From Eubacteriaceae bacterium CHKCI004 (GTDB taxonomy: Bacteria; Bacillota; Clostridia; Lachnospirales; Lachnospiraceae), in NCBI GenBank assembly GCA_900016875.1, contig FCNR01000042.1, positions 1-64,000 of the forward strand: a stretch of 64,000 nucleotides of DNA. The letters are read 5' to 3'. The position numbers and the translations under genes are program-made. Below the pieces are notes generated by a model, which did no database searches, was not told where the DNA came from, and worked only from the letters and a program-made list of their open reading frames with translations. Below, one piece after another: positions 1 to 64,000 of the stretch (its first letter is position 1; each line of letters begins with the position of its first letter).

Positions 1-99
1 AAACAAGGAGGGAAATACCCGGCATATATGCCAGAAATCCCAGCATAATACTACAAAATATGAATTTTTCAAGGTACTATAGGTACAGGGCGCAACTAA

Positions 100-965
<866 letters not shown>

Positions 966-966
<1 letters not shown>

Positions 967-1337
967 TGAAAACATTATATTTTACGGGAACGGGCAACTG
1001 CCTGCATGTTGCACGGCAGATTGGCGGGGAGCTGTTATCCATACCAAAGCTTATGAAAGAAGAAGTCATTGAGATAGAGGACAACGCGGCACAGCAGTAT
1101 ACGGTCAATGACGCCTGCGTGCAATGCGGTATCTGTACAAAAGTCTGCCCGGTCGGCAACATCCGTCAGACAGAAGACGGTCATATCCGGTTTGGCAACT
1201 ACTGCGAGGTATGCTACGCCTGCATCCAGAACTGCCCGCAGCATGCCATCCACCTTCCCAATGAACAAAGCGGCGTCCGCTTTCGCAATGAAAATGTAAA
1301 TCTCCAGGAGATTATCGAAGCAAACTGTCAGCAATAA
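966..1337 (+). CDS. EFR1-type flavodoxin/ferredoxin, internally deleted
   Basis: 123 aa. Residues 1-41 match the N-terminus of an EFR1-family protein, including the flavodoxin phosphate-binding loop FTGTGN. The sequence then jumps straight to a C-terminal two-cluster ferredoxin with CVQCGICTKVC and CEVCYACIQNC, ending LQEIIEANCQQ. Full-length relatives are about 250-270 aa, so roughly 130 residues of the flavodoxin domain seem to be missing, in frame. The remaining protein could still carry two 4Fe-4S clusters but probably not FMN. It is coupled to the aldo/keto reductase (ATG overlaps TAA). A related but differently truncated copy lies at 42194-42814. The ferredoxin call is firm; that it is a deletion product is inference. 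Confidence 0.8.
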
Positions 1338-1360
1338 ATGCGGATTCACAACAAAAATAC

Positions 1361-1395
1361 GCCCCGCAACGAGCCGCACACCGGCTCCCCGGGGC
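1361..1395 (-). terminator. Rho-independent terminator of the DUF2798 gene
   Basis: Nested hairpin: outer arms GCCCCG/CGGGGC at 1361-1366 and 1390-1395, inner arms GAGCCG/CGGCTC. Read on the minus strand it is followed by TATTTTTGTT, so it terminates the leftward gene. The plus strand has no T-run after it. Confidence 0.7.
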
Positions 1396-1442
1396 AATAA
1401 ACTGTCTGTAGGGCATCCCTTAAGTCATAAATGAAGATTAAC

Positions 1443-1946
1443 TCACGCCTCCCGGAATATCTTCCCAAACAGCCAGTGGGTGAACGGCGCGGCGGCGAAC
1501 ATATTCCAGAAAAACGCCATCGGGAAGTTTTTGAGGAAGGTTCCGACCCAGATGGCCGGGAGCTGTGTGACGGGCGCCCCGGCCAGGATCACATTAAACA
1601 GGATGGAAGCCACAAGGCTCATGGTCGGGCACATGATGGCGACGGTTCCGGCCTGGCGCAGAAGCTGGCATATGTAAGGATTATCTTTCTCCGGGTTGCT
1701 GTGCTTTGCTGCGAAGGACGCACCGATGCGGTTCCCCCAGAGATTTGAAAAGACAAACACAAGAATCCCCATGTAAGAGGCTTCTTTCAATGCATCCCAG
1801 AAGATGAGATTGGTCATGTTGCTGAAGCCTCCGGCTGTCAGATTGACCCCTTCCTTGATGGCGATATTGTACACCTCCATGCCGTATGCCATGGCATAGG
1901 ACATAATGATTCCGAAAACGATTCCCTGAAGTTTATTCCTAGGCAT
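1443..1946 (-). CDS. DUF2798 family membrane protein
   Basis: 167 aa, hydrophobic, with about four membrane segments arranged as two related halves (residues about 7-75 and 83-160), which is typical of the DUF2798 family. The family's function is not known. The halves share a pattern of small residues and an aromatic-rich helix end (VFSNLWGNRIG; FWNMFAAAPFTHWLFG). The start is ATG 1946, preceded on the minus strand by AAAGGAG about 9 nt upstream. It is divergent from the TetR gene at 2311, and the 360 bp between them holds a palindromic operator, so control by that TetR is possible. Confidence 0.75.
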   Translation of the reverse strand: MPRNKLQGIVFGIIMSYAMAYGMEVYNIAIKEGVNLTAGGFSNMTNLIFWDALKEASYMGILVFVFSNLWGNRIGASFAAKHSNPEKDNPYICQLLRQAGTVAIMCPTMSLVASILFNVILAGAPVTQLPAIWVGTFLKNFPMAFFWNMFAAAPFTHWLFGKIFREA

Positions 1947-2248
1947 CTTTTTAACTCCTTTCTCATAATAGAAAACGTGCAGCCATCAACTGGATTTACG
2001 CAGGATGTGCTACACGTTTTGTTTTATTCTATCAGAAACTTTTCTCTTTTTTCAAAGGTATTTTTGCACAAAAAATTGATAGAATTAATAGAATAAAGAA
2101 GAAAAATTGTTTGTCACTATGATAGATTTTCAATACAGCAGATGGTTGTCTGCTGGTAAAATAGTAACTGAAAAAAATCTTCACTTACTCCCAAATGAAA
2201 CTCTTTCTCAGTTAATCCCTTGTGTATCCCTGTGCCATATGCTATCTT

Positions 2249-2289
2249 GATAACAGTGTTAGCTAACGCTGTTATCTTTTCGATAACAG
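2249..2289. promoter_or_regulatory. Palindromic operator upstream of tetR
   Basis: A 28-bp near-perfect inverted repeat at 2249-2276 with arms starting GATAACAG and ending CTGTTATC around the centre TTAGCTAA (one imperfect pair), followed by a further half-site GATAACAG at 2282-2289. It lies 22-62 bp before the start of the TetR gene and between that gene and the divergent DUF2798 gene. Position and symmetry suggest TetR autoregulation; this is inference. Confidence 0.6.
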
Positions 2290-2310
2290 ACCATTTGTAA
2301 AGGAGGCGGA

Positions 2311-2937
2311 ATGGAAGAGGAAAACAGAACGTTATTGTTGATTTTGCAGGCAGCCCGGGAAGAATTTCTGGCAAAGGGCTTTCAGGGGGCGTCTCTTCGC
2401 CGTATTGTGAAGAAGGCTGGCGTGACCACGGGGGCTTTCTATCGGTACTATCCCACGAAAGAGGCCCTCTTTGAGGCGCTGGTGAAACCGGCCGCCGACG
2501 CGATACAGGGGTACTTTGCCAGCGGACTCCGGGAAATCCGGGAGACGCCGCCGGAAAAACAGACAGGGGAAATGCTTCATGTGTCGGCGGATGCCCTGGA
2601 CCAGGTTCTTGATTATATTTATGACGGCCATTATGATGCTGTAAAGATGCTTTTGTGCTGTGCAGGCGGTACAGCATATGAAAATTTCGTGCAGGAAATC
2701 GTGGAACAGGAGGTGGACGCCACAGCAAGATATCTGGATGCGCTGCGTTCGCTGGGACAATGGGTGCCGGATCTGGACCGGGGACTTTGCCAGATGATCT
2801 CCAGCGGTATGTTTTCCGGTGTCTTCGAGATGGTCGTCCAGGACATGAAGAAAGAAGATGCCAAAAAACGCATCCGGTATCTGAAAGAATTTCACATCGG
2901 AGGCTGGGAACGGATTCTCGGAGTGAAGTTTGACTGA
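2311..2937 (+). CDS. TetR/AcrR family transcriptional regulator
   Basis: 208 aa. The N-terminal helix-turn-helix is typical: AAREEFLAKGFQGASLRRIVKKAGVTTGAFYRYYPTKEALFEAL (written here in part, residues about 12-56). The C-terminal ligand domain is unassigned. A strong AAAGGAGG lies 7 nt before ATG 2311. It precedes the two-gene ABC exporter in the same direction, and the ATAACAG half-sites of its own promoter recur before that operon. It is therefore probably the exporter's repressor, responding to an unknown ligand. Confidence 0.88.
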   Translation: MEEENRTLLLILQAAREEFLAKGFQGASLRRIVKKAGVTTGAFYRYYPTKEALFEALVKPAADAIQGYFASGLREIRETPPEKQTGEMLHVSADALDQVLDYIYDGHYDAVKMLLCCAGGTAYENFVQEIVEQEVDATARYLDALRSLGQWVPDLDRGLCQMISSGMFSGVFEMVVQDMKKEDAKKRIRYLKEFHIGGWERILGVKFD

Positions 2938-2984
2938 TTAAAAATTATAGACTGATTACATGATAATAAAAAACTATATAATAA

Positions 2985-3166
2985 AGAAACAGGAATTTTG
3001 ATACAGCCATATGAGAGAAACAGGAATTTTGGCTTGAAATATAAATTTTGGGTTTTATATCAATTTGGCATATTTCAGGAATTCCTTTTTCTTTCCAATT
3101 GTGGTTAGCTATAACTTATTTTCAATAAAAAGGACTAACTCACATAACAGTTAACTTATATAACAG
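2985..3166. promoter_or_regulatory. AT-rich control region before the ABC exporter
   Basis: The region between tetR and the exporter contains two exact direct copies of a 16-bp sequence (AGAAACAGGAATTTTG, at 2985-3000 and 3016-3031), spaced 31 bp, about three helical turns. Two ATAACAG half-sites follow at 3144-3150 and 3160-3166, matching the half-site of the tetR operator. No gene is present here. The repeats could be binding sites for TetR and for a second factor. Confidence 0.45.
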
Positions 3167-3210
3167 CATAATATATTTAACAATATAAATATAGAAAGGA
3201 GGATTTCATT

Positions 3211-5013
3211 TTGGAAGAAAAGAAAAAATCAACTATCGCCTGGATACTGACCTTTGCCGGCAGCCATAAAAATCTCTATACCATCAGTGTAGCGACGGCG
3301 GTGATGGGGGTGATTTTCGGCGTGATTCCCTATTTTATCATGGGAGATATGATTCACAGGCTGGTGGACGGAGACAGAAACTGGCAGGGGTATCTGATGG
3401 AAGGGATTCTGATGGCATTGTGCTGGGCGGGAAGGGTTTTCTGCCACAGCATCTCAACCACCTGTTCCCATAAGGCTACCTTTCATGTGCTGGGCGGGCT
3501 CCGTCGGCAGATGTGCGATAAACTGTCCAGGGTGCCCATGGGATATGTGAAAGATATGCCGTCCGGCTCATTGAAAAATATTATGATGGAGAGGACGGAC
3601 AGCATTGAGACGACTTTGGCGCATATTCTGCCGGAATTTACTGCTAATCTGCTGGCTCCGCTCTTTGTTTTTTTCTATATGCTGACCATTGACTGGCGCA
3701 TGGCGCTCATTTCTCTGATTACGGTGCCGCTGGGATTTCTTTGTTACATGCTTATGATGGTTGGATATGAGGAAAATTACAGAAATGTGCTGACAAAAAC
3801 CAAGACGTTAAATGATACGGCGGTGGAATATATCAACGGTATTGAAGTCATAAAGGCATTCGGAAAAGCAAAAAGTTCCTATGAGCGTTTTGTCACAGCA
3901 GCGAGGGAAGGCGCTTCCTGCTATGTGGACTGGATGCGGAAATGTGATATTCCTTTTTCACTGGCCATGGTCTTAACACCCTGCACGGCGCTCACCGTGC
4001 TGCCCTTCGGCGGACTGTTTGTGATGAACGGAAGTCTTTCTCCAACGGATTTTATTATGATCATTCTGTTGTCGGTGGGACTGGTTCAGCCGCTGATTAC
4101 CTGCATGTCCTTTTCTGATGATATCGGAAAGATGAAAACAATTTTTGACGAAGTCACCGGTATACTGACTGCGGAAGAACTGTCCCGTCCGGCCAGAAAT
4201 CAGAAGACGCCGGAAGATGATTCTGTCGTTCTCAGAAATGTACGTTTTGGATATCATGACAAAGAGGTACTTCACGGTATTGATATGGAAATTCCGTCTG
4301 GTACTGTTACCGCTCTGGTGGGGCCTTCCGGCAGCGGCAAATCAACTATCGCTAAGCTCATTGCCTCCCTCTGGGATGTGAAGGAGGGCAGCATCTATAT
4401 CGGCGGCGTGGATATACGGAAACTGTCATTGGAAGAATATAACCGGAAAGTGGCATATGTGTCTCAGGATAATTATCTTTTTAATGACACTATCATGGAA
4501 AATATCCGCATGGGACGGTCAGGAGCCACAGACGAAGAGGTGATCGCCGTGGCAAAAAAAAGTGGATGCCACGATTTTATCATGGAGTTGGAGAACGGTT
4601 ATGACACCATTGCCGGTGGTTCCGGCGGACATCTTTCCGGCGGCGAGCGGCAGCGGATCGCAATTGCCCGCGCCATGTTAAAAGATGCTCCCGTTGTTAT
4701 TTTGGATGAGGCCAGCGCATACATGGATCCGGAGAATGAGGCGGTGATTCAGACTTCTGTGGCAAAACTGGTGCAGGGTAAGACGCTGATCGTCATTGCA
4801 CACCGTCTTTCAACCATCGCCGATGCAGACCGGATTTATGTGATTGATAAAGGCCGCGTGGATTCATTCGGAACCCATGGGGAACTGCTGAAAAATAACG
4901 GATTATATAAAAAAATGTGGGAGGCGCACATTTCTGTGAAAGATACGGTGAAAGCAAAAAGCAGCGCAAGGGTCGAAAAGAATCCGGAAAAGGGAGGTGT
5001 CGCTCATGCTTAA
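3211..5013 (+). CDS. ABC exporter half-transporter, first subunit
   Basis: 600 aa: N-terminal six-helix exporter membrane domain (about residues 20-310) fused to a nucleotide-binding domain (about 340-580). Walker A is GPSGSGKST, the Q-loop is VSQDNYLF, the signature is LSGGE, Walker B is VVILDEAS and the switch His is in IAHRLS. The start is TTG 3211 with GGAGG about 8 nt upstream. It overlaps the next gene slightly, so the two probably make a heterodimer. Pairs like this behind a TetR gene occur widely in clostridia; similar heterodimers handle siderophores, drugs or peptides, but the substrate cannot be read from sequence. Confidence 0.9.
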   Translation: MEEKKKSTIAWILTFAGSHKNLYTISVATAVMGVIFGVIPYFIMGDMIHRLVDGDRNWQGYLMEGILMALCWAGRVFCHSISTTCSHKATFHVLGGLRRQMCDKLSRVPMGYVKDMPSGSLKNIMMERTDSIETTLAHILPEFTANLLAPLFVFFYMLTIDWRMALISLITVPLGFLCYMLMMVGYEENYRNVLTKTKTLNDTAVEYINGIEVIKAFGKAKSSYERFVTAAREGASCYVDWMRKCDIPFSLAMVLTPCTALTVLPFGGLFVMNGSLSPTDFIMIILLSVGLVQPLITCMSFSDDIGKMKTIFDEVTGILTAEELSRPARNQKTPEDDSVVLRNVRFGYHDKEVLHGIDMEIPSGTVTALVGPSGSGKSTIAKLIASLWDVKEGSIYIGGVDIRKLSLEEYNRKVAYVSQDNYLFNDTIMENIRMGRSGATDEEVIAVAKKSGCHDFIMELENGYDTIAGGSGGHLSGGERQRIAIARAMLKDAPVVILDEASAYMDPENEAVIQTSVAKLVQGKTLIVIAHRLSTIADADRIYVIDKGRVDSFGTHGELLKNNGLYKKMWEAHISVKDTVKAKSSARVEKNPEKGGVAHA

Positions 5014-6739
5014 AATCCTGTTAAAGTTTTTTGATTTCTGCGGCGGAAAAAATAAGAGGAAATTCTATCATTCCATTGTATTTGGTATTTTTATGGCATT
5101 GTTTGAAGCCTTAAAGATTCCGGCCATTGTGCTCATGCTTGATGCTGTCATTGACGGGCGGGTTACGCCTGCGGTTACCTGGCAGTGCCTGGGTATCTGC
5201 CTTGTCAGTGTCATCGGCGGCTCCGTGGTTCGCTATTTTAATACGATCATCCAGTGCGAGGCGGGCTATGATACTACGGCAGGGAAGCGGATCGAGATCG
5301 CGGAGCATCTGCGGTACCTGCCCATGGGATATTTTAATAAGAACAGCATGGGTTATATCACTTCGGTGACCACTAATACCATGGAGTCACTCGGGGATGT
5401 GGCAACCAGAGTGGTCATGCTGACTACCCAGGGCGTGCTTACTACGCTGATTGTCGACATCATGCTTCTGTTTTACGATTACAGGATCGGTCTTGTGGTA
5501 CTTGCGGGCCTTCTGCTCTTTTTCCTGGTTAACAGCCGTATGCAGAAAAAGTCGGAGCGCATTTCACCCAAAAAGATTGCTGCCGACAGCACTCTTGTCG
5601 AACAGCTTCTGGAATACATTCAGGGTATAATGGAGGTGCGCTCCTATAATCTGTCCGGTGCCCAGAGCCGGAAGCTAAACTCTGCCATCGATGAAAATGT
5701 GGATACCAATTTTCTTCTGGAAAAAACATTTATCCCATACATGGGCCTGCAGAGCTTAGTGACCAAAATCACCGGCGTTGCCATGTGCCTGCTTTCCCTC
5801 TGGTTTTATCTGCAGGGAACCATGGAGCTGATGGTGTGCATCGCCATGATAATCTGTTCGTTTATCGTTTACTCCAGCCTGGATTCCGCCGGAAATTATT
5901 CGGCTCTCCTTCGCACCGTGGACGTCAGTGTGGATAAAGCGCAGGAAATCCTGGACCTGGAACCGATGGATATCAGTGGAAAGGATCTGGTTCCTGCAGA
6001 TTATTCTATTGATGTGGATGATATTGACTTTTCCTATGACAAACGAAAAATCATCGACGGAATTACCCTGCATATCCCGGAGCGGACCACCACAGCCATC
6101 GTGGGTCCCAGCGGAGGAGGCAAGACGACACTTTGTCATCTGATCGCCCGGTTCTGGGACGTGGACGGCGGACAGGTGCGCCTGGGCGGCTCCGATGTGC
6201 GGGAGTACAGCATGGACAGTCTCATGCGTAACTTTAGTTTCGTCTTCCAGGATGTATATCTTTTCCAGGACACTGTTGCCAACAATATCCGCTTCGGTCA
6301 GGAGGACGCTCCCATGGAAAAGGTCATTGAGGCGGCCCAAAAAGCCTGCTGTCATGATTTTATCATGGCGCTTCCCGATGGATACAATACTGTCATCGGT
6401 GAGGGCGGCGCGTCTCTCTCCGGCGGGGAAAAGCAGCGGCTGTCCATCGCCAGAGCCATCATGAAAGATTCTCCGGTCATCATTTTGGATGAGGCAACCG
6501 CAAACATTGACCCCGAGAATGAAAAGGATCTGGTGACTGCCATTGAGGCCCTCACCAGAGAAAAGACCATTATCATGATCGCTCACAGGCTGAAGACTGT
6601 CAGAAATGCCGATCAGATCATCGTGGTTGACCAGGGACGGATCGTTCAGCAGGGTCGCCATGATGATCTGATGAGTCAGGAAGGAATTTATCGAAGATTC
6701 GTAAACGCCAGAGAGACGGCAGCCGGATGGAAGTTATAG
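5006..6739 (+). CDS. ABC exporter half-transporter, second subunit
   Basis: About 577 aa with the same membrane domain plus ATPase layout as its partner. Walker A is GPSGGGKTT, signature LSGGE, Walker B VIILDEAT, switch IAHRLK. Both ATPase domains keep their catalytic Glu, so no degenerate site is evident. ATG 5006 is chosen because GGGAGG ends 8 nt before it; a GTG at 4997 is in frame but sits inside that ribosome-binding site. It overlaps the first subunit by 8 nt, implying translational coupling. Likely regulated by the TetR at 2311. Confidence 0.9.
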   Translation: MLKILLKFFDFCGGKNKRKFYHSIVFGIFMALFEALKIPAIVLMLDAVIDGRVTPAVTWQCLGICLVSVIGGSVVRYFNTIIQCEAGYDTTAGKRIEIAEHLRYLPMGYFNKNSMGYITSVTTNTMESLGDVATRVVMLTTQGVLTTLIVDIMLLFYDYRIGLVVLAGLLLFFLVNSRMQKKSERISPKKIAADSTLVEQLLEYIQGIMEVRSYNLSGAQSRKLNSAIDENVDTNFLLEKTFIPYMGLQSLVTKITGVAMCLLSLWFYLQGTMELMVCIAMIICSFIVYSSLDSAGNYSALLRTVDVSVDKAQEILDLEPMDISGKDLVPADYSIDVDDIDFSYDKRKIIDGITLHIPERTTTAIVGPSGGGKTTLCHLIARFWDVDGGQVRLGGSDVREYSMDSLMRNFSFVFQDVYLFQDTVANNIRFGQEDAPMEKVIEAAQKACCHDFIMALPDGYNTVIGEGGASLSGGEKQRLSIARAIMKDSPVIILDEATANIDPENEKDLVTAIEALTREKTIIMIAHRLKTVRNADQIIVVDQGRIVQQGRHDDLMSQEGIYRRFVNARETAAGWKL

Positions 6740-6800
6740 CCGAAAGTAAATGCCGTTGCACCGGGTATCGGATGGATTGAAGCAGACGGAAATACTGGCA

Positions 6801-6942
6801 TAAGAAAAAAGTCATTTGGACAATTTCTGCATTCTGTCCCAAAAGGTAACACTTTTCGTGACCTTGTCCGAAAAAGTAACACTTTTTGGTGGGGTGTCCC
6901 ATTTTGAGACAGAAAAAAAGTTTTGCCCAATGACTTTTTTTC
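6801..6942. mobile_element. Repeat resembling a solo insertion-sequence end
   Basis: About 140 bp bounded by an imperfect inverted repeat (AAAAAAGTCATT at 6805-6816 against AATGACTTTTTT at 6929-6940). Inside are two full and one partial copies of a 30-bp unit starting TGTCC and containing AAAGTAACACTTTT-like sequence (6835-6864, 6865-6894, 6895-6912). Multiple internal repeats starting TGTCC next to the terminus are a feature of IS21-family ends. There is no transposase, so this would be a remnant or a MITE-like derivative. Family assignment is tentative. Confidence 0.35.
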
Positions 6943-7026
6943 GTGTTGAATTTATCATAAAGGCATAGTCAGAAAATTTTGTTTTCTGGCAAGAATAAAA
7001 ATTATGAACAAAAGGAGAAAGATAGA

Positions 7027-8373
7027 ATGAGTACACTTGTAGAGAAAGCAAAAATCGCGGCCATGTCCGCATCACTGACAAAAACATGGGAGTATCTTGG
7101 AAAGAATCCGGAGGAAAATGTACCCAAACTGATGGAACTTGTTGATAAAGTTGCGCCTGATGGCTGGTATGAAGGACAGAGAAACGCATTCAGAAAAGCC
7201 ATTGAAGAAAAGAGCAATTGGTACGAACTGATTATGAAAGTTTGGAATTTGGATGAAGGCGTCCGGAACACATTTTTTAAGAATTTTATCGTCAACGCCA
7301 GCCTTATTGGAAGCGCTAAACAGGAAGAAACGGCGGAAAAGGAAAATTGCAATGTGCCGTGGGCAATTCTCCTGGATCCGACTTCTGCCTGCAACATGCA
7401 TTGTACCGGATGCTGGGCTGCCGAGTATGGCAATCGCCTGAATCTTTCTTTTGAAGAACTTGATTCCATTGTCTCTCAGGGTAAAGAGCTCGGCACCTAT
7501 ATGTATATTTTTACCGGCGGTGAGCCGTTGGTGAGAAAGAAAGATATCATCAAACTTTGTGAAACTCATCCGGACTGTGAATTTTTGAGCTTTACCAATG
7601 GAACACTGATTGATGAAGAATTTTGCCAGGAAATGCTCCGGGTGAAAAACTTTGTTCCGGCTATCAGTCTGGAAGGTTTTGAGATGGCAAATGACGGAAG
7701 AAGAGGACAGGGTGCTTATGAAAAAGTCATGAAGGCTATGAAACTGTTAAAAGACCATAAATTACCATTTGGTATTTCTGCTTGCTATACCAGCAAAAAC
7801 TGTTATGATATCACCAGTGAGGAATTTTTTGACATGATCATAAACGCGGGAGCATTGTTCATCTGGTTCTTTCATTATATGCCGGTCGGAAATGGCGCTG
7901 CGCCGGAACTTCTTCCTGCGCCGGAGCAAAGAAAGATGATTTATGACAGAATCCGTACATACAGAAACTCCAAGGCGATTTTTTCCATGGACTTCCAGAA
8001 TGACGCCGAGTACGTGGGAGGCTGTATCGCAGGAGGAAGACGTTATCTGCACATTAATGCAAAAGGTGATGTGGAGCCATGTGTATTTATCCATTATTCG
8101 AATGCAAATATCCGGGAATGTACGCTGCTTGAAGCATTAAAGAGCCCGATTTTCATGGCATACCATGATGGACAGCCCTTTAACGAAAATATGCTCCGTC
8201 CGTGTCCGATGCTGGAGAATCCGGAGATCCTTCCAAAAATGGTCAGAGAATCCGGAGCGAAATCCACGGATTATGAGTCGCCGGAAGAAGCAGATAAGCT
8301 GAGTGAGCGCTGTCAGCCTTACGCAGATAACTGGAAACCGCAGGCGGAAGAACTGTGGGAGAGCCACAGATAA
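7027..8373 (+). CDS. Radical SAM enzyme with C-terminal auxiliary-cluster region
   Basis: 448 aa. A helical N-terminal region of about 110 residues is followed by the radical SAM core with the SAM-binding cluster at Cys122, Cys126 and Cys129 (CNMHCTGC) and GGEP at 164-167. The C-terminal third has a SPASM/twitch-like pattern (GGCIAGGRRYLHINAKGDVEPC, then a later PCP motif), so a second iron-sulfur cluster is likely. ATG 7027 is taken for its AAAGGAG 8 nt upstream. It is followed by a P-type ATPase and a cysteine-less paralogue, all in one direction. The substrate is unknown; a membrane or lipid-linked target is only a guess from the ATPase partner. Confidence 0.88.
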   Translation: MSTLVEKAKIAAMSASLTKTWEYLGKNPEENVPKLMELVDKVAPDGWYEGQRNAFRKAIEEKSNWYELIMKVWNLDEGVRNTFFKNFIVNASLIGSAKQEETAEKENCNVPWAILLDPTSACNMHCTGCWAAEYGNRLNLSFEELDSIVSQGKELGTYMYIFTGGEPLVRKKDIIKLCETHPDCEFLSFTNGTLIDEEFCQEMLRVKNFVPAISLEGFEMANDGRRGQGAYEKVMKAMKLLKDHKLPFGISACYTSKNCYDITSEEFFDMIINAGALFIWFFHYMPVGNGAAPELLPAPEQRKMIYDRIRTYRNSKAIFSMDFQNDAEYVGGCIAGGRRYLHINAKGDVEPCVFIHYSNANIRECTLLEALKSPIFMAYHDGQPFNENMLRPCPMLENPEILPKMVRESGAKSTDYESPEEADKLSERCQPYADNWKPQAEELWESHR

Positions 8374-8444
8374 TATTTGATCGTACATAAGATGGAAGTG
8401 ACAAAGGGCGGATGACGCAAAAATACCGACAGGAGTGGAATTGA

Positions 8445-10844
8445 TTGGCAGGAATAAAAAAAGGAACAGCAAAAAATATTTCAGAGAGAAAAGAGATAGA
8501 GCGAGTAAACCCGGATTACAGATCAGGGCTGTCCGAAGAGCAGGTGAGAGAGCGGACGGAAGCCGGATGGGACAACAGAGAAGTCGATGCAGCGCTTTTG
8601 AGCACCGCAGATATCATAAAGAAGAACGTCTTTACTTATTTCAATCTGATTTTTACGGTTCTGGCCATTCTCCTCTGCCTGGTCGGTTCCTTCAGAGATC
8701 TGACGTTTCTTCCCATCATTATTATCAATACTATCGTGGGAATTGTGCAGGAGATTCGGGCTAAAAACGTACTGGAAAAAATGACGATGCTTCATGCGCC
8801 GCGGGCGGAGGTTATCCGCGGCGGGCGTGAACAGTCGATTCCGGCAGAAGAAGTTGTTGTGGACGATATTGTCGTATTTCAGAGCGGCAGTCAGATTATC
8901 GCTGATGCGGAAGTGTGCGCCGGTGAAGTCCAGGTCAATGAATCTCTTCTGACGGGAGAGTCTGAGGAGATTACGAAAGGCGAGGGTGATGATCTTCTCT
9001 CCGGAAGCTTTGTTACTGCCGGCAAATGTTATGCCAGACTGGAAAAGGTAGGGGAAGATTCTTATATTTCCAAACTGACATTAAAGGCGAAAGCCATGCG
9101 GGAAGGAGAACAGTCAGAGATGATTCGTTCCCTTGATAAACTGGTAAAATTTGCCGGTATTGCCATCATTCCGATTGGCGCCGCTTTGTTTTTGCAAAGC
9201 TATTATTTGAATGCAGAATCTTTCCGCGATAGTGTAACTTCCATGGTTGCCGCCGTTATCGGCATGATTCCGGAAGGACTGTATTTGCTGGCCACAGTTG
9301 CGCTTACGGTTAGCTGTGTCCGTCTGGCGAGAAAAAAGGTGCTGCTGCACGATATGAAAAGTGTGGAAACTCTTGCCAGGGTTGATGTGCTTTGCGTAGA
9401 TAAAACAGGTACGATCACAGAAAATGAAATGTCTCTTTATGATGTGGTTCTGATGCAGGAAAAACAAAATATCCGCTCAGTAAAAAATAAACTGGCGGAT
9501 TTTGTCTATGCAATGGACGCGGATAATGATACAATGAAAGCATTGAAGAATGCTTTTCCAGGAGGTAAGAAGAGGAAAGTCATAAAAACTATTCCTTTTT
9601 CTTCTGCCAATAAATACAGCGGTATTATTTTTGAGGATGGAGCGTATATTCTGGGCGCGCCGGAGTTCGTTCTTTTAGATAAATTTGACAGCTTTCAGGA
9701 GAGTATATCACATTATACCGAGGAAGGATACCGTGTCCTTGTATTCGGCGTCAGCCCTGAAGTTCCGGAAGGAAAGACTCTGAAAGAAGGAATTGAACCT
9801 TTGGCAGCGGTTCTATTGATGAACAAGATCAGAGAAGAGGCGCCGCAGACATTTGCATATTTTAAGGAACAGGGTGTAGAGGTCAAAGTGATTTCAGGTG
9901 ATAATCCTCTGACTGTTTCCGAGACAGCCAGGGCGGCGGGTATCCCTAATGCACAGCAGTATGTCGATGCACGCACCCTGAAAACAGACAGTGATATTGA
10001 AGAAGCAGTGCAGACGTATACCGTGTTTGGACGTGTGCTTCCGGAACAGAAAAGCCAGTTTGTGAAAGCGCTGAAAAAACAGGGACGTACCGTTGCGATG
10101 ACAGGGGATGGCGTCAATGATGTACTTGCTCTGAAAGAAGCGGATTGCAGCATTGCCATGGCATCAGGCAGTGAAGCCGCCATGCAGGCGGCGCAGGTGG
10201 TATTGCTGGAGTCTGATTTTTCCAGGATGCCGGAAGTTGTGGGAGAAGGCCGGCGGGTGGTGAATAATATTCAGCAGTCAGCCAGTTTATTTTTGGTGAA
10301 AAATATCTTTTCACTGCTTTTATCTTTGATTTCCATTTGCTTTGTGTTCACTTACCCGTTGAAACCGTCACAGATGTCGTTGATCAGTATGTTTACAATA
10401 GGCATTCCAGGTTTCTTTTTGTCTCAGCAGCCTAATAAGAAACGCATCGAAGGCAGATTTCTGTCCAATGTCATGGTAAAAGCACTTCCGGGAGGTATTA
10501 CTGACGCTTTGCTTGTGGCCTCGCTGACGTTCTATGGTAATGTGTTCTTCATGGGAACAGAGAATATTTCCACCGCGGCGACTATTTTGCTTGCCGTAGT
10601 GGGATTTATGATATTGTTTAAGGTTTGTGTGCCGTTCAATATATTTCGTGTTTGTGTATGGACAGGCTGCATTATAGGAATTGCGGGAGCTGCTTTGATT
10701 TTCCCGCATCTCTTTGCATTGCAGCCAATATCAGAAAAGGTTATTTTATTATTGCTTTTATTTATGATTTCTGCGGAACCGGTATTCCGGTATTTGACAA
10801 AACTGGTCGAGGGGATACAGCGGCTTATAAAAAAGGTTTTGTGA
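8445..10844 (+). CDS. P-type cation-transporting ATPase
   Basis: 799 aa, HAD-type P-type ATPase. The phosphorylated Asp319 is in DKTGT; the actuator motif LTGES is at 169-173, PEGL in membrane helix 4 at about 276-279, and the hinge TGDGVND at about 553. Roughly eight to ten membrane helices fit. There are no N-terminal CxxC heavy-metal domains and no CPC in helix 4, so it is not a copper or zinc (P1B) pump; a CtpE-like cation pump is nearest by feel. TTG 8445 is the likely start, with AGGAG 9 nt before it. It lies between the radical SAM gene and its degenerate paralogue, which suggests a shared role. Confidence 0.88.
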   Translation: MAGIKKGTAKNISERKEIERVNPDYRSGLSEEQVRERTEAGWDNREVDAALLSTADIIKKNVFTYFNLIFTVLAILLCLVGSFRDLTFLPIIIINTIVGIVQEIRAKNVLEKMTMLHAPRAEVIRGGREQSIPAEEVVVDDIVVFQSGSQIIADAEVCAGEVQVNESLLTGESEEITKGEGDDLLSGSFVTAGKCYARLEKVGEDSYISKLTLKAKAMREGEQSEMIRSLDKLVKFAGIAIIPIGAALFLQSYYLNAESFRDSVTSMVAAVIGMIPEGLYLLATVALTVSCVRLARKKVLLHDMKSVETLARVDVLCVDKTGTITENEMSLYDVVLMQEKQNIRSVKNKLADFVYAMDADNDTMKALKNAFPGGKKRKVIKTIPFSSANKYSGIIFEDGAYILGAPEFVLLDKFDSFQESISHYTEEGYRVLVFGVSPEVPEGKTLKEGIEPLAAVLLMNKIREEAPQTFAYFKEQGVEVKVISGDNPLTVSETARAAGIPNAQQYVDARTLKTDSDIEEAVQTYTVFGRVLPEQKSQFVKALKKQGRTVAMTGDGVNDVLALKEADCSIAMASGSEAAMQAAQVVLLESDFSRMPEVVGEGRRVVNNIQQSASLFLVKNIFSLLLSLISICFVFTYPLKPSQMSLISMFTIGIPGFFLSQQPNKKRIEGRFLSNVMVKALPGGITDALLVASLTFYGNVFFMGTENISTAATILLAVVGFMILFKVCVPFNIFRVCVWTGCIIGIAGAALIFPHLFALQPISEKVILLLLLFMISAEPVFRYLTKLVEGIQRLIKKVL

Positions 10845-10873
10845 GAAGAAAAGAGAGGGCAAAGGCGATTACT

Positions 10874-11899
10874 ATGCAGAAGGATATCAGCAGAATATTA
10901 ATTGAATCTGTAATTAATAAAACATTGAAAGATATTACTGTGTCTCCCCGCAGGACTGCAAGGAATCTCATTGACATGGGGGTAAATTTTTCAAAAGGCC
11001 GTTTTCAAAAGCTCTTTCTTTCTTCTGCGCAGGAATTTCTGCAGAATCAGAACAGTGCTTACTATGACTTGATTACCGACGTGAGCGATCATGTGGATAA
11101 AAAGATTATCTCTACTTTTGGAATGAATCTTGGTTATAATGGCTGTACAAGAGGAGCAAAAAAGATTCGTGAGATAAAAAAGAACAGACATTTTCATGTT
11201 CCATGGTCTCTTTCTCTTGCACTGGATAAAGAAAAAATGGAAGAGGACTGTTCTGTATACAGGAGTATTATCAGTCAGGGAAAAGCGCTTGGCATTTTTG
11301 TTTATCTATTGAAAACAGAAGAAGGGCAGCTTGGAATGCTGCTGCCGCTTCTTGAAGAGAATCAGGATTGTGCTTTTGTCCTGTTTTTGGAAAACACGGA
11401 ATTACCGCAGTATTTTCTGACGGATATACGTAAGATCAGGAATACGATGATATGTGTGAAAGACAGCGAAAAAGCGGCAGATCTATGTCCTAGGCTGAGA
11501 GAAGAGCATCTGCTGTACGCTATTTATTCTTACTATTCAGAAGAAAATGAAGAGTCCATCGTCAGCGGTCGGTGGCTGCATGAAATGATGGCGCTGCATC
11601 CATATTTTGTCTTGCTGGCGCCGTTTCCGTCGTGCTGTCCGGAAACTTGCAACCGGGTCTATGAATACATTCTTTCCGTGCGTAATGGACAGAAAGATGC
11701 AGTTATCGCCATGGATTTATTGCAGGATTCCTGGAAAATCAATGAAATTATTTCGGAAGAAAGCTGTGATGTCGGATTTAATGCAGATGGCAGCGTACGG
11801 GTACATAATCGAAATGGTATCGAGAAGATAAACATGCAAAACATTTTTCACTCCAGTGTGGAAGAGATCCTTAAGGCTGTTGTCCCGGGAAGAAGATAA
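10874..11899 (+). CDS. Degenerate radical SAM paralogue lacking cluster cysteines
   Basis: 341 aa. It aligns with the radical SAM enzyme at 7027: HVPWSLSL (108-115) matches NVPWAILL, ISQGKALGIFVY matches VSQGKELGTYMY, ENQDCAFVLFLENT matches THPDCEFLSFTNGT, and GQKDAVIAMDLLQD matches NSKAIFSMDFQND. The stretch carrying CxxxCxxC is replaced by a segment about 15 residues shorter without the cysteines, and GGEP is lost. It should not bind the SAM cluster and may be a partner or regulatory subunit. ATG 10874 was preferred; longer in-frame starts lie inside the ATPase gene. The ribosome-binding site is weak, so coupling to the ATPase is likely. I would not call it a pseudogene since the frame is intact throughout. 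Confidence 0.75.
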   Translation: MQKDISRILIESVINKTLKDITVSPRRTARNLIDMGVNFSKGRFQKLFLSSAQEFLQNQNSAYYDLITDVSDHVDKKIISTFGMNLGYNGCTRGAKKIREIKKNRHFHVPWSLSLALDKEKMEEDCSVYRSIISQGKALGIFVYLLKTEEGQLGMLLPLLEENQDCAFVLFLENTELPQYFLTDIRKIRNTMICVKDSEKAADLCPRLREEHLLYAIYSYYSEENEESIVSGRWLHEMMALHPYFVLLAPFPSCCPETCNRVYEYILSVRNGQKDAVIAMDLLQDSWKINEIISEESCDVGFNADGSVRVHNRNGIEKINMQNIFHSSVEEILKAVVPGRR

Positions 11900-11913
11900 T
11901 GGTACCGTATGTA

Positions 11914-12465
11914 CTATAGCGTAAATTCCGGATTTTCAGTGACTTCACGGGAAGCCCGCATGACGGCAATCCTGACAAAACGGCAGAATTCATCAGGGAG
12001 CATGGCGTCCTTTTTGGAAAGCCATTTTTTGATGGCGCAGACCAGAGCATCTGTGTAGAATTCCGCATAGGGGTCCACAGATGGTTCGTCCTTAAAAATA
12101 TCGGCCAGATGTGCAGACATAATGGAAAAAATCAGCGAAAAGAAATATTCTGAAAAAGAATTCTGCCCTTCTACCCGAAAGGTTTTATTATAGAAGTCAC
12201 GATTTTCATAAAAATAGCTGCACATTTCTTCAAAAAGATTCCAGGAAGTGTCAAACTGCTTTTCAATCGCTTTCTCTACAAATTCTGTATAATAGATCCA
12301 GTTGATTAATTCATATTTATCTTTGAAATGGTAATAAAAACTTTTGCGGTTTAATCCGCACTGACTGCAGATACTTCCCACGCTGATCTTTTCGATGGGC
12401 TGTACCTCCATGAGTTCTTTCAGAGACTGTGCAAGTGCACGTTTGGTGATATTGGAATCTGACAA
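11914..12465 (-). CDS. TetR family regulator (DhaS-like)
   Basis: About 183 aa. The N-terminal helix-turn-helix (ITKRALAQSLKELM ... KISVGSICSQCGLNRKSFYYHF) is of the TetR subgroup with CGL-R-FYYHF recognition helix, like DhaS. TTG 12465 is the likely start because AGGAGGGG ends 6 nt before it; an upstream ATG at 12507 has no such site. It converges on the radical SAM cassette and is divergent from the malic enzyme gene. Either could be its target. Confidence 0.85.
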   Translation of the reverse strand: MSDSNITKRALAQSLKELMEVQPIEKISVGSICSQCGLNRKSFYYHFKDKYELINWIYYTEFVEKAIEKQFDTSWNLFEEMCSYFYENRDFYNKTFRVEGQNSFSEYFFSLIFSIMSAHLADIFKDEPSVDPYAEFYTDALVCAIKKWLSKKDAMLPDEFCRFVRIAVMRASREVTENPEFTL

Positions 12466-12760
12466 AATAATCCCCTCCTGATAATTCACACAAAAATATG
12501 ATAACAAAAAAGAGGCGGAATTTCAAAGTTTTTTTGAAATTTCTATTAATTATATAGGAATATTATGAATATCGATCAATTAACATAAAAACCTGTATAG
12601 AAGAACCCTCCTGCTATATAAAACGCTGTAAGAAATAATTTTAATAGGCCAAAAGATAAAAAGACTTCTGGATTTTCTCGCCGTTTTGCTGTATTGTATA
12701 TGGGGATGCGGGCAGAGAAAGCTGCCCGCCGAGTATTTTGATTTAGGAGGATTGATATCC

Positions 12761-13933
12761 ATGGATTATGCAAAAGAATCATTAAAAATGCATTATGATC
12801 TGAAAGGTAAGATTGAAGTGGTGTCCCGTGCAAAGGTGGATTCCAGTGAGGCGTTAAGTCTCGCTTACACCCCGGGTGTTGCTGCTCCTTGCCTGGAGAT
12901 TCAGAAAGATGTAAATAAAAGTTTTGAACTGACCAGACGCTGGAACACTGTCGCCGTTGTCACAGACGGTTCTGCGGTATTGGGTCTTGGAGATATCGGA
13001 CCTGAGGCCGGAATGCCGGTGATGGAAGGCAAATGTGTGTTATTTAAGGAGTTTGGCGATGTGGACGCCATTCCGCTCTGCATCAGAAGCCATGATGTGG
13101 ACGAGATTGTTAATACTGTCCGTCTGCTGGCCGGCAGTTTCGGCGGCGTGAATCTGGAAGATATTTCCGCGCCTCGCTGCTTTGAGATCGAGAGGAAACT
13201 GAAAGAGTGCTGCGACATCCCGATTTTCCATGATGATCAGCACGGTACTGCCGTTATCACTATGGCAGGTCTTATCAATGCGCTGAAAATCGTTGGCAAG
13301 AAGCTGGCCGATGTAAAAATCGTTACATCCGGCGCGGGGGCTGCCGGTATCGCCATCATCAAGCTGCTTATTTCCATGGGTCTTAAAAATGTTATTATGA
13401 CAGATCGTCACGGCGCTATCTATGAAGGAAGAGATAATCTGAATGCCGTAAAAGAGGAGATGGCGAAGATAACCAATCAGTCTCATGAAAAAGGAAGTCT
13501 TGCCGACGTCATTAAGGGAGCCGACGTTTTCATCGGCGTTTCTGCTCCGGGAACTCTGACAAAGGATATGGTTCGCTCTATGGCTAAGGATCCTGTGATT
13601 TTTGCCTGCGCCAATCCGGTGCCGGAAATCTATCCGGATGAGGCGAAAGAAGCGGGAGCAGCCGTGGTATCCACCGGACGTTCCGATTTTCCGAATCAGG
13701 TTAATAACGTGCTCTGCTTCCCGGGCATTTTCCGCGGCGCCCTGGACGTCCATGCAGCAGATATTAACGATGAGATGAAGATTGCGGCCGCTTACGCCAT
13801 CGCCGGCCTTGTCAGCGACGAGGAGCTGAACCCGGATTATATTCTTCCGGCAGCTTTTGATTCCCGGGTAAAAGACGCTGTGGCTGAAGCCACGAGAAAA
13901 GCGGCCATTGAGAGCGGCGCGGCACGGATATAG
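12761..13933 (+). CDS. NAD(P)-dependent malic enzyme
   Basis: 390 aa, oxidative decarboxylation of malate to pyruvate in the cytosol. It begins with the typical short bacterial pattern (SLAYTPGVAAPC), has the metal/substrate region FHDDQHGTA and a Rossmann motif GAGAAG, and ends with the conserved RSDFPNQVNN and FPGIFRGALD blocks. ATG 12761 follows AGGAGG by 10 nt. It lies 2 nt upstream of the COG0523 GTPase gene, with which it is probably cotranscribed. Confidence 0.93.
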   Translation: MDYAKESLKMHYDLKGKIEVVSRAKVDSSEALSLAYTPGVAAPCLEIQKDVNKSFELTRRWNTVAVVTDGSAVLGLGDIGPEAGMPVMEGKCVLFKEFGDVDAIPLCIRSHDVDEIVNTVRLLAGSFGGVNLEDISAPRCFEIERKLKECCDIPIFHDDQHGTAVITMAGLINALKIVGKKLADVKIVTSGAGAAGIAIIKLLISMGLKNVIMTDRHGAIYEGRDNLNAVKEEMAKITNQSHEKGSLADVIKGADVFIGVSAPGTLTKDMVRSMAKDPVIFACANPVPEIYPDEAKEAGAAVVSTGRSDFPNQVNNVLCFPGIFRGALDVHAADINDEMKIAAAYAIAGLVSDEELNPDYILPAAFDSRVKDAVAEATRKAAIESGAARI

Positions 13934-13935
13934 AC

Positions 13936-14937
13936 ATGATTAAAGTAGATTTGATTACCGGTTTTCTGGGAGCCGGTAAGACCACATTTATCAAAAAATA
14001 CGCAAAGTATCTTATGGATCAGGGCCTTACGATCGGAATCCTGGAAAATGACTACGGCGCCGTCAATGTGGACATGATGCTTCTGCAGGAACTGCAGGGA
14101 GATCAATGCGACCTGTCCATGGTGGCGGGTGCCTGCGACGCCGACTGTCACCGAAGACGGTTTAAGACCAAGCTCATCGCCATGGGAATGAGCGGCTATG
14201 ACCGGGTGCTCATTGAACCGTCCGGCATCTTCGATGTGGATGAATTCTACGACGTCCTCTACGAAGAGCCTCTGAACCGCTGGTATGAGACAGGAAATGT
14301 GATCGCCATCGTGGACGGCGGCCTGGAAGATAAGCTGTCAGAGCAATCGGAGTTTCTGCTGGCCTCACAGATCGCGGGAGCAGGTACGATTCTTCTCAGC
14401 AAGACTGACCAATGCAGCGAGGAAGAGATCAACCGCACCATCCGCCACATGAACTGTGCCATGGAGGAGGTGCACTGCGAACGGAGATTTCAGGATGAGA
14501 TCATCTGCAAAGACTGGGACAGTCTGACTGACAGCGACTGGGAGAAAATCACCAGCGGCGGCTATGTCCACGCCTCTTATGTAAAAAAACCGCTGGAAGA
14601 GGAAAACGCCTATTCCACTCAGTATTACCTTGGCATACATCTTCCTTCGCCGGAGAACGGTCTGGAAACGCTCATCCGGCAGGTTATGGAAGATCCGTCC
14701 TGCGGAAATATTTTCCGCATAAAAGGGTTTTTAAAATGGAAATCCGGTGCAGATCAGGATTTATCGGAAGAATTCTCTGCTCAGCCCGAAGATGCATCGC
14801 CGGGCTGGCTGGAGATCAACGCTACCCGCAAAAATATCCGTCTCGAACCCATCGCAAAAGGGCAGGAAGTGCTCATTGTCATCGGAGAGAATCTCAATAA
14901 AGAGAAGATAGACTCATATTTTGCTGCGTATGTATAG
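13936..14937 (+). CDS. COG0523-like GTP-binding protein (CobW-type)
   Basis: 333 aa G3E-family GTPase. Walker A is GFLGAGKTT at residues 9-17, Walker B-like IEPSG follows, and the guanine-specificity motif is SKTD. COG0523 proteins usually have a CxCC metal site in the switch region; here the matching place reads GACDADC (Cys67 and Cys71), so the metal site is altered. The family inserts or traffics zinc, cobalt or iron for client enzymes. Its position just after malic enzyme may mean only cotranscription. Confidence 0.8.
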   Translation: MIKVDLITGFLGAGKTTFIKKYAKYLMDQGLTIGILENDYGAVNVDMMLLQELQGDQCDLSMVAGACDADCHRRRFKTKLIAMGMSGYDRVLIEPSGIFDVDEFYDVLYEEPLNRWYETGNVIAIVDGGLEDKLSEQSEFLLASQIAGAGTILLSKTDQCSEEEINRTIRHMNCAMEEVHCERRFQDEIICKDWDSLTDSDWEKITSGGYVHASYVKKPLEEENAYSTQYYLGIHLPSPENGLETLIRQVMEDPSCGNIFRIKGFLKWKSGADQDLSEEFSAQPEDASPGWLEINATRKNIRLEPIAKGQEVLIVIGENLNKEKIDSYFAAYV

Positions 14938-15013
14938 ATTTTTATCAATCGCTTTTGGTTAGATTGGTAATTAAACAATTAACGCGGTCAACTGCACGAG
15001 TAAATAAACTGAG

Positions 15014-15056
15014 AAGGAGGAACGGCACGAAGTTTTGTGCTGAAAATGTATTATGA
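15014..15056 (+). promoter_or_regulatory. Leader with misplaced RBS and overlapping mini-frame
   Basis: AAGGAGG at 15014-15020 is 32 nt from the phosphatase ATG at 15053, too far for direct use. At ideal distance (15027) lies ACGAAGTTTTGTG, an imperfect duplicate of the real gene start ATGAAGTTTTATGTG. The ACG frame runs nine codons and stops at TGA 15054-15056, overlapping ATG 15053 as ATGA. A small hairpin (GCAC/GTGC arms, 15025-15040) also fits here. Either termination-reinitiation or hairpin bridging could bring ribosomes to the start. Confidence 0.4.
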
Positions 15057-15586
15057 AGTTTTATGTGACCCGCCATGGCGAGGCGGTATGGAATGTACAT
15101 AATAAAATCTGTGGAAGAACAGATGTGGAACTGACGGAGAAAGGACGCGAGCAGGCCGGAGAGCTTGCCGAACGGGTAAAGGATTATGATATCGATCTGA
15201 TTATCACCTCTCCTCTTCAGAGAGCTTTTGAGACGGCCCAGACTGTCGCAAACAAATGCCGCATTCCGCTGCAGATTGACGATCGCCTGATCGAACAGCA
15301 TTATGGTATCTTCGAGGGAAAAGACCGGCAGGACGAGGGCTTTCTCGCCAACAAGCGCCAGTTTGCCTATCGTTATCCGGAAGGCGGAGAGTCCATGATG
15401 CAGATGGCTTACCGGGTCTATGGATTCATTGAAGATGTAAAAAAGAATTATCCGAAGAAAAATGTATTGATTGTCTGCCACGGCGGCGTCTGCCGGATCA
15501 TCCGTACTTACTTTACCGATATGACCAACGATGAATTTTTCCATTACTATAAAGAAAATTGTCAGATTGAGGAATATAATCTGTAG
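15053..15586 (+). CDS. Histidine phosphatase family protein
   Basis: 177 aa, phosphoglycerate-mutase-like phosphatase. The catalytic RHGE motif is at residues 7-10, the second Arg in ITSPLQRAFETA, and the second His in VLIVCHGGVCR. Single-domain enzymes of this size include CobC-like phosphatases and broad sugar-phosphate phosphatases; the substrate is not clear. An in-frame TGA at 15041 forces the start to ATG 15053, which lacks a close ribosome-binding site. A strong terminator follows. Confidence 0.88.
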   Translation: MKFYVTRHGEAVWNVHNKICGRTDVELTEKGREQAGELAERVKDYDIDLIITSPLQRAFETAQTVANKCRIPLQIDDRLIEQHYGIFEGKDRQDEGFLANKRQFAYRYPEGGESMMQMAYRVYGFIEDVKKNYPKKNVLIVCHGGVCRIIRTYFTDMTNDEFFHYYKENCQIEEYNL

Positions 15587-15677
15587 GAACGGCGTTATAT
15601 AAAACATTGACACGCCGGGTTGGCAACGTGTTGTGCCGCGTAAGATTTTGAATACATAAACCGTGTTTATAAAAAAA

Positions 15678-15704
15678 GGGAGAGCGGATTTATTTCCGTT
15701 CTCC
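15678..15704. terminator. Bidirectional terminator
   Basis: 11-bp stem GGGAGAGCGGA / TCCGTTCTCCC (one G-T pair) with loop TTTATT, an A-run before and a T-run after, between the convergent phosphatase and DUF2344 genes. Works on paper in both directions. Confidence 0.85.
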
Positions 15705-15779
15705 CTGATTTTTTGCTGATTTTCTTTTTGCGGCGGCAAGCAGCAACAGCGGTATTTCGCTGCGTTGTCAAAATGTCAC

Positions 15780-16508
15780 CTATACATTTCCTTCCACATC
15801 GTCCGGCAGGATGGCATTCGGTACATCCCGTCCCACGGCTCCCAGCGGAAGCAGCTCCCCATCCTTTTTCAGATAGGTCTCCAGACGGTGATACTGGAAC
15901 GCGAACGGTTCATAATCATAGCCCAGATAATTGCAGAACGCTTCCATCACAAGCTGCGGTTTGAGATTCTCCGCGCTGCCGGTCACAAGGCGCATAAAGA
16001 TCTGCTCGTCCTGTTCCCGGATGGCAAGGATCATCGGGGAAATGTCCACTTCCTTTTCGCTGCGCTTGGTTTTCTTGAGAATCTGGATCTGTTCCTGGAA
16101 ATAGAACGGCTCCGTCCGTTTTAAAAATGCGTCGGTGTAATAATAACCTTTCCGGAAATCCACCAGATAATCGGCGGCAGCGGTCACCGCCATGCAGTTT
16201 TTCTCTTTTTCGTTAATCTGTTTGAACTCCAGAACAGAGATGCCTTCGTTCATGACGGCATTCATGCGGTCGAGCATCTCCTGACTGGAATAGCACCAGT
16301 CAAAGGATACATCCACGTATTCTCCCTCACTGGTCATGCCGATGCCCAAAGGAGCGGCAAAGCTCATGATCTGGTGAGGGCTCATGCCTTTGGAAAAGGA
16401 GACCGGCAGCTCCGCCCGCATCATGGCCTTATGAAAATATCGCTGTACGTCCAAATGGCCGATAAACTTCAGGACGCCGGTTTTACTCCATTTGATTCTT
16501 GCTTTCAT
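15780..16508 (-). CDS. DUF2344 / TIGR03936 radical-SAM-linked protein
   Basis: 242 aa, matching the protein that follows the TIGR03960 radical SAM gene in many clostridia: IKWSKTGVLKFIGHLDVQRYFHKAMMRAELPVSFSKGMSPHQIMSFAAPLGIGM spans residues about 4-58. Its role is unknown. ATG 16508 is chosen because GGAGGAGG is about 8 nt upstream. It overlaps the end of the radical SAM gene by 26 nt, showing coupling. In related genomes this pair usually sits directly before rng and rplU; here it is about 15 kb away and in the opposite direction. Confidence 0.85.
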   Translation of the reverse strand: MKARIKWSKTGVLKFIGHLDVQRYFHKAMMRAELPVSFSKGMSPHQIMSFAAPLGIGMTSEGEYVDVSFDWCYSSQEMLDRMNAVMNEGISVLEFKQINEKEKNCMAVTAAADYLVDFRKGYYYTDAFLKRTEPFYFQEQIQILKKTKRSEKEVDISPMILAIREQDEQIFMRLVTGSAENLKPQLVMEAFCNYLGYDYEPFAFQYHRLETYLKKDGELLPLGAVGRDVPNAILPDDVEGNV

Positions 16509-18357
16509 GGCAGACACCTCCTCCAAAACGACTTGCGCCGCAGCTGGAACATTTCTCCCGGCAGTTCGGCGTTACTTTTTCTTCCATGGCGTTGTTCCAT
16601 TCTCTCTTTAAAAATTCCTTGGTCACGCCGATTTCGATGAAATCCCAAGGGAAAATCTCATCGAGACTTCTTTCTCTTGTAGTATAAAAATGATAATCCA
16701 GCCCGTTTTCTTCCATGGCTTCCATCCAGCGGTCATAGTGGAAATATTCTGTCCAGGCGTCGTACAGGCAGCCCTTCTTATAGGCAGAATAAATCACATC
16801 GGCGATACGGCGGTCGCCCCGGGCAAGGATACCCTCCAGCACCGTGGTCTTGGCGTCGTGGTACTTGAAGGACAGGCTGCGGCGGTTATGCTGCGCCTTG
16901 AACTCGTCGTTTACCAGATGCGCCCGTCTGGTATATTCCTCCTCCTCGCACATGGACGCCCACTGGAACGGCGTAAACGGCTTTGGCACGAAGAAGGAGC
17001 AGCTGGCTCCCACCGATACCCGGCCGTTTCTGTACTGGGAATCCAGTTTGTAATAATGCATGGCCACCTTCTCGCAGAGATGGGCGATGCCCTTCATGTC
17101 TTCCTCGGTCTCGGTCGGAAGCCCCATCATAAAGTAGAGCTTTACTTTGTTCCATCCGCCCTTGAATGCCTCCTCGGCGCCGTGAAGGATCACTTCTTCT
17201 GTCAGTCCTTTATTAATGACGTCCCGCATCCGCTGGGTTCCAGCTTCCGGCGCGAAGGTGAGGCTGCTCTTGCGCACATCCTGCACCTTGCTCATCACGT
17301 CCAGAGAAAATGCATCTATACGCAAGGACGGGAGAGCAATGTTAATATTTTTGCTTCGGAAATTATCAATGAGATAATTACACAGTTCCGGCAGATGACG
17401 ATAATCGCTGGAGCTTAAGGAACTTAAGGATATCTCATCATTTCCCGTTGCCTTTAAAGAATTTTCTGCCACCCGCTCCAGCATGGAGAGACTTCTCTCC
17501 CGGAGAGGCCGGTATACCATGCCCGCCTGGCAGAAGCGGCAGCCTCTGGTACAGCCTCTCTGAATCTCCAGCACGCAGCGGTCCTGGGTCACTTTGATAT
17601 ACGGCACCAGCGGTTTTTCCGGATAAAATGTATTGTCAAGATCCATCTGCACCTGACGAAGCACGGTCTTCGGCGCCTCCGGGCAGTTTGGTTCCATGGA
17701 GGCGATGGTTCCGTCCTCATGATAAGTCACATTATATAAGGAAGGAACATAGATGCCCGGCACCTGCGCTGCCTTTTTCAGGAACTCCTGACGGCTGCCG
17801 CCCTGTGCCTTATGTTCTTTGTAAATGTCCATGAGATCATAATAGACCGTCTCGCTCTCTCCGATATAGAACATATCGAAGAACGGCGCCAGCGGTTCCG
17901 GGTTATACGTACACGGGCCGCCGCCGATGACAAACGGCGCATCCTCCCGGCGGTCTTTGGCGTAAATGCCGATCTGCGCCAGATCAAGGAGCTGCAAAAT
18001 GTTTGTGTAACACATTTCATACTGGATGGTAATGGCCAGGAAGTCAAACATGAACACCGGATCCTGGCTTTCCAGAGCAAAAAGAGGGATCTTTTCCTCC
18101 CGCATGACCTTGTCAAGATCCACCCACGGAGAGAAAACTCGCTCGCACCAGACATCGTCCCGGCGGTTCATCTGCTCGTAGATGATCTTCATACCCAGAT
18201 GGGACATGCCAATCTCGTAGACGTCCGGGAATGCCATGGCAAACCGTATATCCACCTTTTCCGGGTCTTTGATCACGCTGTTCACCTCATGTCCGATGTA
18301 GCGGACAGGCTTTTCGATTTTTAGTAATATTTCATCAATTAACGCTAAATTATTCAC
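16483..18357 (-). CDS. TIGR03960-type B12-binding-like radical SAM protein
   Basis: 624 aa. An N-terminal B12-binding-like fold (FPDVYEIGMSHLGMKIIYE, residues about 45-63) is followed by the radical SAM core with CTRGCRFC. The C-terminus is Cys-rich (NCREKCSSCGASRFGGG), suggesting another metal site. The start is GTG 18357 with AAGGTG upstream. The family is found with DUF2344 in Firmicutes; its reaction has not been assigned, though RNA or ribosome modification has been guessed from the usual rng/rplU neighbourhood. Confidence 0.85.
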   Translation of the reverse strand: MNNLALIDEILLKIEKPVRYIGHEVNSVIKDPEKVDIRFAMAFPDVYEIGMSHLGMKIIYEQMNRRDDVWCERVFSPWVDLDKVMREEKIPLFALESQDPVFMFDFLAITIQYEMCYTNILQLLDLAQIGIYAKDRREDAPFVIGGGPCTYNPEPLAPFFDMFYIGESETVYYDLMDIYKEHKAQGGSRQEFLKKAAQVPGIYVPSLYNVTYHEDGTIASMEPNCPEAPKTVLRQVQMDLDNTFYPEKPLVPYIKVTQDRCVLEIQRGCTRGCRFCQAGMVYRPLRERSLSMLERVAENSLKATGNDEISLSSLSSSDYRHLPELCNYLIDNFRSKNINIALPSLRIDAFSLDVMSKVQDVRKSSLTFAPEAGTQRMRDVINKGLTEEVILHGAEEAFKGGWNKVKLYFMMGLPTETEEDMKGIAHLCEKVAMHYYKLDSQYRNGRVSVGASCSFFVPKPFTPFQWASMCEEEEYTRRAHLVNDEFKAQHNRRSLSFKYHDAKTTVLEGILARGDRRIADVIYSAYKKGCLYDAWTEYFHYDRWMEAMEENGLDYHFYTTRERSLDEIFPWDFIEIGVTKEFLKREWNNAMEEKVTPNCREKCSSCGASRFGGGVCHESKNQME

Positions 18358-18636
18358 TGAATCAACACCTTTTCCTTATGCAATAGGGATTATGTTTCTC
18401 TGTCCCATACCTTCGCCACAGCAAATGTAAACAGGACAGTATATTTGCAGATTTCACCCGCCCGGCTCCTGTGATCCGGATGGCAGACGGCAAAACACTG
18501 CTGTTTATTGTACTAAATGAGGGAATGTATGTCAATCTGGAGATTTTATCTGCCACGGCAATATTTGTAAAATTTTTGGTAATTGAAATTTCCAAAAACG
18601 GCAAAAATATATCAAGTGATGCAGGGATTTTCTGTA
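18358..18636. other. Intergenic region, no gene seen
   Basis: 280 bp between the divergent radical SAM and fic genes. Only short, unconvincing reading frames occur. It must hold the promoter of the leftward radical SAM operon, but I see no clear consensus for it. Confidence 0.5.
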
Positions 18637-18683
18637 TTGATTGCCGATAATGTGATATACTATACTATAAATTCGTATAGTAT
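18637..18683 (+). promoter_or_regulatory. fic promoter with palindromic operator
   Basis: A -35 TTGATT (18637-18642) and -10 TATACT (18661-18666) with an 18-bp spacer. The -10 overlaps a perfect inverted repeat, ATACTATA and TATAGTAT separated by 6 nt (18662-18683). A repressor bound there would block initiation. Fic's own N-terminal helix-turn-helix makes autoregulation conceivable. Confidence 0.5.
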
Positions 18684-18712
18684 TGGACTCGATTGATAAC
18701 GGAGGAAGGCAG

Positions 18713-19603
18713 ATGCGATACCTTTCAGTTGCTGAAATAGCAAAAAAATGGAATATATCGGAGCGCAGTGTGAGAAACTATTGTGCTCACGGGCGTGTGC
18801 AGGGTGCTTTTCTTACCGGAAAGACCTGGAATATTCCGGAGAATGCTGAAAAACCAGAGCGTTCCAATAAAAAGAAAGAACACCCACCCACACTACTGGA
18901 TATCTTACAGGAACAAAAAGCAAGTAAATATTCCGGCGGTATTTATCATAAGACGCAGATTGATTTGACGTACAACTCCAACCATATCGAAGGCAGTCGT
19001 CTGACCCATGATCAGACCAGATATATTTTTGAAACCAATACCATCGGCGTAGAGAATGAAGTTCTCAACGTAGACGATGTGATTGAAACCGTAAATCATT
19101 TTCGATGTATTGATATGATTATCGACCATGCAAAAAATGCTTTGACCGAGAGGTTTATTAAGGAGCTTCATCTGAATTTGAAAAGCGGAACCAGCGATTC
19201 CAGAAAAGACTGGTTTGCAGTGGGGGATTATAAGAAATTGCCTAATGAGGTGGGCGGCATGGATACTGCTCTGCCCGAAGAAGTTGCCGGTGAGATGAAA
19301 GCATTACTGACAACGTATAACGCAAAAGAAGAAAAGACCTTTGAAGATATTCTGGATTTCCATGTAAAGTTTGAGAGAATCCATCCGTTTCAGGACGGTA
19401 ACGGTCGTGTGGGCAGGTTGATCATGTTCAAGGAATGTTTAAAATATAATATCGTTCCATTTATTATTGAGGATAACCTGAAGATGTTCTACTATAGAGG
19501 ATTGAAGGAGTGGGACAATGAAAAAGGCTATCTGACAGATACCTGTCTGACCGCACAGGACCGATATAAAGCGTATTTGGATTATTTCAGAATCTCATAT
19601 TAA
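18713..19603 (+). CDS. Fic family AMP-transferase-like protein with HTH
   Basis: 296 aa. The N-terminal 45 residues look like an excisionase/MerR-type DNA-binding domain (LSVAEIAKKWNISERSVRNYC). The Fic core carries HPFQDGNGRVGR at about 224-235. An inhibitory-helix motif S-x-x-x-E-G is present at Ser89-Gly94 (SNHIEG), which by family knowledge keeps the enzyme off (class II). ATG 18713 follows GGAGG by 6-7 nt. It starts the AT-rich defence island, just before a GIY-YIG nuclease and a type I restriction system; Fic proteins are common beside hsd genes. Target protein unknown. Confidence 0.87.
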   Translation: MRYLSVAEIAKKWNISERSVRNYCAHGRVQGAFLTGKTWNIPENAEKPERSNKKKEHPPTLLDILQEQKASKYSGGIYHKTQIDLTYNSNHIEGSRLTHDQTRYIFETNTIGVENEVLNVDDVIETVNHFRCIDMIIDHAKNALTERFIKELHLNLKSGTSDSRKDWFAVGDYKKLPNEVGGMDTALPEEVAGEMKALLTTYNAKEEKTFEDILDFHVKFERIHPFQDGNGRVGRLIMFKECLKYNIVPFIIEDNLKMFYYRGLKEWDNEKGYLTDTCLTAQDRYKAYLDYFRISY

Positions 19604-19616
19604 GTAAAATAGTTTT

Positions 19617-19648
19617 CAAAGTATCAAAAGTGCCAATTTGATACTTTG
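19617..19648 (+). terminator. Hairpin after fic, possible terminator or operator
   Basis: 12-bp perfect stem CAAAGTATCAAA / TTTGATACTTTG with an 8-nt loop, between fic and the GIY-YIG gene. No T-run follows, so it may be an operator for the next gene instead. Confidence 0.45.
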
Positions 19649-19700
19649 GAGAAAATGAATATAAATTATAATGGTTTTTTGATTTGTTGAGGGGAAGAAT

Positions 19701-20360
19701 ATGAGCGATAAAAAAGGTGTAATTTATATTCTGACAAATCCTTCTTTTCCAGATTATGTGAAAATAGGATATGCAGATGATATTGATAAACGATTGAAAC
19801 AATTAAACCGTAGTGAATGTATTCCATTCGCTTTCAGGGTATATGCTACATATGAAGTAAATTCCAGGTTGTCAGATTTAAAGCTCCATACAATTATTGA
19901 TAAGTTGAATCCAGATTTGCGATCGATTGATGATTTTAATGGACAGAAAAGAGTGCGTGAATTTTATGCTATGCAACCAGAAGAAGCTTATGCAATTTTG
20001 GAAGCAATGGCGGAAATTCACGATTGTAAAGAAAAATTGAAATTGGTTGTTCCAAGTGATATCGAAACACAGGAAGAACAGTTGGCGCAAGAAATTGATA
20101 CAGAAAGCCATGAAAGGGCAGAGAATTTTTCATTTACAAAATGCCAAATACCAATAGGTGCAGACATAGAGTATTGTGATAATCCGGATATTAAGTGTAA
20201 GGTTGTCGGTGATAGAAAGGTTGAATATCAAGGAAAGGAAATGTCATTGACAGCTGCTGCAAAGCTTATATCGGGAAAAAAATATTCCATTGCCGGTCCA
20301 AGGTTCTTTAAATATAAAGGTGAGTGGCTAAATGATATTAGGGCACGAATGGGATTTTAA
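19701..20360 (+). CDS. GIY-YIG (T5orf172-type) nuclease with RAMA-like C-terminus
   Basis: 219 aa. Residues 6-90 show a T5orf172/GIY-YIG pattern: VIYILTNPSFPDYVKIGYADDIDKRL, then FRVYATYE. The C-terminal 50 residues (CKVVGDRKVEYQGKEMSLTAAAK ... FFKYKGEWLNDIR) resemble the RAMA domain found with restriction and methylase genes. A GGGGAAG precedes ATG 19701. It lies directly before hsdR and is markedly AT-rich like it. It may be an accessory nuclease of the restriction island, possibly sensing modified DNA; that part is inference. Confidence 0.75.
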   Translation: MSDKKGVIYILTNPSFPDYVKIGYADDIDKRLKQLNRSECIPFAFRVYATYEVNSRLSDLKLHTIIDKLNPDLRSIDDFNGQKRVREFYAMQPEEAYAILEAMAEIHDCKEKLKLVVPSDIETQEEQLAQEIDTESHERAENFSFTKCQIPIGADIEYCDNPDIKCKVVGDRKVEYQGKEMSLTAAAKLISGKKYSIAGPRFFKYKGEWLNDIRARMGF

Positions 20361-20430
20361 TTTTTATAAATGATGTTCCGATAATTTTCTATTATGAGAA
20401 CATAAGATAAACGGGAGGAGGACGTAGTAA

Positions 20431-23400
20431 ATGGCTTCCAATTTTAAATTTTTAGAAAAAGAATTTCCGGTTCTTGCAAATTTTGGAAATTTGGCAGAGC
20501 AGTATTGTTATACCGACCCTAACTCATGTTTGATGAAACTGGGTATGATTGGTGAAACGATTGTAAATCTAATGTTTACATATGATAAAATTCCTGCACC
20601 TTATGATAATTCTGCGGTGAAGCGTATTAATGTCTTATCTTCGGAGGGATTATTGACAAAAGATCTGGTTGATATTCTTCACGCACTTCGCAAGGTAAGG
20701 AATAAAGCTGCTCATGAAAACTATGCAGAAGCCTCAGATTGTCCGATTTTTTTGCAAATGGCACATAGTTTGTGTGAATGGTTTATGCAGACCTATGGTG
20801 ATTGGAATTACCAGCATCAGGACTTTGTTATGCCTGTAAAAGAATCAGAAAAGAAAACTGATAAGATTATCATTTACAGCAAAACTCAGGAAGAAGAAAA
20901 GGAGAAAGAACTTACAAAAGCTGCCATTGCTTGTGCCGAACAGGCTGAATTGGTAGATAAGAAAGTGCGTCTCAAACAGGCAAATAAAATGGCGAGTCAG
21001 CGTCAGAAATCCGAGGCTGAAACACGATATATGATTGACGAACAGTTACGTCAGGTAGGGTGGGAAGCTAATACACAGGAAATTCGTTATGCAAAAGGTG
21101 CGAGACCGGCGAAAGGTCGCAATATGGCGATTGCTGAATGGCCAACAGATTCTACTGTCAGCAAAAAAGGCTATGCAGATTATGCACTGTTTGTCGGAAC
21201 AAAACTGGTTGGTATTATTGAAGCAAAAGCTGAACATAAAGATATTCCATCTGTTATTGATTATCAGGGGAAAGATTATCCAAGAAATATCCGTAAAAAG
21301 GATGCGGAATATCAGATTGGTACCTGGGGAGAGTTTAAGGTTCCATTTACTTTTGCAACAAATGGAAGACCATACCTTGAACAATTCAAAACGAAATCTG
21401 GTATTTGGTTTCTGGATCTAAGAGAAACTTCTAACGTACCTATGGCATTACACGGCTGGATTAGTCCGGAGGGTATCATGGAACTACTTGAAAAAGACAT
21501 TCAGGCGGGTAATGAGGCATTACAGGCAATGCCGTATGATTTATTGACAGATAAAGATGGTTTAAATTTGAGAGAATATCAAATAAAAGCGATTAAAGCA
21601 GCTGAAAAAGCTGTAATTGATGGACAACGAGAAATACTGATTGCTATGGCAACCGGTACAGGTAAAACCCGTACTGTTCTTGGTATGATTTATCGTTTCT
21701 TAAAAACAAACCGTTTTAAACGTATTTTGTTCCTTGTTGACAGGACTTCTTTGGGTAATCAGGCTTCAGATGTTTTTAAAGAAGTCAAGCTTGAAGAATT
21801 GATGACGCTTGATGAAATTTATAATATTAAGGGACTGGATGATAAAACAATAGATAAAGAGACTCGTATTCAGGTTGCTACTGTTCAGAGTATGGTAAAA
21901 CGTATCCTTTACAATGAAGGAGATGCAATGCCTGCGGTAACAGATTTTGACTTGATTATTATTGATGAAGCACATCGGGGATATATTCTGGATAAAGAAA
22001 TGGGCGATATAGAAGTTTTGTATCGTGACCAGCGTGATTATCAGAGTAAATATCGCAGTGTTATAGAATACTTTGATGCAGTAAAAATTGCTCTGACAGC
22101 AACTCCTGCATTGCAGACAACAGAGATTTTTGGGCAGCCAGTATACAAATATACGTATCGTGAAGCTGTAATTGAGGGGTATCTTGTAGATCATGATGCA
22201 CCACATCATTTGGAAACAAAACTCAGTACAGGTGGTATTCATTATAAATCTGGTGATACTGTGACTATTTATGATCCTGTTACCGGTGAAGTGACAAACA
22301 GTGAGCTACTGGATGATGAACTTGATTTTGATGTTGAAAATTTTAATAAACAGGTTATCACTGAGAATTTTAACAGGACTGTATTGGCAGAGATTGCAAG
22401 AGATATTGATCCGGAAAATCCGGAAGAACAAGGCAAGACTCTTATTTATGCGGTTGATGATCAGCACGCAGATATGATAGTTTCTATTTTAAAAGAAATA
22501 TATTCAGAAACGGGAGTGGATAATGACGCTATTATGAAGATTACTGGTAGCGTTGGCGGTGGTAATCCTAAGAAAGTAGCAGAAGCAATCAAACGTTTTA
22601 AAAATGAGCGATTTCCAAGCATTGCTGTTACAGTCGATTTGCTTACAACAGGTATTGATGTTCCGGAAATCACAACATTAGTATTTATGCGCCGAGTAAA
22701 ATCTCGTATCCTTTTCGAACAGATGATGGGACGAGCTACCAGATTATGCCCAAAGATTCATAAAACACATTTTGAGATTTATGACCCGGTTGGTGTTTAC
22801 GATTCTCTGGAACCGGTAAATACTATGAAACCTGTTGTGGCCAACCCGACAACTACATTTACACAGCTTTTAGATGGATTGGAAGAAGTAAAAGACAAAG
22901 AAATAATATCGGCTCAGATTAATCAGATTATTGCAAAGCTCCAACGTAAAAAGCGTCGTATGGATAGTAAAACAATGGAGCAGTTTATTAGCATGACCAA
23001 TGGCATGGATCCAACACAGTTTATTGATGATATTCAAAAAAGGAATCCGGAAGAGGCCAAAAAACGTTTGCTTGCATATAGAAATATGTTTGAGTACATT
23101 CAGCAAACAAAAGCGAATGGTGACAGAGCTGTTGTGATCTCAAGTGAAGAAGATGAATTAACCAGTCATACGAGAGGATATGGTAATTCTGAAAAACCAG
23201 AAGATTATCTGGATGCTTTCTCTGACTATGTAAAGACTCACATGAATGAGATTGCTGCATTGAGTATTGTTTGCACCAGACCAAAAGAGCTGACGAGAGA
23301 TACGCTAAAAGCATTGAGATTGACGCTTGATAGAGAAGGTTTTACAACACAGCAGTTGAATACGGCAATATCAGAGCTTACGAATGAAGAAATAGCTGCT

Positions 23401-23712
23401 GATATTATCAGTCTTATTAGAAGATATGCTATTGGATCTTCACTGATCAGTCATGAAGCAAGAATACGCAGAGCAGTAGATAAATTGAAAAAAGCTCATG
23501 ATTTTTCCAAACAGGAGTTGAGCTGGATTGGACGTATGGAAAAATATTTGATGGAAGAATCCGTATTGAATGTCCAAGTATTTGATGAGGATAGTCGTTT
23601 CAAGACTTATGGCGGATTTGCGAAAATTAACAAAGTATTTCAGAATAAACTGGAAAATATCGTGCTTGAATTAAATGAGTATCTTTATGACGATGGAGGT
23701 AGAGTTGCATGA
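20431..23712 (+). CDS. hsdR: Type I restriction enzyme subunit R (EcoEI-like)
   Basis: 1093 aa. The N-terminal DUF4145-like domain (1-110) is followed by a charged helical linker, then an HSDR nuclease core with the D-(E)xK pattern (YADYALF ... GIIEAKAE, about 247-268). The SF2 motor has Walker A ATGTGKT at about 405, DEAH at about 509, and motif VI-like QMMGRATR. The C-terminus fits the EcoEI R family. ATP-dependent translocation and cleavage with HsdM and HsdS. GGGAGGAGG precedes ATG 20431, and its stop overlaps hsdM by 4 nt. Confidence 0.93.
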   Translation: MASNFKFLEKEFPVLANFGNLAEQYCYTDPNSCLMKLGMIGETIVNLMFTYDKIPAPYDNSAVKRINVLSSEGLLTKDLVDILHALRKVRNKAAHENYAEASDCPIFLQMAHSLCEWFMQTYGDWNYQHQDFVMPVKESEKKTDKIIIYSKTQEEEKEKELTKAAIACAEQAELVDKKVRLKQANKMASQRQKSEAETRYMIDEQLRQVGWEANTQEIRYAKGARPAKGRNMAIAEWPTDSTVSKKGYADYALFVGTKLVGIIEAKAEHKDIPSVIDYQGKDYPRNIRKKDAEYQIGTWGEFKVPFTFATNGRPYLEQFKTKSGIWFLDLRETSNVPMALHGWISPEGIMELLEKDIQAGNEALQAMPYDLLTDKDGLNLREYQIKAIKAAEKAVIDGQREILIAMATGTGKTRTVLGMIYRFLKTNRFKRILFLVDRTSLGNQASDVFKEVKLEELMTLDEIYNIKGLDDKTIDKETRIQVATVQSMVKRILYNEGDAMPAVTDFDLIIIDEAHRGYILDKEMGDIEVLYRDQRDYQSKYRSVIEYFDAVKIALTATPALQTTEIFGQPVYKYTYREAVIEGYLVDHDAPHHLETKLSTGGIHYKSGDTVTIYDPVTGEVTNSELLDDELDFDVENFNKQVITENFNRTVLAEIARDIDPENPEEQGKTLIYAVDDQHADMIVSILKEIYSETGVDNDAIMKITGSVGGGNPKKVAEAIKRFKNERFPSIAVTVDLLTTGIDVPEITTLVFMRRVKSRILFEQMMGRATRLCPKIHKTHFEIYDPVGVYDSLEPVNTMKPVVANPTTTFTQLLDGLEEVKDKEIISAQINQIIAKLQRKKRRMDSKTMEQFISMTNGMDPTQFIDDIQKRNPEEAKKRLLAYRNMFEYIQQTKANGDRAVVISSEEDELTSHTRGYGNSEKPEDYLDAFSDYVKTHMNEIAALSIVCTRPKELTRDTLKALRLTLDREGFTTQQLNTAISELTNEEIAADIISLIRRYAIGSSLISHEARIRRAVDKLKKAHDFSKQELSWIGRMEKYLMEESVLNVQVFDEDSRFKTYGGFAKINKVFQNKLENIVLELNEYLYDDGGRVA

Positions 23713-25139
23713 CAACACAAGAAATTGTTTCAAAACTTTGGAATCTCTGTAATGTGCTCAGAGATGATGGGATTACATATCATCAGTATGTAACCGAATT
23801 GACCTATATCTTATTCCTGAAAATGGCGAAGGAAACCGGTGCGGAATCACAGATTCCGGAAATGTACCGTTGGGATAATCTTACATCGAAAAGTGGGATT
23901 GAACTGAAAAAATTCTATAAAGAATTACTGACTCATCTGGGTGAAGAATGCACTGGTCGTGTGCGTGAAATCTATCAGGGTGCAGCGACCAACATTGATG
24001 AACCTAAAAATCTTGAAAAAATCATTACAACCATTGATGGTTTGGATTGGTTTTCAGCAAGAGAAGAAGGTCTGGGAAATCTTTACGAAGGTCTTCTGGA
24101 AAAGAACGCTAACGAGAAGAAATCCGGCGCCGGTCAGTATTTTACTCCTCGTGTACTGATTGATGTAATGACCAAACTGGTAAAGCCTCAGCCAGGGGAA
24201 CGCTGTAATGACCCTGCCTGTGGTACATTTGGTTTTATGATTTCTGCCAGTCAGTATGTACGTTCACAGACCGACGATTTTTTTGATCTGGATGCTGATA
24301 CTGCAAAATTTGAAAGAGAAGAAGCTTTTACAGGTTGCGAATTGGTACATGATACACACCGTCTGGCATTAATGAATGCTATGCTTCATGATATTGATGG
24401 TAAAATTACTTTAGGTGATACTCTATCCAGTGTAGGAATGAACATGAAAGATTATGATGTTGTATTGACGAATCCGCCATTCGGTACAAAAAAAGGCGGT
24501 GAGCGTGCGACACGTGATGACTTTACATTTCCTACAAGTAATAAGCAGCTGAATTTTCTTCAGCATATTTACCGTAGTCTGAAGCTAAACGGTAAAGCTC
24601 GTGCGGCAGTTGTTTTGCCAGATAATGTTCTCTTTGCTGATGGCGATGGAGAACGTATCCGCCTTGACTTGATGGATAAATGTAATCTGCATACAATCCT
24701 GCGTCTCCCTACCGGCATTTTTTATGCTCAGGGCGTAAAAACTAATGTATTGTTCTTTACACGTGGGAAAACAGACAAGCACAATACAAAAGAAGTCTGG
24801 ATTTATGACCTGAGAAATGATATGCCATCCTTTGGTAAGACAAATCCGCTGAAAAAAGAGCATTTTGATGATTTTGTGAAATGCTATGCGGATGGTGATT
24901 TAAGCAAACGTAAGGAAACATATAGCGAAGAAAACCCTAATGGCAGATGGCGTAAATTTACTATCGAAGATATTTTGGCTCGTGATAAAACAAGCTTAGA
25001 TATTACATGGATGAAGACAGATGACGGAACCGACGATTATACTCTTGCTGAATTACTTGATATGATAAAAGAAAAATCCAACAATATTGCAAAAGCAGTT
25101 GCAGAACTGGAACAGTTAATAGGAGAGGTGGAAGAATAA
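23709..25139 (+). CDS. hsdM: Type I DNA adenine methyltransferase subunit M
   Basis: 476 aa N6-adenine methylase. The SAM-binding motif DPACGTFGF is at about 167-175 and the catalytic NPPFG at about 254-258; the N-terminal helical HsdM bundle precedes them. Starts by ATGA overlap with hsdR and ends overlapping the first base of hsdS, so all three are one operon. Methylation specificity is set by whichever hsdS version is in place. Confidence 0.95.
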   Translation: MTTQEIVSKLWNLCNVLRDDGITYHQYVTELTYILFLKMAKETGAESQIPEMYRWDNLTSKSGIELKKFYKELLTHLGEECTGRVREIYQGAATNIDEPKNLEKIITTIDGLDWFSAREEGLGNLYEGLLEKNANEKKSGAGQYFTPRVLIDVMTKLVKPQPGERCNDPACGTFGFMISASQYVRSQTDDFFDLDADTAKFEREEAFTGCELVHDTHRLALMNAMLHDIDGKITLGDTLSSVGMNMKDYDVVLTNPPFGTKKGGERATRDDFTFPTSNKQLNFLQHIYRSLKLNGKARAAVVLPDNVLFADGDGERIRLDLMDKCNLHTILRLPTGIFYAQGVKTNVLFFTRGKTDKHNTKEVWIYDLRNDMPSFGKTNPLKKEHFDDFVKCYADGDLSKRKETYSEENPNGRWRKFTIEDILARDKTSLDITWMKTDDGTDDYTLAELLDMIKEKSNNIAKAVAELEQLIGEVEE

Positions 25140-26731
25140 TGGATACCAAAGCATTAAGACAAAAGATTCTTGACCTCGCTATCCGTGGTAAGCTTGTGCC
25201 ACAGGATCCCAACGATGAACCGGCATCGGTTCTTTTGGAGAGAATCCGTGAGCAGAAACAGCAGATGTTTAAAGAAGGAAAGCTAAAAAAGAAAGATATT
25301 AAGAATGACTCAATTATCTTTGTTGGTGAAGACAATTTGCATTATGAGAAGTTTGCTGATGGAACGGTGAAATGTATTGAAGATGAAATACCGTTTGAAG
25401 TGCCAGAAGGGTGGGAATGGGCGAGAATTGCTTCAGTTTCTAGCATTGTAACAGACGGTGAACATAAAACACCTCACAGATGTGAAAACTATTCCGGATA
25501 TTATCTGCTATCGGCACGGAATATACAAAATTCTTTTCTTCTGTTAGATAATGTTGATTATGTTGACAGAGAAGAATATTCTAGGATATCTAAGCGCTGT
25601 AACCCTAAACGAAATGATGTTCTAATTTCATGTTCAGGTAGCGTAGGACGTGTGGCGGTTGTTGAGGATGATAATCATTATGTGATGGTACGAAGTGCAG
25701 CAATGATTCGATTTATTAATTTAAATCCATATTTTGGAATGTATGCTTTACAATCCCATTTTTTACAACTACAAATTCAAAAATCATCAAAGCAAACAGC
25801 CCAAGCAAACCTTTTTCAGGGCGCAATATTAAACTTGTTGCTACCTATTCCACCGTTTAAGGCACAGCGGGAAATAGCAAAAAAAGTATCCGGATTATTT
25901 AAAGATATACATGAAATTGAAAACGAAAAAATTATTATTGACGATTTATTAAAAAGAACTAAAGCTAAAATTCTTGACATGGCTATCAGGGGAAAGCTAG
26001 TACCACAGAATCCAGATGATGAGCCAGCTTCTGCTCTTCTGAAACGTATCAGAGCAAAGAAAAAAGAACTTGTCAAACAGCGCAAAATCAAACGTGACAA
26101 GAAAGAATCCATTATCTTCAAAGGTGAGGATAACTCTTATTATGAGAAGATTGAGTCTGTTATCCGGTGCATTAATTCGGAAATTCCTTTCAAAATACCG
26201 GACGGTTGGGCATACGAACGACTTGGAAATATTTGTTCTGTTGCAAGAGGAGGATCTCCGAGACCTATCGAGAACTATCTCACCGATGATAAAAATGGAT
26301 TAAACTGGATTAAAATCGGAGATACAGAGCAAGGCGGCAAATATATATTCTCTACAAAGGAAAAAATCCGATCAGATGGATTGAACAAAACAAGATATGT
26401 GCATTGCGGTGATTTTTTGCTAACAAATTCAATGAGCTTTGGTCGTCCATATATTTTAAAAACAGATGGGTGTATTCACGACGGTTGGCTTGTAATTGGA
26501 GAGGTAGAAACTGTATTCAATCAGGATTTTCTCTATTATATGTTAAGTTCATCGGCTATGTATAATGCATTAAGCATACTAGCAGCTGGATCAACAGTAA
26601 AAAATCTAAAATCCGATAGTGTTAAATCGCTCATTGTGCCAATCCCGCCGATTGAAGAGCAAAAGGCTATTGCAACCCAAGTAGAAACACTTTTGACAAT
26701 TACAGCCCAAGTAGAAAAAAGCCTCAGCTGA
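25139..26731 (+). CDS. hsdS: Type I specificity subunit S, expressed copy
   Basis: 530 aa with two target-recognition domains (TRD1 about 85-250; TRD2 about 350-520), each preceded by a conserved stretch: KILDLAIRGKLVPQ at the N-terminus and KILDMAIRGKLVPQ in the middle. It is the only hsdS here with a full N-terminus and a link to hsdM. Three segments are repeated in inverted orientation downstream (25334-25415, 26084-26143, 26134-26153), matching the points where TRDs could be swapped. It ends VEKSLS inside a palindrome shared with the facing silent cassette. Confidence 0.93.
   Translation: MDTKALRQKILDLAIRGKLVPQDPNDEPASVLLERIREQKQQMFKEGKLKKKDIKNDSIIFVGEDNLHYEKFADGTVKCIEDEIPFEVPEGWEWARIASVSSIVTDGEHKTPHRCENYSGYYLLSARNIQNSFLLLDNVDYVDREEYSRISKRCNPKRNDVLISCSGSVGRVAVVEDDNHYVMVRSAAMIRFINLNPYFGMYALQSHFLQLQIQKSSKQTAQANLFQGAILNLLLPIPPFKAQREIAKKVSGLFKDIHEIENEKIIIDDLLKRTKAKILDMAIRGKLVPQNPDDEPASALLKRIRAKKKELVKQRKIKRDKKESIIFKGEDNSYYEKIESVIRCINSEIPFKIPDGWAYERLGNICSVARGGSPRPIENYLTDDKNGLNWIKIGDTEQGGKYIFSTKEKIRSDGLNKTRYVHCGDFLLTNSMSFGRPYILKTDGCIHDGWLVIGEVETVFNQDFLYYMLSSSAMYNALSILAAGSTVKNLKSDSVKSLIVPIPPIEEQKAIATQVETLLTITAQVEKSLS
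25334..25415 (+). repeat. 82-bp inverted repeat, hsdS copy (pairs with 29546-29627)
   Basis: Identical over 82 bp to the reverse complement of 29546-29627. It encodes NLHYEKFADGTVKCIEDEIP and FEVPEGW, just before TRD1. Recombination between the copies would invert about 4.3 kb and exchange the whole TRD1-TRD2 set. Confidence 0.9.
26084..26143 (+). repeat. 60-bp imperfect inverted repeat (pairs with 28809-28868)
   Basis: 55 of 60 bases match the reverse complement of 28809-28868. It encodes KIKRDKKES and IFKGE-NSYY at the end of the central conserved region, before TRD2. It could serve TRD2 exchange with the distal cassette. Confidence 0.8.
26134..26153 (+). repeat. 20-bp inverted repeat (pairs with 27287-27306)
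   Basis: CTCTTATTATGAGAAGATTG is identical to the reverse complement of 27287-27306. The two copies bound a 1.17-kb segment whose inversion would replace TRD2 of the expressed gene with the TRD of the proximal silent cassette. Confidence 0.85.
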
Positions 26732-26744
26732 GGCTCTTTTCTAC
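26711..26744. repeat. Palindrome joining the 3' ends of two facing hsdS reading frames
   Basis: Two 17-nt arms (GTAGAAAAAAGCCTCAG and CTGAGGCTCTTTTCTAC) with a single mismatch. Each arm encodes VEKSLS of one hsdS frame, and each stop codon lies within the other's arm. It is almost at the centre of the 1.17-kb invertible segment, so the C-terminus is preserved after inversion. It may also terminate transcription both ways. Confidence 0.85.
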
Positions 26745-27306
26745 ACTCTCGATCAATGCAAATACCGATTGTAGCTTGGCACATACAGCCTTCTGCTCTT
26801 TACCCGGTGGCACAGGATATAACCATCCTTCAATATTATCTTTACTTATGGATGGAGAATTATCGCCCTTCATATATTGGTTCAAACCGCCCACGACATA
26901 CCCCGAAATCATCAAATAGAACATGAACTCCGGTAAAAATGTGCCATTTGAGTTACAGATATAAAACCCGGTGGAAGCAATACAACTGCTATACTTTTCT
27001 TCAACTAGTGCAATATTTTCAAGGTAAGGTCTAACCAAAGAAAATAAAACACTTCCATTTTTCACCGATCTGCTGGCTCGACTCGGAGCATCGGATACAG
27101 GTAGGTGTTTCGCCTCCTTAATTTTGTGCAGTCGATTGTCAATAGCATTGATATCGATGTAATCAAAAAACTCACCTTGAGGCTTAGCACTTTCCATACC
27201 TTCAAAACACGAATAGCCCCTGCACCACGTCCAACTATTAGGCAGTTCAAAGGGTATTTCATTATCGATATTTTTTACCTTGTTGCCAATCTTCTCATAA
27301 TAAGAG
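26724..27306 (-). pseudogene. Silent hsdS cassette, single TRD, inverted
   Basis: Read leftward, the frame starts within the 20-bp repeat (SYYEKIGNKVKNIDNEIPFELPNSW) and continues open through a TRD to VEKSLS. An internal ATG at 27197 exists, but homology clearly extends upstream to 27306, without start or ribosome-binding site. It is therefore a promoterless replacement for the C-terminal TRD of the expressed hsdS, not a gene by itself. Confidence 0.85.
27287..27306 (-). repeat. 20-bp inverted repeat, silent cassette copy
   Basis: Reverse-complement copy of 26134-26153. It marks the 5' edge of the proximal silent cassette, where homology to the expressed gene begins. Confidence 0.85.
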
Positions 27307-27377
27307 GAGATAGAACATCAAGCCTCTATAATTAATTCAGCGAATCATCGCAAATAAAATTATGGAGGTGTCTTTTC

Positions 27378-28187
27378 ATGAAGACAAAAGTTACATTTGA
27401 GGAATATCTGAAAAAGGATAATCTCGCACAAAACAGCATTGAATCGTACTTGTGGACGGTGAACTATTTTATGACGAACTATGAACAAGTATCGTCAGAA
27501 AATTTGCTTGCATACAAAGGTTTTTTGATGGAGCATTTCAAACCCAAAACCGTAAATTTGAGAATTCAGGCAATAAACAAATATCTGGATTATCTGAAAA
27601 AGCCACAGCTCAGACTCAAAGCTGTGAAAATACAGCAGAAAAGCTTTTTGGAGAATGTAATCAGTAATGCTGACTACAAATTTTTGAAGCGTCAACTGAA
27701 AAAAGATGGAAACATGGAATGGTATTTTGTTGTCTGGTATCTTGGGGCAACCGGTGCCCGTGTAAGTGAACTAATCCGCATCAAAATTGAACATGTTGAA
27801 CTTGGTTATTTTGACTTGTATACCAAAGGTGGAAAATTGCGCCGATTATTTATTCCCAAGAAATTAAGAGAAGAAACTATTGCATGGTTGGAAGAAACAG
27901 GACGTTCTTCTGGATATTTGTTTTTGAATCGTTATGGTGATCGTATTACCACTCGTGGAATTTCACAGCAGTTGAAGAATTATGCGGATAAATACGGTCT
28001 GGATAAAAAGGTAGTTTATCCACATTCTTTTCGCCACCGCTATGCCAAGAATTTTCTTGAAAAATATAATGATATTGCTTTACTTGCTGATCTAATGGGA
28101 CATGAAAGTATCGAAACTACCCGTATATATTTGCGTCGTACAGCCAGTGAGCAACAAGCTCTTGTCGATAAAATCGTTACATGGTAA
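27378..28187 (+). CDS. Tyrosine recombinase of the hsdS inversion system
   Basis: 269 aa phage-integrase-family recombinase. Catalytic Arg in TGARVSEL (about 129), the H-x-x-R box HSFRHRY (about 216), and the C-terminal H and Tyr in LMGHESIETTRIYLRR. A short N-terminal SAM-like domain precedes it. GGAGGTG precedes ATG 27378. It lies between the two silent hsdS cassettes, exactly where recombinases of invertible type I systems are found, and should itself flip with the 4.3-kb segment. Confidence 0.93.
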   Translation: MKTKVTFEEYLKKDNLAQNSIESYLWTVNYFMTNYEQVSSENLLAYKGFLMEHFKPKTVNLRIQAINKYLDYLKKPQLRLKAVKIQQKSFLENVISNADYKFLKRQLKKDGNMEWYFVVWYLGATGARVSELIRIKIEHVELGYFDLYTKGGKLRRLFIPKKLREETIAWLEETGRSSGYLFLNRYGDRITTRGISQQLKNYADKYGLDKKVVYPHSFRHRYAKNFLEKYNDIALLADLMGHESIETTRIYLRRTASEQQALVDKIVTW

Positions 28188-28202
28188 GTACACTAAGTAT
28201 AC

Positions 28203-28229
28203 AGCCGCCCCGTTTATTCAAGGGCGGCT
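28203..28229. terminator. Hairpin between recombinase and distal hsdS cassette
   Basis: 8-bp GC-rich stem AGCCGCCC / GGGCGGCT with an 11-nt loop, between convergent reading frames. The T-run is short, so efficiency is uncertain. Confidence 0.55.
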
Positions 28230-28808
28230 ATTGAATTACTTACATAAAATGCTATCCAGTAGGGAAAATATCTGTTTTAATTGTTTCACAATATGATTCT
28301 GTTCCTCAAGTGGTGGCAGTGCAAATGGAATCAGAGAAAGGATATTTCCAGTAAGATGCTTAATTGTTACGCCTTTACAAAGAGACTTGATAATCCCACG
28401 GCTCTCGTAATACATCATGTAATACATAAAATAGAATGGATTGCATCCACCATAGAATCTAACCCGATGCAATGCATTCTGATATTGGATTTCATTTTCA
28501 GCAGTCCATACACAGCTTCGTCCTACATCTCCTCCCTCACATATAAGGAGGTCGTTACGCCGGATAGTGTACCTCTCAAGTTCTTCTGGTTCGAAACGCA
28601 TTTCATTCAGGTCTGTTAAGTCCACTTTGTTCCAGTACACATTTATACTGCGAAGATAAGGGTGATTTACGCCTGTATTTTTGGCTCTGTCAAGGGTTTT
28701 TCCCAACTCTACTCTCGCTATATTGGGCAAAGAACACCATTCCCAATTGTCTGGCAGTTCAAAGATAAACTGCTCATCAATTGGTTCTGTACGTGCACTT
28801 TTACGGAT

Positions 28809-28868
28809 ATAATAAGAGTTATTCTCACCTTTGAAGATAAGGGATTCCTTCTTGTCTCGCTTGATTTT
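28809..28868 (-). repeat. 60-bp imperfect inverted repeat, distal cassette copy
   Basis: Reverse-complement partner of 26084-26143 (5 mismatches), at the central conserved region before TRD2 of the distal cassette. Confidence 0.8.
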
Positions 28869-29545
28869 CCCTTGTTTTATGAGTTCTTCTTTTTCTGCAC
28901 GGATACGTTCCAATAGAACGGAAGCAGGTTCGTCATTCGGATTCTGCGGAACAAGTTGCCCACGGATAGCAAGATCGAGAATTTTTGATTTCGTTGTCAA
29001 AACTAAGTTTGAGATGTTAGCTTGTTCATCCTCAATTGTTAAAATATAAGAAATACATTTTTTTAGGTTCCTTTTAATAGCTACTTGTTCATTCAGAGGT
29101 GGTATGGGTATTAGAAAAGTTGACAAGGTTGTCGCGCTTAAGCCTCCCCTACCAGAACCAACTTGTCTGGCAAATATTTGCTCTTGAATGTAGGGAGAAG
29201 TAATAACACTATGAATATATTTTCGCAATTTAAGATTTACTAATCTAACAATAATTACATGCTGATTAACATTCGCAATATCAAAATCATCTGGAACCAA
29301 TGCACATCTTCCGATAGAACCACCAGTAATATTAAGCAAAATATCTTTGGCTCTAACAATACTTCCAGATTTCTTTTGATTTATTTCTTCAGAAATATAA
29401 GCGACATCATCCAAAACAAGACCATCGTCATATACATTTTGTGAACGTATAAATTTAATTCCTGATGAACTATAAATCGCCGCACCTCCAGTTGGTGTAC
29501 TTCCAGCGCCAATTTTAGTTGTAAGAGAGAGGAGTCTACTCCACC

Positions 29546-29627
29546 CCCACCCTTCTGGCACTTCAAACGGTATTTCATCTTCAATACATTTCACCGTTCC
29601 ATCAGCAAACTTCTCATAATGCAAATT
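29546..29627 (-). repeat. 82-bp inverted repeat, distal cassette copy
   Basis: Exact reverse complement of 25334-25415. It forms the outer edge of the invertible region, next to where hsdS homology stops. Confidence 0.9.
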
Positions 29628-29651
29628 ACCGGCACAAATCCACCGTTCCAC

Positions 29652-29892
29652 GGTGGGTAATCTACCGTACCACTCCTTGTTTTGATACCGTGAGATAAAG
29701 TAAAATATAAGTATGTAGAGATAAGATTGTAAAAAGAAAAGTCTGATACCGATAGGGTTAAGGGAAGTTCTATCTGTCAGAAAATAAGAAATTTTGATTG
29801 TTTCAGATACAATAATTTTAGAATTACTGTAAGAACATCAGATGAACCATGCATTTTTTTCTTTAATTTTACATTTTGCAGGGGTTCACACG
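29652..29892. other. AT-rich intergenic region, no gene seen
   Basis: About 240 bp from the end of the hsdS locus to the pgi promoter. No convincing reading frame, RNA or repeat was seen. It probably marks the right edge of the island. Confidence 0.5.
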
Positions 29893-29921
29893 TTGAAATC
29901 GGATAATTTTTTTAGTATAAT
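29893..29921 (+). promoter_or_regulatory. Sigma-A promoter of pgi
   Basis: TTGAAA (29893-29898), 17-bp spacer, TATAAT (29916-29921). It lies about 100 bp before the pgi start. Confidence 0.8.
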
Positions 29922-30018
29922 AATTACAAACCGTTTTGGTGTGGGAGTTCTTTTTATAAAACAATTGTACATTTTTTAAAAGAAGACTCGCAGCAAAGAA
30001 CATAAAGGAGGATTACTT

Positions 30019-31602
30019 ATGGTTACATGGAACAACATGGACACTCTGGCATCTTACCAGAAGCTCAGCACGATGAAGGATCGTGTAAACATTATTGAAG
30101 CAATGTCAGGCGAAGAAGGAGCAGAGCGTGTAAAACGTTACACAACTCCTATGGCTGCAGGTATGTCTTACAATTACGCTGCAAAAGAAGTGGATGACGC
30201 CATCCTTGAGCAGCTGGCGGCTCTGGCAGAGGAAGCGCAGCTTGTGGACAAGTTCGAAGAACTTTATAACGGTGCTGTCATCAATACCGGCGAGAATCGT
30301 AAAGTTCTTCATCATCTGGCTCGGAGACAGCTTGGCAAAGACGTCATTGATAACGGAGTTAATAAACGTGATTTTTACACAGGCGTACAGGCAAAAGCTG
30401 CTGATTTTGCCAACAAGGTACACGCCGGTGAGATTACAAATGCAGCAGGGGAAACATTTACCACAGTCGTTCAGATCGGTATCGGCGGCAGTGACCTGGG
30501 TCCTCGCGCATTATATCTGGCTCTTGAGAACTGGGCAAAAACGAATAACACATTGAAGATGGAAGCGAAGTTCATCAGCAATGTAGATCCGGATGATGCG
30601 GCTGCAGTATTAAATTCTATCGATGTATCCCGTTCATTATTTATCGTTGTTTCTAAGTCCGGAACAACACTGGAAACATTGACCAACGAAGCTTTCGTAA
30701 AGGACGCTTTAGTGAAGGCAGGACTGAATCCATCTAACCATATGCTTGCCGTGACAAGTGAGACTTCTCCGCTGGCACAGGGAGATGATTATCTTGATGC
30801 CTTCTTTATGGATGATTATATTGGCGGACGTTTCTCCTCCAGTTCAGCAGTGGGCGGCGTTGTCCTTTCCCTGGCATTCGGCCCGGAAGTTTTCGCTGAG
30901 ATCTTAAACGGAGCTGCTGATGAGGATAAACTTGCCACGAACAGAAACTTATTACAGAACCCGGATATGCTGGACGCCCTGATCGGTATTTACGAGCGGA
31001 ATGTACAGGGCTATCCTGCCACAGCCGTTCTTCCGTACTCCCAGGCATTAAGCCGTTTCCCTGCACATTTACAGCAGATGGATATGGAGTCCAACGGTAA
31101 GTCTGTAAACCGTTTCGGTGAATATGTCAGCTACCCGACCGGACCGATTATTTTCGGTGAGCCGGGAACAAACGGACAGCATTCCTTCTATCAGCTTCTG
31201 CATCAGGGCACAGACATTACTCCACTTCAGTTTGTTGGATTTAAACAGAGTCAGATCGGCACAGATGTTGTGATCGAAGGCACCACCAGCCAGCAGAAGT
31301 TATGTGCGAACGTAGCTGCACAAATCGTGGCCTTTGCCTGCGGTAAAGACGACGAGAACAGCAATAAGGCATTCAAGGGCGGACGTCCATCCAGCATTAT
31401 CATCGGTGAACAGCTGACACCGGCTTCCCTTGGCGCACTGCTTGCGCATTTCGAGAACAAGATTATGTTCCAGGGATTTGTATGGAACTTAAACAGCTTT
31501 GATCAGGAAGGAGTACAGTTAGGAAAAGTACTGGCAAAACGTGTACTGGCTCACGACACAGACGGTGCGCTGAAGGTTTACAGCAATTTATTGGATATCT
31601 AA
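30019..31602 (+). CDS. pgi: Glucose-6-phosphate isomerase
   Basis: 527 aa, interconverts glucose-6-phosphate and fructose-6-phosphate. Recognisable blocks are IGIGGSDLGP, VVSKSGTTLETL, GGRFSSSSAVGG and the catalytic-region GTNGQHSFYQL. The length fits the longer bacterial form. AAAGGAGG precedes ATG 30019. Monocistronic: own promoter upstream, terminator hairpin downstream. Confidence 0.95.
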   Translation: MVTWNNMDTLASYQKLSTMKDRVNIIEAMSGEEGAERVKRYTTPMAAGMSYNYAAKEVDDAILEQLAALAEEAQLVDKFEELYNGAVINTGENRKVLHHLARRQLGKDVIDNGVNKRDFYTGVQAKAADFANKVHAGEITNAAGETFTTVVQIGIGGSDLGPRALYLALENWAKTNNTLKMEAKFISNVDPDDAAAVLNSIDVSRSLFIVVSKSGTTLETLTNEAFVKDALVKAGLNPSNHMLAVTSETSPLAQGDDYLDAFFMDDYIGGRFSSSSAVGGVVLSLAFGPEVFAEILNGAADEDKLATNRNLLQNPDMLDALIGIYERNVQGYPATAVLPYSQALSRFPAHLQQMDMESNGKSVNRFGEYVSYPTGPIIFGEPGTNGQHSFYQLLHQGTDITPLQFVGFKQSQIGTDVVIEGTTSQQKLCANVAAQIVAFACGKDDENSNKAFKGGRPSSIIIGEQLTPASLGALLAHFENKIMFQGFVWNLNSFDQEGVQLGKVLAKRVLAHDTDGALKVYSNLLDI

Positions 31603-31661
31603 TCTGTCCACATTATCTGCTGAAACAGGGATGCCAGATTAAGACAAAAAAGTTATATAAG

Positions 31662-31696
31662 AATCCGGGCGGATATAAAATGTCTGCCCGGATTTT
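31662..31696 (+). terminator. Terminator after pgi
   Basis: Stem AATCCGGGC / GCCCGGATT with a 15-nt loop, then TTTTG. Confidence 0.8.
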
Positions 31697-31756
31697 GTGT
31701 GATAAGCCCGGAGGACGGCCGCCGTGCTTGCATCATAAAGAAAGGAATGTCTCCCG

Positions 31757-32833
31757 ATGACGAAGAAAGAAGCCTGCCGTATCCTTGGCATCGCCGCCGA
31801 TGCGTCCTTACAGGATATCAAAAAGAGATACCGGCATCTGATGACACAGGTGCACCCTGACGTACATGTGTCCGTGCGGAAGCGCTACGCTTACAGCGCC
31901 AGAGAAATTAATATCGCTTATTCTGTCCTGCGGCGGGAGAGAGAGGAAGCGCAGTCCTCGGGCGGCCGCCGTTCCGATGAGTTTTCTTCCGGCACTTTCT
32001 CTGAATCAATGGCCGGTTCCCGAAAAAAACGCGCATCTGTCTGGGACGCTCCCGTCAATCCGCAGGCCTACATGGAGCGGGATATCTTTCATTATGCCGA
32101 GGACTTTGATGGAAGCATCATCGGACATTTCCCCATAGCCAGAGGAAAGTACCTCTGGAAAACCGAAGAAGATTTTCCGTTGTTTCTTCGGAGTATTTAC
32201 CTGTGCGGGAAACAGCTTCTGGATGAGATTGATGACAGACTCCATCGGCGGGCGCCTGCCGCATCCCGCCTTGATATCCAGGCGGAACTTACGTATCTGC
32301 TGGCGCAGCAGTTTATTCATAGCACAGCGCTGCTTCATGAACTGGCAAAGGAGAAAATCACGGCAGAAGATGGCAGCACCATATTTCGGGTTGCGGCCAT
32401 GCTGGAGACCGGCGGGGACTATGGCGCGCAAAAAAGCGGGGCGCCCCTGGATTTACATTTTGTTACAAAGGCTCCTGTCCGGCATTCTTTTTCACTTAAG
32501 CCCGGCGACCTGCTTTATCCTGCCGGTATCCGGAAACACAGGCTTTATCTGAAAAATCGCGGGGGACAGGAACTGGGCTATCTGTCCTTCCATGATGACC
32601 GCATGTATTATATTGTGGTGCCGCTGCTGGAACAGAGGGGTGTGATGGTGAGAGTGGAATCCGCCGGGACTGCTGGAACGAACGGAAGTTCCCCAAACAG
32701 AGAAACCGGAAGCCGACGCAGTCATCCGCTTCGTTTGTGGCTTAAGCTGCCGCAGGAGGCGGGACATGTCATGCCGGAGAATCTGAATCTGAAGATTGAA
32801 AACCTTCTGAATGAATATCAGGGACAAGTATAA
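31757..32833 (+). CDS. J-domain protein
   Basis: 358 aa. N-terminal J domain (1-60) with HPD at 33-35 and the usual helix II (LQDIKKRYRHLMTQVHPD). The remaining 300 residues have no zinc fingers, no Gly/Phe linker and no DnaJ C-terminal fold; I do not recognise them. The protein should stimulate an Hsp70, but its client is unknown. GAAAGGAATG provides the ribosome-binding region before ATG 31757. Confidence 0.8.
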   Translation: MTKKEACRILGIAADASLQDIKKRYRHLMTQVHPDVHVSVRKRYAYSAREINIAYSVLRREREEAQSSGGRRSDEFSSGTFSESMAGSRKKRASVWDAPVNPQAYMERDIFHYAEDFDGSIIGHFPIARGKYLWKTEEDFPLFLRSIYLCGKQLLDEIDDRLHRRAPAASRLDIQAELTYLLAQQFIHSTALLHELAKEKITAEDGSTIFRVAAMLETGGDYGAQKSGAPLDLHFVTKAPVRHSFSLKPGDLLYPAGIRKHRLYLKNRGGQELGYLSFHDDRMYYIVVPLLEQRGVMVRVESAGTAGTNGSSPNRETGSRRSHPLRLWLKLPQEAGHVMPENLNLKIENLLNEYQGQV

Positions 32834-33189
32834 ATCAGCTCCTTGTTTAGAGATTCTTATTATAGCAAATGCACGGGAAAGTTGACGACAAGCTCGACTT
32901 TCCCGGCCTTAGCTTTAGAGATAGGAATACTGGCATATCTTCGTTCATAGTAACTCCTTTCTCCGCCAGCCCGGGTATAGCCTGAAAAGAGGCAATAATA
33001 ATATAATATATTTTTATCATTGTTCGATTATAAAAATATATATTTCTTTCTGTAATAACAGTTTCATTATACTACAAATCATCCGTGAAAAAATAAAAAA
33101 CTCTAAAATCTTTCTCTAAAAAGTGATATAATCATCGAGATTGCTTTCACGCAGCCATTGAAGAAAAAAGAAAGGAACGGAGGAACCAA
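32834..33189. other. Intergenic region with a hairpin
   Basis: About 355 bp without a gene. A 12-bp stem CGGGAAAGTTGA / TCGACTTTCCCG (32874-32905, one G-T pair) may terminate the J-domain gene but has no clear T-run. A TATAAT at 33125-33130 may be the -10 of the rng operon, without a good -35. Confidence 0.5.
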
Positions 33190-34464
33190 ATGAACAATAA
33201 ACTGATTATCACCGAAACCTCCGGTGTCATCCGCTACGGGTATTTCAGGGACGGTATTCCCGTGGAGCTCTACTGTGAGCAAAAAGAGCAGGAGAGTCTT
33301 GTGGGAAATATTTATGCTGCCCGGGTGGAACGAGTGGCCGATGGCATAGACGGAGCCTTTCTGGAAATCGGACAGAACGGCAAATGTTACTATCGTCTGC
33401 CGAAAAGTGGACAGCAGCCGGTGAAGCTGTCGCCGGGCCATGAGGACAGGCTGTATGGCGGCGATATTATCCTGGTGCAGATCACCAAAGACGCTGTGAA
33501 GACAAAGCTTCCGGTGGCGGATGGCAACGTAAGCCTCACCGGAAAATATTTCGTCCTGACGTTGGGCGACAGGCGTTCCGGCGTATCCAAAAAAATCCGG
33601 AACATCAGAGAGAGGAAACGACTCTCTGCCGTTGCCGATACTTATATAAAGGATGAATATGGCATTGTGGTCCGCACCAACGCTGAGGGCGTTGCGGAAG
33701 AAGAACTCAATAAAGAACTCACAGCGCTGACAGCCCGATACCAGGCGCTGATGAAAAAGGCTGCGTTCTCGGAAGCAAGGAGTCTTTTGTACCGGGAGCC
33801 GCCGTGTTATATCACACTGGGAAAAGAGCTGCCGGCAGCAGAGCTTAATGAGATTGTCACGGACAGTCCGGAAATATACGAGGAGCTGCGGCAATATTAC
33901 GGCGATGGATGTTACGAATTTTCTGGCGGCAGTGCGCCATTGCCATCCCATAGTAAAAATCCGGCGGCATGTCAGCAGAAATCGTCAAACGGTATCTGCC
34001 GGATCACGCTTTATACTGACGCATACCCTCTGGAGAAGCTGTACCGTCTTGACCATTTTTATGAAACCGCCCTTCAGAAAACCGTCTGGCTGCCTTCCGG
34101 CGGCAGTCTGGTCATCGAGCCCACAGAAGCCATGGTGGTCATTGATGTCAACAGCGGCAGCGTCACCAAAAAGAAAAAACACGCCGACAAGATCTTTTAT
34201 GAGATGAATCGGGAGGCGGCCGTGGAAATTGCCAGACAGCTGCGCCTCCGAAACCTGTCCGGCATCATCCTCATTGATTTCATCAATATGGAGAAAAAAG
34301 AACAGAGGCAGGAACTCCTGGCCTTTCTGGCGGAAGAATGTAAAAAAGACCGGGTAAACTGCCAGGTCATTGACATGACAGCCCTCGGTCTGGTGGAAAT
34401 GATCCGCAGCAAAGGAAGGAAACCCCTTCATGAGCAGATGCGGGATGCGAGGAATTCGTGTTGA
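33190..34464 (+). CDS. rng: Ribonuclease E/G family protein
   Basis: 424 aa. N-terminal S1-like RNA-binding part (SLVGNIYAARVERVADGIDGAFLEIG, about 37-62), then the RNase H-like/DNase I-like catalytic core with the metal-binding aspartates in VVIDVNSG and GIILIDFINM. Shorter than E. coli RNase G, as usual in clostridia. GGAGG precedes ATG 33190. In related genomes it sits directly before rplU; here an unrelated gene intervenes. Confidence 0.9.
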   Translation: MNNKLIITETSGVIRYGYFRDGIPVELYCEQKEQESLVGNIYAARVERVADGIDGAFLEIGQNGKCYYRLPKSGQQPVKLSPGHEDRLYGGDIILVQITKDAVKTKLPVADGNVSLTGKYFVLTLGDRRSGVSKKIRNIRERKRLSAVADTYIKDEYGIVVRTNAEGVAEEELNKELTALTARYQALMKKAAFSEARSLLYREPPCYITLGKELPAAELNEIVTDSPEIYEELRQYYGDGCYEFSGGSAPLPSHSKNPAACQQKSSNGICRITLYTDAYPLEKLYRLDHFYETALQKTVWLPSGGSLVIEPTEAMVVIDVNSGSVTKKKKHADKIFYEMNREAAVEIARQLRLRNLSGIILIDFINMEKKEQRQELLAFLAEECKKDRVNCQVIDMTALGLVEMIRSKGRKPLHEQMRDARNSC

Positions 34465-34625
34465 CGCACCTTATTTATATCATTGTGGTAAAAGTATTCC
34501 CGGGGCGGGGATTGACTAGCTGAAAGCTACATGATAAAGTGAAAAAAATGATATTTGGTTTGTTTGAAAGTTGACGCGGCGGTTTGGTTAAACACAGCCT
34601 TTGCCGGAGAAAGGGGCGTGGGGAG

Positions 34626-36329
34626 ATGCGAAAAAAACTTCCCATCGGGATTGATGGATTTGAAAAGATAAGGACAAATAATTTTTATTATGTGGATAAG
34701 ACAATGTTCATTGCGGAGTTGCTGCAGAATTGGGGTGAAGTGAATCTGTTCACCAGGCCAAGGCGCTTTGGAAAGACTCTCAACCTGAGCATGCTGAAAT
34801 GTTTTTTTGAAATTGGCGGCAGACAAGAATTGTTCGATGGACTGAAAATTTCTCAGGAAAAAGAATTGATTGAGGAATATATGGGACAGTTTCCGGTGAT
34901 ATCTGTCAGTCTGAAAAGCGTGGACGGGCTGAGTTTTGAGGCGGCGTCCGCGGCGCTGCGGAATATCGTCGGCAAAGAAGCCTCAAGATTTCAGTTTTTA
35001 CGGGAAAGTGTGAGATTGTCTGAAAATGAACGGGAAAGATATGAAGCATTGATTCGCGTGGATCAGGGAGTATTTGCCATGAACGATGAATTACTGGTAG
35101 ACAGCCTGCTGACACTTTCTCAGCTTCTTTCAAAACATTATGACCGAAAAATAATTCTTTTGATTGATGAATATGACGTTCCTCTGGATAAAGCATTCCA
35201 GGCCGGATATTATGACAGAATGGTCAGCCTGATCCGAAACATGCTTGGAAATGTACTCAAAACAAACGACGCGCTCTTTTTCGCTGTTCTTACAGGGTGT
35301 CTGCGGATTTCGAAGGAAAGTATCTTCACAGGATTAAATAATCTGAAAGTTCACACAGTTTCTGACAGCAGATATGATGAGTATTTTGGATTTACCGATG
35401 CGGATGTGTCAGATTTGCTGGACTTCTATGATCTGTCGTCTTATAAAGACATAATGAAAGACTGGTACGATGGGTATCTTTTTGGAAAAATAAATGTATA
35501 TTGCCCGTGGGACGTAATCAATTATTGCGATATCCTGTTATCAGATGAAGATGCGGAGCCGGAAAATTACTGGGCGAATACCAGTGGAAATGATATCGTG
35601 CGACGCTTGCTGAAAAAGGCAGATCAGACCACAAAAAATGAGGTAGAGCAGCTGTTAAACAATAAATATATTGTAAAATCTGTCCGCCAGGAGTTGACAT
35701 ACAGAGATATCGACAGTTCCATCGATAATATCTGGAGTGTCCTTTATGCTACCGGCTATCTGACGCAGTGTGGCCGTCTTCCGGGAAAACAGCTGAAACT
35801 GATAATTCCTAACAGAGAGGTTCACGAATTATTCACTGATCTGGTGAAAGAATGGTTTCAGGAAAAAACTCTCTCAGATTCTGCAAAGATTCATCGATTC
35901 TGCCAAGCATTTCCTGCAGGAGAAGTTGATATGATTCAGAATATGCTCCATGATTACCTGTGGGATTCCATCAGCATTCGGGACACAGCGGTCCGAGTGG
36001 ACAGAAAAGAAAACTTTTATCATGGTATGATTCTGGGGCTTCTGCGGAGCCAGGAAAACTGGTTGATTAAATCCAATGCCGAGACGGGAGAGGGATACAG
36101 TGATATATCCATCTATACGCCGGAACATATCGGCATCGTAATTGAATTAAAATATGCCCATGATGGAAATCTGGAAAAAGCCTGTGCAAAAGCATTACAG
36201 CAGATCGGAGAGAAAAAATATGCCGTCGGCCTTAGGCGGAAAGGCATGGAGAGAATCATAACATATGGAATAGCATTTTATGAAAAAGAATGTATGGTGG
36301 TCAGTGGTTTGCAGGAAAAAATGTCCTGA
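34626..36329 (+). CDS. AAA-ATPase-like protein with PD-(D/E)XK nuclease domain
   Basis: About 567 aa. Starts LPIGIDGFEKIRTNNFYYVDKT, followed by a P-loop-like RPRRFGKTLNLSML and Walker B-like ILLIDEYDVPLD, typical of the AAA-ATPase-like (DUF1703) family. The C-terminus has a PD-(D/E)XK signature (YSDISIYTPEHIGIVIELKYA). GGGGAG precedes ATG 34626 by 4-5 nt. These genes occur in many copies in gut Firmicutes and Bacteroidetes genomes; function unproven. It interrupts the usual rng-rplU neighbourhood and ends before the rplU promoter, so it looks inserted. Confidence 0.85.
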   Translation: MRKKLPIGIDGFEKIRTNNFYYVDKTMFIAELLQNWGEVNLFTRPRRFGKTLNLSMLKCFFEIGGRQELFDGLKISQEKELIEEYMGQFPVISVSLKSVDGLSFEAASAALRNIVGKEASRFQFLRESVRLSENERERYEALIRVDQGVFAMNDELLVDSLLTLSQLLSKHYDRKIILLIDEYDVPLDKAFQAGYYDRMVSLIRNMLGNVLKTNDALFFAVLTGCLRISKESIFTGLNNLKVHTVSDSRYDEYFGFTDADVSDLLDFYDLSSYKDIMKDWYDGYLFGKINVYCPWDVINYCDILLSDEDAEPENYWANTSGNDIVRRLLKKADQTTKNEVEQLLNNKYIVKSVRQELTYRDIDSSIDNIWSVLYATGYLTQCGRLPGKQLKLIIPNREVHELFTDLVKEWFQEKTLSDSAKIHRFCQAFPAGEVDMIQNMLHDYLWDSISIRDTAVRVDRKENFYHGMILGLLRSQENWLIKSNAETGEGYSDISIYTPEHIGIVIELKYAHDGNLEKACAKALQQIGEKKYAVGLRRKGMERIITYGIAFYEKECMVVSGLQEKMS

Positions 36330-36345
36330 TCGGCTGATTTTTTTC

Positions 36346-36374
36346 TTGACTTTCATTCTGCCGTATGATAACAT
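36346..36374 (+). promoter_or_regulatory. Promoter of the rplU operon
   Basis: TTGACT (36346-36351), 17-bp spacer, TAACAT (36369-36374), about 80 bp before rplU and downstream of the inserted ATPase-like gene. Confidence 0.65.
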
Positions 36375-36384
36375 GGCAAATGTA

Positions 36385-36440
36385 TGCCGCACAGTTAGGT
36401 TGAAAGTTCCGTTTGGACACCAAAACTGGCGAGTAATGTT
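36385..36440 (+). ncRNA. Putative ribosomal protein L21 leader
   Basis: The transcript leader of rplU contains GGTTGAAAG followed by a small hairpin (GTCC/GGAC-type arms around GTTT) and an A-rich stretch. Firmicute rplU genes often have a conserved L21 leader that is thought to bind L21 and control the operon. I judge this by position and general appearance, not by a covariance match. Confidence 0.45.
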
Positions 36441-36454
36441 TTAGGAGGTGCCAT

Positions 36455-36763
36455 ATGTACGCTATTATTGCAACAGGTGGTAAACAGTATAAAGTAAGCG
36501 AAGGCGACGTGATCAGAGTTGAGAAACTGGGCGTTGAGGCCGGCTCTGCTTATACATTTGACCAGGTGTTGATGGTTGGCGGTGACGAAGTAAAGGTTGG
36601 AGAACCTTTAGTTGCTGGTGCAACTGTTGAAGCTTCTGTACTGGAAGACGGTAAAGAGAAAAAGATTATCGTTTACAAGTATAAGAGAAAAACAGGCTAC
36701 CACAAGAAACAGGGTCACAGACAGCCATATACAAAGGTTAAGATCGAAAAGATCAATGCGTAA
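36455..36763 (+). CDS. rplU: 50S ribosomal protein L21
   Basis: 102 aa, full length: [14 protein letters not shown] at the start and the RNA-binding [18 protein letters not shown] near the end are diagnostic. AGGAGGTG precedes ATG 36455. First gene of the rplU-prp-rpmA operon. Confidence 0.97.
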
Positions 36764-36765
36764 TC

Positions 36766-37095
36766 ATGATTACTGTTACAATTTACAGAAAGCCTGAGAA
36801 CCAGTTTAAGGGATTTCAGGTGATTGGACATGCCGGAAGCACAGAGGAAGGAGCAGACCTTGTTTGCTGTTCCGTTTCCGTACTTACCATTAATCTCGTG
36901 AACAGTCTTGAAAGCTTTACGGATGATGAATTTGAGCTTATCCAGCAGGAAGAGCTCGGTCTGGTACAGCTTACATTTAAAGAAGCGGCGATCAGCGAGA
37001 AGGCGGCGCTGCTGATGCAGTCCTTTGATTTGGGAGTACATTCTGTTGCCGAAGAGTATGATACCTGGTTAAAAGTTATAACGAAGGAGGTGTAA
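36766..37095 (+). CDS. prp: Ribosomal-processing cysteine protease Prp
   Basis: 109 aa. Catalytic His22 (GHAG) and Cys34 (VCCSVS) are at the positions known for the family. Prp cuts the N-terminal extension from ribosomal protein L27; the gene lies between rplU and rpmA as expected, and the L27 here has that extension. Starts 2 nt after rplU. Confidence 0.93.
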
Positions 37096-37100
37096 CGACC

Positions 37101-37382
37101 ATGATGAAAATGAACCTTCAGTTTTTCGCACACAAAAAGGGTGTTGGTTCCACAAAGAACGGACGTGACTCCGAGTCTAAGAGACTGGGTGCGAAGAGAG
37201 CAGACGGACAGTTTGTAAAAGCTGGTAATATTCTTTACAGACAGCGCGGTACAAAGATTCATCCAGGCGTTAACGTAGGACGCGGTGGAGATGACACATT
37301 ATTTGCATTAGTAGATGGTGTTGTTCGTTTTGAAAGAAAAGGCAGAGACAAAAAACAGTGCTCTGTATACCCAGTAGCATAG
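37101..37382 (+). CDS. rpmA: 50S ribosomal protein L27 with Prp-cleaved extension
   Basis: 93 aa. Begins [17 protein letters not shown]; the LQFFA-HKKG junction is the Prp cut site, so mature L27 begins at HKKG. GAAGGAGGTG precedes the start. Followed by a strong terminator. Confidence 0.97.
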
Positions 37383-37398
37383 GGAACTCTTGTTTATC

Positions 37399-37437
37399 AG
37401 CGGCTTCAAAAGTAACGGTTTGAAGCCGCTTTCTTTA
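37399..37437 (+). terminator. Terminator after rpmA
   Basis: 12-bp perfect stem AGCGGCTTCAAA / TTTGAAGCCGCT, loop of 8 nt, then TTCTTTA. Separates the ribosomal operon from obgE. Confidence 0.85.
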
Positions 37438-37502
37438 TGGATATGAGAATCCTTTATGAAAGGATTTTGTCTTATAAAAAACAGAAAGGAAGTGTATCAT
37501 CA

Positions 37503-38792
37503 ATGTTTGCAGACCGTGCGCGCATTTTTATCCGTTCCGGCAAAGGCGGGGACGGACATGTCAGCTTCCGGAGAGAGCTGTACGTCCCTGACGGCGGTCC
37601 TGACGGCGGGGACGGCGGCAAGGGCGGCGATTTGATTTTTGTCGTGGATCCGGGGCTTAATACGCTTGTGGACTACCGCCATAAAAGAAAATATTGTGCC
37701 GGAGACGGAAAGGAAGGCTCCAAGCGCCGCTGTACCGGCGCAAGCGGAGAGGATATGATTCTGAAAGTACCGGCGGGAACCGTCATCAAGGACGCGGAGA
37801 CCGGAAAGGTTATCCTTGATATGGCAAACCGGACGGAACCGGTAGTTTTATTAAAAGGCGGCCGGGGTGGTAAAGGTAACCAGCATTACGCCACTGCCAC
37901 CATGCAGGCGCCGAAATACGCCCAGCCGGGACAGGAAGCAAAGGAACTCTGGGTGGATCTGGAGCTTAAAGTCATTGCTGACGTGGGGCTGGTTGGATTC
38001 CCGAATGTGGGCAAGTCCACGCTGCTTTCCCGTGTCACCAATGCAAAGCCGAAGATTGCCAACTATCATTTCACTACATTGAATCCGAATCTTGGCGTAG
38101 TGGATCTGGCGGAAGGAAACGGTTTTGTTATCGCAGATATTCCGGGAATCATTGAAGGGGCTTCTGAGGGCGTCGGCTTAGGTCTTCAGTTTTTAAGACA
38201 TATTGAGCGGACGAAAGTAATGATTCATATGGTAGATGCTGCCTCTGTGGAAGGGAGAGATCCAATCGCAGATATTAAGGCCATTAATCAGGAGCTGGCT
38301 TCTTATAATCCCGAACTGGCGAAGCGGCCTCAGGTTATTGCCGCCAATAAGGTGGATGCCATGAGTGAGGAAGATTGTCAGGTGATTGTAGAAATGCTGG
38401 AAGAAGAGTTCGGATCCCAGGGTATCAGGGTCTTTCCGATTTCTGCTGTCAGCGGCAGAGGAGTAAAAGAACTCCTGTGGCACGTGAACTCTTTATTGAA
38501 AGAGCTGCCGGACGAACCCGTTGAGTTTGAGCAGGAATATTTCTTTGAACTGCAGCAGGAAGAACCGGCGGAGTCCATCGTGGTCGCCATGGCGGAACCG
38601 GGTGTGTTTACTGTGGAAGGACCGAAAGTGGAAAGAATGCTTGGCTACACTAACCTGGAATCTGAGAAAGGTTTTGAATTCTTCCAGAAGTTTATGAAGG
38701 AAAACGGCGTTCTTGCACGTCTGGAAGAACTTGGTATTGAGGAAGGCGATACGGTCCGCCTTTATAATCTGGAATTTGATTACTATAAATAA
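37503..38792 (+). CDS. obgE: GTPase Obg
   Basis: 429 aa. Glycine-rich Obg domain (FIRSGKGGDGHVSFRRE, PDGGDGGKGG), G domain with GFPNVGKS, DIPGIIEGA and NKVD, and a C-terminal OCT domain. Ribosome-assembly GTPase. ATG 37503 is preferred over the upstream in-frame ATG since it matches the family's start (MFADRARIF) and has GAAAGGAAG before it. Confidence 0.96.
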   Translation: MFADRARIFIRSGKGGDGHVSFRRELYVPDGGPDGGDGGKGGDLIFVVDPGLNTLVDYRHKRKYCAGDGKEGSKRRCTGASGEDMILKVPAGTVIKDAETGKVILDMANRTEPVVLLKGGRGGKGNQHYATATMQAPKYAQPGQEAKELWVDLELKVIADVGLVGFPNVGKSTLLSRVTNAKPKIANYHFTTLNPNLGVVDLAEGNGFVIADIPGIIEGASEGVGLGLQFLRHIERTKVMIHMVDAASVEGRDPIADIKAINQELASYNPELAKRPQVIAANKVDAMSEEDCQVIVEMLEEEFGSQGIRVFPISAVSGRGVKELLWHVNSLLKELPDEPVEFEQEYFFELQQEEPAESIVVAMAEPGVFTVEGPKVERMLGYTNLESEKGFEFFQKFMKENGVLARLEELGIEEGDTVRLYNLEFDYYK

Positions 38793-38803
38793 GGAGAGAA
38801 TAA

Positions 38804-39091
38804 ATGACAAGTAAACAGAGAGCCTATTTAAAAGGCCTTGCCATGACCATAGATCCGATTTTTCAAATCGGTAAAGCGTCCCTGACGCCGGAACTCATCG
38901 AGGGTGTCCGGGAAGCCATTGAAAAACGAGAATTGATCAAAATTTCGGTTCTGAAAAATTGTTTTGACGACCCAAAAGAATTGGCGCAGATTCTTGCAGA
39001 AAGAACCCGTTCTGAGGTGGTGCAGGTCATCGGCAAAAAAATCGTGCTGTTCAAACAGGCAAAGGAAAAGAGTAAGATTACCCTGCCGTAG
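38804..39091 (+). CDS. yhbY: YhbY family RNA-binding protein
   Basis: 95 aa CRM-domain protein (LKGLAMTIDPIFQIGKASLTPELIEGV, then ELIKISVLKNC). Binds pre-50S ribosomal RNA in known cases. Follows obgE by 11 nt with AAGGAG before ATG. Confidence 0.93.
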   Translation: MTSKQRAYLKGLAMTIDPIFQIGKASLTPELIEGVREAIEKRELIKISVLKNCFDDPKELAQILAERTRSEVVQVIGKKIVLFKQAKEKSKITLP

Positions 39092-39160
39092 ATCATAAAA
39101 AAATTTTGAAATATGTACGTTTGCGGGGAATCACAGGAGCGATCATGACAGAGGTGCAGT

Positions 39161-39772
39161 ATGAGTAGAAACAGAAAAATCGGTATTATGGGCGGAACAT
39201 TTAATCCCATCCATTTTGGTCATCTGCTGCTGGCGGAAACAGCGTATCATCAATTTTCGCTGGATGAGATTCTTTTCATGCCTACAAAGAATCCTTATTA
39301 TAAGAAGCTCGGCAATTCTGTGACAGAAGAAGACAGAGTACAGATGGTGAAGCTCGCTATAAAAGACAACGCCCATTTCACATTTTCCGGGGAGGAACTG
39401 AACCGGGAGGGAACCACCTACACGGTGGAGACACTTAAAAACCTGACGCAGAAGAATCCCGACTGTGAATATTATTTTATTATGGGAGCAGATTCCCTTT
39501 ATCATATCGAATCGTGGAAAGATACAGAGAAAGTGCTCCAAATGGCGGTCATTCTGGTGGCTGGCCGCGGGGATTTGTCCAGTTCCCTGAACAGCCAGAT
39601 AGAATATATCGAAAATAAATATGATGCCTCTATTCATTTTCTTAATTCTCCAAGTCTGGAAATATCATCCAATGATATCCGCAGGCGGGTTCAGACGGGG
39701 GAAAGCATCCGCTATCTTCTTCCCCGGGAAGTAGCGGACTATATTTATGATCATGGGCTTTATGTGATGTAG
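39161..39772 (+). CDS. nadD: Nicotinate-nucleotide adenylyltransferase
   Basis: 203 aa. GGTFNPIHFGHLLLAE carries the (T/H)xGH-type nucleotidyltransferase motif, and ISSNDIRRRV is the C-terminal phosphate-binding motif. Catalyses the adenylation of nicotinate mononucleotide in NAD synthesis. Confidence 0.95.
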   Translation: MSRNRKIGIMGGTFNPIHFGHLLLAETAYHQFSLDEILFMPTKNPYYKKLGNSVTEEDRVQMVKLAIKDNAHFTFSGEELNREGTTYTVETLKNLTQKNPDCEYYFIMGADSLYHIESWKDTEKVLQMAVILVAGRGDLSSSLNSQIEYIENKYDASIHFLNSPSLEISSNDIRRRVQTGESIRYLLPREVADYIYDHGLYVM

Positions 39773-39791
39773 GATAGATGGGAGTGGACAA

Positions 39792-40376
39792 ATGACCAGA
39801 GAGGAAATCAAAAAAGATCTGAAAAATCTTTTATCGGAGAAACGATTTGAACATACGCTGGGGGTGGAATATACTTCCGCATGTCTTGCCATGCGCTACG
39901 GGGTAGATATGGAGAAGGCAAGAATGGCAGGTCTTCTCCATGACTGTGCCAAATACCTCTCAGCGGAAGATAAGATTTCAAACAGTAAAAAATATGGAAT
40001 GCCCATATCCAAGTATGAAAAAAAGAATCCGGAGCTGCTCCATGCCAAGCTGGGAGCCTGTTTCGCCAATGTGAAATACGGCGTTTCGGATCCGGAGATT
40101 CTTTCCGCCATCACCTGGCACACCACAGGCAAACCGGATATGTCCCTGTTGGATAAGATTGTCTATGTGGCGGATTACCTTGAGCCTAACCGGAATCAGG
40201 CTCCGAATCTTGCCGAGGTCAGAGAGCTGGCTTTCCGGGATCTGGATGAATGTCTGTGCCAGATTCTTGAGGACAGCATAAAATATTTATCCAATAAAAA
40301 AAGCACCACGGATCCGATGACGCGCCGGACGTGGGAATATTACAGAATATACAGGATGAGAAATCAGGAGGTGTAA
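39792..40376 (+). CDS. yqeK: HD-domain protein YqeK (Ap4A hydrolase)
   Basis: 194 aa HD-domain hydrolase: His in EHTLGVEYT, HD pair in LLHDCAKY, later His in TWHTTG and Asp in VADYLEP. The family splits diadenosine tetraphosphate symmetrically. In operon between nadD and rsfS. Confidence 0.93.
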   Translation: MTREEIKKDLKNLLSEKRFEHTLGVEYTSACLAMRYGVDMEKARMAGLLHDCAKYLSAEDKISNSKKYGMPISKYEKKNPELLHAKLGACFANVKYGVSDPEILSAITWHTTGKPDMSLLDKIVYVADYLEPNRNQAPNLAEVRELAFRDLDECLCQILEDSIKYLSNKKSTTDPMTRRTWEYYRIYRMRNQEV

Positions 40377-40378
40377 CA

Positions 40379-40750
40379 TTGGAAGAATCAAGGAAAATGA
40401 CAGAGCTGGTGATTGACGCACTGGAAGAAAAAAAGGCGGAGGATATTACCATTTTAGATATCAGTGAGATTTCCGTACTGGCTGATTATTTTGTTATTGC
40501 CGACGGAAATAACAGAAATCAGGTGCAGGCTATGGCGGACAGTGTGGAAGAAGCCCTTGGAAGAGCCGGTTATGAACCAAAGCAGATTGAAGGCTACCAG
40601 ACAGCCAACTGGATTCTGATGGATTACAAGGATGTCATCATCCATGTATTCAGTAAAGAAGACAGAGGATTTTACGATCTTGAGAGAATTTGGAGAGACG
40701 GGAAACCGGTGACGATCGAGGAAATCCGCCAGGAAAGAGAGGCAGAGTAA
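40379..40750 (+). CDS. rsfS: Ribosomal silencing factor RsfS
   Basis: About 123 aa: IDALEEKKAEDITILDIS, ADYFVIADGNNRNQVQAMADSV and the ending region YDLERIWRDGK are diagnostic. Binds L14 and blocks subunit joining. TTG 40379 is chosen because AGGAGGTG lies 5 nt before it; the preceding gene stops at 40376. Confidence 0.93.
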   Translation: MEESRKMTELVIDALEEKKAEDITILDISEISVLADYFVIADGNNRNQVQAMADSVEEALGRAGYEPKQIEGYQTANWILMDYKDVIIHVFSKEDRGFYDLERIWRDGKPVTIEEIRQEREAE

Positions 40751-40821
40751 TCTGCGGTATATTCCAAACATTATGTGAAGCGCAGCTTCGATTTTTATGA
40801 TAGTTTTGTCTACATCAAATG

Positions 40822-40865
40822 TGGCAGCCAGAGAAGTCCGATGCGGACACTGGCTGCCATTTTGT
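40822..40865 (+). terminator. Terminator at end of the rng-rsfS region
   Basis: Long stem TGGCAGCCAG / CTGGCTGCCA with an inner GTCCG/CGGAC stem, followed by TTTTGTCT. Confidence 0.85.
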
Positions 40866-40886
40866 CTGCTATTTATCTGTATATTC

Positions 40887-41432
40887 TTATGAACGTTCCG
40901 GGCTCTCCAGAAGCCGCGACAACAGCCGGCAGATCTGTGCGGTGGTCTTCTCCCGGCTTCCCTCCTTATCGATGGCGGGATGATCCAGAAGCAGCCCGAA
41001 CAGGCCGTAAGTACAGAAGGTAAGGGTCATATCCATATCCGAGTAACTGATGGAGGTATCCGGCAGCTTCAGCCGGAAAAAGTCCTGCAGAAAGTTCTTC
41101 AGAGAACTGATCAGCAGGCGGCTGATAATTTCATGGTATTTAGAAGACAGCAGCTTTTGAATAAATGCGCGGTTATCTTCTGAAAAAACAAGAAACATCG
41201 TCATGGCCTCTTCTGCACTGTCGCATTGCAGACTTTTTGCGAGCAGATCTTCCATGCGGCGGTGAAAAATCCATTCCACCACTTCCAGTATATCCTGATA
41301 GTGATAATAAAAAGTCTGCCTGGAGATCTGGCAGTGTTCCGCCAAATCCTTCACTGAAATCTTATCCACATTTTTTTGTTTTATTAAGGTAAGAAATGCA
41401 GCAGCAATTCGGTCTTTTAATTGTCCAGTCAT
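40887..41432 (-). CDS. TetR/AcrR family regulator
   Basis: About 181 aa: TetR helix-turn-helix KISVKDLAEHCQISRQTFYYHYQDILEVVEW (residues about 24-54), DhaS-like subgroup. ATG 41432 is preferred (GAAGGG 8 nt upstream); GTG 41441 is in frame. Divergent from the FtsH/dehydrogenase chimera and separated from it by about 50 bp, so it likely controls that promoter. Confidence 0.88.
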   Translation of the reverse strand: MTGQLKDRIAAAFLTLIKQKNVDKISVKDLAEHCQISRQTFYYHYQDILEVVEWIFHRRMEDLLAKSLQCDSAEEAMTMFLVFSEDNRAFIQKLLSSKYHEIISRLLISSLKNFLQDFFRLKLPDTSISYSDMDMTLTFCTYGLFGLLLDHPAIDKEGSREKTTAQICRLLSRLLESPERS

Positions 41433-41479
41433 GTTTGTCACCCTTCATTTCTATTACGAAACAAAATGGAGGTAAATGC

Positions 41480-42103
41480 ATGAATGAAGTAAAAAAACCG
41501 AGAAAACCATTGATTTTTTATTACTGCATTGTCTTAATCTGTCTGATTCTGTTTAATTCCATTGCTGTCCCTTGGCTGATGGAAAGACAGGTTAAGGAAG
41601 TCGATTATGGAACTTTTATATCCATGACCGAGAAAAAGCAGGTAGACAGAGTCGATCTGGATTCGCAGGAAAATGTGATTTATTTTACAGACAAAGAAGA
41701 GCAGATATATAAGACGGCCATGGTGGAGGATGCAGGCCTGACAGATTTCCAGGCACATCAGATGGAGCATCAGCTGGGAGCCCTTACCGACTGCAACCAC
41801 GGACAGGGACTGGCAGTGATTCATCCGGCCTACTATCGTCATATCCTGAAGGATGCGGAGGCAAAATTTACCCGGTTCGCAAAAGAAGTGTTTGGCGTAG
41901 AGACAGCGGAGGAAGGCATCAATGCGCTGGAAGCATTTATTAAGGAATGTGGTCTTCCGACATCCTGGAGCCAGCTTGCATCCAGAGTCGACATCACGCC
42001 GGAGCTGCTTCGCCGGGTGGCAGACACCTGCAACCTTATTCCGAGCGGACCACGCGCCCTTGACCGGGATGAAATCTATGAGATCCTCATGGAGTGTATG
42101 TAA
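41480..42103 (+). pseudogene. Chimera: FtsH N-terminus fused to iron alcohol dehydrogenase C-terminus
   Basis: 207 aa in one open frame. Residues 1-about 80 match the N-terminus of an FtsH-type membrane protease: one membrane helix (LIFYYCIVLICLILFNSIAVPW) and the extracytoplasmic start VDYGTFISM ... IYFTDKEEQIYKT. From about residue 90 it is the C-terminus of an iron-containing (butanol-type) alcohol dehydrogenase: HQMEHQLGALTDCNHGQGLAVIHPAYY to DEIYEILMECM. The ATPase, protease and most of the dehydrogenase are absent. GGAGGT precedes ATG 41480. Most simply, a large in-frame deletion joined two adjacent genes. Confidence 0.8.
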
Positions 42104-42193
42104 AAACGAGAAATAGACGCGGCTATCTTCGGGGCAGTATCGATTCTGTCCTTGAAAAAGCTGCTTTTTATAAAATGGAGGTTAAAAACAGAG

Positions 42194-42814
42194 ATGTTAT
42201 TTTACCCCATGGTAAAGGAATTCTTAAAAAAAGCAGACTTTGACACAGAGTATTTCTATATGGTGCTCACCTACGGAAACCGCCACGGCGGCGCTGCGGA
42301 GCTTGCCATGGATTACTGTGAATCCTGCGGCATCCATCCGTCCTATATCAACGTCCTTATGATGGTGGATAACTGGCTTCCGAGCTTCGACATGAATGAG
42401 CAGAAATGTATCGAGAAAAAGGTGGAAGAACATTTGCGGGTCATAAAAGAAGAGATTGACAGGCGCACAGAGCGCATCTCACCGGTGACGGACGCCGACC
42501 GTGCCGCTCACCAGCAGTTTCTGGCAGGGCAGGCGGCGCTTCCGGAGAATGCCTGGCAGTATATGATTCAGATAAAAGAGGGGTGCATCGGCTGCGGCAT
42601 CTGCCAGAAAGTCTGTCCGTCCGGTTCCATCCGTATGGAAAACAGTAAAGCTGTGCACATTCCGGGAAACTGCCAGAGTTGTCTTGCCTGCGTGCATCAT
42701 TGCCCGCAGAAGGCCATCGGTCTCAGCATTCCGGAAAAGAATCCGGACGCCCGGTACAGAAATGAACACATTTCCCTGCAGGAGATTATGGAAGCAAATG
42801 GGCAGGGCGCCTGA
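42194..42814 (+). CDS. EFR1-type ferredoxin lacking the flavodoxin N-terminus
   Basis: About 206 aa. It matches EFR1 proteins from the middle of the flavodoxin domain (EYFYMVLTYGNRHGGAAELA) to the C-terminal two-cluster ferredoxin (CIGCGICQKVC, CQSCLACVHHC) and ends LQEIMEANGQGA. The first 45 or so residues with the TGTGN phosphate loop are missing. A GGAGG lies 12-13 nt before ATG 42194; a TTG at 42152 is in frame but adds residues unlike the family. Likely a remnant or shortened form, next to the chimeric frame. Confidence 0.7.
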   Translation: MLFYPMVKEFLKKADFDTEYFYMVLTYGNRHGGAAELAMDYCESCGIHPSYINVLMMVDNWLPSFDMNEQKCIEKKVEEHLRVIKEEIDRRTERISPVTDADRAAHQQFLAGQAALPENAWQYMIQIKEGCIGCGICQKVCPSGSIRMENSKAVHIPGNCQSCLACVHHCPQKAIGLSIPEKNPDARYRNEHISLQEIMEANGQGA

Positions 42815-42819
42815 GTACG

Positions 42820-43872
42820 CTACTCTTCCGGCGATAGCAGCCGCACAGTAAAGACGCTGCCTTTACCCGGCTCGCTGGACACATGGATATCTCCGCCGCA
42901 CAGGTCGAGGATGATCCTGCAGATGGCAAGGCCCAGGCCGTTGCCCTGCTCTTTCCGGGAGGAATCTCCCTGATAAAACTTCTCAAAAATGTGTTTCTTA
43001 GTCTCCTCCGTCATTCCGATGCCCCGGTCAGAGACAGTGACGGTGATATCGTTGTGGTACTGGCGCAGGGTGATGGCGACGGAGGAGCCGGGATTGGAAA
43101 ACTTGACAGCGTTGCCGATCAGGTTGGTCCACACCTGGAACAACAGGGCGGACTGCCCGGTGTAGGATAGTTCCATCAGATCTACATCAAGAGTGATATT
43201 TTTTTTGCTCCACTTGGGCTCAAGAAGCACGATGGCCTCCCGGATCTGTTCGTCCAGCCGGTATCGCACCGGCTCACGCAGGGCATTCTGATTCTCCAGC
43301 CGGGATAACTGCAGAATATTGCTGGTCAGGTCGTTTAGCTTTTCAATATTGAAAAACGCCATCTGAATATATTCATTTCTCTCGCTTTCTGACAAGTCCG
43401 GATCCTGCAGCAGAGTGACATAGCCGGCGATGGAAGAAAGGGGCGTTTTGAATTCGTGAGATACATTTGCTATAAAATCATTTCGCATGATCTCCACGGA
43501 ATTCAGCTCCCTTGCCATAAAATTAAAATTGTCAATGGTCGTCTGGATTTCATCAATACTGCCCTGATAATCAATCTGCGCGCTGTAATCGCCTCGGGCG
43601 ATCTGCCGGGACGCGCGGCTCATCTCTTCCAGAGGATGGAACACATTTCGCATCAGAAAGAAGGAAATCACATACCCAAGCAGAAAACAGAGAAGTCCGA
43701 TCAGGACAAATGTGACGGTGATAGGAACAGTTACCGTGCCGACGGATATCCCATTTCTGGCCAGAAAATATAAAACGCCCGGTATCAGAAAGAAAAAGGG
43801 CAGAATGATTACAAAAAAGGTCAGTGTGAACCGTTTGCGGATGTTCCATATTTCTTTATTCCACTTCATCAT
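42820..43872 (-). CDS. Sensor histidine kinase, HAMP type
   Basis: 350 aa. Two membrane helices (about 16-37 and 49-73) with almost no loop between them, HAMP (75-125), phosphorylated His139 in VSHEFKTPL, N-box GNAVKFSN, G1 SDRGIGM and G2 GNGLGLAI. The very short external loop suggests an intramembrane sensor of envelope stress or antimicrobials, as in BceS-like kinases. It overlaps the response regulator gene by 17 nt. Confidence 0.92.
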   Translation of the reverse strand: MMKWNKEIWNIRKRFTLTFFVIILPFFFLIPGVLYFLARNGISVGTVTVPITVTFVLIGLLCFLLGYVISFFLMRNVFHPLEEMSRASRQIARGDYSAQIDYQGSIDEIQTTIDNFNFMARELNSVEIMRNDFIANVSHEFKTPLSSIAGYVTLLQDPDLSESERNEYIQMAFFNIEKLNDLTSNILQLSRLENQNALREPVRYRLDEQIREAIVLLEPKWSKKNITLDVDLMELSYTGQSALLFQVWTNLIGNAVKFSNPGSSVAITLRQYHNDITVTVSDRGIGMTEETKKHIFEKFYQGDSSRKEQGNGLGLAICRIILDLCGGDIHVSSEPGKGSVFTVRLLSPEE

Positions 43873-44539
43873 TTTTCACCACCCGATATCCAAGACCACG
43901 TATGGTCACGATCTTAAAATCCACATTATCTTTAAAACGCTCCCGCAGACGGCTGATATGAACATCAAGCGTATGGGAATCTTCATAATTATTCATCCCC
44001 CAGATATCATCCAGAAGCTGCTGCCTTGTAAAAATCTGCCCCGGATAGGATAACATCTTGTAAAGAAGCTGAAATTCTTTCTGGGGAAGCATTTTTGTCC
44101 CTGTGTTATCCGTCACTGTCCATGTGTCATATTCCATACATGTGCCGCCAAAGGTGAGTCTGCGCTCACTGACGCTCTTGACCCGGCGCAAAAGGGCGTT
44201 TACCCTGAGCACCATCTCGTGAATGTCGATGGGCTTTACCATATAGTCGTCGGCGCCGGACTGAAAGCCCACCTGCTTGTCGAGAATATCACTTTTGGCG
44301 GTGATGATCAAAACCGGCAGGTCGATGTTTGCGTCCCGCAGCTGGCGTATAAAAGAAAAACCATCCATGCCTGGCATCATGATATCTGTAATAATCAGAT
44401 CAATGGTCTCATTGTCCAGAATATTCAGCGCTTCCGAGGCATTTCCCGCCGGGAAGGTATGAAAATTATTTTTTTCCAGAGTCTTACAAAAAAGTCGTTT
44501 CAGACTGTTGTCGTCCTCCACTACAAGTATTTTAAACAT
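43856..44539 (-). CDS. OmpR-family response regulator
   Basis: About 227 aa. Receiver with ILVVEDD at 4-10, phospho-acceptor Asp52 (IITDIMMPG) and a Lys in VLIITAKSD; C-terminal winged helix (QKEFQLLYKMLSYPGQIFTRQQLLDDIWG). ATG 44539 follows AGGAGG by 5-6 nt. Forms an operon with the kinase. Phased TTGAG repeats occur between it and the divergent chaperone operon. Confidence 0.93.
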   Translation of the reverse strand: MFKILVVEDDNSLKRLFCKTLEKNNFHTFPAGNASEALNILDNETIDLIITDIMMPGMDGFSFIRQLRDANIDLPVLIITAKSDILDKQVGFQSGADDYMVKPIDIHEMVLRVNALLRRVKSVSERRLTFGGTCMEYDTWTVTDNTGTKMLPQKEFQLLYKMLSYPGQIFTRQQLLDDIWGMNNYEDSHTLDVHISRLRERFKDNVDFKIVTIRGLGYRVVKNDEVE

Positions 44540-44651
44540 ATCTGTCCTCCTTGCAAACTGTAACAGTTCAGCCATGTCATCCCGTAAAATATGTATTTAT
44601 TGTGATTTCTGTGGCATTTTTCTTTATTTCCCGTTATTATAGACAGGAAAG

Positions 44652-44773
44652 CTCAATTTTAGCTCAACTCTTTCGCTGTCGGAGATATTGTATCATTTTT
44701 CTTTCCCGGCAAGCGTAACAAAAAAGTAAGAAAATCTCAATGAAAATTGAGGGTGAGTTGAGATAAATTTGAG
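44652..44773. promoter_or_regulatory. Phased TTGAG repeats between two-component and chaperone operons
   Basis: Plus-strand TTGAG occurs at 44747, 44758 and 44769, exactly 11 bp apart. On the minus strand TTGAG occurs at 44652-44656 and 44663-44667, again 11 bp apart. Direct repeats at 10-11 bp are the usual binding pattern of OmpR-type dimers, and the two sets face the two divergent operons. Binding by the adjacent response regulator is inference. Confidence 0.6.
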
Positions 44774-44890
44774 GTTAGTATTGTTTAATAAGAATCGTTA
44801 TTTTCCAATGTGCTGCCATGTCTGTTTTTCAGAGAGTCCTTCTCATAATGAAACGGCGGCCGGAATGAAAGAGAGAAAGGAGCGATTGCC

Positions 44891-45718
44891 ACGTTTGGAT
44901 ATATTATCTGCAATAAAAAGGGGTTGTCCGAAGAGGAGCTGCGGAGATATCAGCAGACGTACTGCGGCGTCTGCCGAAGTTTAAAGAACCGATATGGACA
45001 GATGGCGCGGTTTTCCCTTAATTTTGACATGACATTTCTTGCGCTTTTTCTGACGGCCCTTTATGAGCCGGAGGAGAAAAAGGCGCTGTATCGCTGTCCT
45101 GTGCATCCGCTGAAGGAAAGAACGATTCTTCATAACAAATACATAGATTATGCGGCAGACATGACGATAGCGCTTGCCTATTTTAAGTGTCTTGACGACT
45201 GGGAGGATGAAAAAAAGCATATTCGTTTGGCCTACGGCAAAATGCTGAAGGAGAAATATCAGGAGGTAGAGGCCCGGTACCCGCGGCAGTGCGGTACGAT
45301 CAGGAAAAGTCTTGCGCAGCTTGCCGAGGTTGAAAAACATGCGCCGGAGCAGGCGGATATGGCGGTAAACTTATCCGGAAAGATGTTGTCGGAGGTTTTC
45401 GTCTTTGACGCCGATGATTTCTGGAGCGGCAGCCTGAGGAAGTTCGGATTCTCCCTGGGGCGTTTTATTTACTTGATGGATGCCGCCATGGATTATAAAC
45501 AGGATAAAAGAAAAAATAATTATAATCCTCTTTTTTATATGGAAAGGAAGCCGGAGGAGATGGAAGATATACTGACAGACAGTATCAGCCTGGCCGCCGG
45601 TGAATTTGAAAAACTGCCTATCGTGACAGATGAACATCTGATCCGCAATGTCCTTTATGGAGGGGTATGGCAGAAATATTATGCGAAGTTCAGAGGAAAG
45701 GAGACCAGACATGGTTGA
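44891..45718 (+). CDS. DUF5685 family protein, likely ACG start
   Basis: About 275 aa. Family signature [23 protein letters not shown], later CPVHP, with several conserved Cys and His residues that suggest metal binding; function unknown. The family begins MFGYI; here the codons from 44891 read ACG TTT GGA TAT ATT, with AAAGGAG ending 8 nt upstream, so ACG appears to stand in for ATG. The first usual start is TTG 44924 without a ribosome-binding site. Overlaps the DnaJ gene by 8 nt; first gene of the chaperone operon. Confidence 0.8.
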
Positions 45719-46499
45719 TGACCCGTATAAAGTTCTGGGCGTCTCCCGGGACGCCAGCAAGGAGGAAATAAAAAAAGCATATCGGAAAATGGCAAAGAAA
45801 TATCATCCGGATCTGCATCCCAATGATCCGGAGGCGACGCAGAAAATGAATGAGATCAACGAAGCCTATGATATGATTAACAATCCGGATAAATATCAGA
45901 GGCAGGCGCAGCAGAATGCCGGAAGAGGCGCCTATGGCAATACCGGTAATCCCTACGGCAATCCTTACGGAAACCGGCAGGGCTACGGCGGTTACGGCAG
46001 TTACGGAAACGGCGGTTATGGCAATGGGAATGGAAGCTATGGCAGCGGCGGTTACGGCGGCTATGGTTCCTTTGATTTTGACGATATCTTCGGCGGATTC
46101 GGTCGGGCCAGCTACGGCCCCGCAGGGCCGACGGTACAGACGGGTGATAGTGATGTGATCCGCCAGGCAGTGCAAAATATCAACGCCCGGCGTTACGCCT
46201 ACGCCGTGCAGGGATTAAATACCGTGGTGAGCAGCGGCAGGAACGCCCGCTGGTATTATTTGAGCGCTCTGGCCAACTACGGACAGGGCAATACGATTCT
46301 TGCCATGGAGCAGATCCAGCGCGCCGTTCAGATGGAACCGGGCAACGGTGTATACCAGCAGACTATGCAGACCATGCGTCAGTCAGGCAGTACATACAAT
46401 GAAACCGGACAGGAGTTTCAGAGGTACGCCGAAGGCATGGGACGTTTCTGCACCACATTTATGATGCTGCAGTTCTGCTGTCTGTGCTGCCGATGCTGA
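45711..46499 (+). CDS. DnaJ-like protein with Gly/Tyr-rich region and Cys tail
   Basis: 262 aa. J domain at 1-66 with HPD at 32-34. Residues about 75-125 form a low-complexity Gly/Tyr/Asn stretch of YGNPYGN and GGYG repeats, then [13 protein letters not shown]-like helical part ([37 protein letters not shown]) follows. The last residues are FCCLCCRC, five Cys in seven. It lacks the DnaJ zinc-finger domain. Partners the Hsp70 encoded next. Confidence 0.87.
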
Positions 46500-46527
46500 T
46501 TTGTAAATGATAGATGGAGGAATGAAG

Positions 46528-48294
46528 ATGAGCAGAATAATCGGAATCGACCTGGGAACCACCAACAGTTGTGTGGCTGTGGTGGAAAACGGACAGCCGG
46601 TCATCGTGCCGAACAGTTCCGGTGCAAGAACTACTCCCAGTGTCGTTGCATTTACTAAAAAGGGAGAACGACTGGTAGGCGATGTGGCAAGGCGGCAGGC
46701 GGCTACCAATCCGGACCGTACCATAAGTTCCGTCAAACGAGAGATGGGTACGGACTGGAGCATCCGCATTGACGGGAAGGATTATAAGCCGCAGACCATC
46801 AGCGCCATGGTTCTGATGCAGCTGAAGAAGGATGCGGAAGAGTATCTGGGTGAGACAGTGACTGGAGCAGTCATCACTGTCCCTGCCTATTTTAATGATG
46901 TGCAGCGGCAGGCGACGAAGGACGCGGGACGGATCGCGGGCCTTGATGTGAAGCGTATCATCAACGAGCCGACCAGCGCCGCTCTGTCCTACGGCCTTGA
47001 CCACGGGGAAGCACAGAAAGTCATGGTTTACGATTTGGGCGGTGGTACATTTGACGTATCCGTCATCGAGATTGGCGACGACGTCATCGAGGTTCTGGCG
47101 ACAGCCGGCGACAACCATCTGGGCGGCGACGACTTTGATGAGCGTATTGTCCGCTGGCTGGTAGCGGAGTGTAAGAATCAGAACAACGTAGATCCATCCG
47201 GCGATTTCACCGCCATGCAGCGCATCCGCGAGGCGGCGGAACAGGCAAAGAAAGAGCTTTCCACTGCCCAGAGCAGCAATATCGTGCTGCCGTATCTGAT
47301 GCAGGCAAAGGGAACGCCGATTCATCTGGAGACAACGCTGACCCGGGCCAGATTCCAGGAGCTGATCCAGGATCTGGTGGAGCGGACCGCCGCGCCGGTA
47401 CAGCAGGCGTTAAATGACGCGGGCATCGCCGCTTCCGAGCTTGGCCGTGTTCTGCTGGTGGGAGGTTCCACACGGATTCCTGCCGTCCAGGAAAAGGTTC
47501 GCATGCTGACCGGAAAGGAACCGTCCAGGAATATCAATCCTGACGAATGTGTCGCCATGGGCGCTGCTGTTCTCGGCAATACATTGCAGGGCAGCTCTTT
47601 AAGTGTGGCAGGCTCTGATCTGCTTCTCCTTGATGTGACGCCGATGAGTCTGTCCATCGAGACGGTGGGAGGCGTTGCCACCCGTCTGGTGGAGAGAAAT
47701 ACAACGCTCCCGACGAAGTATTCCCGAGTGTTCTCCACCGCCGCCCCGTATCAGCGGGATGTGGAGATTCACGTTCTTCAGGGTGAACGGCCTATGGCGA
47801 AGGATAACAAGACCATCGGAAAATTCCGGCTGAAGGGAATCCGCCGGGCTCCAGCCGGAGTGCCGCAGATTGAGGTTACCTTTGATATCGACACCAACGG
47901 AATCCTGAAAGTGTCAGCCAGAGATCTGGATACCGGCAAGGAGCAGTCCATTACCATCACCGCCGATGACCGTATGAGCGACGCGGAGATCGAACAGGCC
48001 ATCCGGGACGCCCAGCAGTACGCCGGCCAGGATAACTTAAGGAAAGAAGCCATTGCTCTCACCGGCGACGCGCAAAAGGTTTTGAGTCAGGCGCAGCGGG
48101 CGTTGAAAAACGGCAGCAAACAGATCGACCGTGCCGTGAAAAAACAGGTAAAGGGTGATATTAACGCCCTTTCCAAACTCATGGGCAAGTTCCGCCTTGA
48201 CCGGATGACGGAGGATGATCTGACAGCTATCCGTCAGGCAAAATACAATCTGGAACGGTCGGCGGGAGAGATTATCGCGCAGTATGGAAACTGA
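46528..48294 (+). CDS. Hsp70 / DnaK-family chaperone
   Basis: About 588 aa: ATPase domain starting [19 protein letters not shown], with [11 protein letters not shown] and [11 protein letters not shown], and a substrate-binding domain ([14 protein letters not shown]). The C-terminal lid is short and lacks the DnaK end motif. ATG 46528 is 7 nt after GGAGG. Because it sits in the DUF5685 cluster rather than with grpE and hrcA, it is probably a second, specialised Hsp70 rather than the main dnaK. Confidence 0.88.
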
Positions 48295-48374
48295 GGAAGA
48301 AAAATTTTTATAGAATATTCCTTGGATGAGTAATACATTTTGAAGAAAAGCATGTGTTCAGGAGGTGCAGAACC

Positions 48375-48758
48375 ATAAATAAATTAAGATGGAAGTTATC
48401 CAATTTTATGCAGCAGAGAAACGGCAACGACGAGATGTGCCGGACCGTGTTTATCGCCTCGATCGTCGTGTACGTTCTTTCAATCATTTTCAGAAGTTCA
48501 CTGCTTTATTGGCTGGCGTTTGTGGGAATCATTTATTCACTGTTTCGTATGTTTTCCAGAAATGTGGCGGCAAGACAGAAGGAAAATCAGCAGTTCCTTC
48601 AGTTCTTCAGCCTGCAGAAAAAGCGGTTCGACATGCGGAAAGAATACCGGATTTTTACCTGTAAAGGCTGCGGACAGCATATCCGTGTGCCGCGCAAAAA
48701 AGGAAAGGTGGAAGTGACCTGCCCGATCTGCGGAAGAAAGGCCATTCACCGAACATGA
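48375..48758 (+). CDS. Small membrane protein with zinc ribbon, likely ATA start
   Basis: About 127 aa. One or two membrane helices (TVFIASIVVYVLSIIF; LLYWLAFVGIIYSLF) then RMFSRN and a C-terminal zinc ribbon CKGCGQ ... CPICGR. Family members start MNK; here AGGAGGTG (48360-48367) is 7 nt before ATA AAT AAA, so ATA stands where ATG is expected. The only usual upstream start, GTG 48354, would lie before and within the ribosome-binding site. Last gene of the chaperone operon; function unknown. Confidence 0.75.
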   Translation: MNKLRWKLSNFMQQRNGNDEMCRTVFIASIVVYVLSIIFRSSLLYWLAFVGIIYSLFRMFSRNVAARQKENQQFLQFFSLQKKRFDMRKEYRIFTCKGCGQHIRVPRKKGKVEVTCPICGRKAIHRT

Positions 48759-48812
48759 AAGACCGACAGGATTTCGTTTTCGTTATACGGAGGTTGTCTA
48801 TAATGGCGTAAG

Positions 48813-48853
48813 AAAAAGGAAGCTTTCCTGAAAAAGAAAAGCTTCCTTTTTGA
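48813..48853. terminator. Bidirectional terminator
   Basis: AAAAAGGAAGCTTT and AAAAGCTTCCTTTTT arms around a 10-nt loop, between the convergent zinc-ribbon and lexA genes. Confidence 0.85.
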
Positions 48854-48910
48854 ACAATATGCAAAAAATAATCTTCAAAACCTATTGAAATTCTTATGGA
48901 TTAAAAAAAC

Positions 48911-49537
48911 TTATTGAAAAATGCGGAACAGGCCGATAACCTTTCCGACAACGGAAAAAGGAGTGGTCTGAGGTACGATAATTGGTTCCATAGCGTCATT
49001 TTCCGGCTGCAGGCGGAAATAACCGTCTTCCTTATAAAATCTCTTCACGGTGACAGAATCTTCCACCAGGGCGACGACAATCTCGCCGTCGGAAGCCGTT
49101 GGCGATTCCTCAACAAGAATGTAATCTCCGGAAAAAATACCAACATTTATCATACTTTCACCTTTGACCTTGAGCATAAAAGTCTGTTTGTTTTTTAAAA
49201 ATTCCGGTGAAATCGGAAAATATCCTTCAATATTCTCAACAGCCAGAATCGGTTCGCCGGCTGTTACTGTACCGACAATCGGTACATTGACAAGTTCTCT
49301 TCTGGTCAGATTAAAATTATCGTCAATAATCTCGATAGCTCTCGGCTTCGTCGGGTCGCGTCGGATATATCCGTTCTTCTCCATAGTCTCCAGATGGGAA
49401 TGAACGGAGGAGGTGGACTTCAGATGTACAGCCTCACAAATCTCCCGCACGGCCGGTGGATAGCCCCGGTTTAAAATCGACTCTTTTATAAATTCAAGAA
49501 TCTCCTGTTGTTTAGGTGTAATCTTGCCATAACTCAT
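48911..49537 (-). CDS. lexA: LexA repressor
   Basis: 208 aa. N-terminal winged helix (TPKQQEILEFIKESILNRGYPPAVREICEAVHLKSTSSVH, about 7-46), self-cleavage site Ala93-Gly94 (TVTAGEP), catalytic Ser128 (KGESM) and Lys165 (VTVKRF). SOS repressor, cleaved with RecA after DNA damage. Divergent from a LysM protein with several LexA-box-like sites between them. Confidence 0.96.
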   Translation of the reverse strand: MSYGKITPKQQEILEFIKESILNRGYPPAVREICEAVHLKSTSSVHSHLETMEKNGYIRRDPTKPRAIEIIDDNFNLTRRELVNVPIVGTVTAGEPILAVENIEGYFPISPEFLKNKQTFMLKVKGESMINVGIFSGDYILVEESPTASDGEIVVALVEDSVTVKRFYKEDGYFRLQPENDAMEPIIVPQTTPFSVVGKVIGLFRIFQ

Positions 49538-49557
49538 ATCAGAACTCCTTTTCAGTC

Positions 49558-49735
49558 AAACGTATGTTTTGTTCTCTACATTTTAACACTTTATACATAA
49601 GAAAACAAGTGTTTTCGAATATGTTTTCGGTTTTTCCACGTAAAAGAAAATATGTTCGAAAAAATGTTCGAAACCTGTTGACAAGAGAAAGTATGTTCGG
49701 TATAATGCAAACAAATGTACGAAACATATGTTTGC
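49558..49735. promoter_or_regulatory. Cluster of LexA-box-like sites
   Basis: The lexA/LysM gap holds repeated variants of CGAAC-N4-GTTCG: 49616-49629 (CGAATATGTTTTCG), 49645-49658, 49657-49670, 49686-49699 (each ending ATGTTCG), 49708-49721 and 49720-49735 (GAAACATATGTTTG), and a weaker one at 49558. The box at 49686-49699 lies between the -35 and -10 of the LysM promoter. Confidence 0.8.
49678..49706 (+). promoter_or_regulatory. Consensus sigma-A promoter of the LysM gene
   Basis: TTGACA (49678-49683), 17-bp spacer, TATAAT (49701-49706): a perfect consensus, kept off by the LexA box in its spacer. This is the expected design for a strongly SOS-induced gene. Confidence 0.9.
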
Positions 49736-49773
49736 ATATTATGAAGAGTTATGTCATACTGGAGGGATAAGAG

Positions 49774-50247
49774 ATGGAAGGAAGAGCAAGAACTTATAAT
49801 TGGACACCGTATCACAGTAATACAGAGAAGGCGGACAGAGAACGAAGCATTCATAAAGCATCGTCAGACAGATATGGCGTGAACGTCAGAAGATCCGTGA
49901 AAGCGCAGTATGCCCGCCGGCAGGCACGCCAGTCTTCCGGAAGCGGCAGCAAGCTGATCTTTCTGATTGCGGTTTCCGCCATGCTGTTGTTTGCGGGCAT
50001 CGTTTTCTTTTCAGGTATGACGCCATCCGGTATGTCTGTCGTTGAGGCGAACCAGCAGCTTGGGGAGCTTCAGTACAGAATTATCGAGATTCAGAAAGGT
50101 GACAGCCTCTGGAGCATCGCAAAAGAGAACATGAATCCGGGATTTAACGATATTTTCGATTATATCCGCGAGGTGAAGCGATGTAACCAGCTTGACTCCG
50201 ATAAGATTACCGCCGGGAATTATCTGATGATTCCTTATTACGAATAA
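49774..50247 (+). CDS. LysM-domain cell-division inhibitor-like protein (YneA-type)
   Basis: 157 aa. A charged cytoplasmic N-terminus of about 58 residues, one membrane helix (LIFLIAVSAMLLFAGIVFF) and an external LysM domain (IEIQKGDSLWSIAKENMN ... NYLMIPYYE). The location divergent from lexA, SOS-box promoter and TM-LysM plan match YneA, which halts division during SOS in Bacillus. The N-terminal tail is longer than in YneA. GGAGGG precedes ATG 49774. Confidence 0.82.
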   Translation: MEGRARTYNWTPYHSNTEKADRERSIHKASSDRYGVNVRRSVKAQYARRQARQSSGSGSKLIFLIAVSAMLLFAGIVFFSGMTPSGMSVVEANQQLGELQYRIIEIQKGDSLWSIAKENMNPGFNDIFDYIREVKRCNQLDSDKITAGNYLMIPYYE

Positions 50248-50303
50248 GCCGTTTTTGTCGTGTGGTTTTATGAAGATTTCCGCATAATATAATTATATTA
50301 GTC

Positions 50304-50354
50304 TGGCACCTGTACTTTCTGATAAACGTTTATAGAGGACAGGTGCCTTCTGTT
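50304..50354 (+). terminator. Terminator after the LysM gene
   Basis: 9-bp stem GGCACCTGT / ACAGGTGCC with a 26-nt loop, then TTCTGTTTTT. Confidence 0.75.
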
Positions 50355-50365
50355 TTTCGGCTTTT

Positions 50366-50402
50366 TGTGATAAAATCACAGAAAAGAATCTTTTCCTGTG
50401 AT
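50366..50402. promoter_or_regulatory. CRP-like TGTGA sites before the thioredoxin operon
   Basis: A palindrome TGTGATAAAATCACA at 50366-50380, with another TGTGAT at 50397-50402, 31 bp after the first. The operon's other end is a Crp/Fnr-type regulator whose recognition helix reads REVVTR. TGTGA is the half-site expected for an R-E-x-x-x-R helix. Confidence 0.55.
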
Positions 50403-50441
50403 AAGCTGGCATCATCAAGATTTGAACAGGAGGAAAAATAA

Positions 50442-50747
50442 ATGTCAGCATTAAATATAACAAAACAGAATTTTCAGGAGGAAGTCCTTAACAGTGATAA
50501 GAAGGTGTTGATCGATTTCTGGGCTGCATGGTGCGGTCCGTGCCGCAGAGTCTCTCCGGTTATCGAGGAGATTGCGGAGGAAAGACCGGACGTCAAAGTA
50601 TGTAAGGTCAATGTAGATGAGCAGCAGGAACTGGCAGCAGAGTTTCAGATTATGAGTATCCCCGCGCTGGTCGTTATGGAACATGGAAAGATTGTGAACC
50701 AGTCAGTGGGTGCGCGGCCGAAAGCACAGATATTAGATTTGTTATAG
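50442..50747 (+). CDS. trxA: Thioredoxin
   Basis: 101 aa with the active-site WCGPC (Cys31, Cys34) and cis-Pro in MSIPALVV. Disulfide reductant. First gene of an operon with a rhodanese and a CoA-disulfide-reductase-like flavoprotein, which points to sulfur or persulfide handling. AGGAGG precedes ATG 50442. Confidence 0.92.
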
Positions 50748-50758
50748 GGGAGACGCCA

Positions 50759-51079
50759 ATGAATCTATTCGATTTTTTCAGAACAGAAGATATTAATGAA
50801 GGAGTACGTCAGTTTGAACAGACGTCGGAAGCAGTACTTCTGGATGTAAGAACGGCAGAAGAATATCAGGAGGGGCATATCCCGAAAAGTATAAATATTC
50901 CCCTCCATGAGATTTTTGAAGTGGCCGAGATTATTTCTAATCATAACATTCCGTTATACGTATACTGTCAGAGCGGGGCAAGAAGCGGCCAGGCAGTGGA
51001 GAGCTTGAAGAAAATGGGATATACAGAAGTAAAAAATATTGGTGGAATCAACCAATACAGAGGAAAGGTGGAGAAGTAA
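50759..51079 (+). CDS. Rhodanese-domain protein
   Basis: 106 aa single rhodanese domain; the active Cys is in YVYCQSGARSGQ and the Asp in LLDVRTAEEY. Carries sulfane sulfur. Follows thioredoxin by 11 nt and ends 1 nt before the flavoprotein start. Confidence 0.92.
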   Translation: MNLFDFFRTEDINEGVRQFEQTSEAVLLDVRTAEEYQEGHIPKSINIPLHEIFEVAEIISNHNIPLYVYCQSGARSGQAVESLKKMGYTEVKNIGGINQYRGKVEK

Positions 51080-51080
51080 C

Positions 51081-52784
51081 ATGAGTAAAAAGATTATTAT
51101 TGTCGGCGGAGTAGCAGGGGGAGCAACAGCCGCGGCACGTATTCGCAGACTTGACGAGCAGGCAGAGATCATCGTCTTCGAACGTTCCGGTTTCGTATCT
51201 TATGCCAACTGCGGACTTCCATACTATATTGGAGGAGTGATTCAGGACAAAGAAGAACTGACGCTGCAGACGCCGGAGAATTTCCGGGAGCGTTTTCGGA
51301 TTGATGTGCGGGTGCGGCATGAAGTCACTGCGATCCATCCTGACAAAAAAACAGTATCTGTGAAGAATTTAAAGACCGGCGAAGAATTCGAAGAAAACTA
51401 TGACAAGCTTCTGCTATCTCCAGGAGCAAGACCGGTGCAGCCGAATCTGCCGGGAGTCGGCATTGATAATCTTTTTACATTGCGGACTGTGGAAGATACA
51501 CTTCGTATTCGTGAATTTGTCCTGAAAGAAAAGCCAAAGTCCGCTGTTCTTGCAGGCGGCGGCTATATTGGACTGGAAGTCGCGGAGAATCTTCGGGAAC
51601 TTGGCATGGATGTGACTATTGTGCAGCGACCAAACCAGGTTTTGAATCCGCTGGATTATGAGATGGCAACCTTTGTTCATGCAAAGATGCGCGAAAAAGG
51701 AATTCATTTGATGCTTGGCCATTCCGTAGAAGGGTTTGAACAAAAAGACGGCAAAACTATGGTCATATTAAAAGACGGCGAACCATTGAAGACTGATATG
51801 GTGATTCTTGCCATCGGTGTGGCGCCGGATACCCGCCTCGCCAAAGATGCGGGTATCTCTCTCGGCATCAAAAACAGCATCGTTGTCAATGAGCGCATGG
51901 AAACATCCGCGCCGGATATCTATGCCGTTGGTGATGCAGTAGAGGTTCATCACCGGATTACCGGGCAGAAAGCGTTGATATCTCTGGCCGGGCCAGCCAA
52001 TAAACAAGGCCGGATTGCTGCCGATAATATCTGTGGAGGCAACAGTTCCTACAAAGGTTCTCAGGGTTCTTCTGTCATCAAAATATTTGATATGACAGTG
52101 GCGACAACAGGTCTGAATGAACAGGCAGCAAAGCAGGCAGGTATTGACTGTGATAAAGTATATTTGTCTCCGGCCAGCCATGCATCTTACTATCCGGGCG
52201 GCACCATGATGACCATGAAGGTGCTTTTCGAAAAGGAGACCTACCGGCTTCTCGGCGCACAGATCATCGGTTATGATGGTGTGGATAAGAGAATTGATGT
52301 TCTTGCCACTGCGATGGCTGCAGGAATGTCTGCCCTGGAGCTTCAGGATCTCGATCTGGCATATGCGCCTCCGTATTCTTCTGCAAAGGATCCGGTAAAT
52401 ATGGCAGGCTTTATGATTGATAACATTGAAACTGGTACTTTAAAACAGTTTTTCTGGGATGAAGTTGGAGAGCTTCCTGACGACGGCAGCGTCGTTTTGC
52501 TTGATACCCGGACGACTGAAGAATATGGAAGAGGGCATATCAACGGATTTGTCAATATCCCTCTGGATGAACTCAGAGAGAGAATTGGAGAGATCAGGAG
52601 AGGTTTTCCGGTATATGTAATGTGCCAGAGCGGCCTGCGCAGTTATCTTTCCTGCCGTATTCTGGCACAAAATGGATTTGACTGCTATAACTTCTCCGGA
52701 GGTTATCGTCTCTATGAGACGATATACCGGGACTGCGTTGCGGCTAAACAGTCTTATCCATGCGGTATGGATAAGATAAATTAG
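51081..52784 (+). CDS. CoA-disulfide reductase-like FAD enzyme with rhodanese domain
   Basis: 567 aa. FAD-binding GGVAGGATAAARIRRL at about 9-24, redox Cys in YANCGLPYYIGG (about 44), NAD-binding GGGYIGLEVAENL, then the dimerisation region, and a C-terminal rhodanese domain (LLDTRTTEEYGRGHI; active Cys in VMCQSGLRSY). This layout is that of CoADR-RHD / NADH-dependent persulfide reductases. ATG 51081 has AAAGGTGGAG upstream. Works with the preceding rhodanese and thioredoxin. Converges on the Crp/Fnr gene with a 4-nt overlap. Confidence 0.92.
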   Translation: MSKKIIIVGGVAGGATAAARIRRLDEQAEIIVFERSGFVSYANCGLPYYIGGVIQDKEELTLQTPENFRERFRIDVRVRHEVTAIHPDKKTVSVKNLKTGEEFEENYDKLLLSPGARPVQPNLPGVGIDNLFTLRTVEDTLRIREFVLKEKPKSAVLAGGGYIGLEVAENLRELGMDVTIVQRPNQVLNPLDYEMATFVHAKMREKGIHLMLGHSVEGFEQKDGKTMVILKDGEPLKTDMVILAIGVAPDTRLAKDAGISLGIKNSIVVNERMETSAPDIYAVGDAVEVHHRITGQKALISLAGPANKQGRIAADNICGGNSSYKGSQGSSVIKIFDMTVATTGLNEQAAKQAGIDCDKVYLSPASHASYYPGGTMMTMKVLFEKETYRLLGAQIIGYDGVDKRIDVLATAMAAGMSALELQDLDLAYAPPYSSAKDPVNMAGFMIDNIETGTLKQFFWDEVGELPDDGSVVLLDTRTTEEYGRGHINGFVNIPLDELRERIGEIRRGFPVYVMCQSGLRSYLSCRILAQNGFDCYNFSGGYRLYETIYRDCVAAKQSYPCGMDKIN

Positions 52785-53455
52785 TCTATTTCTGCCAGGT
52801 TCTGTATTCTTTTGTGGTCAATGATTTCGATGGTTCCCCGGCTCAGACGAATGAGTTGTTCATTCTGAAAATAACGGAGCATTCGTGTGACCACTTCCCT
52901 GGCAGTTCCAAGATGGTTGGCAATCTTCTCATGGGTGATTTTTATAATATCACTTTCCTCGATATTGCTTTCTTCCATGAGAAAGGCTGCCAGCCGTTTA
53001 TCGAAACTCTTCCAGAGTACCTGCTCCATGAGCCACATGACTTCAGAGAATCGACCGGCAATCACCTGATTGACGAAATTAGAGACTGGCAGAGATTCAT
53101 CCATGAGCTTTTTAAATATATCCGGCGGGATGATCCACAGTTCACTGTCTTTTTCTGCTTCGATAGTGATATCAAATTGCAGATTGCGAAGCATGCAGGA
53201 GGCGGAAAACATGCAGGTGTCCCGGTCGAACAGGCGATATATAGTAATTTCCCGGCCTTCCTGAGAGAGGATGTAGGCCCGCAGCTGACCTGAAGAGACA
53301 AGTAAAAGACCAAGGCAATCACTGGAACCGTTATGAATAACGATTCCTTTTTTTACGGTTCTTTTTACTGCAGAAGAAATCAGGAGCTCCTGCTGGTATG
53401 GTGTAAGTTCTTCCCAAAAAGGGAAAAAATCAGAAATATTCATGATATTCTCCAT
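52781..53455 (-). CDS. Crp/Fnr family transcriptional regulator
   Basis: 224 aa. N-terminal cyclic-nucleotide-type sensor domain without an FNR-like Cys cluster; C-terminal helix-turn-helix ITHEKIANHLGTAREVVTRMLRYFQ with R-E-V-V-T-R matching the CRP pattern R-E-x-x-x-R. Likely controls the adjacent sulfur operon through the TGTGA sites at 50366-50402. Signal unknown; no obvious cAMP-binding signature was verified. Confidence 0.9.
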   Translation of the reverse strand: MENIMNISDFFPFWEELTPYQQELLISSAVKRTVKKGIVIHNGSSDCLGLLLVSSGQLRAYILSQEGREITIYRLFDRDTCMFSASCMLRNLQFDITIEAEKDSELWIIPPDIFKKLMDESLPVSNFVNQVIAGRFSEVMWLMEQVLWKSFDKRLAAFLMEESNIEESDIIKITHEKIANHLGTAREVVTRMLRYFQNEQLIRLSRGTIEIIDHKRIQNLAEID

Positions 53456-53478
53456 TCTGTTACATTTTATAATGCGCT

Positions 53479-54540
53479 CTAGGGTTCCCGAAGCTTCACT
53501 TTGCCGGCAGCTTTGCGGCGTCGCTCGTCTTCGATGGCGGCATAATGTTTCCTGGTTGTATTGACGTCTTTATGTCCAAGCACATCTGCCACCAGATAAA
53601 TGTCTCCGGTCTCTTTATAAAGCTGTGTGCCATAGGTACTTCTAAGTTTGTGAGGAGTAATATTTTTTAAAGTTGTCACCGTCCGAGAATATTTTTTTAC
53701 CAGATTTTCCACCGCACGAACACTGATACGGCTGCGCTGCATGGACAGGAAAAGAGCGTCCTCGGATCCTTCTTTTGCTGTGATCAGCTCTCGCTCGTCA
53801 AGATAATCAAGAAGAGCCTCCCTGACTTCATCACCGAAATACAGGATTACTTCCGAACCTCCCTTGCGCAGAATCCTCATGCCGTTGGTGTCAAAATCCA
53901 GATCCTGAATATCAAGGCCGACACACTCGGATACACGTATTCCTGTACCGAGAAGAAGGGTCAGCATGGCAAGATCTCTGGTTTTTGTTTTATTGTGGTA
54001 TTTCTGCTGAGATTTTGTCAGTTTGTCGCCATTCTCCACAGAATCCAGCAGCTTGGCGATTTCATCAACTTCCAGACGAACAATGGCTTGTTCATGCTTT
54101 TTGGGCATATTTAAAAGACTGGCCGGATTATTTTGAATCTTTTGTTTGCGGTAGAAAAATTTATAAAAAGATCGGATGCTTGCCGCTTTGCGCATCCTTC
54201 CCCGTTCTTCGTTGGTATGTACTTTATTGTCCGGATCTTCATAAAGTTTGATATAATCCAGATATTCTTCCAGTTGTGTGAGAGTTATTTTATCGAGTAC
54301 ACTCAACGGCCACGATTTTACCGGTCCTTCCTCCAGATTCGGGTATTCTTCCTCCAGAAAACGGAAAAATATGCGGAGATCGTATCCGTAGGCAATTCTT
54401 GTACGAGAGGAAGTAGTAGGTTCAATTCCGCGGAAAAATTCTTTGCAAAAATCGGGAAGTTCCCGGCAGAGTTTCCGCAGACGCTTCTCGTTTTCAATGT
54501 TGATCTGGTCTGAATAACTGGCCCCCTGCACAGCATCCAC
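53479..54540 (-). CDS. Tyrosine recombinase (XerC/XerD-like)
   Basis: 353 aa. N-terminal SAM-like domain, catalytic Arg in GTGIRVSE, H-x-x-R box HKLRSTYG, and LGHKDVNTTRKHYA with the C-terminal His and Tyr. No phage genes or attachment repeats are nearby, so it is likely a housekeeping Xer-type protein. Longer than XerC by about 50 residues. GGAGGTG precedes ATG 54540. Confidence 0.88.
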   Translation of the reverse strand: MDAVQGASYSDQINIENEKRLRKLCRELPDFCKEFFRGIEPTTSSRTRIAYGYDLRIFFRFLEEEYPNLEEGPVKSWPLSVLDKITLTQLEEYLDYIKLYEDPDNKVHTNEERGRMRKAASIRSFYKFFYRKQKIQNNPASLLNMPKKHEQAIVRLEVDEIAKLLDSVENGDKLTKSQQKYHNKTKTRDLAMLTLLLGTGIRVSECVGLDIQDLDFDTNGMRILRKGGSEVILYFGDEVREALLDYLDERELITAKEGSEDALFLSMQRSRISVRAVENLVKKYSRTVTTLKNITPHKLRSTYGTQLYKETGDIYLVADVLGHKDVNTTRKHYAAIEDERRRKAAGKVKLREP

Positions 54541-54666
54541 CTCCTTGTCAGTAAAGCAGAATCAATGATTTATTTTGATTCTGTCCGTATCAAATGCAAA
54601 TAACTTCATTAAAACATTATTATTATAACACACTTTATCGGAAATAGAATAAATTTTGCAAAAAGA

Positions 54667-54692
54667 AAGTGTTATTTAATTAAATAACACTT
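54667..54692 (-). terminator. Perfect palindrome, terminator of the TtcA-like gene
   Basis: A 26-bp perfect palindrome, AAGTGTTATTTAA followed by its own reverse complement. On the minus strand it is followed by TCTTTTT, consistent with termination of the leftward gene at 54730. AT-rich, so an operator for the recombinase promoter is an alternative. Confidence 0.6.
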
Positions 54693-54729
54693 CTAGAAAA
54701 ATATCTTTACTTTTATAAAAACGAAGAAA

Positions 54730-55461
54730 CTACTTTTCTGAAACCGGCGGACATTTTGGATTTATGAGACCGTTTACGATAGCTCGGAACATCCGTGCCT
54801 TTGCTCCCGGGTTCTCGTGATTTAATTGATTGACCAGATTCTTAGCATATTCACGTTTGGTAGTTCCATCTACCGGACACGGGCTTTTTACAACCGGAAG
54901 CTGGTTGGCTTCCACAAATCCCTTTACGTCTCCCTCATACAGATACATCAACGGGCGGATCAGAGTGAGCCCGGTCCTGTCCAGGTATGTGACAGGAGAG
55001 AAGGTGTGGAGTCTTCCTTCATAGATCAGAGACATCATCATAGTCTCAATGATATCATCTTTGTGATGGGCGTAAGCAACCTTATTACATCCTATTTTTT
55101 TTACGACTTCATTGAGAGCGCCCTTACGCATTTTGGCGCAGAGAGAACAGGGATTGCTTTCGTTACGAACATCAAAGACAATCTCAGCAATATCAGTTTT
55201 GATAACTTCATATTCTACTTTTAATGTATCGCAAAGTTCACGGATTTTTTCCAGATTCAGATTCTGAAATCCCAGATCAACAGTGACAGCTACGATATCA
55301 AACTTTTTTGGGTAGAAATAACGAAGGTGGGCGAGAGCATAAAGCAGCGTCAGGCTGTCTTTCCCTCCGGAGATTCCCACGGCAATTTTGTCATTTTCCT
55401 CAATCATTCCGTATTCATCGATGGCTTTTCTTGTATAGCTTAATAATTGCTGTAATTTCAT
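54730..55461 (-). CDS. TtcA/TilS-like tRNA thiolation ATPase
   Basis: 243 aa. PP-loop SGGKDS at 31-36, CxxC-type CSLCAKMRKG and a further Cys in VKSPCPVDG, the pattern of the TtcA family that makes 2-thiocytidine in tRNA with an iron-sulfur cluster. ATG 55461 (MKLQQLL) has GAAAGGA about 10 nt upstream; an in-frame ATG further upstream does not look like the family. Confidence 0.87.
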   Translation of the reverse strand: MKLQQLLSYTRKAIDEYGMIEENDKIAVGISGGKDSLTLLYALAHLRYFYPKKFDIVAVTVDLGFQNLNLEKIRELCDTLKVEYEVIKTDIAEIVFDVRNESNPCSLCAKMRKGALNEVVKKIGCNKVAYAHHKDDIIETMMMSLIYEGRLHTFSPVTYLDRTGLTLIRPLMYLYEGDVKGFVEANQLPVVKSPCPVDGTTKREYAKNLVNQLNHENPGAKARMFRAIVNGLINPKCPPVSEK

Positions 55462-55678
55462 TTTTATCGGTTCCTTTCTCAATGCGTAACAATCAAAAAA
55501 TATACCATGAAAGCGCTGCCTGATAATTGGTATCACCTATTTGGCAGAATGCTTCATGGCGAAACTGCTAAGATGATAGCATGTATTTTTTTTAAATTCA
55601 ATACATAAGATTTTTTAACGGATATTATTTATGGGGAAAGATGGAATTCAATATATGAGGTACGCTGAAATTTCATTT

Positions 55679-55707
55679 TTGTTTTTGCATATAAATCATG
55701 GTATAAT
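55679..55707 (+). promoter_or_regulatory. Promoter of the GHL10-type gene
   Basis: TTGTTT (55679-55684), 17-bp spacer, TATAAT (55702-55707), about 30 bp before the start codon. Confidence 0.7.
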
Positions 55708-55737
55708 ATGCAAAAGAATCAGCATAAAGGAGGAAAC

Positions 55738-57108
55738 ATGAAACATTTTGTACAGAATCTGATTCTTGTCATTTTATTGACCATCCTGCTCCTGTTTTCC
55801 TATGCATTTGTACAGAAAAAAACGGAGAAGTTCGGATTTTCAGAATTTTATCAATTTTTGATGAATCATGAATCCGGACAGAATAACGAGAGGGCAGGAG
55901 AGAAGGAAGACGCACCGGCGGCAGAAAAACAAAACAGTACATACCGGGCGGTATGGCTTAGTTATCTGGAGTTTAACGCTTATCGCCGCTCTGTTGAGCA
56001 AAACAACGAGAATAATTTCCGGAAATTTTTCCGCCGGGTATTAAATCGGAGTAAAAAATGTGGTTTAAACAGAGTGATCGTGCAGGTGCGTCCTTTTGGA
56101 GATGCGCTGTATGAATCCGGTTACTTTCCATGGGCAGCATGTATCTCTGGAACACAGGGAACTGATCCTGGCTATGACCCGCTGGCGTTGATGGTGGAAC
56201 TTGCCCATAAGAAAGGCTTTCAGATTGAAGCTTGGATTAACCCTTACCGGGTGTCATCCGGCAGCGATCTTGATGTTCTTTCTACAGATAATCCGGCGAA
56301 AGTATGGGCGCTTTCCGATGATAAGACCCGGAATGTACTAAGCTATAACGGTGCACTGTATTACAATCCGTCCTCGCAGGAGGTACAGGAGCTTATCATA
56401 AATGGTGTGAAGGAAATCGTAGAAAACTATGAAGTGGATGGTATTCATATGGATGATTATTTTTATCCGACTTTCACTGAGAGCAACGTAAATTCTGCTT
56501 TTGATTCACTGGAATATCAGAAGGGACTGTCTGCGGGAGCTATTGAGAAGACGCTGACACTGGCTGACTGGAGACGGCAGAATGTCAATACTCTGGTGTC
56601 TGCAATATATCAGGCCATAAAATCTGCTAATGCTGACGTGACTTTCGGCATCAGTCCGGCAGGAAATCTTGATAACCTGAGAAGTGATCTGCAGTATTAT
56701 GTGGATGTCGATACATGGGTGAAGAGCGAAGGCTATATCGATTATGTGATGCCGCAGATTTATTGGGGATATACCAATAAGGAAGCGCCTTTTGATGAGA
56801 TACTGAAAGAGTGGGTGGAGCTTGCAGAAGGTTCGGATGTGAAGCTTTATGTGGGACTGCAGATGTACCGGCTTGGAACCAGTGATGATGGTCAAAGTGA
56901 TTATCAGGAACTGCAGGACGGCGCTTTAATTCAAAAAGAAATCACGCAGCTTGAACATACGTCGGCTGTGGGCGGATACTGTCTGTTCAGTTATCAGTAT
57001 CTCGATGCAGATAATAAAACTTATGACTATGATTCCAATGAATTTGCTGCAAAAAGAAAAAAGATTTTAAAAGAAACTGTAAAACATCTGATGGAAGGAA
57101 AGAAATAA
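55738..57108 (+). CDS. GHL10-type glycosyl hydrolase-like protein, membrane-anchored
   Basis: 456 aa. N-terminal membrane anchor (LILVILLTILLLFSYAFV, 8-25), a linker, then a TIM-barrel of the GHL10/DUF187 family: RAVWLSYLEFNAY, RVIVQVRPFGDALYES, IEAWINPYRVS, VDGIHMDDYFYP and VMPQIYWGY. The Asp-rich HMDDYF segment is the probable active site. Members act on cell-wall or extracellular glycans. ATG 55738 follows AAAGGAGG perfectly. Single gene with own promoter and terminator. Confidence 0.9.
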   Translation: MKHFVQNLILVILLTILLLFSYAFVQKKTEKFGFSEFYQFLMNHESGQNNERAGEKEDAPAAEKQNSTYRAVWLSYLEFNAYRRSVEQNNENNFRKFFRRVLNRSKKCGLNRVIVQVRPFGDALYESGYFPWAACISGTQGTDPGYDPLALMVELAHKKGFQIEAWINPYRVSSGSDLDVLSTDNPAKVWALSDDKTRNVLSYNGALYYNPSSQEVQELIINGVKEIVENYEVDGIHMDDYFYPTFTESNVNSAFDSLEYQKGLSAGAIEKTLTLADWRRQNVNTLVSAIYQAIKSANADVTFGISPAGNLDNLRSDLQYYVDVDTWVKSEGYIDYVMPQIYWGYTNKEAPFDEILKEWVELAEGSDVKLYVGLQMYRLGTSDDGQSDYQELQDGALIQKEITQLEHTSAVGGYCLFSYQYLDADNKTYDYDSNEFAAKRKKILKETVKHLMEGKK

Positions 57109-57218
57109 AATTCTGATCAGAAAATGAGTATTTAACGGATAAAGGCAAAAATACACTTAACTCTGCGTTAAAGTTGTGTTTTGCGAATAGTTGAGCCGGG
57201 CTCTCTTTCATATTAAAT

Positions 57219-57258
57219 AAAAAGGAACATCCACCCTTCTGTGCAGATGTTCCTTTTT
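57219..57258. terminator. Bidirectional terminator
   Basis: AAAAAGGAACATC and GATGTTCCTTTTT arms around a 14-nt loop, between convergent genes. Confidence 0.85.
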
Positions 57259-57270
57259 ATATTCTAAAAC

Positions 57271-58137
57271 TTAAGCTTCACAGGAAGCTACGATTACATA
57301 TTCATCCGGAATTCCGTAAATATTATCTACCGGTCCCAGTTTCCACTGGATCTTACAGAGGGTTTGCCCAATGACATCTTCAAAGTACAGCATTGCTATA
57401 CCTGCGTCTATCCGTTCTTCATATTCACTGACATCGTTGTCTTTACGCATGAGCAGGACAATTTTTCCACCGTCAATCAAAAATCTCCACGGCTGACGGT
57501 TCATGGTAGACGGCGCTTTTCTTACACAGTCCATCGGTTCATACAACGCTCGTTCCAATAATGTATTTACATCGGCGCCTTCTCCCCATTTGTCGATGTA
57601 GACCATTTCCTGCAGAGGCAGAACTTTTGACTGACTGCTTTCTTTTTTGCGCATATCTGCCTGGGAATAATTGTCGCCGGTCTTCAAGGCTCCCAAGGTG
57701 ATCGGCGCCTTCTTCTTGCCGTATCCGATAGTCAGGATACCCACAACCTCTTTATTTGTGACTATATTCAGCCGGTGTATCACTTTTTCGCTGCTCGTAA
57801 AAGTAATCCAGCAGGAATCGACGCCCAGCTCTGACGCCTTCATGGCAATGCTCTCTCCAACATATCCTGCATTTTCCAGATAGTGCTCCTTATTTTCGGA
57901 TAATAAAATAATATAATGCGGCGCATTGATCAAAATGCCATGATAACCTGCAAAACCGTCAAGCTGACGGTAAACCACATCATTGTCCATGATGCGAATA
58001 TCCATCTCGATATCATCGACCAATTTCGGGCAGGTGTTTGCATACTGCGAAAGTTCTTTGATAATCTTCGCATCTACTTTCTTTTCCTTATAATCCCTCA
58101 CAGAATATTTATTTAAAATAATATTTTTGTAATCCAT
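57271..58137 (-). CDS. Nitroreductase family protein
   Basis: 288 aa. Two nitroreductase-like halves with KYSVRDYKEKKVD at the start, GESIAMKASELGVDSCWI in the first half, and RKAPSTMNRQPWRFLI in the second, which is the usual FMN-binding SxxNxQPW type motif. FMN-dependent; substrate unknown. Good AGGAGG before ATG 58137. Confidence 0.88.
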   Translation of the reverse strand: MDYKNIILNKYSVRDYKEKKVDAKIIKELSQYANTCPKLVDDIEMDIRIMDNDVVYRQLDGFAGYHGILINAPHYIILLSENKEHYLENAGYVGESIAMKASELGVDSCWITFTSSEKVIHRLNIVTNKEVVGILTIGYGKKKAPITLGALKTGDNYSQADMRKKESSQSKVLPLQEMVYIDKWGEGADVNTLLERALYEPMDCVRKAPSTMNRQPWRFLIDGGKIVLLMRKDNDVSEYEERIDAGIAMLYFEDVIGQTLCKIQWKLGPVDNIYGIPDEYVIVASCEA

Positions 58138-58225
58138 TTACAGATTCCTCCTCTTTCTTTTTAATTGTCATAGCATATAGCGTTTTGATATTCTTCCCTA
58201 TTATAGCACAAAGAAGTGCAGGTAT

Positions 58226-59848
58226 CTATTTTCTTGAGAAAAAATGTTTGAGAAAAACATACATGACAATCACAAAAGCAATCAGATATCCCAAAGCGCC
58301 AAGGGCCGGTATCCCCAATATTTTGGGGGTCATGTCTGTCGTACAGATAATACTGGAACTGATCAGCAGCGCCATGACCCAAAGACCCATGACGATATTG
58401 CGGATCAGCCGCCGTAAAAGTTGTGACAGATCATCTGACACATGCAATTCCAGATTAACCTTTGTCTGTCCCTTCATGTGCCCCTGAAGGATATCGGCGG
58501 CCAGGGAAGGAATATCTATGGCGCGGCGCAGGGAACGGACAATACTCCTTACAGTTCCCTTCACTTCTTTTTTCAGATTCTCTTCCTGAAAAAACTGGTC
58601 TTTTATGCGCGCAGAAGCAATCTGTACCATATTAATATCGGGGCTGATGGAGGCAAGGATACCCTCCACGTGGGTGAGACCTCTGGCAAGCAGCGTCAAA
58701 CCGTGAGGCATGACAATCTGATTATTTTTCATGGTTTCCATGAGACTTTTTACCAGATCTGCGATATCAATACTCCCCATGTCAGCGGTGCCGTATTTTG
58801 CCATCAGTGCCTGCAGATCGTCATAAAGCTGACTCTGATCCGGTTTGCCCCGAAAATCTCCGATAGCAAGGACACAGTCCTGAATCATGCCGATATCGTT
58901 TAAGGCGACACCTTCCACAGCCCGGCTGATGAATTCACGGTCGCGGTCTGTAAGGCGTCCCATCATGCCCATGTCCATCCAGACAATTTTCCCGCCGCGG
59001 ACCATCACATTCCCCGGATGAGGATCTGCGTGAAAAAAGCCATCGTCAATGACCTGTTTGACAAAATTATCGACAAACTTAGTTCCCACTTCGTTTAAAT
59101 CATATCCGTTTGCCAGCAGATTAGCTTTATCATCAATGGCAAAGCCATTCACATATTCCATCACAAGAACCTGAGTAGTGGTATATTCCCTGTAAAGGCG
59201 GGGAACCTCCACAAAAACCACGTCGTCATTTTTATCAGCGAATTCTTCCATATTGGCGGCTTCCATGAGAAAATTCATCTCTTCCTGGGTTACCCGCCAA
59301 AGTTCCGTGAGGACTAAATCCAGATCCACCAGATCTTTGATGGCTACCGGAGGCAGAAGTTTGACTGCCCGCCGTAAAAGTCCGATATCTCTGGACATCG
59401 TTTCATAAATGCCCTGCCGCTGTACCTTTATGACAACCTCATCTCCGTTCTTTAACGTGGCACGGTGCACCTGCGCGATGGAAGCGGAACCCAGAGGCGT
59501 CATCTCAATATCTGAAAAAATCTGACGCCAGGAATAGCCGAAAGAGGCGTTGATGACCTCTTCTACCTGTGAAAACGGCATAGGAGGAACTTCAGAACGA
59601 AGTCTCATCAGTTCGTCACAGTACTTCTGTGGAAGAATATCGGAACGGCTGGACATAATCTGCCCCAGCTTAATATAAGTCGGTCCCAGATCTTCCAGTA
59701 TCTGCCGCAGTTTTTCCGGAGTAATACCCCGGGTGATCGAATTCTTCCTAAGCACCGCTGTCATCTCTTTCAGTCTTCCCCGGTAATTGTCAGAAGTACT
59801 GTTGTCTGAGGCATTGTTTTCCATAGGATCTGCTGTATTCTCCTGCAT
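58226..59848 (-). CDS. ABC1/UbiB family protein kinase-like protein
   Basis: 540 aa. UbiB-type motifs: KLGQIMSSRSDILPQ, the Ala-rich loop LGSASIAQVHRA, EMNFLMEAANM, VMEYVNG, and catalytic-loop/metal motifs HADPHPGN and VWMDMGMMG. Two C-terminal membrane helices. The family is an atypical ATPase linked to isoprenoid lipid (quinone) metabolism. Follows the phasin-like gene directly. Confidence 0.9.
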   Translation of the reverse strand: MQENTADPMENNASDNSTSDNYRGRLKEMTAVLRKNSITRGITPEKLRQILEDLGPTYIKLGQIMSSRSDILPQKYCDELMRLRSEVPPMPFSQVEEVINASFGYSWRQIFSDIEMTPLGSASIAQVHRATLKNGDEVVIKVQRQGIYETMSRDIGLLRRAVKLLPPVAIKDLVDLDLVLTELWRVTQEEMNFLMEAANMEEFADKNDDVVFVEVPRLYREYTTTQVLVMEYVNGFAIDDKANLLANGYDLNEVGTKFVDNFVKQVIDDGFFHADPHPGNVMVRGGKIVWMDMGMMGRLTDRDREFISRAVEGVALNDIGMIQDCVLAIGDFRGKPDQSQLYDDLQALMAKYGTADMGSIDIADLVKSLMETMKNNQIVMPHGLTLLARGLTHVEGILASISPDINMVQIASARIKDQFFQEENLKKEVKGTVRSIVRSLRRAIDIPSLAADILQGHMKGQTKVNLELHVSDDLSQLLRRLIRNIVMGLWVMALLISSSIICTTDMTPKILGIPALGALGYLIAFVIVMYVFLKHFFSRK

Positions 59849-60211
59849 CTACTCTTCCACCACATCCTCACTGGATGAGGTATTACAGCCGTCAGAAGAA
59901 TCCTCATCCATCTCTTCTCCCTCCGCCCTGGCAATCTGTTCTTTTAGCGCAGCCAGCTGTTCCGGCGTCATTTTATCGATCAAATCCTTTAATTCTTCAG
60001 GAGAAGAAGGTTTAACAGAAACATTGACATTAGATTTCATTTTTTCGCGAATATCGTGGCGCAGCTCCTGATTGAGAACCTTTCCCTGCTCCACGGTAAG
60101 CTCTCCCTTTTTTACCAAATCGTCAAGAATTTCTTTTGATTTTTCCGCGGTCATCGCTGCAGAACCGATACCCGCCAGTAATAATTTTCTGATGTTTTCG
60201 CCTAATTCCAT
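59849..60211 (-). CDS. Phasin-like small acidic protein
   Basis: 120 aa: helical KLLLAGIGSAAMTAEKSKEILDDLVKKGELTVEQGKVLNQEL, then an acidic tail. It resembles the phasin-like/PHA-granule regulator proteins often found before UbiB homologues in clostridia. Directly abuts the UbiB gene. Function unproven. Confidence 0.75.
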   Translation of the reverse strand: MELGENIRKLLLAGIGSAAMTAEKSKEILDDLVKKGELTVEQGKVLNQELRHDIREKMKSNVNVSVKPSSPEELKDLIDKMTPEQLAALKEQIARAEGEEMDEDSSDGCNTSSSEDVVEE

Positions 60212-60239
60212 AGTGACTCCTCCTTATTATAAAATGAAC

Positions 60240-60620
60240 TTAAAAAATACCGATAAAATCAAGAACCTTTGGAACAAAAATCACACATCCGATGATAGCC
60301 GCCATGATGGCGGATATGAGAACCGCCCCTGCCGCCGTATCTTTGGCGACCTTGGCCAGAGGCTTTCTCTCCTCTGTGACCAGATCCACCACAGATTCCA
60401 CCGCTGTATTGACAAGTTCCAAAGACAGGATCAATCCGAACAGAACGAGACAGATGCACCATTCCGTCACGGATAAATGTAAAACAAGCCCCGCTGCTAT
60501 GACAAGAAACATGAAGACACAATGTATCTTGATATTTCTTTCTTTTCTTATACATGTAAATATTCCCTCAAATGCATAAGAAAAGCTTTTATAGAGCGGA
60601 GCCTTTTTTCTGTCTGACAT
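60240..60620 (-). CDS. dgkA: Diacylglycerol/undecaprenol kinase family protein
   Basis: 126 aa with three membrane helices and the DgkA-family motif ELVNTAVESVVD. Phosphorylates undecaprenol or diacylglycerol at the membrane. ATG 60620 has AGGTG about 8 nt upstream; an in-frame ATG at 60650 is less likely. Confidence 0.9.
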   Translation of the reverse strand: MSDRKKAPLYKSFSYAFEGIFTCIRKERNIKIHCVFMFLVIAAGLVLHLSVTEWCICLVLFGLILSLELVNTAVESVVDLVTEERKPLAKVAKDTAAGAVLISAIMAAIIGCVIFVPKVLDFIGIF

Positions 60621-60893
60621 ATGAATCACCTGCTTTGGCGCGGTTTTCAAATCAGTGTAATCTGACCGGGTCTTTGAGAAAACCGCACAATTTTTTAATT
60701 ATTATATTGTATATTGTACCACAAATTAGACAGTTTGTGCACATCTAAAAAACACGTATTTATGCGGAAAATTCAGTATATAAAGCGAAGCAAGATTACC
60801 CAAAATGATACCATTTAGTAACAAATTAGTAACACAATTTTACTTCCTGATTTGGGCTATTTCTTTTTATTTTTTGTACTTTTTTCAGTTATT

Positions 60894-61949
60894 TTAAAAA
60901 AAAGCACATCTCAAACTGCTGAAAAAATAACAAATGACAGCCCCGCTTCCGGCAGCCGCGGCAGTTCCCATGAGCCTGAGTCGATGCAGAGCCATAGGGC
61001 TTTTTTCTCCTAACAGAAATGTAGTGAAGTTCTCCGTCTGTTTCTCCGCCCATCGGCTCCAGAAGGAGAAGTCCGACCAGCGGGTGGGAATCATATCTTC
61101 CGGAATCTGCGGATGAATTCCCGTCAGAAAGAAAAACAGCCACACAAGGCACAACAACAGCAGCGCAGCCAGCAGAACCCGGACCGGATATCGCCGGTTT
61201 TTTCTCATCAGAGAAAATGTTTGTCCCAGCAGGCTGCTCCACAGCACCACCGGCAGCAAAAAACTGAATGCCGCTGCCAGATCGGATATCCCTTTCTGGC
61301 GGCTGATCTCTCCTGTAATCCCATGCCGGACCATAAATTCCTCTATTTGACTGGAGTTGCCCTGCTGCTTTTTACCGTTGCTTCCTTCCGATGGGAACCG
61401 CAGGGAAATATGATGAAAGGCGACGGCTCTGCTGCCGCCTCCAGCGACTCCATTTTCAAAAGATACTCCGTTTCCAGCGGAGTCATGGTCAAAAACGGCC
61501 TCCTGCACCACAAGTACCGGCGTATCCTCCGGAAGAATTCCGCGGATGGTGAAAGTCTCTCCATTGTACTGAAGTTCACTATTGACAACGTTCCGGCTCC
61601 CGAACAGGGTTTCCGCTGTGAGAGCGTCAATGAGGCAGCCGCCGGTATCGTCCTTTTTCAGCACCGGTCCGTCAAAAAGCAGATCTGAATCTCCATTCAG
61701 CAAAAGAGCGGATACATTTTCCTGCCGGTCCCACGCTGTATTTTCCACCAGTGCGTCTTTTTCTTCCTCCCAGAGAGTGAAAAGAAGCGGCGAGTCCTGC
61801 TGCTTTTCCAGCATCCGCATCTCTTCGGCGGCGTCTCCCGTGACAGTGTCTCCCGCCAGGAGAATCTCTGCATCGGCGGTCGGAGACAGTCCGGCGGCGG
61901 CAATTCTTGCCAGGACAAATAAGACGATGGACAGCGCTGTCATAAACAT
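60894..61949 (-). CDS. MacB-like membrane protein, permease-like
   Basis: 351 aa. One N-terminal helix (ALSIVLFVLARIAAAGLS), a large external region of about 210 residues with the ASGSRNVVN, YNGETFTIRGIL pattern of MacB-type periplasmic domains, then three C-terminal helices. ATG 61949 follows the stop of the HlyD-like gene by one base (TAGTATG), so it is translationally coupled. It lacks the long FtsX domain and any ATPase. Role with the adaptor is probably in export or envelope function; call tentative. Confidence 0.5.
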   Translation of the reverse strand: MFMTALSIVLFVLARIAAAGLSPTADAEILLAGDTVTGDAAEEMRMLEKQQDSPLLFTLWEEEKDALVENTAWDRQENVSALLLNGDSDLLFDGPVLKKDDTGGCLIDALTAETLFGSRNVVNSELQYNGETFTIRGILPEDTPVLVVQEAVFDHDSAGNGVSFENGVAGGGSRAVAFHHISLRFPSEGSNGKKQQGNSSQIEEFMVRHGITGEISRQKGISDLAAAFSFLLPVVLWSSLLGQTFSLMRKNRRYPVRVLLAALLLLCLVWLFFFLTGIHPQIPEDMIPTRWSDFSFWSRWAEKQTENFTTFLLGEKSPMALHRLRLMGTAAAAGSGAVICYFFSSLRCAFF

Positions 61950-61950
61950 A

Positions 61951-63486
61951 CTACGAAGTCTCTTCTTCCTCCCTGACCCGGTCGCCGTCCTCGACGGATC
62001 TGCTGGAAGAAATGATGATGGTACTGTCTGCATTGATGACCCCTTCCTTTATGGCTGCGTAAGTTTCATTTTTATCAAGGACGGTGACTTCTGTCCGCTG
62101 GGCAAACCATTCCTCTCCCAGAACAGATTCTCTTTTCTCCACCGTCAGAATATATTCTTTATTATTTTCTTCCCGCAAAGCGGAAAGAGGAATGGTGGAG
62201 GCATATTTTTCTGACTTCTGGGTGACAATCATGGTGGCTGTCTGCCCGATGGATAATCCGCTGTTCGTGAGAGCGTCGCCGGTGAGCAGTACTGAAGCGT
62301 CCAGAGAATCAGCACCCGCAGTGGTTTCTCCATCCGCTCCGCTTTCCGTCACGGATTCCAGGGACAGCCCCTCTGCTACCGGAGTCTCTCCATCTAAAGA
62401 CAGGGAGATTTCCGCATTGTCCGTCAGATATTTTTCATCTTCTTTGGAAAACTGAGCCGTAAACCGTATACCGGCACTCAGATCCGCCATGCGCATGACT
62501 GCTTCCTCTGTAGTCATACTGCCGGCTGTCACCGCCACATTGGTGATGACTCCGTCATTGTCCGCTTTGATCTGCCCTTTTGCCTCCTTTATTTTATTCA
62601 ACTTGCTAAGATTTTTTTCATAAGTGTCTATGGACAGATCGTTGATGGCTCCAGTGTTATCCTTTTCCAGCGGCTTTTTTGCCTCGTCGATGGCCTGCTG
62701 CGCTTCACTGAGCGCGCTTTTCTGACTATTTTTGGCGTCCTCATAAGCTTGTTCTTTTTGTTCCACCAGGCTTTTCAGGCTCTCAATGTTGCCGGTATCC
62801 GATTGTTTTCCTTTTTTATTTGCTTTTTTCTTATCTTTTTTAGCCTGCCGCAAATCCTTTCTGGCCTTTTCCAGTTCTTTCTTTGCCGCCGATACAGCGT
62901 CGGAGCCGGCGCTCCTGGCGTCAGCATAGTTTTTCTCTGCCTGACGAATGGATTTGCTTCTGCTGTCTTCCTGCAGATTTCTGTTATAATCCAGAGCGTC
63001 ATTGCTGAGCTGCAGAGATTTTATCTCCTTTTCCACCTCGTCAATCTTCTCCTGGAGCTGTTCCAGATTAATTTTTAACAGCACGTCATCTTTTTTTACA
63101 GTATCTCCCACATTGACATATACAGATTCCACCTGCAATCCGGACTCCACCGATACAGCAGTTTCCCGGTTCTGTATGGCGGTCCCGGCGGCGGAAATTC
63201 TATGTTCGATGACCCGGGCCGCCGGCGCGTCCACCTGTACCCTCGGCACCGTGACACTGTCCGCCCAGCGGGATAAAAATGTAAATAATACCATAACGGC
63301 AAGGAAAACCGCCAGCAGCCGGATAGCACGGCTGCGCAGGGACTGCTCGGTCTGCCACTGAAATTCCAGAATCGCTTTGAGACGATGCTGTATGCCGGAT
63401 AAAGATGTTCGGAGATTGCGGCTTTTTTGGATATTCCGGTTCTTTTTCATAATCTTTGGAAATCCCCCTTTTCTATGTTCTGTCAT
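61951..63486 (-). CDS. HlyD/efflux-adaptor-like protein
   Basis: 511 aa. A charged N-terminus, one membrane helix (LLAVFLAVMVLFTFLSRW), a biotinyl-lipoyl-like half motif (VESGLQVESVYVNVGDTVKKDDVLLKI), a long Lys/Glu/Ala-rich coiled-coil with KKDKKKANKKGKQ, a second half motif (VTNVAVTAGSMTTEEAV) and a beta-barrel part. Periplasmic-adaptor type, adapted to a Gram-positive. AAGGA in the end of the permease gene serves ATG 63486. Encodes with the MacB-like protein a probable export module. Confidence 0.82.
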   Translation of the reverse strand: MTEHRKGGFPKIMKKNRNIQKSRNLRTSLSGIQHRLKAILEFQWQTEQSLRSRAIRLLAVFLAVMVLFTFLSRWADSVTVPRVQVDAPAARVIEHRISAAGTAIQNRETAVSVESGLQVESVYVNVGDTVKKDDVLLKINLEQLQEKIDEVEKEIKSLQLSNDALDYNRNLQEDSRSKSIRQAEKNYADARSAGSDAVSAAKKELEKARKDLRQAKKDKKKANKKGKQSDTGNIESLKSLVEQKEQAYEDAKNSQKSALSEAQQAIDEAKKPLEKDNTGAINDLSIDTYEKNLSKLNKIKEAKGQIKADNDGVITNVAVTAGSMTTEEAVMRMADLSAGIRFTAQFSKEDEKYLTDNAEISLSLDGETPVAEGLSLESVTESGADGETTAGADSLDASVLLTGDALTNSGLSIGQTATMIVTQKSEKYASTIPLSALREENNKEYILTVEKRESVLGEEWFAQRTEVTVLDKNETYAAIKEGVINADSTIIISSSRSVEDGDRVREEEETS

Positions 63487-63490
63487 AATT

Positions 63491-64000
63491 TCATCCTTTC
63501 AGACCGGAAGCGGCAATGCCCTGTTCCAGATAATTCTGTCCCGCCAGAAAGACCAGCAGAGCCGGAAGCAGTGTGATGACAGACGCCGTCACCGCCATAC
63601 CGGCATTGGACAGGGTAATATCCGGCAGAAATAAAGACAACGGCCACAGCCGCTGATCTTTTAAGAATGTCAGCGGCTGTTCCACCAGATTCCAGTATTC
63701 CAGAAAACCGAGCACCGCCTGGGAGATAATACCGGCGCTGCCCAGGGGAAGACCGAACTGCAAAAAAATCTGCAACTCCCCCGCTCCGTCGATCCTCGCA
63801 GATTCCAGAATTTCCACCGGAATGGAGGAGAAAAAACGGTAAAGAAGAAATACCGGAAATGTGGAAAAAATACCCGGCAGAATGATGGAAAGCTGCGTAT
63901 CCATGAGACCCATTCCGTTCAGAACCAGGTAATTGGACAGCATGGTAACCTGAAAGGGCATCAGCATCAGCACCATATACAGGGTAAAGAGCAGATTATG
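63491..64000 (-). CDS. Carbohydrate ABC transporter permease (MalG-like), partial
   Basis: The 3' part of a leftward gene; its 5' end lies beyond the window. About 170 codons are visible, with four or so membrane helices and the EAA loop that contacts the ATPase (EILESARIDGAGELQIFLQFGLPL). MalG-type sugar importer permease. Its stop lies 5 nt before the HlyD-like start, so the importer and exporter genes appear to share an operon. Confidence 0.85.
   Translation of the reverse strand, partial: HNLLFTLYMVLMLMPFQVTMLSNYLVLNGMGLMDTQLSIILPGIFSTFPVFLLYRFFSSIPVEILESARIDGAGELQIFLQFGLPLGSAGIISQAVLGFLEYWNLVEQPLTFLKDQRLWPLSLFLPDITLSNAGMAVTASVITLLPALLVFLAGQNYLEQGIAASGLKG

Follow-up and report, generated by a model that had tools for sequence, protein, structure and literature searches.

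The closest parallel to the locus described here is the DhaS-DhaQ pair of Lactococcus lactis. DhaQ is a dead paralogue of DhaK, and the DhaS operator is a 22-bp repeat of the GGACA...TGTCC type. Excerpts from two papers call DhaQ a coactivator of the DhaKLM operon (PMC7911632, PMC8952416). In our window, the whole 64,000-nucleotide stretch of Eubacteriaceae bacterium CHKCI004 that was analysed, a motif-less paralogue (PSE) of a radical SAM enzyme (ENZ) lies beside a TetR-family regulator of the same family as DhaS, TIGR02366 (Table 1). As with DhaQ, a dead paralogue of a regulated enzyme is tied to a DhaS-type TetR, and we infer that the two proteins act jointly. Unlike DhaQ, PSE shows no DhaK/DhaQ homology and has a predicted radical SAM fold instead of the DhaK fold. 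The putative targets also differ, being a radical SAM enzyme, P-type ATPases and membrane proteins, and the TetR carries a GQNSF segment that is absent from 2iu5 and 4mk6.

ENZ is a typical radical SAM/SPASM enzyme (PF04055, PF13186) by motif and Pfam score. Such enzymes are also what the PSE structure model finds first in Foldseek, although PSE lacks CxxxCxxC, GGEP and any Pfam match. Mss, the bacterial membrane-spanning lipid synthase, is a radical SAM enzyme, and ENZ resembles it by that description. Excerpts from one paper place mss and ger homologues in 561 Lachnospiraceae species and note a likeness between Mss models and Tes, an archaeal lipid enzyme (PMC13274423); further papers given for Mss are PMC11868695 and PMC11604127. 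Tes (7tol) matched ENZ weakly (E = 0.034) and was not among the best 50 Foldseek matches of ENZ. Judging from its gene neighbours, our leading guess is that ENZ carries out a membrane-lipid reaction. TIGR04347, a named family of haloarchaeal pseudo-SAM/SPASM proteins, is like PSE in kind, but PSE itself was not matched at E-values up to 0.1, and ENZ scored far below the cut-off (56 of 525 bits). Literature searches for pseudo-radical-SAM proteins, or for radical SAM together with the DhaS/TetR family or a coactivator, gave no relevant title among the matches listed. To our knowledge, no radical-SAM-fold transcriptional co-regulator is known.

Table 1. Features of the window (position 1 is its first nucleotide)
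Feature	Coordinates	Strand	Details
Distal candidate operator, perfect GGACA-N12-TGTCC	6818..6839	+	top dyad of the unbiased count; PWM 23.5
GTAACA box	6846..6851	+	second copy at 6876; often beside operator
Proximal degenerate operator, by the -35	6907..6928	+	2 mismatches in 10 fixed bases; PWM 6.1, second best 5' of ENZ
Candidate promoter of ENZ-ATPase-PSE	6930..6958	+	-35 ATGACT 6930-6935; -10 TATCAT 6953-6958
ENZ, radical SAM/SPASM enzyme with N-terminal helical domain	7027..8373	+	ATG 7027, stop 8373, 448 aa
P-type ATPase	8445..10844	+	TTG start, 799 aa
PSE, pseudo-radical-SAM protein without cluster and GGEP motifs	10874..11899	+	ATG, 341 aa
TetR-family regulator, DhaS type (TetR_C_8)	11914..12465	-	TTG start 12465 after AGGAGG, read from sequence

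The radical SAM enzyme and its motif-less paralogue

An earlier note on this DNA had described ENZ, the ATPase and PSE as three codirectional genes with short gaps. The ORFs and their translations confirmed this, the gaps being 71 bp between ENZ and the ATPase and 29 bp between the ATPase and PSE. A fourth gene, the DhaS-family TetR convergent with PSE, was absent from that note, as was the operator. The enzyme had been recognised by CxxxCxxC and a SPASM-like end, and both held: the motif lies inside ENZ residues 117-131, and in Pfam, ENZ scored over the cut-off for both Radical_SAM (63.6 bits, cut-off 29.5) and SPASM (22.3 bits, cut-off 21.5). PSE aligned with ENZ at 22% identity over 325 columns (BLASTP, E = 1e-13); the alignment has a gap of 15 residues across ENZ 117-131, and GGEP is replaced. 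The reported loss of some 15 residues over CxxxCxxC, and of GGEP, in an open frame is therefore real in the window.

It is also general. We found 154 PSE relatives in GTDB genomes and fetched 80 loci. CxxxCxxC was absent from the whole open frame in all 80, as was GGEP, and in 79 the frame stayed open for 290 aa or more. The PSE clade was monophyletic (support 1.0), and in the ENZ of the fetched loci CxxxCxxC and GGEP were each present in 43 of 44 sequences, in keeping with the proposed combination of an enzyme with a conserved dead paralogue. Random breakage across genomes, which the note had named as a sign of decay, was not seen; broken copies were few, namely one with a stop (G132) and a fragment (G032). 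With a dN/dS of 0.14 in the single unsaturated pair and 18 invariant columns across 50 sequences, PSE is under purifying selection, not decaying.

PSE matched no Pfam or NCBIfam family at E-values up to 0.1, dihydroxyacetone kinase included. Lacking the [4Fe-4S] motif CxxxCxxC in 80 of 80 loci and any Pfam match, it does not belong among the radical SAM enzymes, whereas its predicted structure does place it in the radical-SAM-type barrel fold. The model had a pLDDT of 90.9, and its nine best Foldseek matches were radical SAM enzymes (SuiB, viperin and SkfB among them), with other barrels lower in the list. TM-scores of 0.4-0.56 indicate that the match is partial. PSE is thus predicted to keep a radical-SAM-like fold. 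The N-terminal helical domain is common to the ENZ and PSE models; conservation peaks in this domain in PSE and in the barrel in ENZ.

Distribution and co-evolution of PSE, TetR and ENZ

The window TetR matched Pfam TetR_C_8 and TetR_N and was barely over the cut-off of TIGR02366 (129.3 bits, cut-off 129). All 42 aligned TetR proteins, chosen from 60 and including that of the window, matched TIGR02366 at E 0.001, the per-protein cut-off being applied only to the window TetR. The TetR profile found the DhaS structure 2iu5, named as a transcriptional activator. Of the 77 testable loci, 59 had a convergent TetR no more than 1.7 kb from PSE, and four further ones had it within 6 kb. Eleven of the 14 remaining PSE genomes encoded it at another site with scores of at least 254 bits, the next best being 100.

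The following counts rest on hand-set cuts. Among 397 genomes of the family, we took 38 as PSE-positive (at least about 65 bits and not at an ENZ place, plus a contig-edge piece in G170). Another 74 genomes matched in the PSE search were counted as ENZ cross-hits, except G121 (339-aa frame, no ENZ at 1e-70, profile score 95), which was left unclassified. In a later profile search, 36 of the 38 scored at least 159 bits and the next hits, to ENZ, 132; G032 and G170 are fragments. TetR, scored as present above 115 bits, was found in 32 of 38 PSE-positive and 2 of 359 PSE-negative genomes. When 338 family genomes were searched with a profile, all 27 with a TetR at 205 bits or more were PSE-positive, and the next genome, the PSE-negative G043, stood at 153. 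Six of the 38 had PSE without detected TetR, one of them at a contig edge and two with truncated PSE, and two PSE-negative genomes of one genus have a TetR that shares the GQNSF motif. The pairing is therefore not absolute. GQN was present in 54 of 59 PSE-adjacent TetR; GQNSF as an exclusive mark of PSE-paired TetR was rejected because of those two PSE-negative genomes.

ENZ is widespread, occurring in 128 of the 397 family genomes and in 97 of the 359 PSE-negative ones. Of the 80 loci, 44 had ENZ no more than 6 kb from PSE; 24 of the other 36 genomes encoded it at another place, which makes 68 of 80 overall. In seven of the 38 PSE genomes the search at E 1e-70 found no ENZ belonging to this family. 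At a lax threshold, six of these gave either nothing or unrelated radical SAM matches that did not exceed 52 bits, and one (G160) a distant ENZ relative (33% identity, 180 bits); four of the seven carry a long open PSE.

A mirror-tree comparison of 35 loci gave r = 0.87 for PSE and TetR (partial 0.86; 0 of 2000 permutations) versus r = 0.23 for PSE and ENZ (partial 0.03), and 24 divergent loci behaved similarly (0.90 versus 0.24). Unlinked PSE-TetR pairs correlated too, at 0.57 to linked ones and 0.96 among 10 unlinked; one of the 11 unlinked TetR (L224) stood outside this comparison, its PSE being masked in the gene list. Part of the congruence may stem from physical linkage. PSE co-occurs and co-evolves with TetR, whereas its distances hardly correlate with those of ENZ, and the earlier note's idea that the dead paralogue is primarily the enzyme's partner is not supported. 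This suggests that PSE is probably a sensor that helps to switch on ENZ and membrane-related genes.

A shared candidate operator and its neighbouring genes

The 22-bp dyad GGACA-N12-TGTCC ranked top 5' of ENZ, PSE and TetR, occurring in 37 loci, while ten shuffles gave at most five for any dyad. In 1.29 Mb it matched 64 times, where composition predicts about 1.2, and GTAACA lay within 16 bp on one side of 26 of the 64 sites, where about 0.4 were expected. One fetched region (L139) proved to be the wrong flank and was dropped. Allowing one mismatch, the operator was present in 45 of 72 PSE promoter regions. It preceded ENZ in 12 of 13 PSE-positive linked cases, 12 of 19 PSE-positive unlinked cases and none of 40 PSE-negative regions. 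The linked group shares species with the loci of dyad discovery, in which the unlinked group had no part; the 40 regions, from 38 genomes, represent a ranked, non-random choice from 97 such genomes. Under a loose PWM threshold three of the 40 qualified, their scores being weak (7.7-8.1). Among 29 unlinked ENZ in named PSE genomes, which do not include a partial ENZ with 1 base upstream (L258), 15 were without an operator within one mismatch.

A -10 element stood exactly 24 nt from the operator in 30 of 45 PSE and 15 of 29 ENZ promoters; the maxima in 200 shuffles were 7 and 6. The -35 consensus was weak, CTTGTT at PSE and CATGA at ENZ. In the window, the end of the proximal operator is likewise 24 nt from the -10, the spacing favoured in other loci. 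Matches to -35/-10 in the ENZ promoter region were not above chance (11 found, 11.4 expected), and it is the phasing with the operator that supports the candidate promoter. The window's own TetR promoter had no operator (best PWM score -8.3). In the window genome we counted 16 exact operator matches against 4 for the reversed control, just one of them 5' of an ENZ.

The operator also occurred 5' of recurrent neighbours, including P-type ATPases (11 of 24 at PSE loci, within one mismatch) and VTT, DUF308 and AI-2E-type membrane proteins. The earlier note had tied the enzyme and paralogue to a cation pump and proposed a check of how often the three genes co-occur. Only 20 of the 80 loci had a P-type ATPase, in one case a fragment, within 3 kb of PSE. 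The pump link survives as a recurrent one, and a fixed enzyme-pump-paralogue system is rejected; within the regulon the pump is a target that recurs without being obligatory. The best-scoring solved relatives of the window ATPase were Ca2+ ATPases (lmo0841), and it scored below the Ca2+ equivalog cut-offs (TIGR01522, 223 of 798 bits; TIGR01517, 211 of 507; TIGR01116, 196 of 703). DegV, patatin and VTT genes, families named from one representative each, neighboured PSE in 12, 9 and 11 loci of a set of 81 that includes the window, and were on these counts rejected as fixed partners. The operator was 5' of 0 of 13 DegV, 1 of 9 patatin and 4 of 11 VTT genes.

The role of PSE

By analogy with DhaQ, we consider PSE likely to be a radical-SAM-fold protein that has lost catalysis and serves the neighbouring DhaS-family TetR as sensor and co-regulator. 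With moderate confidence, we further propose that a radical SAM enzyme was copied, lost its cluster and became a ligand-sensing TetR coactivator over a membrane-related regulon, acting via the phased operator. TetR would bind GGACA-N12-TGTCC, and PSE would bind TetR, perhaps by its conserved N-terminal helical domain. In the former active-site barrel PSE would hold a ligand, for which the substrate or product of ENZ is the simplest candidate. The TetR-PSE complex would then activate transcription from a site abutting the weak -35. In the window, one operator region 5' of ENZ would drive ENZ, the ATPase and PSE together, giving positive feedback.

Two other readings tie PSE to ENZ. That it is a decaying, functionless copy of ENZ has almost no probability left: the catalytic motifs are lost and a few copies (G132, G032) are broken, but the selection, open frames and monophyly described above, together with the 18 invariant columns and the uniform lack of the motif, led us to reject decay. 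PSE might instead be a non-catalytic subunit of a heteromeric ENZ, with TetR merely regulating both genes. ENZ is indeed present in most PSE genomes and often close by, the same operator stands at both promoters, and the modelled N-terminal domain is common to the two proteins. Against this, the PSE and ENZ trees differ, ENZ occurs without PSE in many genomes and PSE, often with a long open frame, without ENZ in several, and conservation is highest in different domains. We set the subunit aside as first choice on the tree mismatch and the uncoupled occurrence, and regard it as improbable.

It is also doubtful, though slightly less so than the subunit, that PSE is an ordinary member of the regulon with a non-transcriptional role, for instance as a binding or carrier protein for a lipid or metabolite, or as catalyst of a different, non-radical-SAM reaction. 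Its promoters carry the operator as other targets do, its model is well folded, and DegV, patatin, VTT and P-type ATPase genes lie near it; yet so close a coupling to TetR would be surprising in an ordinary target, and the target ENZ does not show it. A variant compatible with our preferred explanation has TetR as a repressor and PSE as a ligand-sensing anti-repressor or co-repressor. Most TetR proteins repress, and an operator beside the -35 is a place where a repressor could act as well. However, the 24-nt spacing with a weak -35 better fits an activator that touches the polymerase, and the nearest named family, DhaS, carries an activator annotation. This variant is unlikely, if the most credible of the alternatives.

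If PSE is a co-regulator of TetR, the radical SAM fold would join the enzymes converted into transcription co-regulators, with no earlier example of this fold in such a role known to us. It would independently repeat the route from DhaK to DhaQ, in which an enzyme turned into its own sensor, and would suggest that the recruitment of a dead enzyme paralogue as a sensor has happened repeatedly among DhaS-type TetR proteins. The ligand of PSE would probably be what ENZ acts on, opening a route to the ENZ reaction, and the operator makes the regulon directly testable in gut-type Clostridia.

The cassette and a conserved pseudo-enzyme family

The earlier note had described three codirectional genes: a radical SAM/SPASM enzyme (ENZ), a P-type ATPase and a paralogue of the enzyme (PSE). 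We confirmed all three ORFs and also the paralogue's motif loss, as the alignment of PSE to ENZ (identity 22%, E = 1e-13) has a 15-residue gap across the CxxxCxxC stretch and GGEP is replaced. PSE had no match in Pfam or NCBIfam at E up to 0.1. The window's genome encodes two further intact ENZ paralogues (identity 62-63%), and searches of that genome found no second PSE. Just upstream of the cassette are an ABC exporter gene pair and a TetR_N protein (3211-6739 and 2311-2937). The best NCBIfam match of the exporter genes is MsbA, far below its cut-off. An ABC gene likewise lies upstream of ENZ in another PSE locus, L037.

Genes and predicted operators of the cassette in the window
Feature	Coordinates	Strand	Remark
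ENZ	7027-8373	+	radical SAM/SPASM protein by Pfam
P-type ATPase	8445-10844	+	
PSE	10874-11899	+	ENZ paralogue by alignment
TetR	11914-12465	-	convergent with PSE; Pfam TetR_C_8
Perfect operator (predicted)	6818-6839		exact GGACA-N12-TGTCC
Degenerate proximal operator (predicted)	6907-6928		

A pattern scan with a 27-sequence alignment yielded 154 encoded PSE relatives in GTDB genomes, and the best 80 of these were retained for locus counts. By their titles these 80 are mostly from Lachnospiraceae and other Clostridia, with two MAGs titled Chloroflexi; the closest among them are from Eubacterium sp. An11 and Candidatus Anaerobutyricum avicola. Neither CxxxCxxC nor GGEP occurs in any of the 80, and the frame stays open for 290 aa or more in 79. 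In a tree, 74 PSE sequences formed a single clade (support 1.0), separate from 44 ENZ sequences (support 0.99). A check of selection on the paralogue, as the earlier note had proposed, gave a dN/dS of 0.14 between loci L037 and L038 (dS 0.59); the values for ENZ and TetR were 0.06 and 0.08. Pairs that include the window were near or past saturation.

The AlphaFold2 model of PSE is confident (pLDDT 90.9) and consists of five N-terminal helices and a barrel, and its top Foldseek matches are radical SAM enzymes (TM-scores 0.4-0.56). Conservation of PSE is highest in the N-terminal domain (mean 0.67 versus 0.49 elsewhere), the opposite of ENZ (0.62 within versus 0.81 after that domain). Though the cluster cysteines are lost, Cys91 and Cys254 are kept in at least 90% of 50 PSE sequences (alignment A5). 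A 339-aa frame with weak PSE likeness (95 bits; G121:C133), whose genome yielded no ENZ at 1e-70, is perhaps a remote member.

The convergent regulator as probable partner of PSE

The gene convergent with PSE encodes a DhaS-type regulator (TetR). The window's TetR scores only just enough for the DhaS model TIGR02366 (129.3 bits; cut-off 129), which is matched by all 42 aligned TetR (of 60, window included). In the PDB, a TetR profile picks up DhaS (2iu5) and the DhaS-like 4mk6. Among the 77 loci with sufficient sequence (three of the 80 ended too early), 59 have a convergent TetR downstream of PSE at no more than 1.7 kb, 48 of them within 260 bp, and four more have TetR within 6 kb. For 11 of the remaining 14 it is found elsewhere in the genome at 254 bits or more, the next best TetR scoring at most 100 bits; of the last three genomes, one reached 88 bits, another 47, and the third had no match. 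ENZ lies no more than 6 kb from PSE in 44 of 80 loci and elsewhere in the genome for 24 of the other 36, and 20 of the 80 loci have a P-type ATPase within 3 kb. Recurrent neighbours are P-type ATPases, VTT, patatin, DegV, DUF308 and AI-2E.

Across 397 family genomes, PSE was present in 38, TetR in 34 and ENZ in 128. TetR occurred in 32 of 38 genomes with PSE versus 2 of 359 without (Fisher p about 1e-38), and ENZ in 31 of 38 versus 97 of 359 (p about 6e-11), both p-values overstating the significance because the genomes are related. A profile recount placed 36 of the 38 PSE at 159 bits or more, with ENZ cross-matches beginning at 132. In 338 of the 397 genomes, all 27 with TetR at 205 bits or more have PSE; the next scores were 153 in G043, which lacks PSE, and 141 for the broken TetR of G132, which has it. 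The PSE-TetR pairing is imperfect. When the seven genomes with PSE and without ENZ were searched laxly, six had only unrelated radical SAM matches (at most 52 bits) or none, and G160 had a distant relative (33%, 180 bits); PSE is long and open in four of these genomes. PSE and TetR both carry a stop in G132 and are both partial in G032, a joint breakage that falls in genomes also without ENZ.

Tree distances over 35 loci with all three genes gave r = 0.87 for PSE-TetR (partial 0.86 with ENZ removed; 0/2000 permutations) and 0.23 for PSE-ENZ (partial 0.03 with TetR removed; 739/2000). Restricting the comparison to the 24 loci with ENZ divergent from PSE gave 0.90 and 0.24. PSE-TetR r was 0.78 over all 54 pairs and 0.74 after adding 10 unlinked pairs, with TetR away from the PSE locus; it was 0.57 between unlinked and linked pairs and 0.96 within the unlinked ones. 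From co-occurrence and tree correlations, the dead PSE therefore tracks the regulator TetR, not the enzyme.

A shared predicted operator and its likely targets

When spaced dyads ahead of the ENZ, PSE and TetR genes were counted without bias, GGACA-N12-TGTCC came out clearly on top (37 loci; any dyad reached at most 5 in 10 shuffles). It has 64 matches in 1.29 Mb versus about 1.2 expected from composition, 47 of them outside called ORFs, and the genes downstream include ENZ, PSE, TetR, P-type ATPases, VTT, AI-2E and DUF308. The published DhaS operator is reportedly a 22-bp repeat whose outer bases are identical to these. The window's TetR promoter has no such operator; an inverted repeat, ATTTCAAA...TTTGAAAT (12520-12542), overlaps the likely -35 of this gene and may be an autoregulatory site of a different kind. 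Beside 26 of the 64 operators (about 0.4 expected), including 6846-6886 in the window and many related loci, is a GTAACA box flanked by A/T runs, which may be the site of a second regulator.

Occurrence in trans served as the key test. With at most one mismatch allowed, genomes with PSE carry the operator ahead of ENZ in 12 of 13 cases where the two genes are linked and in 12 of 19 regions where they are not. None of 40 regions from genomes without PSE has it; three of these exceed a permissive PWM threshold, with weak scores. The operator also precedes 1 of 5 additional ENZ paralogues from PSE genomes, and neither of the two additional ones that the window's genome encodes. In a second set of unlinked ENZ, from named PSE genomes, it was found in 14 of 29, i.e. 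missing in about half. PSE promoters carry it, within one mismatch, in 8 of 12 readable loci without nearby TetR, among these in 7 of the 10 where TetR sits elsewhere in the genome. Four loci were read from PSE genomes without ENZ: L032 and L034 have no sites, L036 has sites, and in L020 one site precedes PSE and another separates TetR from a P-type ATPase gene.

Elsewhere in the window's genome, at L135 and L129, high-scoring operators lie between genes for an AMP-binding enzyme and a HemN-like radical SAM protein, and where an acyl-CoA dehydrogenase ORF begins; these would be possible further targets. Three places on three contigs of this genome (L127, L130, L138) share an operator-like 22-mer inside a 753-aa ORF that agrees in length and position, a repeated and perhaps mobile element.

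Promoter geometry and the proposed role of PSE

A -10-like hexamer begins exactly 24 nt past the operator in 30 of 45 PSE and 15 of 29 ENZ promoters, while no offset exceeded 7 and 6, respectively, in 200 shuffles. The window has the same spacing, from the end of the degenerate proximal site (6928) to the -10 TATCAT (from 6953). This spacing puts the operator immediately before the -35, where activator sites often sit. Activation itself is our inference. DhaQ, the coactivator that serves the TetR-family activator DhaS, is the model for our best reading of these sequences: PSE would be a DhaQ-like sensor and coactivator derived from a radical SAM enzyme.
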